DNA from: Haloarcula salina
GTDB lineage: Archaea > Halobacteriota > Halobacteria > Halobacteriales > Haloarculaceae
Assembly: GCF_010119195.1 (NCBI RefSeq)
Contig: NZ_WRXL01000003.1
Coordinates: 359,639 to 423,638, forward strand
Direction: 5' to 3'
DNA: 64,000 bases
Shown: piece after piece, positions 1 through 64,000 of the stretch
How the letters are laid out: the number at the start of each line of letters is the position of its first letter
Numbering within the stretch: the first letter of the stretch is position 1
The notes under the pieces: generated by a model
What the model saw: only the letters and a program-made list of their open reading frames with translations
What the model was told of the DNA's origin: nothing
The model's database searches: none
Translations under genes and position numbers: made by a program

Positions 1-2
1 AC

Positions 3-584
3 GTGCCCGTGCTGGCGACCTTTCTCGCGACCTACGTCGCCGTCGAGGTAGTGCTGCCCCGCCGTATCGCGGCCGCAGACGTGGCGCTCGACTACCTCGA
101 CCCGGAGCGACTCGGCGGGATGCGCCCCGTCGGCGAACTGGTCAAGCTGGCCTATTACTACCTCATGGTCGGCCTCGTCGCCTACGCCGTGGCGACGTAC
201 GGTCCGTACGTCCTCGGCGGCGCGTTCGCCTACCGCGCGCTCGACGCGCCGGGGCTGGCGGTCAACGCCGTCTTCACGGCCGTCTGGCTCCTCGCCGTCG
301 GCGTCATGGCCTATGGCATCTACGTCCTCCACCAGCACATGGCGCGCCAGAAGCGCGAGCGTCTCTACGAACTCGACCGGCGAGCCAGAGCCCACGTCGA
401 CGACCCCTGGGACATCCGGTCGTTCGACGCGCTCGACCCGCCGCCCGAGTACCAGCGCTACCGCAAGCGGGTCGAACTCGTCACCGCGACGAAGGAGTAC
501 CCGGCGACGTTCACGATGTGGTCCCAGCTGGTCGTCGGCGTCATGCTCCCGAAGGCGCTCCAGCTCGTCCTGGCCGCGGCCTGA
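3..584 (+). CDS. Membrane protein of unknown function, 5' end cut by the window
   Basis: The frame is open from base 3 (a GTG) to a stop at 582-584. It probably began upstream, so the N-terminus is likely missing. I see hydrophobic segments near residues 45-75 and 85-110 and a third at the C-terminus (about 170-193). A charged arginine-rich loop (about 112-160) lies between the second and third and would face the cytoplasm. I do not recognise the family. The universal stress protein gene starts 42 bases downstream on the same strand, so the two may be co-transcribed. Confidence 0.6.
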   Translation: MPVLATFLATYVAVEVVLPRRIAAADVALDYLDPERLGGMRPVGELVKLAYYYLMVGLVAYAVATYGPYVLGGAFAYRALDAPGLAVNAVFTAVWLLAVGVMAYGIYVLHQHMARQKRERLYELDRRARAHVDDPWDIRSFDALDPPPEYQRYRKRVELVTATKEYPATFTMWSQLVVGVMLPKALQLVLAAA

Positions 585-626
585 GCGAGCGAAAACACGA
601 AGCGGTCGGCGGCCGCAGTGCCGGGT

Positions 627-986
627 ATGACGACGTTCCTTCTCGCGACGACCTCCGTCCACGTCACCGCGGCCGCCGCCGACTACCTTCAGAGCCGGCT
701 CGACCCGGGCGGCGACGACCGCGTCGTCGTGGTCGCGGTCAGCGAGCCCGAAGCCCCCGACCGAGACGCGGGCGACGCCGTCAACGTGGCGCGCTCGCGG
801 CTCGCGGAGTTCGTGCCCACGACGGAAACGAGAGAGGGCGATCCGGTCGAGGAACTCCTCGCGGCCGTCGACGAGCACGACCCCGACGAAGTACTCCTCG
901 GCGCGAGCGGCGACGAGGTCGGGGAGACGGCCAGCGCGCTCCTCGCGCGGACCGACAGGCCGGTCGTGGTCGTCCCGCTCGCCTAG
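627..986 (+). CDS. UspA-family universal stress protein, short form
   Basis: This cytoplasmic protein of 119 residues starts at the ATG at 627; a GTG at 618 in the same frame is possible but less likely. It opens with a beta strand (TTFLLATTSVH) and ends with the typical pattern DEVLLGASGDEVG...RTDRPVVVVPLA, where family members bind ATP or AMP through Gly-rich and Ser/Thr residues. It is shorter than the usual 140-150 residues. USPs bind nucleotides and modulate stress responses; the exact role here is unknown. Its stop overlaps by 4 bases that of the convergent ParA-like gene. Confidence 0.75.
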   Translation: MTTFLLATTSVHVTAAAADYLQSRLDPGGDDRVVVVAVSEPEAPDRDAGDAVNVARSRLAEFVPTTETREGDPVEELLAAVDEHDPDEVLLGASGDEVGETASALLARTDRPVVVVPLA

Positions 987-1708
987 CGCGAGAACAGCCC
1001 CGACTCCTCGAAGGTCAGCCCCAGGTCGACGCCGAGCAGGGCCTCGGTCATCGCGGCGAGGGCCGGCGCGACCTCCGTGTCGGGGTCGGTGGCGAGCGGC
1101 GTCGGCGCGTCCGAGCCGATGCGCGGAATCGCGTGGTCGGCGTCCGAGGGCGTCGGGCCGTCACCGTCGACCCCCGTCGCGACGACGGCGTCGGCCGGCG
1201 CACCGATGTCTCGCAGTCGCCCCTGGTGTCGCGGGAGCGCGTCGCGCCCCCGCTCGCTCTCCGGAGCGACCAGCGCACGCGTTTCGGCTGTCGTGACGGC
1301 CGCGACGGCCTGGTTCGACGCGACCGGCGGCACGTCGAGCAGGACGCGGTCGAACCGGCCGGCCAGTTCGTCGACCGCGCGCTCCAGCGTCTGGGCGCTC
1401 TCGGGCGACTTCGCGCGGGCGAGGCGCTCGAACGGCGCGTGGGCCGGACACAGCGCGACCCGGCCGCCGGCGTCGAGGTCCATCTCGTACAGCGCCTCGT
1501 CGACGGGCGCGTCGCCGAGCGCCACCGCGGTCGCGTCGGCGTCGATGCGACCCTCGACGTACCTCGCCAGCCCCTGCGTGGCGAAGGCCGCGTCGACGAC
1601 CGCGACCGACCGGCCGCCGCGGGCCAGCGTCGCCGCCGTCTCCACTGCCAGCCTGGTCGTTCCCGCCCCTCCGGTACACCCCGCGAACGCGAGCGTCGAA
1701 ACCCCCAT
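983..1708 (-). CDS. ParA/MinD-like P-loop ATPase with altered Walker A
   Basis: The protein has 241 residues with the ParA/MinD fold order: an N-terminal P-loop-like segment (residues 10-19, GCTGGAGTTR), the switch region VVDAAF near 38-43, and FDRVLLDVPP near 118-127 as Walker B. Family members bind ATP through KGGxGKT; here both lysine positions (12 and 17) are threonine, so ATP binding or hydrolysis may be weak or lost. A partitioning partner (ParB) is not encoded nearby. Its role could be regulatory or structural. It is convergent with the stress-protein gene and has its own AT-rich upstream stretch (about 1709-1750). Confidence 0.7.
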   Translation of the reverse strand: MGVSTLAFAGCTGGAGTTRLAVETAATLARGGRSVAVVDAAFATQGLARYVEGRIDADATAVALGDAPVDEALYEMDLDAGGRVALCPAHAPFERLARAKSPESAQTLERAVDELAGRFDRVLLDVPPVASNQAVAAVTTAETRALVAPESERGRDALPRHQGRLRDIGAPADAVVATGVDGDGPTPSDADHAIPRIGSDAPTPLATDPDTEVAPALAAMTEALLGVDLGLTFEESGLFSR

Positions 1709-1751
1709 ACCGTTTCTCGTGGGCTATCTTTCGATAAAAAGATACGGAAAG

Positions 1752-2180
1752 TTATTCGAGGCCGGCGGCGATGTCGCCCTCGATTGCGTCGAGTTCGTCG
1801 TCGGAGAGGTCCGGGCGGTCGGTGACCAGCGCGTGGATTGGGCGGCCGCCGTCCTCGGCGAAGCGCGGGACGATGTGCGCGTGGACGTGCGGGACCTCCT
1901 GGCCCGCCTCCTCGCCGTTGTTGAACGCGACGGTGCTGGCCGGGGCGTCGACGGCTCCCTCGACGGCCGGGACGAGTTCGTGAACGGTCGACAGGACCTC
2001 GCCGGCCACGTCGGCGGGCGTGTCGTTCAGGCGCTCGTGGTGGGCCTTCGGGATGACGAGCGTGTGGCCCGGCGCGAGCGGGTTCGCGTCGAGGAACGCC
2101 AGGACGCTGTCGTCCTCGTAGACGGTGCGGCTGGGGATGTCGCCGGCGACGATCTGACAGAAGATGCAGTCCTCGGGCAT
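1752..2180 (-). CDS. HIT-family nucleotide hydrolase/transferase
   Basis: The 142-residue protein is a typical Hint-like HIT protein. It has the N-terminal CIFCQIVAGDIPS segment (zinc-type cysteines C5 and C8), the central strand PGHTLVIPKAHH and the catalytic HVHAHIVPR motif near residue 98. The family splits nucleoside phosphoramidates or nucleotidyl esters such as AMP conjugates through the central histidine. It is expected in the cytoplasm. Start and length agree with the family. It stands as a single gene, followed by the ParA-like gene on the same strand 43 bases on. Confidence 0.9.
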   Translation of the reverse strand: MPEDCIFCQIVAGDIPSRTVYEDDSVLAFLDANPLAPGHTLVIPKAHHERLNDTPADVAGEVLSTVHELVPAVEGAVDAPASTVAFNNGEEAGQEVPHVHAHIVPRFAEDGGRPIHALVTDRPDLSDDELDAIEGDIAAGLE

Positions 2181-2214
2181 GGGCGGCAGTGGGGCCGGCG
2201 GTCACATGAATGTT

Positions 2215-2850
2215 CTAGGTCCCGGCGGCGCGCCCGACCGCCTCGGCGATGGCGGCGACGTACCCCTCGCGGTCGTAGCCCAGCCGCGAGAGCCACACCT
2301 CCTGATAGGAGGGATGAAGCAGCGGGACGACGGGCACGTCAAGCGCCTCGCTCCGGCGGGGGTCGAGCACGCTGTCGAGGAATCCGTCGAGCGTCGTTTC
2401 ATCGAGCGCGAGCACCGTCTCCGTGGCGTGTTTCCCGGTCGCCACGACGACATCCGGGTCGACCGCCTCGATCTCCCCGACGAGGTACGGCCGGCAGTTC
2501 GCCAGTTCCGCGTCGGTGGGGTCGCGGTTCCCCGGCGGGTGGCACTTCACCGCGTTCGTGACGTAACAGGCGTCGTGGCCGTAGCCGGCATCGGCGAGCA
2601 GGTCGCGGACCTTCCGGCCGGAGCGCCGGGACGTGTAGGCCATGCCGGTCAGATTGCCGCCGCGCCAGCGCTCTGCGTCCGGGTCGCCCTCGGCCGGGGC
2701 CTCGCCGACGACCACGAGGTCGGCGTCCAGCGGGCCGTTGCCCCACGAGATGCAGGTCCGGCTCTCGGCGAGGTCCGGGCAGCGCCGGCACTCGTCCGCG
2801 AGGGCGTTCCTGGACTCGTCGTCGGGGAACTCGGGCACACGCGAGGGCAC
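2215..2850 (-). CDS. Family 4-type uracil-DNA glycosylase with iron-sulfur cluster
   Basis: It removes uracil from DNA to start base-excision repair. The protein shows the family's GEAPAEGDPD motif (active-site loop), TNAVKCHPPGNRDPT, and a C-terminal HPS. Four cysteines (CRRC near the N-terminus, then VKCHPP and ANCRPY) match the 4Fe-4S ligands of family 4. The frame is open to 2931, but I chose the GTG at 2850 (protein from VPSRVPEF, 211 residues). Homology starts there, and an earlier start would leave only 9 bases to the divergent gene. A GTG at 2838 is also possible. The divergent neighbour shares the short promoter region 2851-2940. Confidence 0.88.
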   Translation of the reverse strand: MPSRVPEFPDDESRNALADECRRCPDLAESRTCISWGNGPLDADLVVVGEAPAEGDPDAERWRGGNLTGMAYTSRRSGRKVRDLLADAGYGHDACYVTNAVKCHPPGNRDPTDAELANCRPYLVGEIEAVDPDVVVATGKHATETVLALDETTLDGFLDSVLDPRRSEALDVPVVPLLHPSYQEVWLSRLGYDREGYVAAIAEAVGRAAGT

Positions 2851-2940
2851 GGCCGTCGGCGGCAAAGCGGTGGCGGTCGCGGGCTCGCCCGGTCCGTTCA
2901 CCACAAGACGTTTGCCGCTGGTCACCGCCACTGCGCGTGT

Positions 2941-3111
2941 ATGCCCTCCTACGAATACAAGACGCTCGATGTCGACACCGGCATGTTCGGTGGCAGCAGC
3001 GTGCCCATCGACGAACTGAACGACCTCGGTGCCGACGGGTGGGAAGTCGTCGCACCGATAACCGAAAACAGCGGGCAGACCGCCGGGCTCATCCTCCAGC
3101 GCGAGGGCTGA
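2941..3111 (+). CDS. Small DUF4177-type protein
   Basis: This 56-residue protein starts with ATG at 2941 (PSYEYKTLDVDTG). It has the DUF4177 signature: YEYKTL at the start, then LNDLGADGWEVV and a final strand LILQREG. DUF4177 proteins are small single-domain cytoplasmic proteins of unknown function. The longer frame that contains it starts inside the uracil-glycosylase gene on the other strand and should not be used as the start. Confidence 0.8.
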   Translation: MPSYEYKTLDVDTGMFGGSSVPIDELNDLGADGWEVVAPITENSGQTAGLILQREG

Positions 3112-3201
3112 CTCTCGGCGCGGCCGCCCTCGCCGTGCGCTCGCCGGCCGCTCAGGCGCACAATCGATTGTCCTTTATTGCCGGCGGCGGATGGGACGGG
3201 T

Positions 3202-6200
3202 ATGGAACGTTTCGCCGCTGTCGACGACCAGTACGACCCCGAGGACGTGGAGGAGGGGGTCTTTTCCTACTGGGACGACGTCGACGCCTACGAGCAGACG
3301 AAGGCCCACCGCGCCGACGGCGAGGACTACTTCTTCGTCGACGGGCCGCCGTACACCTCCGGCGCGGCCCACATGGGGACGACGTGGAACAAGACCCTGA
3401 AGGACTGCTACATCCGCTACCTGCGGATGCAGGGCTACGACGTGACCGACCGGCCGGGCTACGACATGCACGGCCTCCCGATCGAGACGAAGGTCGAGGA
3501 GCGACTGGACTTCGAGAACAAGAAGGACATCGAGCGCTTCGGCGAGGAGAACTTCATCGAGGAGTGCAAGGACTTCGCCGAGGAGCAACTGGAGGGCCTC
3601 CAGTCTGACTTCCAGGACTTCGGCGTCTGGATGGACTGGGACGACCCCTACAAGACGGTGAACCCCGAGTACATGGAGGCCGCGTGGTGGGGCTTCCGGC
3701 GCGCCCACGAGCGCGGCCTCGTCGAGCAGGGCCAGCGCTCCATCAATCAGTGCCCCCGGTGTGAGACCGCTATCGCCAACAACGAGGTCGAACGCGAGGA
3801 GGTCGGGAAACCGTCTATCTACGTCAAATTCCAGCTCGCGGACCGCGAGGGCAGTCTGGTCATCTGGACGACGACGCCGTGGACCATCCCCGCCAACACC
3901 TTCGTCGCCGTCGACGGCGACGTGACCTATCAGGGCGTGCGCGCGACGAAGGACGGCGAGGAGGAGGTCCTCTACATCGCCGAACCGCGCGTCGAGGACG
4001 TCCTCTCGAAGGGGCGCTACGACGACTTCGAGATACTCGAGGAGGTCACCGGCGAGGAGATGGTCGGCTGGGCGTACGACCACCCGCTGGCCGAGGAAGT
4101 GCCGGACCACGCGGGCGGCGAGGGGTCCCTGCAGGTCTACACCGCCGAGTACGTCGACGCCGAGGACCAGACCGGTCTCGTCCACTCCGCGCCCGGCCAC
4201 GGTGAAGAGGACTTCGAGCGCGGCCGCGAACTCGGGCTCGAAATCTTCTGTCCGGTCGGCGGCGACGGCGTCTACACCGAACAGGGCGGCGACTACGCCG
4301 GCACGTTCGTCCGCGACGCGAACGACGACGTAATCGCCGACTTAGAGGCGAAGGGCGCGCTCTTGGCCAGCGAGTCGGGCTACACCGTCAACGAGGGCCA
4401 CTGCTGGCGCTGTGACACCGGGATCGTCCGCATCGTCACCGACCAGTGGTTCATCACGGTCACCGACATCAAGGACGAACTGCTCGAAAACATCGAGGAC
4501 AGCGAGTGGTACCCCCAGTGGGCCCGCGACAACCGCTTCCGCGACTTCGTCGAGGACGCGCCGGACTGGAACGTCTCGCGACAGCGCTACTGGGGCATTC
4601 CGATCCCGATCTGGCTTCCCGACGACTGGTCGGGCGACATGGACGACGCTATCGTCGTCGGCGACCGCGAGGAACTGGCCAAGCGCGTCGACCAGGAGAT
4701 CGACCCCGAGACTGTCGACCTCCACAAGGGCACGGTCGACGACCTCACCATCACCGAGGACGGCACGACCTACACCCGCGTCGGCGACGTCTTCGACGTG
4801 TGGCTCGACTCCTCCGTCGCGACGTGGGGGACCGTCGACTATCCCGAGCAGACCGAGGACTTCGAGGAACTCTGGCCCGCCGACCTCATCATGGAGGCCC
4901 ACGACCAGACCCGCGGGTGGTTCTGGTCGCAACTGGGCATGAGCACCGCCGCGACGGGCGAGAGTCCGTACAAGCAGGTGCTGATGCACGGCTACGCCAA
5001 CATGCCCGACGGCCGCGGGATGTCCAAGTCCAAGGGCATCCTCGTCGACCCACACGAGGTCATCGACGAGCACGGCCGCGACCCGATGCGGCTGTTCCTC
5101 CTCTCCCAGACCGCACAGGGCGTCGACATGAACTTCTCGTGGGACGAGACCCAGGAGATGCAGCGGCGGCTCAACATCCTCTGGAACGTCGCGCGCTTCC
5201 CGCTGCCGTACATGCGCGCCGACGACTTCGAGCCCGGCGATCCGACGCAGTCGGATCGAGGCGAAGCCGCCGAAGCGACCACCGTCGAGGCCGTCCGAGA
5301 TGACCTCGAACTCGCCGACGAGTGGGTCCTCTCGCGCCTCCAGAGCGTCGAGGCGGCGATGACCGAGTCGATGGACGACTTCGAGAACGACAAGGCCGTC
5401 GGCGAACTGCTCGACTTCGTCGTCGAGGACGTCTCGCGGTTCTACATCCAGGTCGTCCGCGAGCGGATGTGGGAGGAGGAAGACAGCGCCTCGAAGCTGG
5501 CCGCCTACGCCACGCTGTACCGCGTGCTGGAGGAGGTCGCGGCCCTGTTCGCGCCGTTCACGCCGTTCGTCGCCGAGGAGATCTACGAGGCGCTCACCGG
5601 GGAGTCGGGCCACCCGACGGTCCACATGTGCGACTGGCCCGAGGCCGACGACGACCTGCGCGATCCCGCCCTCGAACGCGAGATCGAGGTCGTCCGCGAG
5701 GTCGAGGAGGCGGGGTCCAACGCCCGCCAGCAGGCCGAGCGCAAACTCCGCTGGCCCGTCACCCGCGTCGTCGTCGACGTCGACAGCGACGACGTGGCCG
5801 ACGCCGTTCGCGCCCAGGAGGCGATCATCGCCGACCGCCTGAACGCCCGCGCGGTCGAGGTCGTCGGGGCCGACGCCGAGTGGGGCGAACTCGCCTACTC
5901 CGCCGAGGCCGACATGAGCGAACTCGGCCCGGCCTTCGGCGACGACGCCGGCCGCGTCATGAACGCGCTCAACGAGGCCCGCATCGCCGAGGCGTCGCTG
6001 GCGGACCTCGAAGCCGCCGTCTCCGAGACGCTCGGCGAGTCCGTCGACCTCACCGGCGAGATGGTCACCTTCCGCCGCGAGACGCCCGACGGCGTCACCG
6101 GTACCGAGTTCGCCGCGCTCGACGGCGGCGGCGTGGTCTACGTCGACACCGCGCTCACCGAGGACATCGAGAGCGAGGGCTACGCCCGCGAGGTCATCCG

Positions 6201-6444
6201 CCGGGTCCAGGAGATGCGAAAGGACCTCGAACTCGACATCGAGGAGCGCATCCGCGTCGACCTCGACATCGACGACGACCGAGTCGCCGATCTCGTCGCC
6301 GAGCACGAGGCCCTCATCAGGGAAGAGGTCCGCGCCGACGAACTCGGCGCGGTCGAGGACGGCCACCGCAAGACGTGGGACGTGGAGGGTACGGAGATGG
6401 AGATCGCGATCACGCCCGTGGCCGCTGCGGAAGCGTCGGACTGA
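3202..6444 (+). CDS. ileS: Isoleucyl-tRNA synthetase
   Basis: It charges tRNA-Ile with isoleucine in the cytoplasm. The protein has 1080 residues, the size of archaeal/eukaryotic-type IleRS. The HIGH-type motif lies in TSGAAHMGTTWNK (about residues 51-63). The CP1 editing insertion follows, with TTPWTIPANTF near 225 as a typical editing-domain element. The KMSKS motif appears as GMSKSKG near 608. A long anticodon-binding and C-terminal region completes it. The ATG at 3202 begins the conserved N-terminus (MERFAAVDDQYDP); eight codons open upstream are not needed. It is monocistronic. Confidence 0.97.
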   Translation: MERFAAVDDQYDPEDVEEGVFSYWDDVDAYEQTKAHRADGEDYFFVDGPPYTSGAAHMGTTWNKTLKDCYIRYLRMQGYDVTDRPGYDMHGLPIETKVEERLDFENKKDIERFGEENFIEECKDFAEEQLEGLQSDFQDFGVWMDWDDPYKTVNPEYMEAAWWGFRRAHERGLVEQGQRSINQCPRCETAIANNEVEREEVGKPSIYVKFQLADREGSLVIWTTTPWTIPANTFVAVDGDVTYQGVRATKDGEEEVLYIAEPRVEDVLSKGRYDDFEILEEVTGEEMVGWAYDHPLAEEVPDHAGGEGSLQVYTAEYVDAEDQTGLVHSAPGHGEEDFERGRELGLEIFCPVGGDGVYTEQGGDYAGTFVRDANDDVIADLEAKGALLASESGYTVNEGHCWRCDTGIVRIVTDQWFITVTDIKDELLENIEDSEWYPQWARDNRFRDFVEDAPDWNVSRQRYWGIPIPIWLPDDWSGDMDDAIVVGDREELAKRVDQEIDPETVDLHKGTVDDLTITEDGTTYTRVGDVFDVWLDSSVATWGTVDYPEQTEDFEELWPADLIMEAHDQTRGWFWSQLGMSTAATGESPYKQVLMHGYANMPDGRGMSKSKGILVDPHEVIDEHGRDPMRLFLLSQTAQGVDMNFSWDETQEMQRRLNILWNVARFPLPYMRADDFEPGDPTQSDRGEAAEATTVEAVRDDLELADEWVLSRLQSVEAAMTESMDDFENDKAVGELLDFVVEDVSRFYIQVVRERMWEEEDSASKLAAYATLYRVLEEVAALFAPFTPFVAEEIYEALTGESGHPTVHMCDWPEADDDLRDPALEREIEVVREVEEAGSNARQQAERKLRWPVTRVVVDVDSDDVADAVRAQEAIIADRLNARAVEVVGADAEWGELAYSAEADMSELGPAFGDDAGRVMNALNEARIAEASLADLEAAVSETLGESVDLTGEMVTFRRETPDGVTGTEFAALDGGGVVYVDTALTEDIESEGYAREVIRRVQEMRKDLELDIEERIRVDLDIDDDRVADLVAEHEALIREEVRADELGAVEDGHRKTWDVEGTEMEIAITPVAAAEASD

Positions 6445-6543
6445 GCCGGCCGTCCCGGTGCACGGGCCTCTCGCCGCAAACGTGTATGGTTGGGGGAATT
6501 TAATTATTGGTAACAATTAACATGGACGGCGTCGTAGCTGGAT

Positions 6544-6628
6544 CTATAGTAGCCATTGAAAGTCAGTGCACACCTGATCGCACGATTGCAGTCGATCAGT
6601 GTGTAAACTGTTTCAATTGTTACTATAG
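6544..6628. repeat. 85-bp long inverted repeat (hairpin/cruciform), AT-rich
   Basis: The 18-base arms 6544-6561 (CTATAGTAGCCATTGAAA) and 6611-6628 (complement of CTATAGTAACAATTGAAA) match at 16 of 18 positions. Inside, 6574-6580 (CTGATCG) and 6593-6599 (CGATCAG) pair perfectly around a 12-base loop. More pairs (GCACA/TGTGT, CAG/CTG) lie between with small bulges, so nearly the whole segment folds as one hairpin. The flanks (GTCGT at 6530, ACGAC at 6642) continue weak complementarity. An extra inverted copy of the 9-mer GTAACAATT sits at 6510-6518. It could be a MITE-like remnant or a regulatory hairpin. Confidence 0.75.
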
Positions 6629-6695
6629 CGCTCGGTACCGACGACACGCCGGGGCGAGGGACGCGTCGAATCGGGCGCGCTGACTGGAGGAGCCA

Positions 6696-7130
6696 ATGGC
6701 AGCGACATCGACACTGGAGGACAACAAGCGGCTCGCACGACAGATTCCCGAGGCGGTCGCGACCGAGGGCGACCTCGACCGCCTCGACGACATTTGCGCG
6801 GACGACGTCGTCGACCGGAGTCCGTTGGGCGTCGTGGAGGGTCCCGCGGCACTGAAAGAACAGCTCGCCGGCGTCCGCGTCGCGTTCGGGGAGTTCTCGG
6901 CGACGGTCGAGGACATCGTCGCGGAGGGCGACACCGTCGCCATGCGCGTGACGTTGCGGGGGACACACCGGGGCGAGTTCATGGGCGCCGAGGCGACCGG
7001 GAAGGCCGTCGAAGTGCAGAACATGGTGTTCACTCGCATCGAGGACGGCCTGATCGCGGAGCGCTGGGTCCAGCCGGACACGCTCGGCCTCATGGTACAG
7101 GTCGGTGCGGTCGACCCGCCCGTGGCGTAA
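6696..7130 (+). CDS. SnoaL-like (NTF2-fold) protein
   Basis: The 144-residue protein has a SnoaL-like polyketide cyclase/ester cyclase pattern: an N-terminal helix region with RLDDICADDVVDRSP, then strands GDTVAMRVTLRGTHRGEF and a C-terminal strand IAERWVQPDTLGLM. Members bind small hydrophobic substrates in an NTF2 cone; the substrate here is unknown. The start at 6696 is supported by a GGAGG ribosome site at 6686-6690. The AT-rich palindrome lies about 70 bases upstream. A run of T follows the stop. Confidence 0.8.
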   Translation: MAATSTLEDNKRLARQIPEAVATEGDLDRLDDICADDVVDRSPLGVVEGPAALKEQLAGVRVAFGEFSATVEDIVAEGDTVAMRVTLRGTHRGEFMGAEATGKAVEVQNMVFTRIEDGLIAERWVQPDTLGLMVQVGAVDPPVA

Positions 7131-7144
7131 GTTCGCGCGCGGCA

Positions 7145-7150
7145 TTTTTT
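7145..7150 (+). terminator. Oligo-T terminator candidate
   Basis: A run of six T in otherwise GC-rich DNA begins 15 bases after the SnoaL stop. Archaeal RNA polymerase terminates at T-runs on the coding strand, so this is a reasonable terminator; no stem-loop is needed. Confidence 0.4.
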
Positions 7151-7238
7151 GACACCGTTTGGCGTCAACGACGACGCTATCCGCGGTTTACGCCCGATAC
7201 CGTAAGCGGTTAGCCCCCGTCTCGCCTGCGAGGAGACA

Positions 7239-8492
7239 GTGACCGAGTCACGCGAACTCTACGCGCTGTATTTCACCCGCTTCGCGAACTCCTTCGGTAT
7301 CGTGACGCTGCTGACGCTGCTGCCGACCTACATCGACCTGCTGGACCCGCAGGGGTTCGTCCTCGGGATGTTCGCGACGGGACTGACGCTGGCCCAGGCC
7401 GGGACCGTGATCCCGGTGTCGTACCTCGGCGACCGCTTCGACAAGCGCTCCATCCTCGTCGGCGGGCTCGCCCTGGCCGCGCTGGTGTACGGCCTGTTCC
7501 CGCTGGTCGCCACGAGCTGGGAGTTCGTGTTCGTCCGCGGCCTCCAGGGCGTGGCGGCCACCGTCGCGGGCCTCCTCGGCCTCGCGCTCGTGGGCCAGCT
7601 CGCCCGCGACAGCGAGCGGGGCACCACCATCGGTACCTCGAACGCCTGGCGGTTCGCCGCGGCCATCGGCGGGTCGCTGTCGGCCGGCGCGCTGTACGAC
7701 CGGTTCGGGTTCGACGCCGTGTTCGGGCTGTTGCTGGTCGTCTGTAGCGCCGCCGCGCTCGCGGTCTGGCTGTGGGTCGACCCGGACGAGACGAGCACGG
7801 ACGGCTTCGCTTTCGCAGACCTCGCGATGAACCGCCGCATCCTCACCATCACGAGCTTCCGCGCGCAGTACGCCGTCGCGGTGACGCTGGTGCGGACGTG
7901 GGTTCCCATCTTCGCCGGCGTCGCCGCGGCGAAGGGCGGCCTCGGCTACAACGCGGCGATCAACGGCGCGACGGCGGTGGCGGTGGTGCTGGCCGCCGAG
8001 AAGTTCACGAACATGCTCGCCCAGCCCTACACCGGGTCGCTGTCGGACCGCTTTGGCCGCGCGCGGTTCGTCTTCGTCGGCGGCCTGTGCTACGGCGCGG
8101 TCGCGCTGGCCGTCCCGTTCACCCCGGCCGTCGGCGCGGCGCTCGGCCTGCCCGAGAGCTACCCCTTCTTCGGATCGCTCTCGGCGGCCTTCCTCCCGCT
8201 GGTCGCCCTGAACGCGCTCCTCGGCGTCGCCGACTCCATCCGCGAGCCGGCGAGCATGGCGCTGTTCGCCGACGAGGGGTCCGGCAGCGGCGTCGCGTCG
8301 AGCTTCGGCGTCCGCTCGCTGGTGTGGCGGCCCGGCTCGGTGCTCGCGCCGCTGGCGGGCGGCTGGCTGACGACGAACGCCGGGATGGAGTGGGTGTTCT
8401 ACCTCGGCGCGGCGTCGGCCTTCACCGGCGTCGCCGCGTTCTTCGGCATCCTCACCTACCGCCACGGGTGGGGCGGGCTGGCCGAGTGGTGA
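7239..8492 (+). CDS. MFS transporter, 12 membrane segments
   Basis: The protein has 417 residues with alternating hydrophobic segments consistent with 12 transmembrane helices. The MFS motif A after helix 2 appears as YLGDRFDKRS (about residues 66-75), and its second-half counterpart as SDRFGRARFV (about 271-280). The start is the GTG at 7239, preceded by AGGAG at 7231-7235. The family exports or imports small solutes by proton or ion exchange. The substrate cannot be read from the sequence; the overall look is of a drug/metabolite exporter. It abuts prs tail to tail. Confidence 0.88.
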   Translation: MTESRELYALYFTRFANSFGIVTLLTLLPTYIDLLDPQGFVLGMFATGLTLAQAGTVIPVSYLGDRFDKRSILVGGLALAALVYGLFPLVATSWEFVFVRGLQGVAATVAGLLGLALVGQLARDSERGTTIGTSNAWRFAAAIGGSLSAGALYDRFGFDAVFGLLLVVCSAAALAVWLWVDPDETSTDGFAFADLAMNRRILTITSFRAQYAVAVTLVRTWVPIFAGVAAAKGGLGYNAAINGATAVAVVLAAEKFTNMLAQPYTGSLSDRFGRARFVFVGGLCYGAVALAVPFTPAVGAALGLPESYPFFGSLSAAFLPLVALNALLGVADSIREPASMALFADEGSGSGVASSFGVRSLVWRPGSVLAPLAGGWLTTNAGMEWVFYLGAASAFTGVAAFFGILTYRHGWGGLAEW

Positions 8493-9347
8493 CTACAGCT
8501 CCTCGGCGACGACCGGCGCGGCGCTGACCTCGCTGACGGCGCGTTCGAGCGTGTCCGTCCCGTAGACGGCCTCGACGCCGGCGCCGTTGAGCTTCGTCAG
8601 CGCGTTGCTCGCCAGCATCGGGTGGACGCAGGTGACGAAGACTCGCTGGGCGTTCCGGTCGTCGAGGACGCCGACGGACTCGCTCATCGTCGACCCCGTC
8701 GCGATGATGTCGTCGACCAGCACCACGTCGCGGCCTTCCACCGGCGCGTCGCTCGGGCGGATCTCGATGTCGCCGGTGTCGTAGTCGCGCTCCTTCTCGA
8801 AGAAGTCCGTCTCGCCCTCGCCGGCGGCGTTCCGGACCGTCTCGGCGAGGCCGATCGCGCCCTCGTCGGGCGAGAGGAAGAGCGGGTCTTCGAGGGTGTC
8901 CGGAAGGGGGTCGGCGAGGACGCTCGCGGCGTCGACGTGGGCGGCCGGCACGTCGAAGAAGTCACAGACGGCCGGTTCGTGGGGATTCACCGTCACCACG
9001 CGGTCGGTCCCGGTCGAGATGGCGCGGGCCATCGCTCGCGAGGAGATCGGTTCGCCTGGTTTGAACGCCTCGTCCTGGCGGGCGTAGCCCATGTACGGCA
9101 GGACGGTGACGACCTCGCTGGCCCCGCTCTCGCGGACCGCGTCCTGCAACTGGAGCACCTGCACGTGCGCGTCGCTGTCGACGGTCGAGGCGACGACGAC
9201 CGCCCGCTCGCCCGAGACCGCTTCGGGGACGCGGACGACGTGCTCGCCGTCGGGGAACCGCTCGTACTCGACCCGTCCCAGCCGCTCGCCGGTCGCCTCG
9301 GCGAGGGCCGCCGCGAACGCCTGCGTGTCAGCCCCGGGGATAATCAT
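8493..9347 (-). CDS. prs: Ribose-phosphate pyrophosphokinase
   Basis: It makes PRPP from ribose 5-phosphate and ATP for nucleotide, histidine and tryptophan synthesis. The 284-residue length is typical for the short archaeal form. Visible motifs are the flexible loop region YARQDEAFKPGEPISSRAMA, the NPHEPAVCDFF segment (in place of DLHA) and the PRPP-binding loop VVLVDDIIATGSTMSES. The start is ATG at 9347 (MIIPGADTQ). The frame is open to 9416 but the added residues are not family-like. Confidence 0.95.
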   Translation of the reverse strand: MIIPGADTQAFAAALAEATGERLGRVEYERFPDGEHVVRVPEAVSGERAVVVASTVDSDAHVQVLQLQDAVRESGASEVVTVLPYMGYARQDEAFKPGEPISSRAMARAISTGTDRVVTVNPHEPAVCDFFDVPAAHVDAASVLADPLPDTLEDPLFLSPDEGAIGLAETVRNAAGEGETDFFEKERDYDTGDIEIRPSDAPVEGRDVVLVDDIIATGSTMSESVGVLDDRNAQRVFVTCVHPMLASNALTKLNGAGVEAVYGTDTLERAVSEVSAAPVVAEEL

Positions 9348-9477
9348 ATCGGGTGGGTCGCCGTCCGGGCTAAACCCTGTTTCGATTCCGCAACAGTGCC
9401 GCTCGCCGCTCCCCACGGCCGTTTCGGGACGCCGTCGCTGCTCGGTCGTCTTCCGAAAATGAAACCTACGTGGGTAA

Positions 9478-10278
9478 TTAGGCGACGGCGACGCCGGCGA
9501 CCTCGGGGACGCCGAGCGACCGCTGTCGCCACCCGCCCTGGCCGTCGGCGGTCGCCTCGGCCGCGGTGGCGACCAGGAAGGTCCCGGCCTCGGTGACGGC
9601 GTACACGTCGTCGCCGTGGGTCACGTCGACCACGCGCTCGTCCACGGGGATGGCACACGGCTCCCACGACCCGTCGGTCAGTTCGTACAGTCCGTCCGCC
9701 GCGGCGGCGTGGACGCGCTCGCCGTCGGCGGCGACGGCGCGGTGACTCCCCGAGCGGACCTCGGTCCAGTCCTCGTCCCCCCGGCGAAAGAGGCCGCTCT
9801 CGGTCGCGGCGTAGCCGGCGGCCACGTCGGTCGCGTCGGCCAGCCCCAGTCGGTCGAGCGAGGGGAGGCCGTACACGCCGTCGGCCGCGGCGAGCAGACC
9901 GCCGCCGATGGCGCGCACGTCCTCGACGCGTCCGAGGTCGGTCCACGCCCCGTCGGCGTAGCGGGCGACGCGCCCGCCGCCGGCCGCGAGCAGGCCGGCC
10001 TCGTCGTAGCCGACCGCGGTCGCCGGGCCGAACCCCGTCGGCGCGAACCCGTCGTCCGTCAGTACCAGCACCGACTCGTCGGTGGCGACGGCGATCTCGC
10101 CGGCCGCGCCGGCCACGTCGCGGGCGGTACAGCGCTCGCTCAGGCTGAACCGGCCGATCTGGCCGCCGGCGGTCTCGACCCGCGTGACGCCCAGCCCCGA
10201 CGCGACGTACGCGTGGGTCTCCGGGCGCTTCGCGCCGTACATCCGCTTCTCCGAGAGCGCGATGTCGTCGTCGCTCAC
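9478..10278 (-). CDS. HVO_0234-family beta-propeller protein
   Basis: The protein has about 266 residues built of repeated short strands (for example VGYDEAGLLAAGGGRVARYADGA and later blades with D-G-V-Y-G-L). This resembles the haloarchaeal HVO_0234 family of predicted beta-propellers. No catalytic residues are evident. I chose the GTG at 10278 (VSDDDIALSEKR), which lies one base past the hemL stop (10280-10282) on the same strand. An upstream start at 10311 would overlap hemL. The tight spacing suggests co-transcription with hemL, hence perhaps a role linked to heme synthesis, but this is inference. Confidence 0.72.
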   Translation of the reverse strand: MSDDDIALSEKRMYGAKRPETHAYVASGLGVTRVETAGGQIGRFSLSERCTARDVAGAAGEIAVATDESVLVLTDDGFAPTGFGPATAVGYDEAGLLAAGGGRVARYADGAWTDLGRVEDVRAIGGGLLAAADGVYGLPSLDRLGLADATDVAAGYAATESGLFRRGDEDWTEVRSGSHRAVAADGERVHAAAADGLYELTDGSWEPCAIPVDERVVDVTHGDDVYAVTEAGTFLVATAAEATADGQGGWRQRSLGVPEVAGVAVA

Positions 10279-10279
10279 T

Positions 10280-11617
10280 TCATATCGCCTCTTTGTACGC
10301 TTCGAGCGCATTCTCTACGTCTTCACCTGTGTGGGCATCACAGATGAACTGTGACTCGAACTGGTTCGCCGTGAGGAACACGCCCCGGTCTTTCATCGCG
10401 GGCCAGAACAGCCGCTCCCAGCGCTCGGTCTCCGCGCGCTTCACGTCGCCGCCGTTCTTCGGGCAGTGCTCGAAGCGGGGACAGGACTCCCGCTGACGAC
10501 AGCCCGCCTCGCAGTGACCCTCGAAGGTATCGGGCGCGTTCCGGGTGAAGACGACCTTGAACATCGAATCGCGTCCGACGACGGTGTACTCTGGGGCCTG
10601 GTCTTCGAGGATGTCCTGCAGGCCCGAGCGGAGTCGGTCGCCGAGCGAATTGACGTGGTCGTATACGTCGTGTTCAGCCGCATACCGAAGCGTCTCCAGT
10701 CCGGCCGCCATCGTGACGGGGTGGCCGGAGAACGTGCCAGACTGGAACACGTCGCCGGCCGGCGTGAACTGCTCGATTATCTCGCTCTTGCCGCCGATGG
10801 CTCCCACCGGGAAGCCGCCGCCGACGATCTTCCCGAACGTGGTGATGTCGGGGTCGATGTCGAACGCGCCCTGGGCGCACTGGAGGCCGCCGACGCGGAA
10901 GCCGGTGATGACCTCGTCGAAGATCAGCAGCGAGCCGTGGTCGTCACACAGTTCGCGGAGCGTCTCGTGGTAGCCCTCGACCGGATGGACGATGCCGTAG
11001 TTCCCGAGGATGGGTTCGGTGAGGACCGCGGCGATGTCGTCGCCGTGCTCCTCGAACACCTCGCGGGCGGCCGCCTCGTCGTTGAACGGGACCGTCAGCG
11101 TGTGTTCGGCGAAGCTCTGCGGGATGCCGGGGCTGGAGGGTGCGGTGTGGTCGCCTTCGCCCTCGACCAGCGTCGACTCCTGTGCGCCGTGGTAGCCGCT
11201 CTGCATCACCACGATCTTGTCGCGGCCGGTGTAGCCCCGCGCCAGTCGGACCGCCGAGACCGTCGCCTCGGTCCCGCTGTTGACGAACCGGATCATCTCG
11301 ACGCTCGGGACGTGCCGGGTGACGAACTCCGCCAGTTCGACCTCGACCTCCGTTGGCGCGCCGTACATCGGTCCCTCGGCGGCGCGCTGCTGGACCGCCG
11401 CCTGCACCGACTCGGGCATGTCGTGGCCGAGCAGGAGCGGCCCGTAGCCCATCACGAAGTCGATGTAGCGGTTGCCGTCGGCGTCGACGACGTGGCCCCC
11501 GTCGCCCTTCTCGACGAAGAACGGGTACGGCCGGACCGCACGGACCGAGGAGTTGACGCCGCCCGGCAGCACTGACAGGGCGCGGTCGTACAGCGCTCGC
11601 GACTGCTCGTGGTTCAT
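10280..11617 (-). CDS. hemL: Glutamate-1-semialdehyde 2,1-aminomutase
   Basis: It converts glutamate 1-semialdehyde to 5-aminolevulinate, the C5-route precursor of heme and corrinoids. The 445-residue PLP enzyme shows [11 protein letters not shown] at the start, the cofactor region [31 protein letters not shown] (PLP aspartate) and the Schiff-base lysine in [18 protein letters not shown]. An insertion near residues 365-390 contains cysteines in the pattern CxxxCx5Cx5C (10457-10525 on the DNA) that bacterial GSAMs lack. It heads a two-gene unit with the HVO_0234 propeller. Confidence 0.95.
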
Positions 11618-11864
11618 ACGCGGGCGTTCGACTGCTGTCAGAAAGAAACTGTTGTTAGCCGTCTGTGCGATTCCGCCGAGCGGACCCGGTGCCAGCGAGG
11701 CGGGATGAACGGATGTCCGAATTATCTCGGAATGGCAGGGGTTCGTAAAGAGTTACTGTTTTACAGTGCGTGTTCATCTACATAGACGACAGAATGCTAG
11801 CCGAATGTGCTGGAATATCGTTTATGAGTGGACGGACGGGCGTCTTTGGGGCGCGTGATTCGCT

Positions 11865-13937
11865 GTGAGCGACTGGGTCCCGACCACCTGCATGCGCTGT
11901 GCCGTCGGCTGCGGGCACATGCATCGGGCGGCCGACGTGGGGTACGGCATCGACACGGCCCGGGGCGACGCGGCCCATCCGGTCAGTCAGGGGCTGGCGT
12001 GTTCGCGCGGCATCAGCGAGAGCCAGGACCCCGACGGGGAATGGCTCTCGCGGCCGATGGTCCGCAGTGACGGCGAACTCCGCCAGACGACATGGGACGT
12101 GGCGCTGGCCCGCGCCGTCGAGGGCCTCCAGGCGGTTCACGCTCGCGACCCGGACGCCGTGGCGATCCTCGGGAGCGGCCAGCAGACCAACGAGGCGGCC
12201 TACGCGCTCGGGAAACTCGCCCGGGGCGGCTTCGGCACGCGCAACTACGACGCCAACACGACGCTGTGCATGGCCAGCGCCGTCACCGCCTACTACCAGG
12301 CGTTCGGCAGCGACGCGCCGCCGTGTACCTACGCCGACATCCCGAAGACGGAGACCCACGTCGTCTGGGGCGCGAACCCCGCGGTCGCCCACCCCGTGAT
12401 GTTCCGCTGGATCCGGCAGGCCGCCGACGAGGACGACGTGGAAATCGTCGTCGTCGATCCCGTTCGTTCCGAGACGGCCGAGAACTCCGAGCACCACGTC
12501 GCGCCGGACCCGGGCACGGACCTCGCGCTCGCCCGGGCCGTCCTCGCGCGGCTGGTCGAGACCGGGCGGATCGACCGGGCGTTCGTCGCCGAGGCGACGG
12601 AGGGCTTCGAGGACCTCCTCGCCTCGCTGCCGGACGCCGAGGCGGCGGCCGCCGACGCCGGCGTCGACCCGGCGGACGTGGACCTGCTTGCCGACGCGCT
12701 CGACCAGCGGGCGCTCGTCTACTGGGGCATGGGCGTCAATCAGCACGTCCAGGGCACCGAGATCGCGCGCTCGCTCGTCGACCTGACGCTCGCCACGGGG
12801 AACCTCCGGCCCGGGGGCGGCCCGTTCTCGCTGACCGGCCAGGCCAACTCCATGGGGACGCGCATCTGCTCCTCGAAGGGCTCCTGGCCCGGCCAGCGCG
12901 CCTTCGAGGACCCCGATCACCGCCGCGTCGTCGCCGACCACTGGGACGTGCCGGTCGGCCGCCTGCCGGACGACCCCGGACCCGGCCCGGTCGGGATGCT
13001 CGAAGACGGTCCCGAGGCCGTCTGGACGGTCGCGACGAACCCCGTCGCCGGGATGCCCGAGGCCGAGCGCGTCCGCGAGACGCTCGACGACGCCTTCGTC
13101 GTCGCCCAGGACGCCTTCCACACCGAGACGACCGAGGTCGCCGACGTGGTGTTGCCCGCGGCGACGTGGGGCGAGAGCGAGGGCACGACGACGAACATGG
13201 AGCGGACCATCTCCCGGGTGCGGGCGGCGACCGACGTGCCAAGCGGCGTCAAGCAGGACATCGACATCATCGCCACCATCGGCTCGCGGCTGTTCCCCGG
13301 CCTGTTCCACGACGACACGTCTCCGGACCCGGAAGCCATCTTCGAGGAGTTCACCGCGCTGACCGAAGGCACGGTCGCCGACTGCTCGGGCATCACCTAC
13401 GACCGCCTCGACGACGTACACGCGGTCAGGTGGCCCGCGCCCGACGAGGACAGCGCCGGCGGCTACCGCTACTACGAGGGCGGAGACGAGGAGTCGTGGT
13501 CGTTCCCGACCGGCACCGGCCGCGCGCAGTTCTCGACCGGCCGCCAGCGGGCGCTCCCCGAACCGGCCGACGACGAGTACCCGCTCACCCTCACCACCGC
13601 CCGCGAGGCCGACGGCTACAACACCGGCGTCCGCTCGCGCGGCGGCGAAGCCGGGCCGCTCGTGGCCCGCATCCATCCCGAGACGGTCGACGAACACAGC
13701 GGGATCGTCGCCGACGACCGGCTCGCCGTCGCGACCAGACGGGGCTCCGCGACCGTCGAGATCGACCGCGACGAGGGCGTCCCGCGCGGCATGGTCTGGC
13801 TGCCGATCCATCACCCGGCGACGAACCGCCTGACCCTCTCCGAGCGGGACCCGCAGTCGAACGAACCGCACTTCAAGCAGTGCGCCGCTCGCCTCGTCGC
13901 CCCCGAGGCCGAACTGCCGCCGGCAGCGGCCGACTGA
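11865..13937 (+). CDS. nasA: Assimilatory nitrate reductase, molybdopterin type (copy 1)
   Basis: It reduces nitrate to nitrite with bis-MGD molybdenum and an N-terminal 4Fe-4S cluster, with ferredoxin the likely donor in haloarchaea. The cluster cysteines are C9, C12, C16 and C46 (TTCMRCAVGCGHM...LACSRG). NTTLCMASAVTAYY carries the probable Mo-ligand cysteine. QANSMGTR, ADVVLPAATWGESEGTTTN and the C-terminal MopterinDBD segment SNEPHFKQCA are all NasA-like. It has 690 residues, with no Tat signal, so it is cytoplasmic. The start is GTG at 11865; TTTATG at 11821-11826 is a possible TATA box. It lies tail to tail with a second NasA. Confidence 0.93.
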   Translation: MSDWVPTTCMRCAVGCGHMHRAADVGYGIDTARGDAAHPVSQGLACSRGISESQDPDGEWLSRPMVRSDGELRQTTWDVALARAVEGLQAVHARDPDAVAILGSGQQTNEAAYALGKLARGGFGTRNYDANTTLCMASAVTAYYQAFGSDAPPCTYADIPKTETHVVWGANPAVAHPVMFRWIRQAADEDDVEIVVVDPVRSETAENSEHHVAPDPGTDLALARAVLARLVETGRIDRAFVAEATEGFEDLLASLPDAEAAAADAGVDPADVDLLADALDQRALVYWGMGVNQHVQGTEIARSLVDLTLATGNLRPGGGPFSLTGQANSMGTRICSSKGSWPGQRAFEDPDHRRVVADHWDVPVGRLPDDPGPGPVGMLEDGPEAVWTVATNPVAGMPEAERVRETLDDAFVVAQDAFHTETTEVADVVLPAATWGESEGTTTNMERTISRVRAATDVPSGVKQDIDIIATIGSRLFPGLFHDDTSPDPEAIFEEFTALTEGTVADCSGITYDRLDDVHAVRWPAPDEDSAGGYRYYEGGDEESWSFPTGTGRAQFSTGRQRALPEPADDEYPLTLTTAREADGYNTGVRSRGGEAGPLVARIHPETVDEHSGIVADDRLAVATRRGSATVEIDRDEGVPRGMVWLPIHHPATNRLTLSERDPQSNEPHFKQCAARLVAPEAELPPAAAD

Positions 13938-14029
13938 CCGCTCGGTTTCACTGTTCGCCGCTCCTGCCGGTCGTCCGTTCGCACCGCTCGCCGTCTCGAT
14001 GCATCTCGCAGAAACGTCGGTATCGTGCC

Positions 14030-16147
14030 TCAGTCGCTCCCCAGCGTGCCGGTTCGCGGGAGCCCGTTGCGGGTCACCGTCGACGAGGTGTCTGGCGTCG
14101 CCAGCCGGACGGCGCACTGCTTGTAGTTCGGCTCGTTGGACTCGGGATCGACCGCCGGCAGCGTCAGTTCGTTGACGGCCGTGTTGTGGATGTCCATCCA
14201 GATGGTTTCGGGGGGAACGGCGTCGTCCGGCGCGAGGTCGACGGTCACGCTCCCGCGCCGCGACTCGACGACGGTCCGACCGCGGTCGAACAGCTGGACG
14301 TACTGGCCGGCCGTCTCGGGGTGGATGCGCGCCGTCGGGACGTCGCCGGTCTGCCCGTCCGCCCTGACGTCGGTGTTGTACGCCTCGGCGCGCCGCCCGG
14401 TGGTCAGCGTCAGCGGATAGGTCGCGTCAGTCGGTTCGGGGAGTCCCTTGTACGTCGGCTCCGTGAACTGCGCCCGCCCGGTGTCCGTCGGGAACGACCA
14501 GGTCTCGCCGTCGTCAGCGTCGGGGTCGTGGTACCGATACCCGCCTTCGGTGGACTCGTCCGGCGCGGGCCACCTGACGGCCAGTTCCGCATCGAGGCGG
14601 TCGTAGGTGATGCCCGAGCAGTCGGCGGGGGTCCCCTCGGTCAGCGCGGCGAACTCGTCGAAGACGGACTCCGGGTCGACCGGCGGGCCGTCGAACAGCG
14701 TCTCGTCGATACGGTTCCCGATGGCGGCGATGATGTCGAGGTCCCGTCGGACGGTGTCGATCGTGTCGCTCACCGCGGTGACCTTCGAGACGCGCCGCTC
14801 CATGTTCATCGTCGTGCCCTCGCTCTCGCCCCACGTCGCCGCGGGCAGGACCACGTCGGCGTACTCGACGGTCTCCGAGCGGAACGCGTCCTGCACGACG
14901 AGGAAGATGTCGTCGAGCGACCGCCTGACGTTCGTGGCGTCGGGCATCCCGACGACGGGGTTCGTCGCGACCGTCCAGCAGGCGTCGATGTGGCCGCGGT
15001 TGATCTCGTCCACGATGCCGACCGGCCCCGGTCCGGGCGACTCGGGCAGCCGACTCAGCGGCACGTCCCAGTGGTCGGCGACCGCCGCCCGGTGATCGTC
15101 GTCGGTGAACGGCCGGTGCCCGGGCCACGCCTCCTTCGAGGAGACGACGCGAGCGCCCATGGAGTTGGCCTGGCCGGTCAGCGAGAACGGGCCGCTGCCG
15201 GGCCCCATGTTCCCCGTAGCCAGGCACAGATTGATGAGCGACCGCGCGGCGTCGGTGCCGTTCGTGCTCTGGTTGACGCCCATCCCCCAGTAGACGAGCG
15301 TCCGGTCCTCGAAGGCGTCGGCCAGCGCGTCGACGGCCTCGACGGAGACGCCGGCGGTGGCCGCGGCGCACTCGACCGCCGGGAGCGACTCGACGAGTTC
15401 GTCGTAGCCGTCGGTCGCCTCGTCGACGAACGCGCGGTCGACTCGGTCGGTCTCGACCAGCCGCGCGAGGATCGCGCGCGCCAGTTCCACGTCCGTCCCG
15501 GCTTCGAGCTGGACGCACCGGTCGGCGTCGGCGGCGGTCTCGCTTCGGACGGGGTCGACGACGACGAGGCGGCTGTCCGGCTCGCTCGCGCTGTCGAGTA
15601 TCCAGCGATAGAGGACGGGATGTGCCGCGGCCGGGTTCGCGCCCCAGACGACGTGGGTCTCCGCCTTCGGGATGTCGTCGTAGGTGCACGGCGGCGCGTC
15701 GCTGCCGAAGGCGTCGTAGTACGCCGTGACGGCCGAGGACATACACAGCGTCGTGTTGGCGTCGAAGTGCTCGGTGCCGATGCCGGCGCGGGCCACCTTC
15801 CCGAGCGCGTAGGCCGCCTCGTTGGTCTGCTGGCCGCTCCCGAGGACGGCGATTCTGTTCGGGTCCTCCGCGATCGTCTGGATGAACTCCGAGGCGACGA
15901 TGCCGAGCGCCGTCGCCCAGGACGTCGGCTTGAGCGTGTCGCCGCGTCGGACCAGCGGCTCCGTGAGCCACTCCCCGCTCGGGTTCTCGGTCTCTCTGAT
16001 GCCGCGCTCGCAGGCGAGTCCGTTCGAGACCGGGTGGTTCCGGTTCCCGCGAACCGTGTCGATGCCGTACCCCTCGTCGACGCCGCGCTGTTGCTGTCCA
16101 CAGCCCACGGCACACCGCATACAGGTGGTTGGCTTCCAGTAGCTCAT
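14030..16147 (-). CDS. nasA: Assimilatory nitrate reductase, molybdopterin type (copy 2)
   Basis: A 705-residue paralogue of copy 1 with the same cysteines (C9, C12, C16, C46), NTTLCMSSAVTAYYDAFG, TGQANSMGAR and VVLPAATWGESEGTTMN, and the same C-terminal SNEPNYKQCAVRL. By eye about 55-65% of residues match copy 1, so this is an old duplication or separate acquisition, not a recent copy. The ATG at 16147 was chosen; 26 upstream codons are not family-like. It interrupts the usual nasA-narK-mobA order and points away from narK across a 696-base AT-rich gap. Confidence 0.93.
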   Translation of the reverse strand: MSYWKPTTCMRCAVGCGQQQRGVDEGYGIDTVRGNRNHPVSNGLACERGIRETENPSGEWLTEPLVRRGDTLKPTSWATALGIVASEFIQTIAEDPNRIAVLGSGQQTNEAAYALGKVARAGIGTEHFDANTTLCMSSAVTAYYDAFGSDAPPCTYDDIPKAETHVVWGANPAAAHPVLYRWILDSASEPDSRLVVVDPVRSETAADADRCVQLEAGTDVELARAILARLVETDRVDRAFVDEATDGYDELVESLPAVECAAATAGVSVEAVDALADAFEDRTLVYWGMGVNQSTNGTDAARSLINLCLATGNMGPGSGPFSLTGQANSMGARVVSSKEAWPGHRPFTDDDHRAAVADHWDVPLSRLPESPGPGPVGIVDEINRGHIDACWTVATNPVVGMPDATNVRRSLDDIFLVVQDAFRSETVEYADVVLPAATWGESEGTTMNMERRVSKVTAVSDTIDTVRRDLDIIAAIGNRIDETLFDGPPVDPESVFDEFAALTEGTPADCSGITYDRLDAELAVRWPAPDESTEGGYRYHDPDADDGETWSFPTDTGRAQFTEPTYKGLPEPTDATYPLTLTTGRRAEAYNTDVRADGQTGDVPTARIHPETAGQYVQLFDRGRTVVESRRGSVTVDLAPDDAVPPETIWMDIHNTAVNELTLPAVDPESNEPNYKQCAVRLATPDTSSTVTRNGLPRTGTLGSD

Positions 16148-16843
16148 CTGTTGGGACCGTTCGCAGTCGGTTCGTCGCGCTGGCTTCGGGTAACGGAGCG
16201 CGTCCGGCCGCCGGCCGGCGGGCACCGGACGAGGCAGCGCGGACGCGCGTCGGTCCGTCGTTCGTCTCTCATTGTAGTGGTATACGGCTGAGCATCTCGT
16301 GTTCGTACACGATATTGCCCTGTATATTGAGGATATTCATGCGACCAGCCGAATAACACTTTCGCTGAAAGAAAATTTGAGAGAAATCACGACGAATGTT
16401 CACACACGTTCGCCCCTCGTACCGGTGGCTCTCCCGATCGGACCCCGCCGAGGTGGTCTGGCCGCAGCCGAGCGCCGCCGGGAATCGGTGCCGGCGGCGT
16501 TTCGGTCCATCAGAGGTCAAAAATTCACCGTCTCACCGAAACTGCCGACCATCCAGCCACGCTCGCGAATACTGGCTTGACGATAACACACTCAATTCGG
16601 CGACTTCGTTGACGTTCGTAAGAATCGCCTTCCAGGCCCGGACAGAAACGATCGGATTGTCTGGATGTCTGAATCGAGCCAAAATATTCCGATTTTGTAA
16701 ACGAACACCGTTATAATCCTCTGTTCGATAGCATATACTGAATCAATGTGCTCGAACGTGGTGGAATTTCGGCGTAAAGATAACAAATTACAACAACAGT
16801 TCGGTCGCAGTGGACGTTCGGCGACGGTCGCGGGGGTGTCGCG
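16148..16843. promoter_or_regulatory. Divergent regulatory gap between nasA copy 2 and narK
   Basis: No credible gene is present in these 696 bases. The composition drops to AT-rich from about 16260 to 16800, in contrast to the flanking genes. It holds an inverted repeat TCGTGT-TCGT-ACACGA at 16297-16312, which would be upstream of nasA copy 2, and TATA-like stretches such as TATACT near 16735. CAAAAT and ATTTTG at about 16679-16696 form another short inverted repeat. Binding sites for nitrate- or ammonium-responsive regulators are likely here but cannot be assigned. Confidence 0.45.
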
Positions 16844-18166
16844 ATGGGACTGATCAAGATGACGAAGTACCGGACGCTGGTGCTCGCGACCATCGGCTTC
16901 AACTTCTCGTTTCTCATCTGGTTCTCGTTCGCGCCGTTCACGGGACCGATCGCCGACGAGTTCGGGCTGACGACGGCCGAAATCGGCATCCTCGCCAGCT
17001 CGGCCATCTGGATGGCCCCGTTCGGCCGGATGCTGACCGGCTGGCTCTCCGATAAGTTCGGCGCGCCGGCCATCTTCGCCATCGTGCTGGCGTACGTCGG
17101 CGTGTTCTCGATGGCGAGCGCGTTCGCACAGGACTACTCCCTGTTCTTCGTGACCCGGCTCATCGTCGCGACGGCTGGCATCACGTTCGTCATCGGCATC
17201 CAGCACGTCGCCGAGTGGTTCGAAGAGGAGAACCTCGGACTGGCCGAGGGCATCTACGCCGGCGTCGGGAACGCCGGCGCGGCGGGCGGTGCGCTCGTCC
17301 TCCCGCGCGTCTTCGGCACGGGCTGGAGCGGGCCGCTGTTCGCCACGAGCTGGCGGGCCGCCTTCTTCTACACCGGCATCGTCTCCATCGTCCTCGCCGT
17401 CGCGTACTACACGCTCGGCGAGGCCGCAAAGAGCGAGGAGAAGCGCCAGGCGACCAAGGACAACGCGAGCTTCAAGGACTGGATCCACACGGCGACCCGC
17501 TACGGGACCGTCGTCCTCGCGCTGGCGTACGTGATGTCCTTCGGCCTCGAACTCTCGATGAACGGCTGGCTCGCGACCTACTACCGCGAGGCGTTCAACC
17601 AGGACAACCTCGTCGTCGCGAGCACGTTCGCCGCGACGTTCTCCGTCGCCGCCGGCCTCCTGCGTCCCATCGGCGGCTACGTCAGCGACGTGCTCGCCCG
17701 CAAGGAGACGGACATCCTGCCGTTCTTCAAAGGCCACTACCGCGAGCAGTGGACGTTCGTCACGCTGTGTTTCATCGTCGTGACGATGTTCGCGATGACG
17801 CTCGCGGGGCTCTCGGGCGTGCTGATGAACGCCGTCGTCATCGGCTTCCTCGTCGGCACGGCCTGTGCCTTCGCCGAGGGCTCCATCTTCGCGATGGTCC
17901 CCTCGATGTTCCCCAACAGCTCCGGCGCGGTCGCGGGCGTCGTCGGCGGCGTCGGCACCGTCGGCGGGATCATCTACCCGCTGATCTACTCCGCCCCGTG
18001 GCTGGCGAACCTCCACCTCGGGTACTCCATCGTCGCGGCCTCGATGATCCCCATCGTGTTGCTCTCGGCATGGGTGTTCCGGCCGGAGATCGCGCGCGTC
18101 GCCAACACCGCCGGCTTCGTCGGCGGGTCGAGCAGCACGGAGACGGTTCCGTCCGGGGACGACTGA
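16844..18166 (+). CDS. narK: Nitrate/nitrite MFS transporter NarK/NasB type
   Basis: This 440-residue 12-helix membrane protein has both nitrate-signature motifs of the NNP family: [16 protein letters not shown] near residue 147 and [17 protein letters not shown] near 365. It also has an MFS motif A variant, [13 protein letters not shown]. It imports nitrate (and perhaps exports nitrite). mobA overlaps its stop by one base (TGATG), so the two are translationally coupled. In Haloferax mediterranei the matching genes are nasB and nasC. An internal ATG at codon 6 is an alternative start. Confidence 0.93.
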
Positions 18167-18750
18167 TGCGCTCGGCCGTGGTCCTCGCCGGCGGGCACGG
18201 CGCCCGGTTCGGCGACGCGGACGAGGCGACAGCCGACCTCGACGGCGAGCCGATGATCCGTCACGTCGTCGCCGGGGTCAGCGACGCCGTGGACGAGGTT
18301 GTCGTCAACTGCCGCGACGACCAGCGAGCGGCCATCGAGGCGGCGCTTTCGGGGTTGGACACGCGCTTCGCGTTCGACCCCGTCCCCGACGGGGGGCCGG
18401 TCGCGGGGATCCGAACCGGCTGTCGGGTCGCGCGCGGCGAGTGGACGTTCGTCACGCCCTGTGATCGACCGTTCGTCCCCGCCGCGCTTCCCCAGCAGTT
18501 GTTCGAGGCCGCAGACGACGACGGTGCGGTTCCCCTCGTCGGCGGCAGACCGCGCCCGCTCTCGGCGGTCTACGACACGCGGGCGGCAATCGAGGCGTGC
18601 GAGACGACGATCGGACTCGGCTCGCCGGCCGTCTCCGACTTCGTCGCGCGGCTCTCGCCCGTCACCGTTGCGGAGCCAGTTTCCGAACACGCGTTCGACG
18701 AGGTCGGCACACCCGCCACACTCTGTGCGCCACGCGACCGCTCCGCGTAA
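18166..18750 (+). CDS. mobA: Molybdenum cofactor guanylyltransferase
   Basis: It adds GMP to molybdopterin to make the MGD cofactor needed by NasA. The 194-residue protein has the GTP-binding loop LAGGHGARFG, the middle segment FDPVPDGGPVAGI and the metal-site motif FVTPCDRPFV. The usual lysine of the loop (GxDK) is not conserved here (DADEAT). The ATG at 18166 overlaps the narK stop. Context with two nitrate reductases supports the assignment (nasC in Haloferax mediterranei). Confidence 0.88.
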   Translation: MRSAVVLAGGHGARFGDADEATADLDGEPMIRHVVAGVSDAVDEVVVNCRDDQRAAIEAALSGLDTRFAFDPVPDGGPVAGIRTGCRVARGEWTFVTPCDRPFVPAALPQQLFEAADDDGAVPLVGGRPRPLSAVYDTRAAIEACETTIGLGSPAVSDFVARLSPVTVAEPVSEHAFDEVGTPATLCAPRDRSA

Positions 18751-19079
18751 CCGCCGATACGGTCGCTGAGTCACTTCGCTGTCCGTCGGTTCCCTCGCTG
18801 TTTCAGTCCCCTGAAGCGACGCCGCTCTCGCTGCCGAACACTTCTGGACACTCGTCCGCCCGAGCGGGTCTGATCGCCCGTTCGTCAAACGGGCCGGCTT
18901 ATCACCGCCGTCTCGGATCGGTTCTTGACGGTCGTGTGCTAACGCTCTCTCTATCTCGACTTTGTCAACGAATAGGGTTTTAACACTCCGAATAAAACGA
19001 TAGGACGTAAATTAGCGGACATTCGAACATATATGTGTGATAAAATAGTACGTACTTTCGAAACGGGAGGGCGATAGCG
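18751..19079 (+). promoter_or_regulatory. nirA upstream region with paired palindromes around the TATA box
   Basis: No gene is seen in this 329-base gap. Its 3' part is AT-rich and contains two perfect 10-base palindromes, ACATATATGT (19027-19036) and AGTACGTACT (19047-19056), whose centres are 20 bases apart (about two DNA turns). A TATA-like ATAAAA lies between them (19040-19046). GGAGG at 19066-19070 is a ribosome site 10 bases before the nirA ATG. This arrangement looks like an operator for a dimeric regulator acting on the promoter. Confidence 0.55.
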
Positions 19080-20846
19080 ATGCCACACAAGAAAGAGGAG
19101 ATCAAGGGAGCGCTGTACGGCGACGCGGTCCGAGAGAAGCTAGAGGAGTTCGCCGAGGATGGCTGGGAGTCCATCCCCGAGGACGAGCGCGAGGAGTGGT
19201 TCTCGCGCTTCAAGTTCTGGGGCGTGTTCCACCACCGCGGCGGTCAGGAGTCGTACTTCATGATGCGGCTGACGAACTGCGGCGGCATCCTCGAACCAGA
19301 CCAGCTCCGGGCTATCGGCGAAGTCGCTCGCGACTACGCCAAGGGACCGGCCGAGAACCCCGAGTTCGGCAACGGCTGGATCGACCTCACGACGCGCCAG
19401 TCCATCCAGCTCCACTGGCTCAAGCTCGAGGACATCCCGGCGATCTGGGAGAAGCTCGAGGCGGTCGGCGTCTCCTCGCGCTCCGCGGGCGGGGACACGA
19501 TGCGTAACATCTCCGGCTGCCCGGTCGCCGGCAAGGCCGAGGAGTACGTCGAGTCCCGTCCCATCTTAGACGAGATTCAGGAGACCATCCGGGAGGACGA
19601 CGACCTCAGTAACATGCCCCGGAAGTTCAACATCTCGGTGACGGGGTGTCGACAGGGCTGCGCCCAGGACAGCATCAACGACATCGGCCTCGAACCGGCC
19701 CACAAATTCATCGACGGGGCGGAAGTCGAGGGCTTCAACGTCCGCGTCGGCGGCGGTCTCGGCGGGCGCGAACCCCGCGAGGCCCGGCCGCTCGACCTGT
19801 TCGTCCGCCCGGAACACGCCGTCGAGACCGTGCGCGCGTTCGTCGAGTACTACCACGAGGACGGCAACCGCCAGAACCGCTCGAAGAACCGCGCGCGCTT
19901 CTTCGTCGACGAGCACGGGACCGACGAGATCCGCGCGGAACTCGACGAGCGCCTCGACTTCGAACTCGAGTCCGCCGGGACCGACTTCCGCGGCGAGTAC
20001 ACGTACAACGCCGGCAAGCGCTCCGGCCACGGCGCACACGACCACGTCGGCGTCTACGACCAGACCGACGGCAAGAACTACGTCGGCCTCTCGGTCCCCG
20101 TCGGTCGACTGTCCGCTGAAGACGCCATCGAACTCGCGGACCTGGCCGACAGGTACGGCTCCGGCGAGGTGCGCCTGACCCGCCGGCAGAACCCGGTCGT
20201 CATGGACGTGCCCGACGCCCAGCTCGACGCCCTGCTCGGCGAGTCCCTGCTGGAAAAACACTCGCCCGAGCCCAACCCGTTCGTCCAGGGCGCGATGGCC
20301 TGCACCGGCACGGAGTTCTGCTCGCTGGCGCTCACCGAGACGAAGGCGCGGATGGCGCGCCTGCTCCGCTGGCTGGGCGACAACGTCGACGTGCCCGACG
20401 ACGTGGACCGCATCAAGATGCACTTCTCGGGCTGTACGGCCGACTGCGGGCAGGCGATGACCGCGGACATCGGCCTCCAGGGGATGCGCGCCCGCAAGGA
20501 CGGCCAGATGGTCGAGGCCGTCGACGTGGGCGTCGGCGGCGGCATCGGCGAGAACCCGTCGTTCATCGAATGGGTCCGCCAGCGCGTGCCCGCCGACGAA
20601 GCGCCCGGCATGATCAAGAACATCGTCGAGGCCTACGCGGCGCTGCGCTCGGAGGGCCAGACCTTCCGGGAGTGGGTCGACGCCACCGGCCACGAGACCA
20701 TCGTGGAACTGGCCGAACCCCACGAAGTCGAGGGGTACGAGGACCCCTGCCTGGCCGACGGCAAGCAGTCGTGGTACCCCTTCGACGACGGTGACAGTCC
20801 GGCCCCGACCGACGCCGAGGGCCAGCCCATCTCGGCGGACGACTGA
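19080..20846 (+). CDS. nirA: Ferredoxin-dependent nitrite reductase (siroheme, 4Fe-4S)
   Basis: It reduces nitrite to ammonium with six electrons from ferredoxin. The 588-residue protein has two ferredoxin-like and two siroheme/4Fe-4S half-domains. The first half has ISGCPVAGKAEEY and VTGCRQGCAQDSINDIGL. The second has the cluster ligands in ACTGTEFCSLALTETKARM and HFSGCTADCGQA (Cx5C...Cx3C). It matches haloarchaeal NasD. It has its own promoter and is followed 2 bases later by a small ORF on the same strand. Confidence 0.95.
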   Translation: MPHKKEEIKGALYGDAVREKLEEFAEDGWESIPEDEREEWFSRFKFWGVFHHRGGQESYFMMRLTNCGGILEPDQLRAIGEVARDYAKGPAENPEFGNGWIDLTTRQSIQLHWLKLEDIPAIWEKLEAVGVSSRSAGGDTMRNISGCPVAGKAEEYVESRPILDEIQETIREDDDLSNMPRKFNISVTGCRQGCAQDSINDIGLEPAHKFIDGAEVEGFNVRVGGGLGGREPREARPLDLFVRPEHAVETVRAFVEYYHEDGNRQNRSKNRARFFVDEHGTDEIRAELDERLDFELESAGTDFRGEYTYNAGKRSGHGAHDHVGVYDQTDGKNYVGLSVPVGRLSAEDAIELADLADRYGSGEVRLTRRQNPVVMDVPDAQLDALLGESLLEKHSPEPNPFVQGAMACTGTEFCSLALTETKARMARLLRWLGDNVDVPDDVDRIKMHFSGCTADCGQAMTADIGLQGMRARKDGQMVEAVDVGVGGGIGENPSFIEWVRQRVPADEAPGMIKNIVEAYAALRSEGQTFREWVDATGHETIVELAEPHEVEGYEDPCLADGKQSWYPFDDGDSPAPTDAEGQPISADD

Positions 20847-20848
20847 TC

Positions 20849-20965
20849 ATGTCGGACCGTGACGCTCGCGATGGATGCGATGGAGACGCGGCCGACGTAC
20901 CGACTCCGCAAGAATCGGCGGTCCAGGAGGTGGCCTACGACGCCGCGCCGGAACTGATCGAGTGA
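20849..20965 (+). CDS. 38-residue acidic small protein behind nirA
   Basis: An ATG two bases after the nirA stop opens a 38-codon frame ending in TGA at 20963-20965 (starts MSDRDARDGCDGD, ends YDAAPELIE). It is strongly acidic with one cysteine. No family is recognised. The position and haloarchaeal composition suggest translation coupled to nirA, but a chance frame is possible in this GC-rich DNA. Confidence 0.5.
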   Translation: MSDRDARDGCDGDAADVPTPQESAVQEVAYDAAPELIE

Positions 20966-21100
20966 CGCGGCCGCCGGCGCCGAACCGCCGGCCACTGGCG
21001 TCGGGCCGCTCGCGCCGCCGATGGCGTGTGCGCCCGGACGCCGCCTCTGACAGGGTGGGGCACCGCTCGTGTCCACTCCGCTCCACCGTTTTGACGCCCC

Positions 21101-21991
21101 TCAAACCCGCTGAGCGATCGCTGCGCTCGTCGCCATCTCGATGACGCCGAAGGCGACGGCCGGGAGCGCGGCCTCCGGCGGGAAGCCCGCGGTCACGACG
21201 AGCGCCGCGGCGACGGCGAAATCGCGCATCCCGACCGAGAGCGACCCGGCGATCCGGGCCGCCCGCGCGGTCCCTGCGGTGACGAGCCACCCGAGCGCGT
21301 ACCCGGTCACGTTCAGCGCCAGCGCCGTCGCCCCGACGAAGGCGAGGGTCGCGGGGTCCCCGCGGAGCAGGCCGGCGTTCGCCCCGGTGACGCCGCCGAT
21401 GACGAGCACGACCATCACGGCCGAGACGGCCGGGTAGGTCTCGTCGTGGCGCGCGACGCGGGCCGGAAACAGCGCGCGAACGGCGATGGCGAGGGCCATC
21501 GGCGCGACGACGGCGAGCAGCAACTGCTCGACGATCGGCCAGGTCGCGACCGACGCCGCACCGTCGACGAGGGCGGTCGCGCCCGGGACCACCACCGTGC
21601 TGCCGAGGCCGGCGGCGACCAGCACGACCGACGAGAGCGCGGTGTCTCCGCCGGCGAGTTCGGTCATCGTGGGCGTGACGAGCTCCGGCGTCACCGCGCC
21701 GAGCAGGACGAAACCGACGGTCAACGCCGGAGAGAGGCCCGCCACGCGGGCGATGGCGTACGCCACGAGCGGCATCGCCAGGTGGCCACACAGCGTCACG
21801 ACGAGCGCCCGCACTTCGATCTCGCGAAACCGCGAGCGTGAGAGCGTCAGCGACACGCTGCCGACCATCACCGCGAGGATCGGCGTCGCCGCGCGGGTGA
21901 CGACGGCGACGGCCGGAACGAGCACGCCGACGACGACGGCGAGCAGCACCCAGGCCAGCAGATAGTCCTCGACGAGCTCGGTCAGGGTCAC
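21101..21991 (-). CDS. BASS-family (bile acid:sodium symporter-like) transporter
   Basis: The 296-residue membrane protein has about nine or ten hydrophobic segments, in two similar halves. The C-terminal signature GMRDFAVAAALVV corresponds to the conserved GxRN.xLA region of the SBF/BASS family, and VTPELVTPTMTELAGGD to the first crossover region. Members import organic anions with sodium, or arsenite in relatives. The substrate here is unknown; the place between nirA and a solute-binding protein hints at a nitrogenous or carboxylate solute only weakly. Confidence 0.75.
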   Translation of the reverse strand: MTLTELVEDYLLAWVLLAVVVGVLVPAVAVVTRAATPILAVMVGSVSLTLSRSRFREIEVRALVVTLCGHLAMPLVAYAIARVAGLSPALTVGFVLLGAVTPELVTPTMTELAGGDTALSSVVLVAAGLGSTVVVPGATALVDGAASVATWPIVEQLLLAVVAPMALAIAVRALFPARVARHDETYPAVSAVMVVLVIGGVTGANAGLLRGDPATLAFVGATALALNVTGYALGWLVTAGTARAARIAGSLSVGMRDFAVAAALVVTAGFPPEAALPAVAFGVIEMATSAAIAQRV

Positions 21992-22060
21992 GCCCGGTCT
22001 TGGCCCGCCGCGGAGTTGGGCCTTGTCACTCGCCTCGACCGAAGCCGCTGTCAGCGGCTC

Positions 22061-23419
22061 TCACTCTCCGTAGCCGCCGAGGTCGCACTCCGCGGCCGGG
22101 CCGCTGTCACACTCGTAGCCGACGGCCTTCGTCGTCCGCAGGAGCTTGTAGTACCGCCCCTTCGACTGCTCGGATTCGGCGAGTCCCTCGACGACCGGGA
22201 CGCCGCGCTGGGCCTGGTGGTCGCAGGCCCGCATCGTCTGTTCGCCCATCCCGACCGAGTACGTGTGGTCCTCCAGTTCGCGGATGACGTCCGGCGGGTA
22301 GAACGTCCCGGCGCGCTCGACGGCGGCCGCGTACTGGAGCGTCTGGGCGTACGCGAGGTGTGCGACCCCAGAGGGGAACTGTCCGGTCCCGTACTCCGAG
22401 GTGAAGGCGTTCTTGAACGCGTTCGACAGGTCCGAGGCGATACTGATGTCCCAGGCGATGGTGCCTACGACGCCCTCGATGGCGCTCCCGGCGTTGCGCG
22501 CCACGATGCGGTTGTACAGCGGGACGACGACGCCGACGTCGTCAGGGAGTATCTTCTGGGCCGTCGTCAGCGAGTTCGCCGCGTCCAGCCCGTAGTGATC
22601 GAGGAAGACGACCTCCGCGCCCGAGTCCCGGGCCTCCTTGAGCGGCTGCTCGTAGTTCGTCGTTCCCAGGCGGGTCGCGATGCTCGTGAGTTCGATCCAC
22701 CCGCTGTTGGTGAAGAAGTCCCGAACCGAGGATTCGACCGACTGCCCCCACGTGTAGTTCGCGTAGATCTGGGCGTACTCCACGTCCGTCCCGTACTTCT
22801 CTTTGAGCACGGGCAGCAGCGCCTGTGCGGACATGTAGGCGTTGAACATCTCCCGGAAGCCGTACCTCGTACAGTCGGCCCCGGTCGTGTCGTTCGAGTG
22901 AGTCAGACAGCACATGTACGGGACCTTCCGCTCCTGGGCGACTTCCTGCTGGGCGATGGCCACCGAACTCGACGACCCGCCCGAGAGCATCACGACCCCG
23001 TCCTGACCGATCATCTCCTCGGCGTTCGTCGTCGCCACCTTCGGATTCGTCTCCGTGTCGGCCGTGACGTACTCGACTTCCTTCCCGAGGATGCCGTCGC
23101 CGGTCAGCGACTCGAACGCGTCGGCCCCCACCCAGCCGCCGCCGTCGTTGAGGTGTTTGACCGCGAGTTCGTACCCGCGGAGTTCGTCTTTGCCCTCCGA
23201 GGAGTAGGCTCCAGACTGCGGGACGTTGAATCCGAACGTGACGGTGTCTCCGGTGACCGGGGCGTTCCCCAACTTCGGTTTCGTCGACGTCGGCGTCCCA
23301 CCCGATGCGCCGCCACCCTGACAGCCGGTCAGGCCAGCGAGCCCTACCGTTCCCGCCCCGCCAGCGGCTCGAAGCAGGGATCGCCGATCTACCCCTCCCA
23401 GCCCTTCGTTTGATCGCAT
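22061..23419 (-). CDS. Orphan Tat-exported lipoprotein, type 1 periplasmic-binding protein
   Basis: The 452-residue protein has a twin-arginine signal (DRRSLLRAAGG, residues 11-21) and a lipobox LTGC, so it is folded in the cytoplasm and lipid-anchored outside. The mature part has the Peripla_BP_6 fold: VTFGFNVPQSGAYSSEG, ELAVKHLNDGGG, VVMLSGGSSSS and YAQIYANYTWGQS. Relatives bind branched-chain amino acids, urea or short amides. No permease or ATPase gene is adjacent, so it may serve a distant transporter or a chemoreceptor. A TATA element 31 bases upstream suggests a near-leaderless transcript. Confidence 0.85.
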   Translation of the reverse strand: MRSNEGLGGVDRRSLLRAAGGAGTVGLAGLTGCQGGGASGGTPTSTKPKLGNAPVTGDTVTFGFNVPQSGAYSSEGKDELRGYELAVKHLNDGGGWVGADAFESLTGDGILGKEVEYVTADTETNPKVATTNAEEMIGQDGVVMLSGGSSSSVAIAQQEVAQERKVPYMCCLTHSNDTTGADCTRYGFREMFNAYMSAQALLPVLKEKYGTDVEYAQIYANYTWGQSVESSVRDFFTNSGWIELTSIATRLGTTNYEQPLKEARDSGAEVVFLDHYGLDAANSLTTAQKILPDDVGVVVPLYNRIVARNAGSAIEGVVGTIAWDISIASDLSNAFKNAFTSEYGTGQFPSGVAHLAYAQTLQYAAAVERAGTFYPPDVIRELEDHTYSVGMGEQTMRACDHQAQRGVPVVEGLAESEQSKGRYYKLLRTTKAVGYECDSGPAAECDLGGYGE

Positions 23420-23440
23420 AGGAGACTATTTATTGATACG

Positions 23441-23450
23441 AATATATAAC
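23441..23450 (-). promoter_or_regulatory. TATA-box promoter of the binding-protein gene
   Basis: On the minus strand GTTATATATT lies 22-31 bases before the ATG at 23419, the usual TATA distance for a leaderless haloarchaeal transcript. The whole 23420-23510 stretch is AT-rich. Confidence 0.5.
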
Positions 23451-23556
23451 ACTTTATTTGGTATTAGACACTTATTTTAAATATACATGTAGTTGATTTA
23501 AGATTTCCGCTCGGTGGCACCGCTGTGCGAGCGGTCGGCAGTCGGTGGCGCCGCAG

Positions 23557-24201
23557 TTACTTGAGAATGTCGCCGGCTTCGGTGTCGGTCGCCACGTCGG
23601 TGTCGAGGTCGATGTCCTGGATGAGCGCCACGAGGTCTTCCAGTTCGGGGAAGGTGTACACCGTCATCCCGAGGTCGCCGTCGTCGACCGTGATGTGCGA
23701 GTCGACGACGAACACCAGATCCGAGTCCGGCCAGCCGCCCATCTCGTCGACGATGCCGTCGGCCGGGCCGTAGATGAAGTTCGGCGTCCCCATGTCGATG
23801 GTGGTCTGGAGGACGTTCGCCCACCCGTCGATGAACGCCGAAGTCATGATGTTCCCGATCTCTTGCATCGCCGAGCGCTCCATGTCGGAGAACCCCTCGC
23901 CCTCGCTCGGCTCGCCCATCCCGCCCATCATCGCGCTGGCCATCGTCTTGCTGTCCTCGGGATCGAGCAGAAACAGCACGTAGCCGTACGGCGGTTCGTT
24001 CAGCTCGACGTAGATGCCCACGCCCTTCTCCTCGCCGATGTGGGTCTTGACGTCCTCCATGTCGAGAAAGTTGATCTGTGAGGTCCGCACCGACGCGTCG
24101 AGTCCGGTCAGTTGCCCGAGGTTCTCCGCGACCGTGCTCGACCCCTCCTTCGCCATCTGATTGAAAAGGTCCAGCTTCCGCACGTCCACTTTCAGGCCCA
24201 T
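23557..24201 (-). CDS. cheC: Chemotaxis protein CheC (CheY-P phosphatase)
   Basis: CheC removes phosphate from CheY-P and works with CheD in archaeal chemotaxis. The 214-residue protein has the CheC/FliN-like repeats: NLGQLTGLDA near the N-terminus and the second signature SAMQEIGNIMTSAFIDGWA near 110-128, with the phosphatase residues E and N of ExxN (EIGN). I chose ATG at 24201 (MGLKVDVRKL); a GTG at 24210 is in frame. No cheA, cheY or cheD is nearby, so this is a stand-alone copy. Confidence 0.88.
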   Translation of the reverse strand: MGLKVDVRKLDLFNQMAKEGSSTVAENLGQLTGLDASVRTSQINFLDMEDVKTHIGEEKGVGIYVELNEPPYGYVLFLLDPEDSKTMASAMMGGMGEPSEGEGFSDMERSAMQEIGNIMTSAFIDGWANVLQTTIDMGTPNFIYGPADGIVDEMGGWPDSDLVFVVDSHITVDDGDLGMTVYTFPELEDLVALIQDIDLDTDVATDTEAGDILK

Positions 24202-24396
24202 ATCTGTCACAACGTGGCGAGGGGCTTAACCCCACCGCCAGCGTCGCGGCGCGTGGCCGCCGTCGGGTGCGCATTCGGCGTTCGCCCGCCCGTACAGCGG
24301 TCCCGAGCCGACGGCCGCGTGACCGGTTCGCTCCACGCGTCCCGAGCCGTCGGCTCGGGGCGATTCGACCGCGGTGAAAAGAGCCCGACCGACCGC

Positions 24397-24855
24397 TTAC
24401 GCGTCGCTCGGGTCGATCGGGAACTGCTCGTTCTCACAGACCGTGTTCAGCACGACCGACGTGGACGCCGCGCGCACGTCCGAATCCGTCAGCAGCGACT
24501 TGATACGCGCGTTCATCGCCTCCGTGTCGGTGAACTTCCCGACCGCGACGATGTCGTGGCTCCCGGTCACCTCGTAGACGGCGATCATCTCGTCTCTCGA
24601 CCGCAACTGGTCGACTATCCGCGCGAGTCCGTCGCCCTCGATGGACAGCTGGAACACGGCGGTCACGTCGTAACCGAGCGCGCCGTAATCGACGTCGACG
24701 GTGTACTCGTCGATGACCCCGTTCGACTCCAGGTCGTCCATCCGCCGCGAGACGGTCGTCGCCGCGATGCCGGTCTCGGCAGCGACGTCACGAGCGCTCG
24801 CCCGCCCGTCCTGGAGCAGCGCATTCACGACCTGTCTGTCGGTGTCGTCGACCAT
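24397..24855 (-). CDS. Lrp/AsnC-family transcriptional regulator
   Basis: The 152-residue protein has an N-terminal winged helix-turn-helix (ARDVAAETGIAATTVSRRMD, residues 21-40) and a C-terminal RAM/ligand domain (VFQLSIEGDG, YEVTGSHDIVAVGKF). The GSHD loop is the usual effector site near the dimer interface. It ends the amt-glnK-lrp unit, 9 bases after glnK, so control of nitrogen genes by amino-acid or glutamine status is the likely role. Confidence 0.9.
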   Translation of the reverse strand: MVDDTDRQVVNALLQDGRASARDVAAETGIAATTVSRRMDDLESNGVIDEYTVDVDYGALGYDVTAVFQLSIEGDGLARIVDQLRSRDEMIAVYEVTGSHDIVAVGKFTDTEAMNARIKSLLTDSDVRAASTSVVLNTVCENEQFPIDPSDA

Positions 24856-24864
24856 CAGGTCGTC

Positions 24865-25221
24865 TCAGACTGCCTCGGGGCCCTGTTTTCCGGTACGGAC
24901 CTGGTAGGCGTCGTCGACGGGGAGCACGAAGATCTTCCCGTCGCCTTTCTCGCCGGTGTGTGCCCCGTCTGCGATCGCGTCGACGACGTCCTCGGCGGGG
25001 ATGTCCGCGACGACTGTCTCGATTTTGACCTTCTGGTGGAGGTCGACGACGTACTCCTCGCCGCGCCACTGCCCCTTCTTCGCGGGCTGGGAACCGCGGC
25101 CGGAGACGTTCGTCACTGTCAGCGACGGCGCGCCGATCTCCGCCAGCGCCTTCTTCACGTCGCCGAGTTTGTCTGGTCGAACCATTGCCACTACCATCTT
25201 GATTTCGGTGTCGTCAGTCAT
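24865..25221 (-). CDS. glnK: P-II nitrogen regulatory protein GlnK
   Basis: GlnK senses 2-oxoglutarate and ATP/ADP and blocks Amt when ammonium is plentiful. The 118-residue protein has the PII start [12 protein letters not shown], a T-loop [20 protein letters not shown] with the tyrosine that is uridylylated in bacteria, and the B-loop [20 protein letters not shown]. Its ATG overlaps the amt stop by 4 bases (ATGA), giving translational coupling. Confidence 0.96.
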
Positions 25222-26546
25222 TCGTTGGAACCTCCGTCAGTGCGGATCGATTCGCTCACGCTGCCGCCGTCGGCCACGACGCTGTCGCCGCCGCCGAATT
25301 CGGGGTAGGTCTCGACGCCGTGTTCGCTGACGTCCAGCCCTTCCTGTTCGTGTTCGGGGGTGACCCGAGCCTGTCCGACTGCCTTGAGGACGAACCAGAC
25401 CGCGGCCGTCGCGACGACCGTCCACGCTCCGATGGCGACGACGCCGATCAGCTGCGCGATGAACGCGTTCACGACCGAGCCGACCGAGCTCGACGTGGCG
25501 ACGAACGGGAACAGCAGCGTCCCGAGCACGCCGGCGCTCCCGTGGACCGGGAAGACGGCGCAGACGTCGTCGATCTTCAGGCGCTTCTCGACGAAGCCGA
25601 AGACGACGGGGAGCTGCGCGCCGGCGAGGCCGCCGACCACGAACGCGCCCCACCACGTGGTGGTGTCCGGGATGGCCGTGATGCCGACCAGGCCGGCCAG
25701 CAGGCCGTTCGCGACGTACAGCGTGTCGACCTTGCCGGTCTTCGCCCACGCGGCGAGTCCGGCACCGATCGCACCGCAGGCCATCGCGATCGTGGTAGTC
25801 ATCGCCACGCGGCCCACGGTGCTAAAGGCACCGAGCGCGAGCGTGCCCTCCTCGGTGACCGTGAAGACGGTCGCCGCGGTACCGACGTTGAAGCCGTACC
25901 AGCCGAACGCGAGGACGAGCGTCCCGAGCACGGCGAAAGTCAGCGAGTGACCGGGGATGACGTTGACGCTGCCGTCCTCGTTGTACCGACCCATGCGCGG
26001 GCCGAGGACGTACGCCGCAGTCAGCCCGGCGATGCCGCCCATGCCGTGGACGATCATGCCGCCCGCGAAGTCGTGGAACGACTCGCCGCCGAAGCTGATG
26101 TACGCGCCGGCCCACGTGATCCCGGTGACGACGGGGTAGATGACCGCGGCCAGCAGGATCGTGTACGTGATGTAGGCGCGGAGCTTCGCGCGACCGGCCA
26201 CCGCCCCGGAGACGATCGTCGCCGCCGTCATCGCGAAGACGGCGCCGAACAGCCAGCCGACGTAGTCGTTGGCCGCCGACGCGCCGAAGGCGGGCGCGAA
26301 CCCGCTCCCGCCCACCAGCGACGAGATGCCCGATCCGATGAGGAAGAACAGCGTCACCCCGACCGACCAGGTCAGGAGGTTCTTCGTCAGCTGGTTCGCG
26401 ACGTTCTTCGAGCGTACCTGCCCCGCTTCGAGCATGGCGAAGCCCGCGTGCATGAAGAAGATCAGGAACGTTACCACCAGGACCCACAGCAGGTTGACCC
26501 CCTCTGCGAGTACCGTCGGATCGACTTGTAGTGCTGCGTAGCTCAT
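25218..26546 (-). CDS. amtB: Ammonium transporter Amt
   Basis: The 442-residue protein is an 11-helix Amt channel. The twin histidines of the pore are in [18 protein letters not shown] and [34 protein letters not shown] and [10 protein letters not shown] are further family motifs. The C-terminal tail ends in an acidic cytoplasmic stretch that may bind GlnK. It heads the amt-glnK-lrp operon; the TATA element is about 125-130 bases upstream. Confidence 0.96.
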
Positions 26547-27007
26547 TTCTAGTTCACCTGTTTCGTTTTCTTGCTGAATCGGTTTTGCACGTCCAACTTT
26601 TCCCCACTTTTGCTCGACTTCTTCAACTCTTTCACGGGAGATGGTCTGGTAACACCACTACATAAGGTTTGCCTTTATAGACCCGGATATTAGAGGGGGT
26701 TCGGTAGACGACCGTCCAAATTATGGTATGATATTATGGATATAAGGTTGTTCTCCGTCAAGAAACTGCGCACCTGACAACTCGTATTTTGGACGAATGT
26801 CGACCGCGGTTCCGGCCCGAAGCGGCCAAATGGGCCGATTTCGCTTGCGCGCGCTCCGCTGGCGGGTGTTGCCAGCGGCGTCAGGATTATGTCGACAGGT
26901 GCGAGAACTCGACCCGAAAGAATGTACGAAGGAAAGTGGATACGTACAGCAAAACGACCGATATCACTTGACGAACGAGTGGGAATAGGCGAACTCTCTT
27001 ACTGACT
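26547..27007. promoter_or_regulatory. Divergent gap between amt and the soluble transducer
   Basis: No convincing gene lies in this 461-base gap. The part nearest amt (26547-26640) is a pyrimidine-rich leader on the plus strand. CTATAAAGGC on the minus strand (26671-26680) is a good TATA box for amt, giving a leader of about 100 bases. ATTATGG is repeated directly at 26720-26726 and 26733-26739. The 26800-26990 part is GC-richer and codes only for chance frames; the promoter of the transducer gene must lie just before 27008. Confidence 0.45.
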
Positions 27008-28609
27008 ATGGTAACCGAACACGAGCCGTCGGTCCCCGAACAGTCGTCGGCCGTCACCGAGGAACGGGCCGTCGCGAACGCCCAGGGCGCGCTGGACGTC
27101 GTCCTCGCGGCCTCGACGACCGTCGACGACCAGCTCGCGCGGATCGACGACCGCGCGACCGAACAGGCGACCGACGCCGACTGGATCGCCGACGAGATGG
27201 CGTCGCTCTCGGCCACGATCGAGGAGATCGCGGCGACCGCGACCGAGGTCAGCGAGCAGAGCCAGCGGGCGACGCGGGCGGCCTCGGAGGGGCAAGCGGC
27301 CGCCGCAGACGCCATCGAGACGATGGAGTCCGTCCGCGAGATCGGCGAGGCGGTCGGCGACGAGGTCGCCGAACTCCGCGAACGCGTCGACCGAATCGCG
27401 GACGCGCTGGCCGGAATCGACCGCATCGCCGACCAGACGAACATGCTGGCGCTCAACGCCTCCATCGAGGCGGCCCGCGCGGGCGAGGACACGGACGGGT
27501 TCGCCGTCGTCGCCGACGAGATCAAGGCGCTCGCCGAGGAGTCCCAGCGGCAGGCCGACGAGATCGACGCGACGCTGTCGGCGGTCCGGAGCGCCACCGA
27601 CGACACCGTCGAGCAACTGGAGGCGGCCGTCGACGGCATCGACACCGGGGCCGAGCAGGTCTCCACGGCGATGTCCCGACTCGACGACGTGGCCGACACC
27701 GTCACCGAGACGGCCGACGGCATCGCCTCGGTCTCTGACGCGACTGACGAGCAGGCCGCCACCAGCGAGGCGGTCGCCGAGCGATGCGAGACGGTCGCCG
27801 ACCGGGCCACCGCTATCGACGACGACCTCGACGCGATCCGCGAGGCCCGGTCCGAACAGACGGAGATGCTCGGCGAGATCGACGACGTGCTCGCAGCGGC
27901 CGACGCCGACCGACTGGCGCGCCTGGCTGACGCGCCGACCCTCTCGACCGGCGTCGACGGCCTCGACGACCTCTGTGGCGGCGGGCTCGTCGAGGGCGGC
28001 CAGTGCGTGCTCCGCTCCGGCGAGGAGGCCGCGGTCGACGGACTCCTCGCGCAACTGTGTGCCACAGCGGTCGCGTCGGGCCGGGCGGTGTCGCTGACGC
28101 CCACGCCGACGCTCGACCGCTCGACGCTCGCGGCCGCGTTCGCCGCGACCGACCGCTCGCTCGACGACGCGCTCGCGGGCGACGATATGTTCGTCCTCGA
28201 CATGTTCGGGACCTGGGACGGCGGCCGCAACGTCTTCGACCTCGACCGCACGACGCTCGCAGCGGCCAACGAGCGGACCGTTTCCCGGCGCGACGCCCCG
28301 CTGCTCGTCGTCGGCAACGTCCTGGGCGAGATCGAGACGATGGGCGAGCAGGCGGCCAGGGAGGCCAGATACGAGAACGACGACGGCCTCTTCGACGCCA
28401 CCGACACCGTTTTGAACGTCGTCGGCGACGCGGTCCCGGCCACGCTGTCGGCGTTCTACGCCGGCGCGGCCGATCAGGCCCTCACGCTGTCGGCGGAAGA
28501 CGGCGCACAGTCCATCGAACTCACGACCGCGCCGCGCGGCGAGGTCGGCGTCCGACGGCCCGTCTCGAGGCTGTCGTCCCCGCCGTTCCTCCGCGTCAGG
28601 CGCGACTGA
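27008..28609 (+). CDS. Soluble chemoreceptor-type protein fused to an inactive KaiC-like domain
   Basis: The 533-residue protein has no membrane helix. Residues about 60-310 form a methyl-accepting-chemotaxis signalling coiled coil with the hairpin tip [20 protein letters not shown] and [15 protein letters not shown], which contact CheA/CheW in relatives. Residues about 315-533 start with the KaiC/RecA-like pattern [20 protein letters not shown], but the Walker A loop (GxxGxGKT) is replaced by [10 protein letters not shown], without lysine. The C-terminal domain therefore probably senses or binds rather than hydrolyses ATP. Its stop overlaps the start of a histidine kinase gene by one base. 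Confidence 0.8.
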
Positions 28610-29949
28610 TGTTCCATCTCGACGACGAAGACCGACTGGCCCTCGCGACAGCGGAGTTCACGACGCTGCTGGGGACGACGCCCGAGGCCCTCGCGGGGAG
28701 GCCGGTCGAGTCGCTCGTCTCCGAGACGGACCGCGAGCCCCTCCACGAAGCCATCGCGGCTGTCAGGGACGGCGAGCGGGTGACGCGTCGCTGCTCGCTC
28801 ACGTTCACCGGCGGCGACGCGCCCGTTCCGGCGACGGTCGAGTTCGCCGCCGTCGGTGGCACCGTCGTCGGCTCGGTCTGCCGGACGGTCGAACCGGGCG
28901 ACCGCTTCGAGCACCTCTTCGAACTGATACAGGACGCGGTCGTCGCCTTCGAGATGGTCGACGGCGTCCCGGTCGTCCGGGCGGTCAACCCCGCCTTCGT
29001 CGACACTTTCGGCTACGACCGCGCCGCCATCGTCGGCGAACCGCTCAACGACTACATCGTCCCGGACGGGCGCGTCGAGGAGGCCGTCGACTACGACCAG
29101 CGTACCGCCGCCGGGGAGATCAACTACGCCATCGTCACCCGCGAGACCGTCGACGGACGACGCGAGTTCATCTACCGGGGCATCCCGTACGACTCGGCCG
29201 ACGGCCGCCGGTACGGGTTCGCCATCTACACGGACGTCACCGACAGCAGGCGACAGCAGCGCCGGCTCCGCGTCCTCCACCGCGTGTTGCGCCACAACCT
29301 CCGTAACGACCTCTCGGTCGTGTTCGGCATGGGCGAGTACGTCCGCTCGAACGCGCTGTCGGAACCGGTCTCGGACGCGGCCTCGCGAGCGCTCGACGCG
29401 GCGGAGCGACTCGCCGCCGTCAGCGAGAAGTCCCGGAACGTGGAGAACGCCCTCGACGGTTCGCCGGAGCGATCGGTCGACGCCGCGGCGCTGGCTCGGT
29501 CGATTGCGGACGGGTACGGCGCGGACGCGGCCGTAGAGACTGACCTCCCGGAGACCCTGCCGGTCGCCGGCGGCACGGCGGTCTACGACGCGCTCGACAA
29601 CCTCGTGGAGAACGCCGTCGAGCACACGCCGACGGGAACTCCGGTCCGCGTCACCGCCGACCGGGCGGACGGAGACGCTTATCTCCGCGTCGCGGACCGC
29701 GGGCCGGGCATCCCCGCCGTCGAGCGAGCCGTCGTCTTCGAGGACGAGAACATCACGAACCTCCAGCACGGGAGCGGGCTCGGAATCTGGCTCGCCCGCT
29801 GGGTCGCCGAGGCGGCCGGCGGCGACATCGCGTACGACCGAGCCGACGGGTGGACGACCGTCACGCTCCGCCTGCTGCTGTCCGACGACGATGACGTGCT
29901 CGTCCCGACCGAGCCGTCGGGCGCGGCGGCGGAGTCGACCGAGGAATGA
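28609..29949 (+). CDS. PAS-domain histidine kinase, haloarchaeal type
   Basis: The 446-residue soluble kinase starts at the ATG overlapping the previous stop (TGATG). It has a weak PAS-like N-terminus (about 1-100), a clear PAS domain (about 105-215, with FDTFGYDRAAIVGEPL-like features), the phospho-histidine box HRVLRHNLRNDLSVVFG (about 225), and an ATPase domain with NLVENAVEHT, DRGPGIP and GSGLGIWLARW. No response regulator gene is adjacent. Coupled translation with the transducer/KaiC gene suggests the two act in one signalling complex. Confidence 0.88.
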   Translation: MFHLDDEDRLALATAEFTTLLGTTPEALAGRPVESLVSETDREPLHEAIAAVRDGERVTRRCSLTFTGGDAPVPATVEFAAVGGTVVGSVCRTVEPGDRFEHLFELIQDAVVAFEMVDGVPVVRAVNPAFVDTFGYDRAAIVGEPLNDYIVPDGRVEEAVDYDQRTAAGEINYAIVTRETVDGRREFIYRGIPYDSADGRRYGFAIYTDVTDSRRQQRRLRVLHRVLRHNLRNDLSVVFGMGEYVRSNALSEPVSDAASRALDAAERLAAVSEKSRNVENALDGSPERSVDAAALARSIADGYGADAAVETDLPETLPVAGGTAVYDALDNLVENAVEHTPTGTPVRVTADRADGDAYLRVADRGPGIPAVERAVVFEDENITNLQHGSGLGIWLARWVAEAAGGDIAYDRADGWTTVTLRLLLSDDDDVLVPTEPSGAAAESTEE

Positions 29950-29952
29950 ATC

Positions 29953-30435
29953 TCACCGCCTGAGCGCCGCCGTCAGCGCGATCGCACCGAGCACGACGCT
30001 CGCCAGGGCCAGCGGCGGTAACCGGGGCACGTCCACGCCAAAGAGGAGCGTCGTCACCGCGACGGCCACGCCGACCAGCGCCGTCGTTCCGGCGACGTGC
30101 GCGGACTCGACGGTGACGCTCGGCCCGGTCCCGAGGTCGTCGCGGAGGTCGACCGCCGCGTGCCCGAAGGTCCAGGCCAGGACCGTCCCGCCGCCGCCGG
30201 CCAGCACCGTCGTCGCCGACGCGCCCTGCAGCGCGGCGACGAGCACTTCGAGGAACAGCGCCGCGCCGGCGAGGTCGACCAGTCGGCCGGAACGGACCAG
30301 GACGCCGCCGCCGAGCACGACGACGGCGGCGACGCCCGCGGCGGTCGCGGCGGTGCCGACGCCGGCGACGAACAGCGTCGCGACCCCCGCCAGCCCCGCC
30401 GCGCCGCCGCAGACGAGTCCGGTTCGCGCCGTCAC
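29953..30435 (-). CDS. Small membrane protein of the DUF58 operon (DUF7519-like)
   Basis: The protein has 160 residues with about five or six hydrophobic segments and few charged residues. The GTG at 30435 overlaps the DUF58 gene stop by 4 bases (GTGA), which fixes the start. It is the last gene of a four-gene overlapping operon and resembles the small haloarchaeal membrane family often placed there. The function is unknown. Confidence 0.7.
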   Translation of the reverse strand: MTARTGLVCGGAAGLAGVATLFVAGVGTAATAAGVAAVVVLGGGVLVRSGRLVDLAGAALFLEVLVAALQGASATTVLAGGGGTVLAWTFGHAAVDLRDDLGTGPSVTVESAHVAGTTALVGVAVAVTTLLFGVDVPRLPPLALASVVLGAIALTAALRR

Positions 30436-31691
30436 CGGCCGTCCCTCCAGGCCCGCTCGGTGACGCGCCGGAGCGCCTCGTTCGGCCCCCAGTCGTGGAC
30501 GGCGAGTCCGGCGGCGCGGAGCAGGCGCAGTCGCTCGGCGCGTTCGAGTCGGGCGAGTCGGTGGCCCGCCGTGTCCGCGGCCGTCGGGTCCGGGCTGACG
30601 ACCGTCACGGGGTGACCGTTTGCGGCCAGCCGCCGGGCGAACGCCGCCGCGTCGTCGTCGCACAGCGGGCTCAGGAACACGACGTTCGCCGCCGTCGGGA
30701 GCCGCGCGAGCAGCCTGCGGACGTCCGGCTCGCGGCCGTCCGGCGTGGCAGTGAACGCGCGGTCGGTTCGCAGCAGCTCGCGGGCCCGTCGGCGGTGCAC
30801 CTCGGTGGTCCCGGGGTCGAGCCACGCCCGCTGTGGCGAGTAAGCGGCGATACCGACGGCGTGGCCGTCCTCCGGGAGTCCCTCGACGAGCGCAACGGCG
30901 GCCGCGGTCGACCGCTCGACGGCCGTTTCGGCGTCCGGACGCGGGGCGACGGCGGCCGCCGCGCGGGCGTCGACCACGACCACGACCGTCGCGGACTGCT
31001 CGCGGCGGAACTCGACGGTCGACAGGTCGCCGGTCCGGGCGTAACGGTTCCAGTCGACGCGCGAGAGGGGGTCGTTCGAGCGGTGTTCCCGGACGGCGTA
31101 GAAGGAGACGCCCTCGCCGCCCTCGTCGACCGGAACCGCGCCGGGTCGACGCGCCACCGCCGGCACGAGCGGCAGCAGCGCCGACCCGGCCGGGCGCTCC
31201 CAGGTGACGGCGTCCGGTTCGACCGCGACGCGCGTCCGACGCGCGACCACGCCGACCACGTCCCTGACGACGACGGTCGCCGGCTCGAACACGCAGCGGT
31301 CGGTGCCGCCGGCGATCTCGTAGGTCACCGTCGCCTCGGCCCCCGGCCGCAGCGCCGTCCCCAGCGAGGCCGACCCCTCGACGACGCGGACGGTGTCCGG
31401 GACGCCGTCGGCGACCCGCAGGTCGGGAATCGTTCGGTCGCCGTCGTTGCGGACGGTGAGCGCGACGGTGACTCGCTCGCCCAGCGACGGCTCTGGCGGC
31501 GTGATCGACCGCCGGACCGTCACGTCGGCCGCCGGCGCGACGGCCAGCCGATCGTACGCGCCGAGCGTGACGCCGAGGCCGCCGAGCAGGACGAGCGCGG
31601 GGACCCGCGCCAGGAGGCCGACGCCGACGGCCACCAGCGCGGCCCCGCCCAGCCCGAACCACCGCCCGGTTCGCTGGACCCCCTCGCTCAT
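30432..31691 (-). CDS. DUF58 domain protein, membrane-anchored
   Basis: The 419-residue protein has two N-terminal transmembrane segments (about 10-50), a beta-rich middle (CARDB-like, about 75-150) and the DUF58 signature near 215-240 (FYAVREHRSNDPLSRVDWN) followed by RREQSATVVVVVDARA, which resembles a degraded von Willebrand A fold. DUF58 proteins usually act with a MoxR AAA ATPase and a transglutaminase, but none is here. It overlaps both neighbours by 4 bases (ATGA and GTGA). Confidence 0.88.
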   Translation of the reverse strand: MSEGVQRTGRWFGLGGAALVAVGVGLLARVPALVLLGGLGVTLGAYDRLAVAPAADVTVRRSITPPEPSLGERVTVALTVRNDGDRTIPDLRVADGVPDTVRVVEGSASLGTALRPGAEATVTYEIAGGTDRCVFEPATVVVRDVVGVVARRTRVAVEPDAVTWERPAGSALLPLVPAVARRPGAVPVDEGGEGVSFYAVREHRSNDPLSRVDWNRYARTGDLSTVEFRREQSATVVVVVDARAAAAVAPRPDAETAVERSTAAAVALVEGLPEDGHAVGIAAYSPQRAWLDPGTTEVHRRRARELLRTDRAFTATPDGREPDVRRLLARLPTAANVVFLSPLCDDDAAAFARRLAANGHPVTVVSPDPTAADTAGHRLARLERAERLRLLRAAGLAVHDWGPNEALRRVTERAWRDGR

Positions 31692-32212
31692 CGCTCGGTC
31701 CGCCGGAGGAGTTCGGCGGTGGCCAGCGCGACCCGCCGACGGAACGGTCGCGTGCCGGAGAGCCACCCGGACAGCCGGTCGACGAGCGAGATCGGTGTAC
31801 CGTCGAACAGTTCTCGCGCGCCGGCCGTGTCCGTCCACGTCCCGTCCCCGAGCGCGTCGCGGGCCGCCGCCGGCGACAGCCCCTCCCGTTCGAGCGCGAG
31901 GACGGCGACGGCCTCGGTCCGCCGCCGGATCGCCTCCCGGCCCTCGCCGGCGGCCAGCGCGTCGTCGACCGCGTCGCCCGGGACCGAGACGAACTGGCTG
32001 TCGGTGTCCGGGAGGCGCGGGCCGCGCTCGCCGTCGAGCGAGCGCACCAAGAGCGCGAGGACGGCGACGGCCACGGCGAAGACGGCCACCGCGAGCAGCG
32101 GGAGCGTCGAGACCGCTCCCGCGGGCAACAGCGGCGCGCCGACGGCGGCGAGTCCGAGTCCCAGCGCCGTCGCGCCGAGGCCGACCGCCAGCGGAACGGT
32201 TCGCACCGTCAC
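31688..32212 (-). CDS. Membrane protein of the DUF58 operon (DUF7269-like)
   Basis: The 174-residue protein has two N-terminal transmembrane helices (about 5-30 and 36-58) and an acidic soluble C-terminus with the segment AVLALEREGLSPAAARDALGDGTWTD. It matches the DUF7269-type proteins found between DUF4129 and DUF58 genes in haloarchaea. The GTG start at 32212 overlaps the upstream stop by 4 bases. Confidence 0.7.
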   Translation of the reverse strand: MTVRTVPLAVGLGATALGLGLAAVGAPLLPAGAVSTLPLLAVAVFAVAVAVLALLVRSLDGERGPRLPDTDSQFVSVPGDAVDDALAAGEGREAIRRRTEAVAVLALEREGLSPAAARDALGDGTWTDTAGARELFDGTPISLVDRLSGWLSGTRPFRRRVALATAELLRRTER

Positions 32213-32931
32213 GGCTCGGCCTCCGGGTCGCGGGCAGGCGAGTCGGCGTCACCGTTCGCGGCCCCGCGCTCGTCCCCGACCGCGGCCGACCGGTCGTCCG
32301 CGCCCTCGGTCGCCCGTTCCAGGGCCTCGCGGGCGCGCCCCTCCATCTCGGCGTCCGGCGTCGCTGCCCCGTAGCGGACCCGCTCGAACAGGTCCCTGAG
32401 CGCGCCCACGGCGTCGGGGTCCGCGCCGGCCGTCGCCGCGTCCGCGGCCACGTCCCGCGGTGTCGACGCGCCGTCGGGCGTGACCCGTTCTTCGAGGGAC
32501 GCCCAGGCCCGGTACACGTCGTTGGTCAGCGGCACGTCGACGTCCCGCGCGGTCCGTGACGCCACCGTCGACTCGGGGTTCGAGGCGGCGACGCTGGGCG
32601 TCTCGCCGCTCGTCTCGTCGACCGTCTGCCCGCCGCCGGCGAACCGCCACAGGGCGACCACGGCGGCGGCGACCACGGCGAGGACGCCGCCGATCGCGGG
32701 TGCGGGGACGCTCGGGAGCAGCGCGCGAGCGCCGCCCTCGGCGGACGGCGGGTCGATGCCGCCGGGCGGATCTTCGAGGCGCCGCTCGCCGGTGTTCTCG
32801 ATCTCGCCGTCGTCCGGTGACAGCTCGGCGTCGTCGCGGCCGGTAGCCGCGTCGATGCTCGCCGCGCCGACGCTGAACGACAGCAGGGCGACCGCGGCGA
32901 CGACCGCCACGAGGAGGGACTGTCGCTGCAT
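32209..32931 (-). CDS. DUF4129 domain protein, exported and membrane-anchored
   Basis: The 240-residue protein starts at the ATG at 32931 (MQRQSLLVAVVAAVALLSFSVGA), which gives a clean signal peptide; the frame extends 8 codons further up. A second membrane helix (about 75-105) follows, then the DUF4129 region NDVYRAWASLEERV and LRDLFERVRYG. DUF4129 proteins accompany transglutaminase/DUF58 systems. It is the first gene of the four-gene operon. The C-terminus is very acidic and low in complexity. Confidence 0.75.
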   Translation of the reverse strand: MQRQSLLVAVVAAVALLSFSVGAASIDAATGRDDAELSPDDGEIENTGERRLEDPPGGIDPPSAEGGARALLPSVPAPAIGGVLAVVAAAVVALWRFAGGGQTVDETSGETPSVAASNPESTVASRTARDVDVPLTNDVYRAWASLEERVTPDGASTPRDVAADAATAGADPDAVGALRDLFERVRYGAATPDAEMEGRAREALERATEGADDRSAAVGDERGAANGDADSPARDPEAEP

Positions 32932-33003
32932 ACCGGCAGTCCGCCCGTGGCGCATGAATAGGTTGGGGCGCTGTCGCGTTCGAGCGACCGACGGCGGTCC
33001 GCC

Positions 33004-33984
33004 TCAGAGGCGGTCGGCCAGGTCCTCGGCGAAGTACGTCAGAATCAGGTCCGCGCCGGCGCGCTTGATTGACAGCAGCGACTCGTAGGCGACCGACTCG
33101 AGGTCGAGCCACCCCTTCTCGGCGGCCGCGTGCAACATCGCGTACTCGCCGGAGACGTTGTAGGCGGCGACGGGGTGGTCGTACGACTCGCGGATGTCCC
33201 TGACCACGTCGAGATACGGCAGGGCGGGCTTGACCATCAGCACGTCCGCGCCCTGCTCAACGTCGAGGGCGACCTCGCGGCGCGCCTCGCGTGCGTTCGC
33301 GGGGTCCATCTGGTAGTGGCGGCGATCGCCGAAGGCCGGCGCGCCGTCGGCGGCGTCGCGGAAGGGCCCGTAGAACGCCGATTCGTACTTGGCGGCGTAG
33401 CTCATGATCGGCACGTCGTCGAAGCCGTCGGCGTCGAGCCCCTCGCGGATCGCTCCGACCATCCCGTCGATCATGCCCGAGGGCGCGACCATGTCGGCCC
33501 CGGCAGCGGCGTGGCTCGTCGCGATGCGCTTCAGCAGGCCGAGCGTCTCGTCGTTGCGCACCGTCAGCCGCGGGTCGTCCTCGGCGTCGGCTTCGAGGAC
33601 GCCGCAGTGGCCGTGGTCGGTGTACTCACAGAGGCACACGTCCGTGATGACGTAGGCGTCCGTCTCGCTCGCGATGCGGCGGGCGGCCGTCTGCACGACG
33701 CCGTCTTCGGCCCAGGCGCGGGTGCCCTTCGGGTCCTTCGACTCGGGGACGCCGAACAGCATCACGGCCTCGACGCCGGTCTCGCGGACCTCCTCGACGC
33801 GCTCGACCGCCTGGTCGACGGGGACGCGCTCGTGGCCCGGCATCGTCTCGATGGGGACGCGCTCGTCGGTCGTCGCGTCGACGAACACCGGGGCGATGAG
33901 GTCCGACGCCGAGAGGTCCGTCTCGCGCACCAGCGGGCGCACGCCGTCGGTCCGCAGGCGGCGCGGGCGCTGTGTCAGGTTCAT
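33004..33984 (-). CDS. hemB: Delta-aminolevulinic acid dehydratase (porphobilinogen synthase)
   Basis: It joins two 5-aminolevulinate molecules to porphobilinogen in heme synthesis. The 326-residue protein has the zinc-binding cysteines [13 protein letters not shown], the catalytic lysines in [16 protein letters not shown] and [12 protein letters not shown], and [14 protein letters not shown]. The start is ATG at 33984. HemL, the preceding enzyme, is encoded 22 kb away. It has its own promoter and is not in an operon. Confidence 0.96.
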
Positions 33985-34132
33985 ACCGGGCTCTCCGGCC
34001 GTCCGCGGCATGAACCCACCGCTTGCGGCGGCGACCGCCCGGTCGGCGGCGGAACGCGCCGGCCGCCACGCTGTGACACCAAATCGCACACGAGCACGAG
34101 ATTTATGCCGTCGCCGCCGCCACACTCGGCCG

Positions 34133-34834
34133 ATGCCCTCCGACGACACCGACTCGCTGACCGAGCAGATGCACGACTTCCTCGACGGCCTCGGCTTCGC
34201 GGACCTGACGCCGGACTACCGCGACGAGCGCGACGCCGCCAACGACGCCATCGACGCGGCCTTCGACCCGCTGCCCGAGGAACTCGCCGAGGACCCGGAC
34301 CTCGCCGAGGTCGACAAGGTCAACGTCCACGACGACGGCGACGACATCCTCGTCCCCGTTGTTACCTTCCTCTTCGAGGACGCCGGCGAACCGGACCGCG
34401 ACGCCGTCTGGTCGTTCGTCGGGCACGCGCTGGAGGCGGTCCACGAGCCGTTCGCCGACCTCCACGTCCGTCACTACGACCTCCAGTTCGCCTACGCCCA
34501 CGAAGACGAGGACGCGGTCGTCTACTGCCGCATCGCGGTCCACCCCCCGCTCGTCGAGCGATACCTGACCGACCCCGGATTCGACCTCGATGCCCTCCGA
34601 GCGGCCGTCACCGAGGCGGATAACGGCGACGACGAAATCCCGCCGGTCGACTGGAAGCCCTTCGACGCCGAATCGATGGGGACGGGCGCGTACAGCGGCG
34701 GGCAGGCGGCCATCGCGGCCCACTGTGCCGGGGCGAGCGCGGGCGCGGCTGCCGCGTGCGCTGGCGCTGCGGCCGGCGGGGCTGCAGGTGCCGGCGGGGC
34801 CGCAGGCTGTGGCGGTGCGGGCGGCGGGATGTAG
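34133..34834 (+). CDS. Hypothetical acidic protein with Gly/Ala/Cys-rich C-terminal tail
   Basis: The 233-residue protein starts at ATG 34133 ([12 protein letters not shown]). The body (1-195) is very acidic with predicted strands such as [13 protein letters not shown] and [14 protein letters not shown], and no recognisable motif. The last 35 residues are nearly only Gly and Ala with four or five cysteines (CAGA, CGGAGGG), ending in methionine. The tail could bind metal or be a packing or surface module. No function is assigned. The divergent neighbour is hemB; the next gene (CinA-like) is convergent. Confidence 0.75.
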
Positions 34835-34840
34835 GCCCGC

Positions 34841-35578
34841 TCACCCGCCGTCGGCCGTCTCGATTCGCTCGCGGAGCCACGCCGCCGCGTCGGCGACGGC
34901 CGCCGGGTCGTCGCCCGTGACTTTCACCCGTCCCGGCGCGTCGTCCTTGCGGGGGTAGCTTCCGACGGCGACGCCGAACCGCTCGCGGGCCTCGGTGACG
35001 CGGTCGACCAGCGCGCCCTCGGGTGCGGGCGTGTGCATCGTCTCCGTTGTCCGGTCGCCGTCGAACTCGTCGGCGACGGTCTCGTACATCGCCTTCAGTT
35101 CCTCGGGGATGCCCGGCATGACATAGACGCCGTCGACCACGCAGCCGGCGGCGAAGCTCTCGTCGGTCAGCAGGGGCTGGCCGCCCTCGGGGACCGCCGC
35201 CCACGCGTCGAGGTCGAGGTCCATGTCGTAGCGGTCCACCATCTCTGGGTTGTCCGCGGCGAAGCGCTCGGCCTTCGCTTCGAGGTGGGCGCGCACCGAC
35301 TCGGGCACGACGAGGTCGCGGCCGAACGCCCGCGCCACGCCAGCCTTCGTCACGTCGTCGGGCGTCCCGCCGATGCCGCCGGTGACGACGACCGCGTCGA
35401 AGGCGTCGCGGTACCGCGCCACGGCGTCGGCGATGACCGCCTCGTCGTCCGGGACGGTCAGGACGCGGGCGACCGTCGCGCCCGCCGCGGTGAGCCGTCG
35501 CCCGAGCCACGAGGCGTTCGTGTTCTCCGTGTCCCCGGCCAGCAGTTCGTCGCCGACGGTGACCAGTGCGACCTGCAT
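34841..35578 (-). CDS. CinA-like molybdopterin-binding domain protein
   Basis: The 245-residue protein is a stand-alone MoCF_biosynth domain of the CinA N-terminal type. It has VGDELLAGDTENTNASWLGRR at the start and the conserved VTGGIGGTPDDVTKAG. ADP-ribose pyrophosphatase activity is known for related CinA proteins, but this copy lacks the C-terminal deamidase domain. The start is ATG at 35578, and the stop lies six bases from the convergent gene's stop. Confidence 0.82.
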   Translation of the reverse strand: MQVALVTVGDELLAGDTENTNASWLGRRLTAAGATVARVLTVPDDEAVIADAVARYRDAFDAVVVTGGIGGTPDDVTKAGVARAFGRDLVVPESVRAHLEAKAERFAADNPEMVDRYDMDLDLDAWAAVPEGGQPLLTDESFAAGCVVDGVYVMPGIPEELKAMYETVADEFDGDRTTETMHTPAPEGALVDRVTEARERFGVAVGSYPRKDDAPGRVKVTGDDPAAVADAAAWLRERIETADGG

Positions 35579-35616
35579 ATCGAACTCCGACGCGCCCGAG
35601 CGGGGTAAGGATTTGC

Positions 35617-37701
35617 TCAGCCCGCCCGGTCGACCGCTTCTGCCAGCAGTTCGGTCACGCCGACGATTTCGATGTCGTTCTCGTAGCCACCGGTCTTCCG
35701 TCCGTCCTCGTACATCGTCATGCACATCGGGCACGCGACGACGAACTTCCCGACGGCGTCGCCGGCGTCGGTGTCCTCCAGGGCCTCGCGCAGGCGCTCC
35801 TCGCTCGGCTTGGTATCCTCCTCGAAGTCCATCCAGAGGCCGCCGCCGCCGCCGCCACAGCAGAAGGAGTCGTCGCGGTTGCGCGGCATCTCGTGGAGGT
35901 CCGCGCCGGTGGCCCGCACGAGGTCCCGCGGGGCCTCGAACACGTCGTTGTACCGCCCGAGGTGACAGGGGTCGTGGTAGGTGACGGTGTAGTCGAGTTC
36001 GGTCCCGGCGAGGCCGAGCGCGCCCGACTCCGCGAGATCCGCGACCACCTGCGTGTAGTGGAACACGTCCGAGCCGTCCCACTCGCAGGCCTCGAACTCG
36101 GGGTACTCGTTGGCGAACGTGTTGTAGGCGTGGGGGTCCGTCGTCACGATGGACTCGTACTCGCAGTCCGCGATGGCGGCCGCGTTGTCCTCGACGAGCA
36201 TCTCGTAGAGGCCCTCCTCGCCGACGCGGCGCACGTCGTTGCCGTCGGTCTGTTCGGCCTCGTAGAGGATGCCGTAGTCGACGCCGGCGGCCTCGAACAC
36301 CGTGGCGAGCGCGCGGGCGATCTTGCGGTTTCGCTCGTCGTAGCTCGGGTAGTCGCCGACGTACCAGAGGTACTCGACGGACTCCTCGCGGGCGTCGGGG
36401 ACCTCGAAGTCGAGGTCCTCGGTCCAGTCGGGGCGCTTGCGCTCGGGGTCGCCGAAGGTGTTGCCGTGCTGGAACACGTTCATCATGGCGTCCTGGACGT
36501 GCTCGTCCATCTCCCCGGCCTCCGTGAGCCGGCGGTTCATCTCCGTGAACTGTGTGACGTGCTCGATGTCGACCGGGCAGGCGTCCATGCAGGCCATACA
36601 GGACATACAGGACTCCATGGTGTGTGCGTCGATGACCGAACTGCCCCCGTCTGCGACGATAGGCACGTCCTCGCCGCCGGCGTCGCGCTCCTCGCGGTAG
36701 CGTTTCAGGTCGAGGATGACGTTGCGCGGGTCGAGCGGCCGGCCCGCCTCCTTCGCGGGGCAGACCGACGAACACCGGCCGCACTTCGTACAGGCGTCGT
36801 GGTCGAGCAACTGCTTCCAGGAGAAGTCGTCGATGTCGCTGGGCCCGATGTCCTCCGGGGCGGCGTCGCCCGGCACGCCCGGCAGTCGGACGCCGGCCTT
36901 CTCGTCGCGGGCGACGAGATTGGCGAACGACGAGAGCATGTGGAACGGCTTGGCGTAGGGGATCCAGGCGACGAACCACAGCGCGACGAGCGCGTGGCTC
37001 CACCAGACGAACGGGTAGGCCGCGGCGGCCTGCTCGGCGGTCACGCCGGCCAGCACCAGCACGTCTTTGACGAACCAGCCGACGAAGCTCACCGTCTCGA
37101 AGGACACGTCGCGGATCGTTGACGTGCCGAGGATGCGGACCCCCTCGGTGAGGTAACCGCCGACGCCCAGCACGAACAGCGCGCCGAGAAAGAGGTCGTC
37201 CTCGCGGGAGGTGTGCCGGTCGTGGAGGCGCTCCATCCGGCGGCCGTAGCGCCGCCACAGCGCCACGCCGACGCCGACGACGAACAGCAGCCCCATCGCG
37301 TCCATCACGAACGAATAGGAGAGGTAAAAGCGCCCGACGAAGAAGGACTCGCCGGTCAGCGGCCGGTAGAGGTCCATGTCGATACCGAGAATCGTCGTGC
37401 CGATGAGCAGCGTCAGGAAGCCCCAGACGACGAAGGCGTGCATCACGCCGGCGACGGCGTCGCGGTCCAGTTGCTTGCGGTTCGAGAGCGCGAGTCGCGC
37501 CGCCGCGAGCGTCCGGCCGGGCAGGTCGTCGAGGCGCTCGACCGGGTCGTCGCTCCCCTGCGCGTAGCGACTGATCCGCGCGTACACGCCGTAGAAAAAG
37601 ACCAGAAGGGCGAGCGCCGCGAGGTAGTAGAAGAGGGCCTTCCCCACGGACCCGATGCGCCAGAACGTGGGCCGCGTGGTCGCCTGGAGTGCCATTGACA
37701 T
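35617..37701 (-). CDS. Membrane-anchored HdrB/HdrC-like iron-sulfur oxidoreductase
   Basis: The protein has 694 residues (ATG at 37701, or 37695). Residues about 15-270 carry six or so transmembrane helices of the NarI/cytochrome b type. Two 4Fe-4S clusters follow: CTKCGRCSSVCP (about 312-323) and CMSCMACMDACP (about 370-381). Two CCG-type domains (DPCHLGRYNDVFE and FCCGGGGGGLW) close it. Such proteins pass electrons between quinones and flavoproteins. Heterodisulfide reductase itself is not expected in haloarchaea, so the partner is probably an electron-transfer flavoprotein or acyl-CoA system elsewhere. Confidence 0.88.
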   Translation of the reverse strand: MSMALQATTRPTFWRIGSVGKALFYYLAALALLVFFYGVYARISRYAQGSDDPVERLDDLPGRTLAAARLALSNRKQLDRDAVAGVMHAFVVWGFLTLLIGTTILGIDMDLYRPLTGESFFVGRFYLSYSFVMDAMGLLFVVGVGVALWRRYGRRMERLHDRHTSREDDLFLGALFVLGVGGYLTEGVRILGTSTIRDVSFETVSFVGWFVKDVLVLAGVTAEQAAAAYPFVWWSHALVALWFVAWIPYAKPFHMLSSFANLVARDEKAGVRLPGVPGDAAPEDIGPSDIDDFSWKQLLDHDACTKCGRCSSVCPAKEAGRPLDPRNVILDLKRYREERDAGGEDVPIVADGGSSVIDAHTMESCMSCMACMDACPVDIEHVTQFTEMNRRLTEAGEMDEHVQDAMMNVFQHGNTFGDPERKRPDWTEDLDFEVPDAREESVEYLWYVGDYPSYDERNRKIARALATVFEAAGVDYGILYEAEQTDGNDVRRVGEEGLYEMLVEDNAAAIADCEYESIVTTDPHAYNTFANEYPEFEACEWDGSDVFHYTQVVADLAESGALGLAGTELDYTVTYHDPCHLGRYNDVFEAPRDLVRATGADLHEMPRNRDDSFCCGGGGGGLWMDFEEDTKPSEERLREALEDTDAGDAVGKFVVACPMCMTMYEDGRKTGGYENDIEIVGVTELLAEAVDRAG

Positions 37702-37845
37702 ACGGTAACACGCGGTTCGCGAGCGCTTAAAGGTTGCCACACCCCTGTCCCGTCTTGCGGGAATTCAGACGCCGTTGAAAGTTTCACCGACTTTCAGTTG
37801 CCCGTCCGACAGATATTTGTTCACAGGGACGTAGGTTGTGGTTCG

Positions 37846-38466
37846 ATGGACGAGAAGACCGAAGAGCTCCGTGACATCTTCATGGACGTGGCCGAAGAGG
37901 GGTCAGTCACGGAGTCACAGGAGGCGTCGAGGGGGTCTCTCACCGACACCGACGAGGCCAGCGTCGCCGAGCGCCTCGGCGCGGTCGTCTCGCGGATGCG
38001 CGAGCGATACGCCTTCGAGACCGAGCTCGACGACGAGACGCTGGTCACCGTCGTCCGCCGGTTCTACGATGGAAGCGACGACGCGGCCGTCGCCGACGAA
38101 CTCGGCGTCGACGAGTCCGCCGTCGTCGAGGCGCGCCTCGACCTGCACCTCGTCCGCGAGGCGGACACCGAGGCCCCGTTCGACCTGGCCGCGTTCCGCC
38201 GCCGCGTGGCCGACGCGGACCCGACCACCGCCGAACTCGCCGAGACGTTCGACATCGACGAGTCCTGGGCCGCCCACTACCGCCGCGTCGTCGGCGCGCA
38301 GGACGCCGCCCGGCGGGTGTCCCACCGCTTCCAGAGCGAGTTCGAGGACGTGCTCACCGACGCCGGCCTGTCCACCCAGCACGCCGCGTCCGTCCGCGAG
38401 GACGGCCTCGACGAGGCTACGGAGGACATCGACTCGCTCGACTCCGACGCCGACGTGTCGATGTGA
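37846..38466 (+). CDS. cmi4: Conditioned medium-induced protein 4 (CMI4) homologue
   Basis: The 206-residue acidic cytoplasmic protein starts MDEKTEELRDIFMDVAEEG and contains GSLTDTDEASVAERLGAVV and several helical segments resembling tandem helix-turn-helix units (ADELGVDESAVVEARLDLHL; ELAETFDIDESWAAHY). It matches haloarchaeal CMI4, whose transcription responds to conditioned medium; its molecular function is not known. The ATG at 37846 fits the family better than an upstream in-frame GTG. Confidence 0.72.
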   Translation: MDEKTEELRDIFMDVAEEGSVTESQEASRGSLTDTDEASVAERLGAVVSRMRERYAFETELDDETLVTVVRRFYDGSDDAAVADELGVDESAVVEARLDLHLVREADTEAPFDLAAFRRRVADADPTTAELAETFDIDESWAAHYRRVVGAQDAARRVSHRFQSEFEDVLTDAGLSTQHAASVREDGLDEATEDIDSLDSDADVSM

Positions 38467-38519
38467 CCGAACTCGGACCGGACGAACCTTTTTGACCGAA
38501 CACGGGCCCAGCGAGGGCC

Positions 38520-39182
38520 ATGTCGACCCACACGTTCCGGGACCTGGAAACGGCCGCTTACTGCCCGCGGAAGCTCTACTATCGGCGGCGCGACGGCGCG
38601 AGCGAGGTCCCCGACGAGATCGAACAGATCCGGTCGCTCTCGCTGGAGTACGAGCGCCTGTTGACCGACGACGCCGCCCTGCTCGCCGCGCCCGTCGAGG
38701 TCGGTCCCGAGGAATACCGCGACCGGCTCCGGTCCCTGCGGGACCGACTCGCCGACTGGGACGCGCTCGTCGCGCCAGCCGACACGAACGCCTATCTGGA
38801 GGGCAAGGACGCCCGCGGCATCGCTCACAAGCTCGTCGCCGGCGCGGACGGGACCGTCCCGGCGCTTTCCTTCGCCGGGCGGCCGCCCGAGAACGGCGTC
38901 TGGGAGCCACAGACCGTCCGGCTCGTCGCCGCCGCGAAGGCGCTGGCCTGGGAGCGCGAACGGGCGGTCGAACACGCCTACGCCGAGTACCCGGCCTACG
39001 GCGTGGTCCGCAGAATCGACGTGAACGCGCGGCGCGCCGGTGTCTACCGGCGGGCGGTCCGGACCGCCGACAGCATCGACGGCCCGCCGGGTCGGGTCCG
39101 CAACGACGCCAAGTGCGCGCCCTGCGAGTTCCGCGAGAACTGCGGCGTCAAGACGCGGTCGCTCCGGTCTATGCTCCGCTAA
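38520..39182 (+). CDS. Cas4-like PD-(D/E)XK family protein outside any CRISPR locus
   Basis: The 220-residue protein has the Cas4 cysteine set: C15 (YCPRKLYY) and C199, C202, C208 (CAPCEFRENC), which hold a 4Fe-4S cluster in Cas4. The nuclease core is altered. Where Cas4 has GxxD and ExK, I see AHKLVAGADG and LSFAGRPPENG, so the catalytic lysine and probably an aspartate are missing. No cas gene or repeat array is in the window. It may be a regulatory or DNA-binding relative of Cas4/RecB. A TTTTT run at 38489 and AT-rich bases precede the ATG. Confidence 0.78.
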   Translation: MSTHTFRDLETAAYCPRKLYYRRRDGASEVPDEIEQIRSLSLEYERLLTDDAALLAAPVEVGPEEYRDRLRSLRDRLADWDALVAPADTNAYLEGKDARGIAHKLVAGADGTVPALSFAGRPPENGVWEPQTVRLVAAAKALAWERERAVEHAYAEYPAYGVVRRIDVNARRAGVYRRAVRTADSIDGPPGRVRNDAKCAPCEFRENCGVKTRSLRSMLR

Positions 39183-39198
39183 GTCCGTCGACCGGCCG

Positions 39199-39780
39199 TC
39201 ACTCGCGGTCGGCCAGCCACGCCTCGATCTCGTCGGCCATCGCGCCCCGGCGGTGGATCGTCCCCGCGCGCACGTCCACGACGGTCGAACTCGTCCCACC
39301 GGTCTCGCCGCCGTCCAGCACCGCGTCGGCGCGCTCGGCGATGGCGTCGAGATCGTCGACGGTCCGCGCGCTCGGCTTCCCGGAGACGTTGGCGCTGGTC
39401 GCCGTCAGCGGCCCGCTCTCGGCCAGCAGATCGAGCGCTACCTGGTGGTCGGGGACGCGGATGCCGACGCGGTCGCGGCCGGCGACCAGCGCGTCCGGGA
39501 CCGCCTCGCGGCGCTCGACGACGACCGTGACGGGGCCGGGGAGGAACGCGCGCATGAACGCCAGTTCGCGCTCGGTCGGCCGCGTGTACTCGCGCGCCGT
39601 CTCGACGTCCGGGACCGCCATCGAGATCGGCTCGTCGCGGTCGCGCCCCTTCGCGGCGAAGACGCCCTCGACGGCGTGGGCGTCCAGTGCGTCCGCCCCG
39701 AGGCCGTACACCGTCTCCGTCGGGTAGACGACGAGCCCGCCGCCGCGGACGGCGGCCGCGGCGTCTGCGATCGTCGCCAT
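39199..39780 (-). CDS. L-threonylcarbamoyladenylate synthase (Sua5/YrdC family)
   Basis: It makes threonylcarbamoyl-AMP for the t6A modification of tRNAs reading ANN codons. The 193-residue protein covers the YrdC domain: VVYPTETVYGLGADAL, AAKGRDRDEPISMAVPD, PGPVTVVVERR, RVGIRVPDH and TATSANVSGKPSARTV. It lacks the C-terminal Sua5 domain. The start is ATG at 39780. It is third in a minus-strand unit behind the glutaredoxin-like and redoxin genes, only two bases from the latter. Confidence 0.9.
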   Translation of the reverse strand: MATIADAAAAVRGGGLVVYPTETVYGLGADALDAHAVEGVFAAKGRDRDEPISMAVPDVETAREYTRPTERELAFMRAFLPGPVTVVVERREAVPDALVAGRDRVGIRVPDHQVALDLLAESGPLTATSANVSGKPSARTVDDLDAIAERADAVLDGGETGGTSSTVVDVRAGTIHRRGAMADEIEAWLADRE

Positions 39781-39782
39781 GG

Positions 39783-40292
39783 TCAGAGCTGGGCCTCGAC
39801 GGCGTCGTAGTCGGGGAAGTCGGGCCACTCCGCGGCCACCCAGGCGTACTCGACGGTCCGGTCGCCGTCGAGGACGAACACCGCCGGTCGCGGCTCTTCG
39901 AGGCCGGCCATCCCGTCGAGGTCCATGTCGATGCCGTACTCGCGGGCGACGCCGTTGCCCGGGTCCGAGAACAGCCGGTAGTCGCCGGCGATGTCGCGCT
40001 CGTCGAGCAGTCGCTTGTGGGCGTACGGCGTCGAGATGGAACAGCCGACGACGGTGGCGTCCTCGTGCCACCCGCGGTCGCGGATCTCGTTCCAGACGTA
40101 CGTGGCCGGGAACGCCCCGTCCATCGCGTGGAAGACGAGCACCACGCGGTCGCTGTCGGCACACAGCGACGACAGCGACTCGTCCTCCCAGTACTCGTCG
40201 TTCACGAGCGGGCGGGTGAAATCGGGGGCCGTCTCGCCTTCCTCGGGGTACTCGATCTCGTCCAGATCGACCACGTCGAAGTCGAGGTCCAT
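39783..40292 (-). CDS. Redoxin/peroxiredoxin-fold protein lacking the peroxidatic cysteine
   Basis: The 169-residue protein has a thioredoxin fold of the AhpC/TSA class: APDFTRPLVND at the start, VVLVFHAMDGAFPATYVWNE as the active-site segment and YGIDMDLDGMAGLEEPRPAVFVLD later. In peroxiredoxins the motif is TxxC; here it reads TYVW, with Trp in place of Cys. Cysteines remain only at SLCADS and VGCSIS. Its activity is thus uncertain. Its ATG overlaps the glutaredoxin stop by one base. Confidence 0.8.
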   Translation of the reverse strand: MDLDFDVVDLDEIEYPEEGETAPDFTRPLVNDEYWEDESLSSLCADSDRVVLVFHAMDGAFPATYVWNEIRDRGWHEDATVVGCSISTPYAHKRLLDERDIAGDYRLFSDPGNGVAREYGIDMDLDGMAGLEEPRPAVFVLDGDRTVEYAWVAAEWPDFPDYDAVEAQL

Positions 40293-40561
40293 CAGGCCGC
40301 ACCCCCCGTGTCGCCGCCGTACGTCCGGTCGAGGTAGTCGACGATGTTGGCGCTCTCGGACATCGTCACGCCGGTGTCCTCGTCGACGATGGCCGGGACG
40401 GTCCGCTTGCCCGTGAGGCGCTTGACCACGTCCCGCTCGGAGTGCATCGGCTCGACGAACCGCGAGCGGTATTCGAGCCCGAGAGCGTCCAGTTTCCGGA
40501 CGACGCGCTCGCAGAACGGACACGCCTGCAGCCGATACAGCGTGAGTGTGGGGTCGCTCAT
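40292..40561 (-). CDS. Glutaredoxin-like / GST N-terminal domain protein
   Basis: The 89-residue protein has a CPFC redox motif (residues 14-17), then RKLDALGLEYRSRFV, the cis-proline segment TVPAIVDED and SESANIVDYLDRTYG, which is the GST_N pattern. Haloarchaea use gamma-glutamylcysteine rather than glutathione, so that thiol may be the partner. It is first in the unit with redoxin and YrdC genes. Confidence 0.88.
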   Translation of the reverse strand: MSDPTLTLYRLQACPFCERVVRKLDALGLEYRSRFVEPMHSERDVVKRLTGKRTVPAIVDEDTGVTMSESANIVDYLDRTYGGDTGGAA

Positions 40562-40655
40562 ACGGCGGTGGTACGCGCGAACGCCGTGTAAGGCCTTCGG
40601 CGGCGGTGGGTCCATGACAAGTCTTAATCCCCGTGCATCACAACTTCGACCGTTG

Positions 40656-42044
40656 ATGTCCCTGGACCCACCTGTGCCGTTCGAGTTATCTCCAGCGACG
40701 CTGCAAGCGATCGACGTCGTCGGCGTCCCAGTTCCCCAAAGCGCGGTCCTCTTCGGCGGTATCGCCACGATCGTGGCCCTCATCGTTCTCTCGGCGTTCT
40801 TCTCGTCCTCGGAAATCGCGATGTTCTCGCTGCCCGCCCACCGGACCGAGGCGCTCGTCGAAGACGGAATCAAGGGCGCGAAGACGCTCAAGGACCTCAA
40901 GAGCGACCCCCACCGCCTGCTCGTCACCATCCTCGTCGGGAACAACCTCGTCAACATCGCGATGTCCTCCATCGCGACGGGGCTGCTGGCGATGTACGTC
41001 GAGAGCCAGGGCGTCGCCGTCGCCATCGCGACCTTCGGAATCACCGCCATCGTCCTGCTGTTCGGCGAGAGCGCCCCGAAGAGCTACGCGGTCGAGAACA
41101 CCGAGTCCTGGGCGCTCACCATCGCGCGCCCGCTCCGCGTCGCCGAGCGGGTCCTGCTGCCGCTCATCCTCTTGTTCGACTACCTCACTCGGGTCGTCAA
41201 CAAGATCACCGGCGGCCGGTCGGCCATCGAGACGTCCTACGTCACCCGCGAGGAGATTCAGGACATCATCGAGACGGGCGAGCGCGAGGGCGTCCTGGAC
41301 GAGGAGGAGCGCGAGATGCTCCAGCGCACCCTGCGGTTCAACGACACCATCGCCAAGGAGGTGATGACGCCGCGACTCGACATGACCGCCGTCGCGAAGG
41401 AATCCTCCATCGAGGAGGCCCTGGAGACATGTATCCAGAGCGGCCACGCCCGCATCCCCGTCTACGAGGGGAGCCTGGACAACGTCATCGGCGTCATCCA
41501 CATCCGCGACCTCGTCCGCGACCTCAACTACGGCGAGGCGCTGGCCCGTGACATGGACTTGGAGGACCTCATCGAACCGACGCTGCACGTCCCCGAGTCC
41601 AAGAACGTCGACGACCTGCTGACGGAGATGCGCAAAGAGCGCATGCACATGGTCATCGTCATCGACGAGTTCGGGACCACCGAGGGGCTGGTGACGATGG
41701 AGGACCTGACCGAGGAGATCGTCGGCGAGATCCTCGAAGGCGAGGAGGAAGAGCCCATCGAGTACGTCGACGACGACACCGTGACGGTCAAAGGCGAGGT
41801 CAACATCGAGGAGGTCAACGAGGCGCTGGACCTCGAACTCCCCGAGGGCGAGGAGTTCGAGACCATCGCCGGCTTCATCTTCAACCGCGCCGGCCGCCTC
41901 GTCGAGGAGGGCGAGACCATCACCTACGACGGCGTCGAGATCCGCGTCGAGCAGGTCGAGAACACGCGCATCATGAAGGCGCGCGTGGTCCGCCTCGACC
42001 GGGACGCGGAGGACCCCGAGGACGCCGAGGTCACGACGGAGTGA
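40656..42044 (+). CDS. HlyC/CorC-family membrane protein with CBS domains
   Basis: The 462-residue protein has an N-terminal CNNM (DUF21) region with four membrane segments (about 30-170; SAFFSSSEIAMFSLPAHR and VGNNLVNIAMSSIATG are family motifs), two CBS domains (about 215-345: VMTPRLDMTAV, IPVYEGSLDNVIGVIHIRDLV, VIVIDEFGTTEGLVTMEDL) and a CorC_HlyC C-terminal domain (about 375-455). Relatives move or sense magnesium or other divalent ions. It is a single gene, with ATG at 40656. Confidence 0.92.
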   Translation: MSLDPPVPFELSPATLQAIDVVGVPVPQSAVLFGGIATIVALIVLSAFFSSSEIAMFSLPAHRTEALVEDGIKGAKTLKDLKSDPHRLLVTILVGNNLVNIAMSSIATGLLAMYVESQGVAVAIATFGITAIVLLFGESAPKSYAVENTESWALTIARPLRVAERVLLPLILLFDYLTRVVNKITGGRSAIETSYVTREEIQDIIETGEREGVLDEEEREMLQRTLRFNDTIAKEVMTPRLDMTAVAKESSIEEALETCIQSGHARIPVYEGSLDNVIGVIHIRDLVRDLNYGEALARDMDLEDLIEPTLHVPESKNVDDLLTEMRKERMHMVIVIDEFGTTEGLVTMEDLTEEIVGEILEGEEEEPIEYVDDDTVTVKGEVNIEEVNEALDLELPEGEEFETIAGFIFNRAGRLVEEGETITYDGVEIRVEQVENTRIMKARVVRLDRDAEDPEDAEVTTE

Positions 42045-42071
42045 GCCGGGGCGTCCGGACCGTCACGCTCG

Positions 42072-42281
42072 CTATTTTCGGCCGTACGTCACTCGCGTCG
42101 CGAGGTCGTCGAGTCGCCGCTTGACCCCGCCGAGCCACGCCGCCGGCGAGACGGCGCGGGCCTCGTCCTCGTCGATTTCGATGCGGGCCTCGCCGAAGAC
42201 GTCCCGTTCGTCGCCGTCCGCCGTCGCGTCGACGACAGTCGACATGCTACAGCGGCCGCAGGATTCGGCGTCGTCGTTCAT
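42072..42281 (-). CDS. Hypothetical 69-residue protein with CGRC motif
   Basis: The frame is open to 42350, but ATG at 42281 (MNDDAESCGRCSMS) gives a sensible start. It has one CxxC pair (residues 8-11), an acidic middle and a basic C-terminus (RLDDLATRVTYGRK). It may bind a metal through one half of a zinc ribbon. No family is recognised. It is divergent from the phosphate transporter. Confidence 0.5.
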   Translation of the reverse strand: MNDDAESCGRCSMSTVVDATADGDERDVFGEARIEIDEDEARAVSPAAWLGGVKRRLDDLATRVTYGRK

Positions 42282-42377
42282 GCCACGGTGTACCACGCCC
42301 AGCCTGACAAACGTGTCGGTCGCCTCGGACGGACAGAACGGTAGGCTCATTGCGGGGAGGGGACAAGCCGGGCGTAG

Positions 42378-43577
42378 ATGGTCGCGACGAGTGTCCTCGT
42401 GACGCTGCTTATCGCTTCGCTCGCGAGCCTGTTCATGGCGTGGGCCATCGGCGCGGGTTCGTCGGGGTCGACGCCCTTCGCGCCGGCAGTCGGCGCGAAC
42501 GCGATTTCGGTCATGCGAGCGGGCTTTCTCGTCGGTATCCTCGGACTGGCCGGGGCCGTGTTACAGGGCGCGAACGTCACCGAGACCGTCGGGAGCGGGC
42601 TGGTCGTCTTCCCAGACGGCACCGGCCTGTCGGCGGTGGCCGCAATCATCGCCCTCCTGACGGCGGCCCTGCTGGTGGCCGTCGGCATCTTCACCGGCTA
42701 CCCGATCGCGACGGCGTTCACCGTCACCGGCGCGGTCGTCGGCGTCGGCCTGGCGATGGGCGGCCAGCCCGCGACGGCGAAGTACATCGAGATCGTCTCG
42801 CTGTGGGTCGCGGTTCCCTTCGTCGGCGGCGGGATGGCCTTCGCCGTCGCCTGGCTGTTGCGCCACGAGGCCACCGAGGAGGGACGGCTCGTCCCCCTGC
42901 TGGCCGGCGTCGTCGGCGCTATTCTCGCCAACGTCGAGTTCGTCCTGCTGGCCCCCGGCGACGAGCAGGTGTCCGTCGCGCGGGCACTCGCTCGCTCGCT
43001 CGACGCGCCGCCGCTCCCGACGATCGCGGCGATCACGCTGTGCTGTGGCGCGGTCGCGGCGGCGCTGCTGTACCGGGACGTGCGGGCCGACGAGGCCGCC
43101 GGCCAGCGCCACTTCCTGCTCGTGCTGGGCGGCCTCGTCGCCTTCTCGGCCGGCGGCAGTCAGGTCGGCCTCGCCCTCGGTCCGCTGCTCCCGCTGCTCG
43201 GGACCGGACCGACGGCGGCGATTCCCATCACCGGCGTCCTGCTGTTCGGCGGCGTCGGCCTCCTGATCGGCTCCTGGACCGGCGCGCCGCGGATGATCAA
43301 GGCGCTGGCACAGGACTACTCCTCGCTCGGCCCGCGCCGGTCCATCGCGGCGCTCATCCCCAGTTTCGTCATCGCCCAGACCGCCGTGTTCTTCGGCATC
43401 CCCGTCTCGTTCAACGAGATCATCGTCTCGGCCATCGTCGGCTCCGGGGCCGCCGCGGGCGGGGGCGAGGTCAGCCGCGAGAAGATGGGCAAGACGGTGC
43501 TCGCCTGGGCCGGGTCGCTGGCGCTCGCGTTCGGCCTGAGCTACGGCGTGTTCGCGGCCGTCTCGCTGGTCCGTTAG
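42378..43577 (+). CDS. PiT-family inorganic phosphate transporter
   Basis: The 399-residue membrane protein has the two-repeat PiT architecture. Signature segments are PFAPAVGANAISVMRAGFLVG (first, GANA in place of GANDVANA) and FFGIPVSFNEIIVSAIVGSGAA (second). Ten or so hydrophobic helices are visible, with KMGKTVLAW before the last. Such proteins import phosphate with a cation. The start ATG at 42378 leaves a short overlap-free gap to the divergent gene. It shares 4 bases of stop with the next gene on the minus strand. Confidence 0.88.
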   Translation: MVATSVLVTLLIASLASLFMAWAIGAGSSGSTPFAPAVGANAISVMRAGFLVGILGLAGAVLQGANVTETVGSGLVVFPDGTGLSAVAAIIALLTAALLVAVGIFTGYPIATAFTVTGAVVGVGLAMGGQPATAKYIEIVSLWVAVPFVGGGMAFAVAWLLRHEATEEGRLVPLLAGVVGAILANVEFVLLAPGDEQVSVARALARSLDAPPLPTIAAITLCCGAVAAALLYRDVRADEAAGQRHFLLVLGGLVAFSAGGSQVGLALGPLLPLLGTGPTAAIPITGVLLFGGVGLLIGSWTGAPRMIKALAQDYSSLGPRRSIAALIPSFVIAQTAVFFGIPVSFNEIIVSAIVGSGAAAGGGEVSREKMGKTVLAWAGSLALAFGLSYGVFAAVSLVR

Positions 43578-43753
43578 CGCAGGACGAGCAGGTAGGTAAG
43601 GGTCGCCACGACGAGCGTGGCGAGAGCGAGGTTCGTCGTCGTGTTCTGTACCAGCCCGAAGAACGACAGTCCCCACAGCGCGACCGCGCTGAACGCGAGC
43701 GACAGCAGCAGGTCGAGCGCGAGCAACACGCGGATGTCCCCGTCGGATGCCAT
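43574..43753 (-). CDS. Small membrane protein, 59 residues
   Basis: ATG at 43753 (MASDGDIRVLLALDLLLS) gives a 59-residue protein with two membrane helices (about 9-30 and 40-58) and almost no soluble part. The frame continues upstream, but the added N-terminus is basic and not membrane-like. Small two-helix proteins of this kind are common in haloarchaea; no function is assigned. Confidence 0.55.
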   Translation of the reverse strand: MASDGDIRVLLALDLLLSLAFSAVALWGLSFFGLVQNTTTNLALATLVVATLTYLLVLR

Positions 43754-43829
43754 GTGCGAACAGGCGCGTCCTGTCGCAATATATATCCGGGTCGTTGGGC
43801 TTTTGTTCGCCCGCGGCAAGACCAGTTCG

Positions 43830-44147
43830 ATGAATGTCACGAACAGGCGCGGAACGCCGGTCGACCCGGTCCCGTTTCTCGTCGTCGCGCTGTCCGGTAT
43901 TCTCCTGAGCTACGTCTTCCTCCCGTCGTACCTGCTCTATCTCGGCGCGCCGCTCACGGCGGCGCTCGCGGCCACGACCCTCGTCGCCGCTGCGTCGGTC
44001 GCCGCGTCGTTCTACCGCTACTGCTGGACGGTCCGCCCGGCGCTCCGCGGCGAGGTCCCCGCGTCGCTGCGCTTCCAGCGCCTCGTCTACGGGACCGCGG
44101 TGATCGGTGGTCTCCTCGTCCTGCTGGCGCTCCCGCTCTTGCTGTGA
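43830..44147 (+). CDS. Small membrane protein, 105 residues
   Basis: It starts at ATG 43830. Three hydrophobic segments are visible (about 14-34, 36-60, 86-105) with a basic loop between (SFYRYCWTVRPALRG). No conserved motif is known to me. It is divergent from the 59-residue protein and upstream of an SRPBCC protein. Confidence 0.65.
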   Translation: MNVTNRRGTPVDPVPFLVVALSGILLSYVFLPSYLLYLGAPLTAALAATTLVAAASVAASFYRYCWTVRPALRGEVPASLRFQRLVYGTAVIGGLLVLLALPLLL

Positions 44148-44215
44148 CGGCGTCACCGGACCACGGACCGCTTGACAGCCCCCACAGTCATTATCCCGGG
44201 CCGTCAGGGAGTGGT

Positions 44216-44620
44216 ATGCGCACGGTGGAGGCGTCGACGTTCGTTCCCGCGTCGGCGGTCCGGGTGGAGACGTTTCTCACGCCCGAGACCGTCGTCGAGG
44301 CGGAGGGCACGTTCGCGGTGGTCGACGTCGCCGGGGACCCACCCGTCGTGACCGGGCGGGCGAGCGGCATGACGGCGACGTTCGCCTTCGAGGAGCGGTC
44401 CGACGGCTACGAGTACGCCCAGCAGGGGTCTGCCGGACCGTTCGAGGCGATGGAGACCACGCTGACCTGGGCGGGCCGCGACGACGGCACGACCGTCACC
44501 GCCCGGTCGTCCGTGAGCCTCGGCCTGCCGCTCGCGTCGCTGACCGACCGCGTGGCGGCCTGGAAGCGCCGCGGCGAACTCAAACGCCTGCTCGCCCGCG
44601 TCGAGGCCGAGTTCGAGTAG
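44216..44620 (+). CDS. SRPBCC-type small-ligand-binding protein
   Basis: The 134-residue protein begins RTVEASTFVPASAVRVETFLTPET, the first strand and helix of the SRPBCC (START/Bet v1) fold, and ends with the long C-terminal helix LKRLLARVEAEFE. Members bind lipids, cyclase substrates or other hydrophobic ligands. The ligand is unknown. It is convergent with the next gene; the ATG at 44216 follows a GTGG stretch, with no clear ribosome site. Confidence 0.75.
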   Translation: MRTVEASTFVPASAVRVETFLTPETVVEAEGTFAVVDVAGDPPVVTGRASGMTATFAFEERSDGYEYAQQGSAGPFEAMETTLTWAGRDDGTTVTARSSVSLGLPLASLTDRVAAWKRRGELKRLLARVEAEFE

Positions 44621-44640
44621 CCGCGGACTCGCCCGCCCGT

Positions 44641-45033
44641 TCACTCGGACAGGTCGTCGGCGGTGCTGACGTGCAGCCCGACGAACTGCCAGTCACGCGC
44701 CTCACCGGTCGCTTCGAGCGTCCCGCTCCAGCGGGTGTCGTACGCGTGGCGTTCCCCCGTCTCCGCGTCGGTCCAGCACAGGCGCACGTCGTCGCTGAAC
44801 CACGCATACCCGTCTCGCTCGGTCACGCGGAGCGCGCGGCTGTCGACGGTCCAGTCGGCCGTCGTCTCGGTCTGCTCCCGCAGGCCGGCGCGGACGGCCT
44901 CGGTCCCGACCAGCCGCTCGGAGAGGCCGAACTTGACGACCTCGCGGTCGCCGTCACCGGCGAAGAAGGGCCCGAGCGGGTCGCCGGCCCGGAGCGCCGC
45001 GTAGTACGCCTCGACGGTCTCGGTCGCGTTCAT
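44641..45033 (-). CDS. SnoaL/NTF2-like protein
   Basis: ATG at 45033 (MNATETVEAYYAALRAGDPLGPFF) gives a 130-residue NTF2-fold protein with the typical YYAALRAGD helix, VGTEAVRAGLREQ and antiparallel strands (YAWFSDDVRLCWTD, WQFVGLHVSTADDL). Relatives are nuclear transport factor 2-like cyclases or ketosteroid isomerase folds. No catalytic acid can be named. Its upstream neighbour is the broken hepT gene. Confidence 0.75.
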   Translation of the reverse strand: MNATETVEAYYAALRAGDPLGPFFAGDGDREVVKFGLSERLVGTEAVRAGLREQTETTADWTVDSRALRVTERDGYAWFSDDVRLCWTDAETGERHAYDTRWSGTLEATGEARDWQFVGLHVSTADDLSE

Positions 45034-45078
45034 ATCGGTGGATACGGGGTCCAGTCGTTTCACTGCCATCCCTCGCGT

Positions 45079-45510
45079 TCAGACGTGTCGGTTCTGGACC
45101 CACTGTGCGATTTCGCGCTGGAACCGCTCGAACCAGTGCAGGTCCGTGTGCAACACTTCGTACACTACGTCGTGGTCGACGTCGCCGTAGCGGTGTGCGA
45201 GGACGTTTCGGAAGCCGACCGCCTCAGATATCTTCGCTTGCGTCTCCGTCGTGATGATGTCGTTTTTTTTCGAGCGCTTCGATCTCCGCTTTCGAGGTCC
45301 CCTGTGGGCTGAGATCTTCCGAAGCGCGGATGTGCTGTGAGAGGTCGATACAGGACTGAATTAGATTCATGAACGTCCGCTCGACCGCTCGCTGGAGAAC
45401 GGTGTCTCCGAGGTATAGCGCTCTTTGGATATTCCGCGCATCTCTCTCAAGTCGTCCGTGTAGTCGTTGATGTGGCGCAGTTTGTCCGCGACGACGGCTT
45501 CGTCGACCAT
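45079..45510 (-). pseudogene. hepT: HepT-type toxin gene with two frameshifts
   Basis: From ATG at 45510 the protein reads MVDEAVVADKLRHIND...REMRGISKE as in HepT. The frame then shifts within about 45412-45421 (a missing base), giving a stop at 45367-45369 after 47 residues. In the shifted frame the protein continues ...LGDTVLQRAVERTFMNLIQ... and SPQGTSKAEIEALEK. A run of eight A (45263-45270 on the minus strand) restores the original frame, giving ...SEAVGFRNVLAHRYGDVD and a stop at 45079-45081. RNVLAHRY contains the RNase motif RxxxxHxY. Two indels, if real, kill the toxin; sequencing error at the homopolymer is possible. Confidence 0.78.
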
Positions 45511-45939
45511 TTAGCCGTCTCCGCGTGCGAGTCGGTCGATGAACTCCAGTCGCTCTCTTTCGGTCGCCCGCTCGTCGTAGTCCGATTCGACTCGTCTTTT
45601 GTACTCCGTGACGGCACGTTCGTCGCCCACGAGGACGATTCCGTCACGAAGCGCGGCGACCGCGACCGGGAGCGGGAGGGACTCGATGTCGCTCACGTCG
45701 ACGAAGCCGTCGGCGTACTCTTGGAGGTCGGCGTCGATTCGATTCCGACGAGTGAACCGCTCGTATGCGTCCATCTCGGAGGGGAACCGGAGCGCGATAT
45801 CGACATCTGAGGTATCGTGGGCCGAACCACGTGCGTGTGAACCGAACAGCACCGCGAAGACGAGGCTCGCTTCTTCGAGGTAGTCGCGAATTGCATCGAC
45901 GTTCACGCCATCGATGGTCGGTTCACCTGTCTCTACCAT
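45511..45939 (-). CDS. MNT-type nucleotidyltransferase (antitoxin of HepT)
   Basis: The 142-residue protein has the minimal nucleotidyltransferase signature GSHARGSAHDTSDVDIALRF (residues about 32-51), with the GS-x10-DxD catalytic aspartates. MNT proteins neutralise HepT by adding AMP to its active-site tyrosine. ATG at 45939 fits; the stop TAA at 45511-45513 abuts the hepT ATG directly. The gene is intact while its partner is broken. The pair is lower in GC than its surroundings, in keeping with mobile toxin-antitoxin modules. Confidence 0.88.
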   Translation of the reverse strand: MVETGEPTIDGVNVDAIRDYLEEASLVFAVLFGSHARGSAHDTSDVDIALRFPSEMDAYERFTRRNRIDADLQEYADGFVDVSDIESLPLPVAVAALRDGIVLVGDERAVTEYKRRVESDYDERATERERLEFIDRLARGDG

Positions 45940-46046
45940 ACAGGACGTTCGGCGTCGTGGTTCAAATATATACGGCCGCGAGGAGGGTTCGATAGCGTCG
46001 CTCCCGACCCGCAATCCTTACGCCGCGGACGACCCCACGGACGCGT

Positions 46047-48755
46047 ATGACAGAGGCGACGGGCATCGTCGGGGAGTTCCTCTCGCTCAAAGAGGAGACC
46101 GACGCGGACCTGCTGACGATGCAGTGCGGCGACTTCTACGAGTTCTTCGGCGAGGACGCCGAGACCGTCGCGGACGAACTCGACCTGACGGTGAGCCAGA
46201 AGTCCTCCCACGGCTCGTCGTACCCGATGGCCGGCGTCCCGGTCGACGACCTGACGCCGTACGTCTCCGCGCTGGTGGAGCGGGGCTACCGCGTCGCCGT
46301 CGCCGACCAGCACGAGACGGCCGACGGCCACGCCCGCGAGATCACGCGCGTCGTCACGCCGGGGACCCACCTGGAGACGGGCGACGCGTCCGCCCAGCAC
46401 CTCGCGGCGGTCGTCCGGGAGGGGGGACGCGGCGACGGCGACACCTACGGCCTCGCGGTCGCGGACGTGACGACGGGCCAGTTCCAGGTGACGCAACTGG
46501 ACGACGCCGACGCGGGCGCGGCGCTGACGGAGCTGTACACCTTCGCGCCCGCCGAGGTGCTCCCCGGCCCGGACCTCCGGAACGACGACGACTTCCTCGA
46601 CCGCCTGCGCGAGCGGACCGACGCGGCGCTGACGCTGCACGACTCGGAGTCGTTCGCGCCGGGGCGGGCGAGCCACGCCGTCCGCGAGCAGTTCGGCGGC
46701 GAGGCGGTCGACAGCGTGGGCGTCGGCGAACGGGACGCCGCGGTCCGGGCCGCCGGCGCGGTGCTGTCCTACGTCGAGGACACGGGCGTCGGGACGCTCG
46801 CGGCCATCACCCGGTTGCAGACCTACGGCGCGCGGGAGTACGTCGACCTCGACGCGACGACCCAGCGCAACCTCGAACTCACGGAGACGATGCAGGGCGA
46901 CCGCTCGGGGTCGCTGTTCGACGCCCTCGACCACACCGTCACCGCCGCGGGCGGGCGACTGCTCCGGCGGTGGCTCCAGCGGCCGCGGCGCGACCGGGGC
47001 GAACTGGCGCGCCGGCAGTCCTGCGTCGCGGCGTTCGCGGAGTCGGCGATGGCCCGCGAGCGCATCCGCGAGACGCTGTCGGACGCCTACGACCTCGAAC
47101 GGCTGGCCTCGCGGGCCACGTCGGGCAGCGCCGACGCGCGGGACCTCCGGGCGGCCCAGGAGACCCTCTCAGTCCTGGGGAAGGTGGCCGACGCGGTCAC
47201 GGAGACGGAGCGACTGGCCGAGTCGCCGCTCGCCGACGCGGTGGCCGGGGCCGACCGCGCGGCGGCCGACGACCTCGCGGCGGACCTCGACGCCGCGCTC
47301 GTCGACGACCCGCCGGGCACCGTAACACAGGGCGGGCTGTTCCGGACGGGCTACGACGACGACCTGGACGCCGTCATCGAGGAGCACGAGGCGGCCCTGG
47401 AGTGGCTGGACACGCTTCCGGAGCGCGAGAAGGAGCGCACCGGTATCACGCACCTCTCGGTCGACCGCAACAAGACAGACGGCTACTACATCCAGGTCGG
47501 CAAGAGCGAGACCGACGCCGTCCCCGAGTCCTACGAGCACGTCAAGACGCTGAAGAACTCCAAGCGCTACACAATCCCCGACCTCGACGAGAAGGAGCGG
47601 GAGGTGCTGCGACTGGAGGAGCGCCGCCACGACATGGAGTACGAGCGCTTCCAGGCGCTTCGCGAGCGCGTGGCCGAGCGCGCGACGCTCCTGCAGGACG
47701 TGGGCCGAGCGCTCGCCGAGGTGGACGCGCTGTCGTCGTTCGCGGTCCACGCCGTCGAGAACGACTGGACGCGACCGGAGGTCCACGACGGGCAGGCCCT
47801 CTCCATCGAGGCCGGCCGGCACCCCGTCGTCGAGCAGACGACCGAGTTCGTCCCGAACGACCTCTACATGGACGAGGACCGGCGCTTTCTCATCGTCACC
47901 GGGCCGAACATGAGCGGGAAGTCGACGTATATGCGCCAGGCCGCGCTCGTGACGCTGCTGGCACAGGTCGGGAGCTTCGTCCCGGCGCGGTCGGCGTCGG
48001 TCGGCCTCGTCGACGGCATCTACACCCGCGTCGGCGCGCTGGACGAACTCGCCCAGGGCCGCTCGACGTTCATGGTGGAGATGCAGGAACTGTCGAACAT
48101 CCTCCACTCCGCGACCGACGAGTCGCTGGTCATCCTCGACGAGGTCGGCCGCGGGACGGCGACCTTCGACGGCATCTCCATCGCGTGGGCCGCGACGGAG
48201 TACATCGCCAACACCGTCCGGTCGAAGACGCTCTTTGCGACCCACTACCACGAGCTGACGGCGCTGGGCGACGAACTGCCCACCGTCGAGAACGTCCACG
48301 TCGCGGCCGACGAGACGGACGGCGACGTGACCTTCCTCCGGACGGTGCGGGACGGCCCGACCGACCGCTCCTACGGCGTCCACGTCGCCGATCTGGCGGG
48401 CGTTCCGGCCCCCGTCGTCGACCGCTCGCGGGAGGTGCTCGACAGGCTGCGCGAAGAGGAGGCCGTCGAGGTCCGCGGGAGCGACCGGGACGGCGGCGGG
48501 ACGACCCAGGCCGTCTTCGACCTCAGTTCGGGCCAGTTCGCGAGCGGCGGGTCGGAGCCGACAGACGAGCCGGTGGCGACCGACGGCAGCCGCGAACAGG
48601 CTCCGGCGGATTCCCCGGCCGACGACGCGGGCGGGCTCGACCCCGAGGCCGAGGCCGTGCTGTCGGAACTCCGGGACCTCGACGTCAACGAGACGCCGCC
48701 GGTCGAACTCCTGGCGAAAGTCCAGAACTGGCAGGACGACCTCGAGGGCGCGTAG
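46047..48755 (+). CDS. mutS: DNA mismatch repair protein MutS
   Basis: The 902-residue protein is a full MutS1-type mismatch recogniser. The mismatch-contact motif is GDFYEFF (G28-F34, with F30 and E32), and the lever and clamp regions follow. The ATPase has Walker A TGPNMSGKST (about 619-628), the MQELSNIL signature, DEVGRGTATFDG and THYHELTAL. The C-terminus has a halophilic acidic extension before a final conserved helix (PPVELLAKVQNWQ). MutL is not in the window. The start is ATG at 46047. Confidence 0.96.
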   Translation: MTEATGIVGEFLSLKEETDADLLTMQCGDFYEFFGEDAETVADELDLTVSQKSSHGSSYPMAGVPVDDLTPYVSALVERGYRVAVADQHETADGHAREITRVVTPGTHLETGDASAQHLAAVVREGGRGDGDTYGLAVADVTTGQFQVTQLDDADAGAALTELYTFAPAEVLPGPDLRNDDDFLDRLRERTDAALTLHDSESFAPGRASHAVREQFGGEAVDSVGVGERDAAVRAAGAVLSYVEDTGVGTLAAITRLQTYGAREYVDLDATTQRNLELTETMQGDRSGSLFDALDHTVTAAGGRLLRRWLQRPRRDRGELARRQSCVAAFAESAMARERIRETLSDAYDLERLASRATSGSADARDLRAAQETLSVLGKVADAVTETERLAESPLADAVAGADRAAADDLAADLDAALVDDPPGTVTQGGLFRTGYDDDLDAVIEEHEAALEWLDTLPEREKERTGITHLSVDRNKTDGYYIQVGKSETDAVPESYEHVKTLKNSKRYTIPDLDEKEREVLRLEERRHDMEYERFQALRERVAERATLLQDVGRALAEVDALSSFAVHAVENDWTRPEVHDGQALSIEAGRHPVVEQTTEFVPNDLYMDEDRRFLIVTGPNMSGKSTYMRQAALVTLLAQVGSFVPARSASVGLVDGIYTRVGALDELAQGRSTFMVEMQELSNILHSATDESLVILDEVGRGTATFDGISIAWAATEYIANTVRSKTLFATHYHELTALGDELPTVENVHVAADETDGDVTFLRTVRDGPTDRSYGVHVADLAGVPAPVVDRSREVLDRLREEEAVEVRGSDRDGGGTTQAVFDLSSGQFASGGSEPTDEPVATDGSREQAPADSPADDAGGLDPEAEAVLSELRDLDVNETPPVELLAKVQNWQDDLEGA

Positions 48756-48830
48756 CGGCCGTGGGCGCGGTTCTCACCGGAGATACTCGCGCCCAAAACC
48801 ATTATACCGTGCTCATCGTTATCGTGTGTA

Positions 48831-51137
48831 ATGACCGACGGGATCCGCGTTCTCCACGTCGACGACGACCCGGATTTCACCGACGTGGCCGCCACCTTCC
48901 TCGAACGGGAGCGTGATTCTATCACCGTCGAGACGGAGGCGAGCGCCGCCGCCGGGCTCGAACGAGTCAGGGACGGGGAGTTCGACTGCGTGGTCTCGGA
49001 CTACGACATGCCGGGTCGCAACGGCGTCGAGTTCCTGGAATCCGTTCGCGAGCGCTCCCCCGACCTGCCGTTCGTCCTCTTCACTGGAAAGGGGAGCGAG
49101 GCGGTCGCGAGCGAGGCCATCTCGGCGGGCGTCACCGACTACCTCCAGAAGGCCCCCGGCTCCGACCAGTACGCGCTGCTGGCGAACAAGGTCGTCAACG
49201 CCGTCGAGCGAGCGCGCGCCGAGCGGGCCCGCGAGCGCCACCTCGAAGCGATCGAGACCGCGCGGGAGGGCATCAGCATCCTCGACGAGAGCGGGGAGTT
49301 CATCTACGTCAACGACGCCTACGCCGGCCTCTACGGCTACGACCCCGCGGACCTGCTCGGAGAGCACTGGGAAGTGCTCTATCGCGACGAGGACATCGAT
49401 CGCGTCTGGGACGAGATCATCCCGCAAATCGACGAGACCGGGTACTGGCACGGCGAGACGATCGGCGTTCGCGCCGACGGGAGCACCTTCGTCGAGGACC
49501 ACACGCTCGCGAGGACCGACCACGACGAACTCGTCTGCACCGTCAGGGACGCGTCCGATCGCAGGCGGCGCGAGCAGGCGATCGAGGAACTCCACGCCAC
49601 CGCCAGGGCGTTCCTGCAGGCCACGACCGAAGACGAAATCGCGCGGATCACGGTCGAGTCGGCCCGCGACATCCTCGACATGCCGGCCAACGCGGTCCAC
49701 TTCGCCGACGGTGACGACGGCGACTTGCGGCCGGTCGCCTGGACCGATCGGGTCGAAGACATCGTCGGGACGCCGCCGGTGATCGGTCCCGGCGACGGGC
49801 TCGCGTGGGAGGCCTTCGAGGCGGGCGAGCCGCGGGTCCACGACGACGTGTCGACGAATCCCGGCCGGTTCAACTCGGAGACGGACGTGCGAAGCGAGCT
49901 CCTCCTCCCGCTCGACGACCACGGCGTCCTCCTCGTCGGGTCCTGCGAGGCGACCGCGTTCGACGAGACGGACGCGTCCCTCGCTCGGATGCTCGCGGTC
50001 CACGCGACGACGGCGCTCGACCGCCTCGACCGCGAGCGCGAACTCCGCGCGGAGCGAGCGTTCGTCGATCAGGCGCTCGACACGCTCGACGACCTGTTCT
50101 ACGTCGTCGGCCCGGAGGGCGACATCCGTCGGTGGAACGACCGCGTGCCCGCGGTCACGGGATACGCCGACGCCGAACTCGCGGCCCTGTCGGTCACCGA
50201 CCTCTTTCCGGACGACCAGGTCGACGCGGTCGTCGCGGCGGTCGACGAAGCGCTCGAAACAGGGCGGACGACCGTCGAAGCGGACCTGCGCACCGCCGAC
50301 GGCGAGCGGTTCCCCTACGAGTTCACCGGCGCGCGCCTGACCGACCCCGAGGGCGACCGCTCCGGAGTCGTCGGCATCGGCCGGGACATCACCCACCGAA
50401 AAGCGCGCGAAGAGCGGCTCGCGCGGCAGAACGAACGGCTCGACGAGTTCACCAGCGTCGTCAGCCACGACCTCCGGAACCCGCTGGCGCTCGCCTCCGG
50501 CCACCTCGACCTCGCCCGCGAGGAGTACGACAGCGAGCACCTGGAAACCGTGGCGGACGCCCACGATCGGATGCGGTCGCTCATCGAGGACCTCCTGACG
50601 TTCGCGCGGGAGGGCGAGTCCGCGACCGAGGTCGAACCGGTCTCGCTCGGAGACGCGGCCGCCGACTGCTGGGAGAGCGTCGGGACGGACGCCGCGACGC
50701 TCGCCGTCGCGACCGACCGCCGGATCCGCGCCGACCCGGCGAAGCTCCGGCGACTCCTCGAGAACCTCTTTCGAAATACCGTCGAACACGGTTCGACGAA
50801 TCCCCGCTCGCACACTCGCGAGGACGCCGTGGAGCATGGCTCCACGAGCAGTCAGAACGCAACGCGTTCTGACGATGCCGTCGAACGCGCCGGCGACGTG
50901 ACCGTGACCGTCGGCGACGCGGACGGCGGCTTCTACGTGGCCGACGACGGGCCGGGCATCCCGGCCGACGAGCGCGACCGGGTGTTCGAGACGCGATACT
51001 CCGGCGACGCCGACGGCACCGGCTTCGGTCTCGCTATCGTCCGCCGCATCGCCGACGACCACGGCTGGACGGTCTCCGTCACCGAGAGCGAGGACGGCGG
51101 CGCGCGCTTCGAGATCACGGGCGTCGGGACGGCCTGA
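48831..51137 (+). CDS. Hybrid histidine kinase: receiver-PAS-GAF-PAS-HisKA-HATPase
   Basis: The 768-residue protein has an N-terminal receiver (residues 1-120, phosphoacceptor Asp57 in SDYDMPGRNG and K near 87 in FTGKG), a PAS domain (about 140-245), a GAF domain (about 255-395), a second PAS (about 405-525), a HisKA H-box SVVSHDLRNPLALASGHL (about 542) and a HATPase region (NLFRNTVEH, DDGPGIP, GTGFGLAIVRR). No membrane helix is seen. Residues about 655-685 hold an insertion in the N-box region where DNA palindromes encode two VEHGST copies. Downstream outputs are unknown. Confidence 0.92.
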   Translation: MTDGIRVLHVDDDPDFTDVAATFLERERDSITVETEASAAAGLERVRDGEFDCVVSDYDMPGRNGVEFLESVRERSPDLPFVLFTGKGSEAVASEAISAGVTDYLQKAPGSDQYALLANKVVNAVERARAERARERHLEAIETAREGISILDESGEFIYVNDAYAGLYGYDPADLLGEHWEVLYRDEDIDRVWDEIIPQIDETGYWHGETIGVRADGSTFVEDHTLARTDHDELVCTVRDASDRRRREQAIEELHATARAFLQATTEDEIARITVESARDILDMPANAVHFADGDDGDLRPVAWTDRVEDIVGTPPVIGPGDGLAWEAFEAGEPRVHDDVSTNPGRFNSETDVRSELLLPLDDHGVLLVGSCEATAFDETDASLARMLAVHATTALDRLDRERELRAERAFVDQALDTLDDLFYVVGPEGDIRRWNDRVPAVTGYADAELAALSVTDLFPDDQVDAVVAAVDEALETGRTTVEADLRTADGERFPYEFTGARLTDPEGDRSGVVGIGRDITHRKAREERLARQNERLDEFTSVVSHDLRNPLALASGHLDLAREEYDSEHLETVADAHDRMRSLIEDLLTFAREGESATEVEPVSLGDAAADCWESVGTDAATLAVATDRRIRADPAKLRRLLENLFRNTVEHGSTNPRSHTREDAVEHGSTSSQNATRSDDAVERAGDVTVTVGDADGGFYVADDGPGIPADERDRVFETRYSGDADGTGFGLAIVRRIADDHGWTVSVTESEDGGARFEITGVGTA
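50780..50873 (+). repeat. Coding palindromic insertion in the kinase gene (three hairpins)
   Basis: Within the kinase ATPase domain, 50780-50798 (CGTCGAAC-ACG-GTTCGACG), 50828-50846 (CGTGGAGC-ATG-GCTCCACG) and 50851-50873 (GTCAGAACGC-AAC-GCGTTCTGAC) are perfect hairpins of 8, 8 and 10 base pairs, each with a 3-base loop. The first two encode the same peptide VEHGST. The reading frame is kept. The segment lengthens the loop after the conserved NLFRNTVEH box. Confidence 0.8.
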
Positions 51138-51294
51138 GACGGACTGCTGTCCCCGTTCCCGTGACGGCAGCCAGACTGTGGGGCCCTCGACGTAGAACTG
51201 ACGACAGCGGTCCGCGCGAATCGGCGTTCGCCGCCGCGTCGAGATGGGTCCGCCCGTAGCCGCCCTTTTCCGTCCGAGGCACGCAGAGTGACCT

Positions 51295-52308
51295 ATGCCA
51301 CCCCAGCGAACGCGACCGCGAGAGTCCACTGGGGCGTCGGCGTCGACCGACGCGAGCGAGTCGCCGCCCGCGCTCGCCGTCGAGGGGCTGACGAAGCGCT
51401 TCGGAAGCGGTGCGGACGCCGTGACGGCGGTCGACGACGTGTCCTTTACCATCGACCGCGGGTCAGTCGTCGGCCTGCTCGGCCCCAACGGCGCGGGCAA
51501 GACCACGACGATCAAGTCGATCCTGGGACTGGTGCTGCCGGACGCCGGGAGCGCCCGGGTCCGCGGCATCGACGTCCACGCGAACCCGCGGACGGCGTAC
51601 CGGCACGTCGACGCCATGCTGGAGGGGGCGCGAAACGACTACTGGCGGTTGACCGTCCGGGAGAACCTCCGGTACTTCGCGACGATCAAGGGCGTCAAGC
51701 CGCGCTCGCTGACCGACCGCCACGAACGCCTGCTCGAGAAACTCGACCTGCTGGAGAAGGCGGACGAGCCGGTCCGGAGCCTCTCGCGCGGGATGAAACA
51801 GAAAGTGTCGCTCGCGAGCGTCCTGGCGAGCGAGGCCGACGTGGTGTTTCTCGACGAACCGACGCTCGGCCTCGACGTGGAGAGCTCGCTGACGCTCCGG
51901 CGGGAACTGCGCCGCATCGTCGAGGAACGGGACCTGACGGCCGTCGTCAGCAGCCACGATATGGACGTGATCGAGGACGTCTGCGACCGCGTGATCGTGA
52001 TGAACGAGGGGCGGGTCATCGCCGACGACAGCGTGTCGGCCCTGCTCCGCCGGTACGCCGCGACGGGGTTCTCCGTCACCAGTGCGGACTTCACCGACGA
52101 CCTGCTCGACGACCTCCGGGCGCGCTTCGACGTGGTCGAGACGACCGCGGTCGACGGCGCGACGCGGGTCGAGGTCGCGACCGACAGCGACGGCTTCTAT
52201 CGCCTGCTCGACCGCTGTCGCGAGCGCGGCGTGACGCTGGAGGCCGTCGGCACCGTCGAACCGGACCTAGAAGACGTGTTCGTCGAACTGACGGGGCGCG
52301 AGCGATGA
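51295..52308 (+). CDS. ABC transporter ATP-binding protein
   Basis: The 337-residue ATPase has Walker A GLLGPNGAGKTTTIKS (about 61-76), the signature LSRGMKQKVSLASVLA (about 163-178), Walker B ADVVFLDEPTLGLD and switch histidine SSHDMDVIEDV. A C-terminal extension (about 245-337) follows, common in ABC-2 exporters of the DrrA/NodI type. The permease gene overlaps by 4 bases. The substrate is not evident. Confidence 0.92.
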   Translation: MPPQRTRPRESTGASASTDASESPPALAVEGLTKRFGSGADAVTAVDDVSFTIDRGSVVGLLGPNGAGKTTTIKSILGLVLPDAGSARVRGIDVHANPRTAYRHVDAMLEGARNDYWRLTVRENLRYFATIKGVKPRSLTDRHERLLEKLDLLEKADEPVRSLSRGMKQKVSLASVLASEADVVFLDEPTLGLDVESSLTLRRELRRIVEERDLTAVVSSHDMDVIEDVCDRVIVMNEGRVIADDSVSALLRRYAATGFSVTSADFTDDLLDDLRARFDVVETTAVDGATRVEVATDSDGFYRLLDRCRERGVTLEAVGTVEPDLEDVFVELTGRER

Positions 52309-53120
52309 CCGCCGACGGCGCGGACGACGCAACGACGGTCGGAGAGCGAGCGGGCTACCTGGACCTCGCCCGGGCCGTCCTGTACCGCGAGTACCTGCTG
52401 TTCGTCCGCTACCCGGCAAACGCCGTCGGCGGCATCGTCATCTCCGTGTTCTTCTTCGCGCTCCTGTTCTACGGCGGTCGGATGCTGGCCGGGCGCGCGG
52501 TCACGGACTCCATCGAGGGAATCGTGGTCGGCTACTTCCTCTGGACGCTGTCGGTCGGCGCGTACCAGTCCATCTCAAGCGACATCGCCAGCGAGGCCCA
52601 GTGGGGCACGCTCGAACGCCACGTCATGACGCCGTTCGGCTTCGCGCCCGTCGCCCTGTTCAAGGGCGTCGCGAAAGTGGTCCGGACGTTCCTCACGTCG
52701 ACGATCATCCTCGCAGTGATGTTGCTCATCACCGACACGACGCTCCAGCTCAGCGCCGTCACCGTGGTCGCGGTCGCGTCGCTGACCATCGCATCGGTGC
52801 TCGGGCTCGGCTTCGCCGCCGGCGGCGTCGCCGTCCTCTACAAGCGCATCGGGAACTGGCTGAACCTCCTCCAGTTCGGGTTCATCCTCCTCATCTCCGC
52901 GCCGGTGTTCGACCTCGGGTGGACCCGCTTGCTCCCGCTCGCTCACGGCAGCGCGCTCCTCCAGCGGGCGATGGTCGACGGTACGCGCCTCTGGGCGTTC
53001 CCGGCGGCGGACCTGGCGCTGCTCGTCGGCGTCGCCGTCGGTTACGTCCTGCTCGGCTACGTCGTGTTCCGATACACGACGCGGCGGGCCAGACGCCTCG
53101 GCGTCCTCGGCGACTACTGA
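52305..53120 (+). CDS. ABC-2 type transporter permease
   Basis: The 271-residue protein has six membrane segments, starting after a short cytoplasmic N-terminus (VLYREYLLFVRYPANAV). The loop SSDIASEAQWGTLERHVMTPFGF, with E-x-G-T-L, is the coupling region typical of ABC-2 permeases. The ATG at 52305 overlaps the ATPase stop (ATGA). Together with the ATPase gene it forms an exporter for an unknown compound. Confidence 0.88.
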   Translation: MTADGADDATTVGERAGYLDLARAVLYREYLLFVRYPANAVGGIVISVFFFALLFYGGRMLAGRAVTDSIEGIVVGYFLWTLSVGAYQSISSDIASEAQWGTLERHVMTPFGFAPVALFKGVAKVVRTFLTSTIILAVMLLITDTTLQLSAVTVVAVASLTIASVLGLGFAAGGVAVLYKRIGNWLNLLQFGFILLISAPVFDLGWTRLLPLAHGSALLQRAMVDGTRLWAFPAADLALLVGVAVGYVLLGYVVFRYTTRRARRLGVLGDY

Positions 53121-53212
53121 CCGCGAGCGAACCGGGAGGTTTTACGGTCCGGCGACACGTTGGCACTCCTGATAGACCGGACGCTCGCACAGAGCGCAGT
53201 CGCCGCCCACAC

Positions 53213-54400
53213 ATGGCCTCTCGACACCTCACAACGGAACGGCTCGTCCTCACCCTCGCGACCGTCGTCGCCGTCAGCGTGCTCGCCGCCGCGACCTGGT
53301 CGGTGGCGGTCCCGAGCGCGACGGCGACCCCGCGTCCGACCGTCGACGCCGACGTCGCGACGCAGTACGACGCCATCGACGGCGTCGAGGCGACCCGGAC
53401 GACGACCATCACGCGTAACGGGTCCGTTTCGAGTCGAACGGTCTACGACGCGACGCTCCGGCCGGGCACGGGGAAGCAGCGCCTCGAAGTCGTCTCCAGT
53501 ACGGCGACGCGCTACGACCTGCGGGTGTCGAACGGTTCGACCCTGTGGCTGTACGACCGCGACCGTGGGAACGCGACGCGTATCTCGCTCAGCGGCGGGT
53601 CACACGACCAGGGCGCGCGCCTCGAACGCCTGCTCGAGCGGCTGAACATGACGGATACCGACGGCCGGCCGCGGACGGTCGAACCGCTGCCGGTGGTCCC
53701 CCACGGCGGCCGCCAGCCGGCTGCCGCCGCCGTCGCGTCGGGGACCGAGATGGGCGTCAGCTACCGCGGGACGGAGACGGTCGACGGGCGGGAGACCTAC
53801 GTCGTCCACGTCGCGCCCGAGAACGGGTCGGCGGCGTACGAACAGACGCTGTGGCTCGACGCAGAGCGGTTCTTCCCGCTGAAACAGCGCACTGTCTGGA
53901 TGGCCGACGGGCGGCGAACGGTGGTGACGACGACGTACGAGAACGTCAGCTACGACACCGGCGTGGGCGACGACGCGTTCGTCCCCGACTTCCCGGCGAA
54001 TACGACGGTAAATGCCCCGGAGACGCCGGAGACGCGGACCTACCGGACGGTCGACGCGCTCGAAGCCGACACCGACGTTCGCGTCCCCGACGTCGACCTC
54101 CCACCGTCGTTCGAACTGGCCTACGCGACGCAGACGCGGGGCCGGATCCACGGGGTCGGCCTCAGCTACGTGAACCGCACGAGTCGAATCACCGTCGCGA
54201 AGTACAACTTCACGTACCGGGCACCGAAGGGTGACGAGCAGGTGACGATCGACGGCCGGACGGCGTCGCTCTCGCGCGGTCTCACGTCGTCGCTCTCCTG
54301 GAACTGCGGCGAGTACCGGTACACGATCCGCGGCCAGGGCGTCTCCGCGGACCGGCTCGTCGCCATCGGTCGGTCGGTCGGATGTTCCGCGAGCGGCTGA
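53213..54400 (+). CDS. Exported LolA/sorting-protein-like surface protein
   Basis: The 395-residue protein has an N-terminal signal/anchor helix (about 12-34, RLVLTLATVVAVSVLAAATW) and a beta-rich extracellular body. Segments such as YDLRVSNGSTLWLYDRD, ETVDGRETYVVHVAPENGS and TLWLDAERFFPLKQRT repeat strand patterns of the LolA/LppX fold. Many NxS/T sequons are present (for example NGS, NMT, NVS, NRT), fitting an externally glycosylated protein. The start is ATG at 53213; the longer frame begins inside the ABC permease gene. Confidence 0.75.
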   Translation: MASRHLTTERLVLTLATVVAVSVLAAATWSVAVPSATATPRPTVDADVATQYDAIDGVEATRTTTITRNGSVSSRTVYDATLRPGTGKQRLEVVSSTATRYDLRVSNGSTLWLYDRDRGNATRISLSGGSHDQGARLERLLERLNMTDTDGRPRTVEPLPVVPHGGRQPAAAAVASGTEMGVSYRGTETVDGRETYVVHVAPENGSAAYEQTLWLDAERFFPLKQRTVWMADGRRTVVTTTYENVSYDTGVGDDAFVPDFPANTTVNAPETPETRTYRTVDALEADTDVRVPDVDLPPSFELAYATQTRGRIHGVGLSYVNRTSRITVAKYNFTYRAPKGDEQVTIDGRTASLSRGLTSSLSWNCGEYRYTIRGQGVSADRLVAIGRSVGCSASG

Positions 54401-54445
54401 ACCGCCGGATTCCACCGCCGCGACCGCCGCGCCGACAGCTATCAG

Positions 54446-54777
54446 GGGCCTGTTTTCTGGGTCAGAAGTTCGACTGGTCGTTATATTATCCAACCGTGCG
54501 TCCCTGTGAATGCAGCGGGCCTGATGATCCCGAACCGCCATGCTGTCCGGTCATCGCCGCTGTCTGTCCACCACCATGCCCCGGAGCGATCCGGGCCGTC
54601 CACCCTGGGGGAAATGGGTCACACATCGGTCCTCGAGGTGGGGTGTGGATCGCCGCCTGGGCCCTCCAAGCCTCTGACAGTTCCCGGGCGGCGATTTCGG
54701 CCCGCCTCTGGACCGGTCTCCGCTGTCGCATCGCGCCCTCCCGAGCCCTGACTTCTGACCCGGAAACTGGCAGGACC
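54446..54777. repeat. 332-bp segment with imperfect inverted ends; possible MITE or structured RNA
   Basis: The gap 54401-54808 has no credible gene. Its ends are inverted: 54453-54469 (TTTTCTGGGTCAGAAGT) and 54751-54767 (complement GTTTCCGGGTCAGAAGT) match at 15 of 17 positions, and GGGCCTG (54446-54452) pairs with CAGGACC (54771-54777). Inside, CCCGGA-GCGA-TCCGGG (54580-54595) is a 6-base stem with a GNRA tetraloop, and CACAC/GTGTG pairs lie near 54620-54655. I see neither SRP nor RNase P RNA landmarks. It may be a non-autonomous mobile element or an unknown structured RNA. Confidence 0.5.
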
Positions 54778-54784
54778 TTTTATT
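54777..54784 (+). promoter_or_regulatory. TATA-like element of the winged-helix gene
   Basis: CTTTTATT lies about 29 bases before the GTG at 54809, as expected for a leaderless haloarchaeal transcript. This supports that GTG over the upstream in-frame start at 54797. Confidence 0.45.
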
Positions 54785-54808
54785 CGCCGACGGTTCGTGG
54801 TCCGGGAC

Positions 54809-55180
54809 GTGAGTGAGGACCCGGACGTGGGCGATCTCCTCGATCTGCTCAGCGACGAGTACGCCCGGGATATCCTCGCAGCAACGAGTGTCAAACCTAT
54901 GTCTGCGAAACAGCTCTCCGAACAGTGTGAGATGTCACAGCCGACCGTGTACCGACGGGTCGAGTGGCTCCGGGAGCACGGCCTCATCGAGGAACAGACC
55001 CGTATCGAGACTGGCGGCAACGACTACAGCGTCTTCGCCGCGACGCTCTCGGAGTTCTCGCTCGCGCTCGACGACGGGGCGTTCGACGCCGCCGTCGAGC
55101 GGACGGAGTCACCGGCGTTCCCCGGGCAGGACGAACAGGACACGGCCGACCGATTCACGAAGATGTGGGAGAACCTCTGA
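54809..55180 (+). CDS. Winged helix-turn-helix (ArsR-like) transcriptional regulator
   Basis: The 123-residue protein starts at GTG 54809 (VSEDPDVGDLLDLLSDEYARDIL). The winged helix spans about residues 10-75: DEYARDILAATSVKPMSAKQ, then the recognition helix MSQPTVYRRVEWLREHGLI and a wing with the sequence TGGNDYSVF. No metal-binding cysteine pattern of classical ArsR is seen. The membrane-protein gene follows one base after its stop, a common pairing in haloarchaea. Confidence 0.85.
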   Translation: MSEDPDVGDLLDLLSDEYARDILAATSVKPMSAKQLSEQCEMSQPTVYRRVEWLREHGLIEEQTRIETGGNDYSVFAATLSEFSLALDDGAFDAAVERTESPAFPGQDEQDTADRFTKMWENL

Positions 55181-55181
55181 G

Positions 55182-55493
55182 ATGGTCGCCATCCCGACCC
55201 TCGTCGAGTGGCTCATCGTCGGCCTGGCCTTCGGCTCCACCCTCCTGGGCGGGTACGTCGGCTACCAGGCCTACCGCGGCTACCGCCGCCACGACAGCCG
55301 CTCGATGCGGTACCTCTCGGCCGGCCTGTTCTGTCTCACCGCGGTGGCCTTCGCCGTCGCGTTCGTCGGGTCGCTCCTCCTCAGACAGGGCGTCCTCCCC
55401 GTCCGCTTCCAGCAACCGCTCACGCTCGTCACTCGCGCCTTCCAGTTCGTCGGCGTGCTGTTCATCGCCTACTCGCTCCACACTCGGGAGTAA
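55182..55493 (+). CDS. Small membrane protein paired with the winged-helix regulator (DUF7521-like)
   Basis: The 103-residue protein has three hydrophobic segments (about 8-30, 45-66, 80-99) with basic loops (YRGYRRHDSRSMRYL). It starts with ATG at 55182, one base after the regulator gene's TGA. Membrane proteins of this size and position are frequent next to winged-helix regulators in haloarchaea (annotated as DUF7521), perhaps as a sensor partner. Confidence 0.7.
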   Translation: MVAIPTLVEWLIVGLAFGSTLLGGYVGYQAYRGYRRHDSRSMRYLSAGLFCLTAVAFAVAFVGSLLLRQGVLPVRFQQPLTLVTRAFQFVGVLFIAYSLHTRE

Positions 55494-55517
55494 GCCGCCG
55501 CCCGCGTCTCACTCACC

Positions 55518-55721
55518 TCACTCCAGCAACCCGCTGTCCCGCGCGAACCGGTCCGCGAGTTCCTCCAGCACGTCCGGATCGACTTCCGCCACCGGGTCGC
55601 CGTCGTGGAGCTGCTCGTTGTGCCGGGCGACCGCGTCCTCGACCTCGTCGAACGGGACCGCCGTTCGCGTGCCACACCCCTCGCAGACGACCGGAATCTC
55701 CGGTCCCTCGCTGTCGGTCAT
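55518..55721 (-). CDS. Small CxxC protein, 67 residues
   Basis: ATG at 55721 (MTDSEGPEIPVVCEGCGTRTAV) gives a 67-residue acidic protein with one CEGC knuckle (residues 13-16), a helix EVEDAVARHNEQLHDG and DPDVLEELADRFARDSGLLE at the end. A histidine in ARHNEQLH could complete a metal site. TTTATT on the minus strand near 55750 is a TATA element about 30 bases upstream, which supports the start. Confidence 0.68.
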   Translation of the reverse strand: MTDSEGPEIPVVCEGCGTRTAVPFDEVEDAVARHNEQLHDGDPVAEVDPDVLEELADRFARDSGLLE

Positions 55722-55824
55722 TGGCGACGGTTGCGCCCACCCGCTCAAATAAACTCGGGTTGGCGGCCGCCGTCGGCCCCTTCGACGGGCGACGCCGCTG
55801 TTCTCGACCGTCGCGGCCGCACCG

Positions 55825-56331
55825 TCATTCGAGGACGCTCTTGGGACGTTTGAGGTAGAACTCCTGTTCGGTGACGCGCTCGTAGACATCGTACAGCGTC
55901 TCGACGGCGGCGGGGTCGGGGCTGAACTGCAGGTGCGGGGCCAGGTGATACGCCTTGCAGGTCGTCAGGAAGAAGTACAGCGTCCGGTGGTGGGCCGGCG
56001 TCGCGTCGACGACGCCGAGGCGCTTCCCGCCGAGGTCGTCCGAGAAGTCGTTGAGCATGCTCGCGATGTCGTCGCTGAGCCGTTCGTCCGGCCGCGTCAG
56101 CGGCGTCCCGAACGTCTGCTGGAAGAAGTCGCTGGTCGCTCGGAGGAACGGGTTCGCGTCCATCCCGGTCGGGTCGACGGCGGCGACGGACTCGTACAGG
56201 TCGAGCAGCGTCGACAGCTCCTCGGCCGTCACCGCGATGGGTCGGACCGGGTCGCCCTGCGGCAGCGAGTACTCCGGGAAGGAGTACGACCCCGGGTCCG
56301 GAATCCGCCCGAACACCTGATCGAGGCTCAT
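55825..56331 (-). CDS. Conserved-looking hypothetical protein, 168 residues
   Basis: The protein starts MSLDQVFGRIPDPGSYSFPEYS at ATG 56331. It is soluble, mainly helical, with TAEELSTLLDLYESVAA and a C-terminal half VVDATPAHHRTLYFFLTTC and VYERVTEQEFYLKRP. I do not recognise a domain. It lies alone, divergent from hisA. Codon use and acidity fit a real haloarchaeal gene. Confidence 0.7.
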   Translation of the reverse strand: MSLDQVFGRIPDPGSYSFPEYSLPQGDPVRPIAVTAEELSTLLDLYESVAAVDPTGMDANPFLRATSDFFQQTFGTPLTRPDERLSDDIASMLNDFSDDLGGKRLGVVDATPAHHRTLYFFLTTCKAYHLAPHLQFSPDPAAVETLYDVYERVTEQEFYLKRPKSVLE

Positions 56332-56519
56332 AGGTCTAGTTCCGTCGGCAGCGGCCTAACTGTTGGGCCGGTTCGGCGTGTTCCGGACACCCAGTTAGAC
56401 GTGAACAGCCAGACCACCCTCGCTCCGGTTCGTGGGCCGAGGGCCCGCTCATCGAGTCGAGGGTCCTTCGGTCCCTCGCGACCGACACGCTTTCGACCGC
56501 CGCCGACCGAGCCACGCCC

Positions 56520-57254
56520 ATGTTCCCCGAGTTCGAGGTCGTCCCCGCGGTCGACATGCAGGACGGACAGGTGGTCCAGCTCGTCGGCGGCGAGCGCGGC
56601 ACGGAGAAGACCTACGGCGACCCGGTCGAGGCGGCGCGGCGCTGGGTCGACGCCGGCGCGCGGACGCTGCACCTCGTGGACCTCGACGGCGCGTTCGAGG
56701 GCGAGCGGCGGAACGCCGCGGCCATCGACGCCGTCCTCGACGCCGTGGGCGACGACGCCGCGGTGCAGTTGGGCGGGGGCATCCGCACTGCCGAGGACGC
56801 GATCTCCCTGCTGGATCGGGGGCTCGACCGCGTCATCCTCGGGACCGCGGCCGTCGAGAACCCCGACATCGTCGCCGAGATCAGCGAGCCCCACCCCGAG
56901 AGCGTGCTGGTGAGCCTCGACGCGAAGGGCGGCGAGGTCGTCGTCTCGGGCTGGACCGAGGGCACGGGGCTGGACCCGGCCGAGGCGGCCGAGCGGTACG
57001 CGGACCTGGGTGCCGGCGGCATCCTCTTTACCGACGTGGACGTGGAGGGGCGACTCGACGGCGTGCGGACCGATCCGGTCCGACGGCTGGTCGAGGCCGT
57101 CGACATCCCGGTCGTCGCCAGCGGCGGCGTCGCGACCATCGACGACGTGCTGGCGCTGGAGCGGGCCGGCGCGGCCGCCGTCGTCGTCGGCAGCGCGCTC
57201 TACGAGGGCGAGTTCACCCTCGAAGCGGCGATGGACGCCGTGGCCGAGTCCTAG
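56520..57254 (+). CDS. hisA: ProFAR isomerase HisA (histidine biosynthesis)
   Basis: It isomerises ProFAR to PRFAR in histidine synthesis. The 244-residue TIM barrel has the first catalytic aspartate in PAVDMQDGQVVQLVGG, the phosphate sites GGGIRTAEDA and VVASGGVATIDDV, and the second aspartate in SLDAKGGEVVVSGW and TDVDVEGRL. ATG is at 56520. Its stop overlaps by 3 bases that of the convergent GH97 gene. Other his genes are not in the window. Confidence 0.95.
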   Translation: MFPEFEVVPAVDMQDGQVVQLVGGERGTEKTYGDPVEAARRWVDAGARTLHLVDLDGAFEGERRNAAAIDAVLDAVGDDAAVQLGGGIRTAEDAISLLDRGLDRVILGTAAVENPDIVAEISEPHPESVLVSLDAKGGEVVVSGWTEGTGLDPAEAAERYADLGAGGILFTDVDVEGRLDGVRTDPVRRLVEAVDIPVVASGGVATIDDVLALERAGAAAVVVGSALYEGEFTLEAAMDAVAES

Positions 57255-60200
57255 TCGAGCGAGACGAACGGGAGCGTCGCCCGCGCGTTGGCCCCGTAGG
57301 CGAGCGCGTCGGCCTGGCTCACGCCGTCGGGCGTCACCAGGTCCATGACGCGGGGCGCGTTCTCGACCGCACCGGATTTCGCGCCGCCGAAGACGTACTC
57401 CTCGGCCGTCTCCGCGACGGGGCGCAGCGAGCCGCGGTCCTCGGATTGGACCATCGCGACGACTTCGAGGTCTGCGGCGTCGACGCCGTCGAAGGCCGCG
57501 CGGTCGACGCTCAGCGTGACCGTCCCGGCGTCTGTGTCGACCGCTTCGCCGACCGAGACGCCGTTCCCTTCGCCGTCGGTGAGCGGGGCCCCGCTGGCGT
57601 CGACGGCGCTCTTCGAGTAGCCGCTGATCTCCAGGCGGTACTGCCAGGGCGCTTCGAAGTCCACGTTCGCGCCGAGGTCGTCGAGGCTGCTGGTCGCGCC
57701 GCCGTCGGCGCTCGGGTCGCGGAGCCAGAGGACGAACCACTGCGGCGAGAAGCCGCGGCTGCTGCCGAAGGCGTTGTAGAGCGTCTCCACCTCGACGGTG
57801 AAGCGAGCGAGGCTCGGCGTCTGCTCGACCGTCACCGAACGCAGGTCGAACGCGCCGGACTGGAAGGCGTCGGCTGTCGGGTAGGTGTAGCCCCCGGGGC
57901 CGTGGTCGTCGCCCGAGGGGTCCGCGAGGTCGGCCACCGTCGCGGGCGGTTTGATCGTCACGGTCTCGCTCGCGAGCGTCGTGCCGTCCGGCAGCGCGAC
58001 CGTCACCTCGTACTCGCCGGCCTCGTCGATGGCGTAGCCGACGGTGTCCGTGTAGCCGCTCGCCTCCGGCGGGATGCGGACGTTCTCGGTGCGGACGAAC
58101 TCGCCGTCGACGAACAGTTCGGTGGTCGTCCCCCCGACGAACGCGCCGTCGTTGTCGCCTGTCGCCTCGATGAACGGTTCCTGAACGAACGCCTCGTCGG
58201 CGACGCTGACCTCGAAGTCCTGTTCCGGACGCTCGTACTCGGGCAGGTCGGTGATCTCCTGGCCCCGCGCCGGCCGGAGGCGGACCGCGGTCCCGCCGCT
58301 GCCGACCATCGACGCGAGCAGCGTCGTCCCGGGGTCGACGACGGCCTCCGTGACGCGAACGTCGGTCAGGTTCTCGTCGTAGCCGGCCTCGACGCCGTCG
58401 GTGTAGATCTCGGCGACGTACTTCGGGCCCCTCGGCCCGTTACCGTTGCTGTTCCCGTTCCCGCGTCCGCTCCCGTTGCCGCGCCCTCGCCCGTCACTCT
58501 TGGACGCCGGCGAGAGGAAGTCGAGCGGCACGTCGACGGCGCGGCCGCCCTCGTCGGTCATCGCGCCGAGGAACCACTCCTCGTCCTTCTTGCGTGCGGT
58601 CACCACGTAGTCACCGATGGCCGCGTCGACGACGCGGGTGTCGTCCCAGCCGGCGGCCGGCACGTCCTCGACGAACTGGAAGGCGTCGACCGTCTCGCCG
58701 CGGATGGGCGCGGTCTCCGGTTCCGGCATCGACGCGCCGGGTTCGGTGACGGCGACTGAATCGAGGTTGACGCCACCGGTGTCGTCGCCGGTGAACGCGA
58801 CGGCGATCTCGTCGTCGCCGCCGGACAGCGAGACGGTGGTCGAGACGGCGTCCCAGTCGTTCCAGTACTCGGTCGGCGGGAACGTGACCTGCGCGGCCTC
58901 GCTGCCGTTGACCAGGACCGTCGCCGTGCGGTCGGTGTCCGCCGGGACGGCGTTGTTCTCGGCGTCGCTGGCGTAGCGCAGGTGGAGGTCGTACTCGCCC
59001 TCGCTCGCGCCCTCGACGGTCCAGGCGACGCTCGCGCCCGGGGACGCGCCGTTGGGGTCGACGGCGACGTAGCGCTCGCCCTGCGCGTTGGGCCAGCGAG
59101 ACGCCGTCGAGAAACCGTCGATATCGCCCCACTCGGCCTGTGCGACCGCCCCGACCTCGGCCGTCGACGGCTGGTCGGCCAGGTAGGAACTGGGCAGGTC
59201 GGCGACCATCTGGAGGCCGCTGAAGTACGTCGGGTACATCGCCAACTGCTTCGCGCGGGTCGTCTCGATGCCGCCCGAGCCCGAGTCCATATCGAAGATG
59301 CCCGGCGTGTACTCCATGGGGCCGGCCAGCATCCGCGTGAACGGGATGGTGACGTGATGGGACGGGCTCACGTCGCCGAAGGCGTCGTACTCCTGGCCCT
59401 TGACGCCCTCGCGGGTCATGAGGTTCGGGTACTGCCGACGGCGGCCGGTCGGGTGGATCGGCTCGTGTACGTCGAGCATCTGGCGGTTGGCGGCCGCGGT
59501 CTCGGCGACGAGCGTGTGGTGGTTCACGAGAACCTGATTGTGATGGTTGTGGCCTTCGCCGGCGAGGTCCCCGCTATCGGAGACGTAGCCGGTCTTGATC
59601 GTCCTGACACCGAGGTCGTCGTACAGCGGGTAGGCCTCGTCGAGCTGGGACGCGTAGTTCTCGAAGTCGCCGGCCGTCTCGTTGTGCATCGTCAGCTGGG
59701 TCGGCGGGTCGAGGCTGGGACCGTAGTCGGTCACCGCCTGCAGGTCGAAGTCCGGGTAGGGCTGATCGAAGTCGAAGGCGCTGCCGTCGCCGGGATAGCT
59801 CGCCCACCCCTCGTTCCAGCCCTCGACGAGGACGCCGGGGATGTCGTGCTCGCTGGCGAAGTCGATGTACTGCGTGGCGCGGCCGGTCTGTGCCCCGTGG
59901 TTGCCCGAGTTCGGCCCCGTGTACTCCCAGTCCGCCCGGCCGGTGATCATCAGCCACCAGACGCCGACGAACTTCTGGGGCTCGATCCAGTCGACGCCCT
60001 GCGTGAACACATCCTCGTCGTGGTCCTCGTTGAGGGTGACGACGAGGCTCGACTCGACGAGGTCGCCGGGGCTGGTGCCGACCTGGACCGTCCGCCAGGG
60101 CGTGACGTGCGGGGCCGACGCCGAGACCTTCGTCCCGTCTGGCAGGGGTGCGAGCGTCGACTCGAAAGCGGCGTCGCCGGCCTCCGACGGCGCGAGCGCG

Positions 60201-60949
60201 AGCGAGGCGTAGTCCGTCAGGTCGGCCTCGTGGACCGCGAGGTAACGGTCGTCGTCGGTTCGCATCGTCATCGGCGTGTGGACACCGTCGAAGGGCGTGT
60301 CGTCGAGTTCGGCGGCGACCTCGCTCAGCGCGGTCGCCTCGTACTCGACCTCGAAGTTGTTGTAGTCGTTGGGAATCCACCACGAGTCGTAGTCGCCCGC
60401 GAAGCGGTACTCGGTCCGCTCGGACGTGACGACGAACTGCTCGCCGAACGGGTCCCCGAAGACGAACCGGAAGCCGACGCCGTCGTCGAACACGCGGAAG
60501 ACGAACGTGCCGAAGCGGCCCGGCTCCGCGGTCTCTTCGACCCCAAGCCTGAGTTCGGTGTAGCGCTCGGGGATCTCGTCGTACCGGTCCCACACCGGCG
60601 TCCACGAGGCGTCCGTCTCGGAGCGCTCGCTCCCGGTGACCGTCAGGCCGTCCCGGAACGCCTCCTGGTTGCGGAACTCGAAGCCGAGCGCCGAGTCCTC
60701 GACGACCGTGGCCCCCTCGTGGGCGAGTCGATACGTCGCCGTGCCGTCGGACACGTCGACCGTGAGCGCGACGTTCCCGTCCGGCGATGTCACCGTTCTG
60801 GTCGGGGAGTCGTCGCCCTCGGTGACTTGTGCCGCCGTCTGCTCCGGGACCGACGCGGAGAACGCGGACGCGGCGAGGAGCGAGCCGACCCCGCCGAGGA
60901 ACTGCCGCCGGCTCTGCTTCGAATTGGGTTGATTTTCTTCTTCAAACAT
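57251..60949 (-). CDS. Exported GH97 alpha-glucosidase with inserted CBM-like and glucodextranase-type C-terminal domains
   Basis: The 1232-residue protein has a Tat signal (SRRQFLGGVGSLLAASAFSA, about 12-31). A GH97 beta-sandwich and TIM barrel follow. The catalytic glutamates match the inverting SusB type: MHNETAG (about 420), DVHEPIHPTG (about 496) and GQEYDAF (about 520). About residues 611-738 resemble a CBM6/35-like sheet (VEGASEGEYDLHLRYASDA) inserted inside the barrel region, which resumes with DAFQFVEDVPAAGWDDTRVV. A Gly/Asn-rich linker near 825-850 and a region about 1006-1232 (DPSGDDHGPGGYTYPTADAF) match glucodextranase C-terminal modules. It probably degrades extracellular alpha-glucans. 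Confidence 0.88.
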   Translation of the reverse strand: MFEEENQPNSKQSRRQFLGGVGSLLAASAFSASVPEQTAAQVTEGDDSPTRTVTSPDGNVALTVDVSDGTATYRLAHEGATVVEDSALGFEFRNQEAFRDGLTVTGSERSETDASWTPVWDRYDEIPERYTELRLGVEETAEPGRFGTFVFRVFDDGVGFRFVFGDPFGEQFVVTSERTEYRFAGDYDSWWIPNDYNNFEVEYEATALSEVAAELDDTPFDGVHTPMTMRTDDDRYLAVHEADLTDYASLALAPSEAGDAAFESTLAPLPDGTKVSASAPHVTPWRTVQVGTSPGDLVESSLVVTLNEDHDEDVFTQGVDWIEPQKFVGVWWLMITGRADWEYTGPNSGNHGAQTGRATQYIDFASEHDIPGVLVEGWNEGWASYPGDGSAFDFDQPYPDFDLQAVTDYGPSLDPPTQLTMHNETAGDFENYASQLDEAYPLYDDLGVRTIKTGYVSDSGDLAGEGHNHHNQVLVNHHTLVAETAAANRQMLDVHEPIHPTGRRRQYPNLMTREGVKGQEYDAFGDVSPSHHVTIPFTRMLAGPMEYTPGIFDMDSGSGGIETTRAKQLAMYPTYFSGLQMVADLPSSYLADQPSTAEVGAVAQAEWGDIDGFSTASRWPNAQGERYVAVDPNGASPGASVAWTVEGASEGEYDLHLRYASDAENNAVPADTDRTATVLVNGSEAAQVTFPPTEYWNDWDAVSTTVSLSGGDDEIAVAFTGDDTGGVNLDSVAVTEPGASMPEPETAPIRGETVDAFQFVEDVPAAGWDDTRVVDAAIGDYVVTARKKDEEWFLGAMTDEGGRAVDVPLDFLSPASKSDGRGRGNGSGRGNGNSNGNGPRGPKYVAEIYTDGVEAGYDENLTDVRVTEAVVDPGTTLLASMVGSGGTAVRLRPARGQEITDLPEYERPEQDFEVSVADEAFVQEPFIEATGDNDGAFVGGTTTELFVDGEFVRTENVRIPPEASGYTDTVGYAIDEAGEYEVTVALPDGTTLASETVTIKPPATVADLADPSGDDHGPGGYTYPTADAFQSGAFDLRSVTVEQTPSLARFTVEVETLYNAFGSSRGFSPQWFVLWLRDPSADGGATSSLDDLGANVDFEAPWQYRLEISGYSKSAVDASGAPLTDGEGNGVSVGEAVDTDAGTVTLSVDRAAFDGVDAADLEVVAMVQSEDRGSLRPVAETAEEYVFGGAKSGAVENAPRVMDLVTPDGVSQADALAYGANARATLPFVSLD

Positions 60950-61134
60950 CAGTTCTGGCCTGGCACGCGCTCGTAATAAAAGTTCACTCGAATCTACATT
61001 ATTTCTCAATCATCGGTCGTGATGATTTTCGCGAGCGCCGCCGCCGACGGTCGCGGATGCGAGAGGCTGGTCGTCCGCGGCCGGCTCCCGGCACAGCCGC
61101 GTCGCTTTTGCCCGTCCCGGCCCTGTCTCGGGGC

Positions 61135-62085
61135 GTGCGGGAGTTCGACTTCGAACTGGCGCTGTGTGCCCACCTCGAACGCGAGGGACGGCTGGTGAGC
61201 CGCCAGCTCGGCGGGCACGTCCACGGGCGGCGGGTCCTCGACACGGTGGTCGTCGAGCCCGGCCCCGAGTTCGACGAGCGGGCGGCCATCACCGCCGACC
61301 GCATCCCGACGGCGGCCGTCGAGAGCGACGTGGGCCCCGGTCGGGCGCGCTACTGGAAGGACGCCTTCGACTGCCACCCGGACCGGGCCGAGCGGGCCGT
61401 CGAACTGGCCGTCGAACGGGGCTTCTTCGAGCGCGAGCGCCGCGGCGGCCGGACGTACGTCCGACAGACGACGCGCTACCCCGACTGGATCGGCGGCCTG
61501 CTCGCCGTCGAGAACAAGCCGGACCTCGGGCGGCCCGGCGACCTCGAAGCGCAGCTGCGGACCGACGTGTCGCTCGCGCTCGCGGACCGCGTGGTGCTGG
61601 CGACGGCCTCCTACGTCACCGGTGCGCACCTCAATCGCATCCCCGACGCGGTCGGCGTCTGGCGATTCGACCCCGAGTCGGAGACGCGCGAGGTCGTCCG
61701 CGAGCCGACGCCGCTGCCGACCGACGAGCCCGGCGTCGAACTACTGGACGAGCGCCCATCTCGGACGGACGTGCGGGTCGTCTCGGCGGCGGAGAAGGCG
61801 CGGGCGCGGCGCGCGCTGGCCGAGCGAGCCTACGCGAAGGGGTGGCGGAGCTTCGACTACCCGGCCTGTGCGAGCTGTGACCCCGACGGCGACGGGCGGC
61901 CCCGGTGCGCCTGGAAGGGCCGGGACGTGCTCGCGAGCAAGGAGTGCGGGTCGGACTGCGACGGCTACGAAGCGGCGTCGCCGCCGACGGTCGACGGCGA
62001 CGCGCTCCGGGCCGACCGGACGCCGTGGGTGCCGGACCCCGACGGCCGCCGGCGTCGTCAGTCGGGGCTCGACCGGTTCGGCTGA
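61135..62085 (+). CDS. DUF5787 PD-(D/E)XK nuclease-like protein with C-terminal cysteine cluster
   Basis: The 316-residue protein starts at GTG 61135 (VREFDFELALCAHLEREG). Its restriction-endonuclease-like core has E7, D36 (RVLDTVVVEPG) and E126-N-K128 (LLAVENKPDLGRPGD) followed by Q140 (DLEAQLRTDV), the PD-(D/E)XK pattern. The C-terminus has cysteines C-A-S-C and three more (RPRCAWKG, KECGSDC) that could hold zinc or an iron-sulfur cluster. It matches haloarchaeal DUF5787. The substrate is unknown. The longer upstream frame is not coding. Confidence 0.82.
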   Translation: MREFDFELALCAHLEREGRLVSRQLGGHVHGRRVLDTVVVEPGPEFDERAAITADRIPTAAVESDVGPGRARYWKDAFDCHPDRAERAVELAVERGFFERERRGGRTYVRQTTRYPDWIGGLLAVENKPDLGRPGDLEAQLRTDVSLALADRVVLATASYVTGAHLNRIPDAVGVWRFDPESETREVVREPTPLPTDEPGVELLDERPSRTDVRVVSAAEKARARRALAERAYAKGWRSFDYPACASCDPDGDGRPRCAWKGRDVLASKECGSDCDGYEAASPPTVDGDALRADRTPWVPDPDGRRRRQSGLDRFG

Positions 62086-62158
62086 GCGGTGCGTGTGGGC
62101 CGGTACGTATTCACTCGGATCCGGGTCCTTATGCCGGAGAAGCCGCTGTGAGTAGCTA

Positions 62159-62437
62159 ATGGAATACGATATCGAGCCGGAAGAACCCGTGAGCGCGGCG
62201 GTCGTGCGGGCGGTGAGTACGTTCGAACAGCGCGACCCGATCGCGCTCGCCCCGTTACACGAAACCGTCGATGCCGACGCCCTCGACGCCCTGTTCGCAT
62301 CGGCCCGCGGGAACGAGTCGGCCCAGCGCGGCTGCGTCTCGTTCACGTTCAGCGACTCGTTCGTCACTGTCGACGCCGACGGGCAGATATCGGTCGTGCC
62401 CGACACCGCGCCGTCCGCCGAGCCCGGGTATCAGTGA
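62159..62437 (+). CDS. HalOD1 output-domain protein
   Basis: The 92-residue protein is mostly the HalOD1 domain: VSAAVVRAVSTFEQRDPIALAPLHETVDAD, ALDALF and VSFTFSDSFVTVDADGQISV. HalOD1 is an output domain found in haloarchaeal signal transduction; stand-alone copies like this are common and their target is unknown. It ends 7 bases inside the convergent gene's stop region. Confidence 0.88.
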   Translation: MEYDIEPEEPVSAAVVRAVSTFEQRDPIALAPLHETVDADALDALFASARGNESAQRGCVSFTFSDSFVTVDADGQISVVPDTAPSAEPGYQ

Positions 62438-62751
62438 CCGCCTCGGCGACCGTCCGACGTCTCGTCGTCCGTCTGTGAGCAATCGTCGGCCGGGACGCCG
62501 CCGTCGCCGGCCGTCACCCGGCCGTGTCGCTCGTAGTTGTCTTCGGTCACCGCGGGCGCTTCGTCGGCCACCTTCGCGGCGTGTTTCGTCCGCGCCCGGT
62601 AGTTCGCCGCGGCGGCGATGGCGACGCCGGCCGCGAGGCCTACGATGAGGACCCAGTCGAGTCGCCCGACGACGACCAGGAGCCCGACGGCCGCGAGGCC
62701 GCCGCTCCCGAGCGCCGCGCCCCCCACCTCGGCGAGTCCGCGCCTGTCCAT
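62431..62751 (-). CDS. Membrane protein, 106 residues, unknown function
   Basis: ATG at 62751 (MDRRGLAEVGGAALGS) leads to two membrane segments (about 10-30 and 32-50), followed by an acidic and polar C-terminal tail (about 52-106) with cysteine near residue 91. It resembles other haloarchaeal two-helix proteins without known role. It overlaps the HalOD1 gene by 7 bases, tail to tail. Confidence 0.65.
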   Translation of the reverse strand: MDRRGLAEVGGAALGSGGLAAVGLLVVVGRLDWVLIVGLAAGVAIAAAANYRARTKHAAKVADEAPAVTEDNYERHGRVTAGDGGVPADDCSQTDDETSDGRRGGH

Positions 62752-62883
62752 GCCCCCGTCTACGGCGTTCTCCGCCTATAAGCTATGGACCGTTTCACGC
62801 TCCCGAATCGCCGGCTCAGACGAGTCTCAGTTCTCGATGACGAGGACGATCTGCGGTCGGAAACCGGTGGACGACAGTCGGTC

Positions 62884-63759
62884 TCAGAGCGTGAACCGCT
62901 CGCCGTCGAGGGCGATGTCGTCGGCGAACGCCAGGTCCGCCGGGACGTAGTGGGCGGTGTGGACGATGCGGTACTCGGCGGCCTCGATGTCGCCGGCGAA
63001 GTCCCGCGCGCCCCGCAGCGTCATGTGCTTGGTCCCGAAGGTCCGCGGAACGCCGTCGGCGGCGTGGTCGGCCCCGCCCTTCGGGTGGAACTCGCAGGCC
63101 TCCGGGTGGACGATGCCCTCGACCAGCGCGAGGTCCGCGTCGGAAAGCGCCGCTTTCGAGCGCTCGGGCACGTCGTAGCACGTGTCCCCGGACAGCAACA
63201 GCACCGCGCCGGTCTGTGGCTCCTCGATCCGGAGGCCGTAACACAGCAGCGGCGGGTGGGTCACCGGGACGAGCGTCACCTCGAAGCCGGCGGCCGAGAA
63301 CGGCTCGAAGGGCGTCTCGGCGCTGACCGACACCGTGTCGAGGTAGTCGTAGCGCCGGCGGACCGTCTCGGCGACGCTCTCGTCGGTCACCGGGTCCGTC
63401 TCGTCGGCGGCGTGGACCGGCAGGTGGTCGAACAGGCGATAGGCGTTCCCGAGGCCGTCGAGGTGGTCGAAGTGGACGTGGCTGATCACGGCCGCGTCCG
63501 GCAGCGGGACCGATTCGCGGAGGAACTGGTGGCGGAAGTCCGGGCTCGCGTCCACCAGCAGCGACTCGCCCGTCTCGTCGTTTCGCACGTAGACCGAGAA
63601 GCGCGAGCGCTCGACCCCGCCGGACGGGTCGAGGCCGCGCTCGCGGGCCCGCTCTCGCAGTTCCGCGTCGGGGTCGCGCGCGCGTTCGCAGGTGTCGCAG
63701 TCGCACCCGACCGTCGGCGTCCCCGTCGTGTCGCCGGTCCCGAGCAGCGTGACCTCCAT
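62884..63759 (-). CDS. PhnP-like MBL-fold metallohydrolase
   Basis: The 291-residue protein is a metallo-beta-lactamase fold hydrolase of the PhnP type. The N-terminal GTGDTTGTPTVGCDCDTCERAR has the extra zinc cysteines seen in PhnP. The metal site is ISHVHFDHLDGLGNAYRL with later SGDTCYDVPERSK, and HTAHYVPADL at the end. PhnP acts on cyclic phosphodiesters in phosphonate breakdown; no phn genes are here, so a general phosphodiesterase is equally possible. ATG is at 63759. Confidence 0.9.
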   Translation of the reverse strand: MEVTLLGTGDTTGTPTVGCDCDTCERARDPDAELRERARERGLDPSGGVERSRFSVYVRNDETGESLLVDASPDFRHQFLRESVPLPDAAVISHVHFDHLDGLGNAYRLFDHLPVHAADETDPVTDESVAETVRRRYDYLDTVSVSAETPFEPFSAAGFEVTLVPVTHPPLLCYGLRIEEPQTGAVLLLSGDTCYDVPERSKAALSDADLALVEGIVHPEACEFHPKGGADHAADGVPRTFGTKHMTLRGARDFAGDIEAAEYRIVHTAHYVPADLAFADDIALDGERFTL

Positions 63760-63847
63760 CGCGTGGGGGTCAGCGCGGGACGGGCCTAAGCCCCTCGCTT
63801 CGGGACGGCCCCGTTCTCAGACGGACCGGTGTTGCCAGCGATCGATC

Positions 63848-64000
63848 TCACTCCTCGGCCGTCAGGTCGTCGAGGTCGAGTCCCTTCCTGCTTGCCGTCT
63901 CGGCGAGGATGGCCCTCGCCCGCTCGTCGGCCACGTCGTCGACGAGACACTCGATGAACCCTTCGAGGAGCGCGGGCCGAACCCGCAGATCCACGAACTC
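63848..64000 (-). CDS. Partial CDS at window end, C-terminal 50 residues
   Basis: The minus strand is open from the window edge to a stop at 63848-63850 and encodes EFVDLRVRPALLEGFIECL and then helical, acidic ...ADERARAILAETASRKGLDL...TAEE. The N-terminus lies outside. No family is recognised. The composition (acidic, helical) is like real genes nearby. Confidence 0.6.
   Translation of the reverse strand, partial: EFVDLRVRPALLEGFIECLVDDVADERARAILAETASRKGLDLDDLTAEE

Follow-up and report, generated by a model that had tools for sequence, protein, structure and literature searches.

Tandem two-hairpin palindromes in a haloarchaeal histidine kinase gene are probable copies of a mobile coding element widespread in Halobacteria

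The palindromic array in the N-box of a Haloarcula salina histidine kinase is, with a probability of about 0.8, formed by a short non-autonomous mobile DNA element present in two tandem copies. The element is composed of two adjacent hairpins, A of 7-8 bp and B of 6-10 bp, and belongs to a family that is widespread in Halobacteria. The window denotes here the whole 64-kb stretch of DNA analysed. Two covariance models were used: R1, trained on kinase units only, and R2, built from 31 generic copies that lie mostly outside kinases. The kinase array was the only match of R2 in the window (46 bits at 50823-50879, unit 2).

According to Pfam, the domain order of the host kinase is receiver, PAS, GAF, PAS, HisKA and HATPase_c, and the two tandem units sit in its N-box with the reading frame remaining open (Table 1). 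The original prediction, made from the letters of the window, held that three short-loop hairpins lie within about 95 bases, that the first two encode one peptide and that the insertion keeps the frame. This was borne out: the three hairpins are exact, and VEHGST is encoded by hairpin A of both units with different codons. Its delimitation of the element was correct for the hairpins, but the units are longer than these (48 and 51 nt) and hairpin B of unit 1 had been missed. The window contains seven hairpins of at least 8 bp with a 3-nt loop, three of them in the kinase array. Three such hairpins within 95 nt were found in none of 2,000 synonymous-codon shuffles of the kinase ORF, which rules out their chance origin; the probability of a perfect VEHGST hairpin is 0.12 given the codon usage of this ORF. 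For comparison with the AVERA sequence at the end of the array, empty N-boxes read AVEHGGTDVTV or AVDHGGTDVTV (L144, L145, L148). In an AlphaFold2 model based on a 15-sequence alignment, domain residues 140-172, which make up the insert, link the N-box helix with the following strand; their pLDDT of about 35 is very low, and the insert is predicted to be disordered. The overall confidence of the domain model is moderate (pTM 0.55) and its fold matches sensor kinases, e.g. CpxA.

Table 1. Features of the kinase gene and its hairpin array, in window positions.
Feature	Position	Strand	Basis
Host gene, haloarchaeal hybrid sensor histidine kinase, 768 aa	48831..51137	+	ORF, Pfam, genus homologues
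Unit 1, 48 nt, codes for TVEHGSTNPRSHTRED	50778..50825	+	Sequence; limits from exact 48-nt non-kinase insertions
Unit 1 hairpin A, CGTCGAACACGGTTCGACG, 8 bp, 3-nt loop, codes for VEHGST	50780..50798	+	
Unit 1 hairpin B, 48-type, larger loop, slightly decayed; imperfect arms 50802-50807 with 50818-50823, 5/6 pairs	50802..50823	+	48-nt-type column pairs
Unit 2, 51 nt, codes for AVEHGSTSSQNATRSDD	50826..50876	+	Sequence, R2 covariance model
Unit 2 hairpin A, CGTGGAGCATGGCTCCACG, 8 bp, 3-nt loop, codes for VEHGST	50828..50846	+	
Unit 2 hairpin B, GTCAGAACGCAACGCGTTCTGAC, 10 bp, 3-nt loop	50851..50873	+	Exact hairpin
Third AVEHG start, degenerate (AVERA), leading back into the kinase beta strand	50877..50891	+	Sequence

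Similar inserts in further haloarchaeal kinases, anticipated by the original prediction, were searched for and are common. Searched for as a degenerate DNA pattern, VEHG[S/T]T matched 303 of 391 Halobacteria genomes, while the reversed control pattern matched almost none, and 106 of the 118 distinct matches sit in kinase N-boxes or their tandem units. About ten isolated matches outside kinases, e.g. in enolase-superfamily-like ORFs (L027, L060), were set aside, as they look like chance or ordinary conserved sequence. In the 106 copies the palindrome is kept beyond the demands of the peptide: the Val-Ser wobble positions are complementary in 90 copies against 52 expected, the silent Glu-Gly positions in 79 against 46 expected, and the serine codon is TCN in 106/106. 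Among 32 aligned units of the 45-nt type, 96.7% of cells were paired compared with 83.7% after shuffling, a value reached by none of 500 shuffles. Two-sided changes numbered 60, compared with 18 after shuffling, and slid-partner controls gave a pairing of at most 44%. Residue-by-residue conservation without palindromes, which was named beforehand as the refuting outcome, is not what we observed, since hairpin B varies in both its bases and its encoded residues (the 45-nt type has 24 distinct perfect stems, the 48-nt type 15) and compensatory changes preserve the palindrome.

Kinase arrays hold from one to four or more units. For one pair of paralogous kinases of the window genome, the arrays are 89% identical and the flanks 62-74%. 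Within the genus, each homologue of the window kinase carries a single decayed insert; other kinases have empty N-boxes. Several arrays deviate from the common arrangement. In the minus-strand array L032 (G225), one A hairpin is inverted among VEHGST units and reads VEPCST, as if flipped. In the 5' part of L179, a kinase carries two units in the linker between its receiver and PAS domains; the second seems to lack about 7 nt, and the resulting frameshift makes the gene appear broken at this point. In five MAG loci (L161, L170, L187, L191, L208) a third unit type with its own hairpin, coding for GSENASEPSVANAPED, is interspersed with VEHGST units, and in Halorussus aquaticus the spacer DVHQTESDTAHQNAQRSED, with one substitution, is common to two kinases (L181, L204) as a genome-specific unit.

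Both models also match non-kinase genes, which rules out a repeat confined to kinases. The 80 R1 places retrieved from genomes of a phylum-wide sample (an outlier outside Halobacteria included) were classed by reading the flanking ORFs: 45 are kinase arrays, 24 lie in frame within non-kinase genes and the remaining 11 are intergenic or unclear. The generic element reads (GAC) AGCGCGGAGC GAA GCTCCGCGAGCA GTCGGAC GCA GTCCGAC GAC and codes for DSAERSSASSRTQSDD; its stem A differs from that of the kinase form. Its covariation is stronger than that of kinase units, with 96.6% pairing compared with 78.7% in shuffles, 87 two-sided changes against 24 and a score of 0.527 against 0.178 (31 copies). Among the best 30 R2 loci, 28 are frame-0 insertions in non-kinase ORFs and one lies in a kinase; for the remaining one (L447) the ORF was not fully extracted and the protein shows the insert. 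Named by NCBIfam, with several partial ORFs below the curated cut-off, the hosts include HisC, GatD, MetX, ValS, formate dehydrogenase alpha, acetate-CoA ligase (Acs), PurA, Mre11, PurC, PurD, CobN, a PINA-type ATPase, mercury reductase, a carboxyltransferase and a nitrite-reductase-like protein. Unit lengths of 45, 48 or 51 nt are multiples of three, the retained frame has no stop and is identical across all in-frame insertions inspected, and it yields a hydrophilic, acidic and probably disordered peptide (generic DSAERSSASSRTQSGDD, kinase form NSVEHGSTSSRTQSDD); the other forward frames in the inspected loci give basic, arginine-rich peptides. The window genome (G000) has units in three kinases and, in DapE-like, LeuS and TrpA genes (L401, L402, L403), shorter or decayed A-hairpin inserts (GSEARSAS, GSEAQSAS) of nearly one stem. 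In another genome (G006), four identical REP-like two-hairpin copies of 58-60 nt with different flanks (L373-L376) lie apparently at gene ends or in intergenic DNA.

Comparison with empty orthologues showed that the insertions are exact. A Halorussus CoA-ligase-like gene reads GTCGGGGAAGAC[48 nt]GAGGAGCGC where its congener has GTCGGGGAAGACCCGGAGCGC, and orthologues of a Natrinema protein carry two, one or no units. In the PurA genes of two congeners, 90.3% identical, filled and empty sites are reciprocal: at one site exactly 45 nt follow GAC (CTGGAC[45]GGCGAG versus CTCGACGGAGAG), and at the second the insertion is 57 nt, of which 12 nt are an acidic tail. HMG-CoA reductase aligned to PDB 6hr7 has a single clean 16-residue gap at the insert, and PurD shows an alignment gap at the same kind of place. 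GAC stands on both sides of the PurA insert, 3 nt being too short to call a target duplication, one of the marks of a MITE; at the inspected insertions we saw neither a target duplication longer than this ambiguous GAC nor terminal repeats.

The family spans nearly the whole class. R1 matched 257 of 292 Halobacteria genomes and, in the phylum-wide sample, 27/33 Halobacteria against 1/164 other genomes; R2 matched 279/292 Halobacteria genomes and 73 of 77 genera. The sole R1 match outside Halobacteria (L387, G548), from an assembly 84% complete, has a perfect A stem and an unrelated second hairpin and could be due to chance, contamination or transfer. No element was found in phages and no exact B-hairpin consensus in viral contigs; matches on plasmids were confined to four haloarchaeal plasmids, in annotated histidine kinases or a PAS protein. 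Spacers of different genes are more alike within a genome (identity 0.789) than between genomes (0.675; 0/500 permutations). This homogeneity of units is clear in Halorussus and the MAG group, weak in genus g1 (44/500) and absent in Haloferax (195/500).

Several other origins were weighed. Serial hairpins in kinase mRNA might have been selected to slow ribosomes or to bind protein, and the strong compensatory evolution within coding DNA, the position of the arrays in the ATP-binding domain, with a structural half on either side, and the folding of the 151-nt region, better than its shuffles (z = -3.5), are consistent with such a role. Across all stem pairs, however, G.U mismatches number 63 and A.C mismatches 90; this lack of a preference for G.U points to a palindrome of DNA, not to an RNA helix, and rules out selection for RNA structure as the sole cause. 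Moreover, such hairpins are also found in unrelated enzymes and in DNA between genes, and homologues retain decayed inserts, leaving an RNA-level function very unlikely. A mobile DNA palindrome fits better than a kinase-specific RNA function, given this mismatch spectrum, the unit variants shared by paralogues and the decay of old copies. We consider it highly improbable that the arrays arose by pure slippage, i.e. by tandem duplication of N-box codons with quasi-palindrome template switching restoring the palindromes and no mobile element involved: this is contradicted outside kinases by exact unit insertions in genes without an N-box whose orthologues are empty, and the generic form has a different stem A, even if the units repeat the native AVEHG motif in varying copy number, the hairpin arms are identical inverted copies and the VEPCST hairpin of L032 is inverted. 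Part of the kinase spread could nevertheless be tandem duplication plus gene conversion. The least credible proposal is that acidic disordered protein loops were selected for salt adaptation with the palindrome as a by-product of codon choice; the hydrophilic, acidic peptide read in one frame agrees with it, but the covariation of the stems in DNA, silent wobble positions included, contradicts it.

A special case of the mobile element, which we find unlikely, is a minimal PATE (palindrome-associated transposable element), in which the near-terminal hairpins of an IS200/IS605-type transposon would have fused and TnpA would move the product as single-stranded DNA. As described in PMC3119063, Haloquadratum PATEs have near-terminal palindromes and no target duplication, and one core-deleted form is 52 bp long; the insertion site here is also a short oligonucleotide (GAC). 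Nevertheless, the number of Y1_Tnp per genome was not associated with that of elements (Spearman 0.15, p = 0.12), several genomes without TnpA carry about 20 copies (20 candidates were scored per genome, so that values near 20 are lower bounds), and the R2 hairpins are absent from the ends of 30 haloarchaeal TnpA loci. On these grounds a resident IS200/IS605 TnpA was rejected as the mover, as were identity with an IS605-linked PATE, given the lack of shared hairpins at these 30 loci, and with a GTAG REP moved by RAYT (Y1 transposase), given the missing association.

As a mobile DNA palindrome, the element would move or be copied as folded single-stranded DNA, either by an enzyme that recognises hairpins or through recombination or template switching at GAC-rich sites. 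Among the many paralogous kinases, the kinase subfamily may spread through similarity to the conserved N-box (GCCGTCGAACACGG); insertion is not random, as this site is far over-represented (45/80 matches of the kinase-trained model). This over-representation, the weak homogeneity of units within single genera, the lack of a target duplication beyond GAC and the failure of Y1 transposases to account for the movement speak against the mobile element. The codon-multiple length, the absence of stops and the hydrophilic, acidic peptide imply that insertion into surface loops is tolerated. Such loop inserts would be near-neutral for the host protein, with one acidic frame tolerated, and an acidic proteome would plausibly purge the basic, arginine-rich frames. 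With slightly less than even odds, we suggest that Halobacteria harbour, nearly class-wide, minimal two-hairpin mobile elements of 45-51 bp that are moved by a novel enzyme, are adapted to acidic coding genes by codon-multiple length and one tolerated frame, and include a branch homing to the histidine-kinase N-box.

Among known systems, the closest in kind are the Rickettsia palindromic elements (RPEs; Ogata et al. 2000, 2002) and the Wolbachia WPE, as cited in PMC2996958 and PMC2229807. The likeness to Rickettsia proposed in the original prediction is upheld by precise in-frame insertions, empty orthologues and many other host genes: with a palindrome beyond protein constraint and insertions at unrelated and intergenic sites, this is a protein-coding palindromic element of the RPE kind. 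RPEs, too, are palindromic in-frame insertions in many unrelated genes including housekeeping enzymes, occur also in intergenic DNA and typically lie in unstructured segments. They measure 105-146 bp (RPE-4 and RPE-6 are shorter), in contrast to the 45-51 bp of the haloarchaeal element, which differs further in its two tandem hairpins, single frame, archaeal hosts and subfamily on one kinase motif. The element is less unusual for Archaea than first supposed, as a coding palindromic element has been reported in Methanocaldococcus jannaschii (Suyama 2005, cited in PMC2996958 and PMC2229807), known, on these accounts, from that one methanogen, and the kinase units represent one subfamily within a broader element family. 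Like GTAG and CGTC REPs and REP dimers (Di Nocera et al. 2013, PMC3733652), it has short hairpins, dimers, a short end tag and intergenic as well as intragenic copies. The bacterial CGTC REPs have no known transposase, stems of 8-9 bp, loops of 4-5 nt, a CCA tail and mostly head-to-head dimers, whereas here loops are 3 nt, stems 6-10 bp, no CCA tail was seen and copies lie mostly in coding DNA. Identity with CGTC REPs was therefore rejected on the 3-nt loops and 7-bp B stems (45-nt type), only the end being CGTC-like, with CGAC on the other strand. PARCELs share tandem palindromic coding repeats but consist of 25-residue amphipathic repeats in membrane-type ORFs and are reported absent from Archaea (PMC2996958); the hydrophilic units of 15-17 residues exclude identity with them. 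Haloquadratum PATEs, SMRs and MITEs are likewise transposase-free palindromic repeats of haloarchaea without target duplication, but SMRs are about 80-110 bp long and often lie within other mobile elements, and the accessible part of PMC3119063 does not mention in-frame coding insertions. Perfect palindromes inside functional coding genes also occur in Nematomorpha mitochondria, where the arms code for conserved protein sequence instead of inserted loops and are not dispersed (PMC6649704).

Our search of the open-access literature, with subscription papers outside its scope, found no earlier description of such elements in haloarchaea. Most selfish palindromes described within protein genes come from Rickettsia and Wolbachia, and genome decay is their usual explanation. 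The haloarchaeal family sits in enzymes (PurA, ValS, HMG-CoA reductase, Mre11) of free-living, genetically tractable archaea, so the movement of coding palindromes and their possible creation of new protein loops are directly testable in Haloferax. Many haloarchaeal insertion loops, the kinase VEHGST repeats among them, may be derived from elements and not be functional motifs, which calls for caution among annotators and structural biologists.
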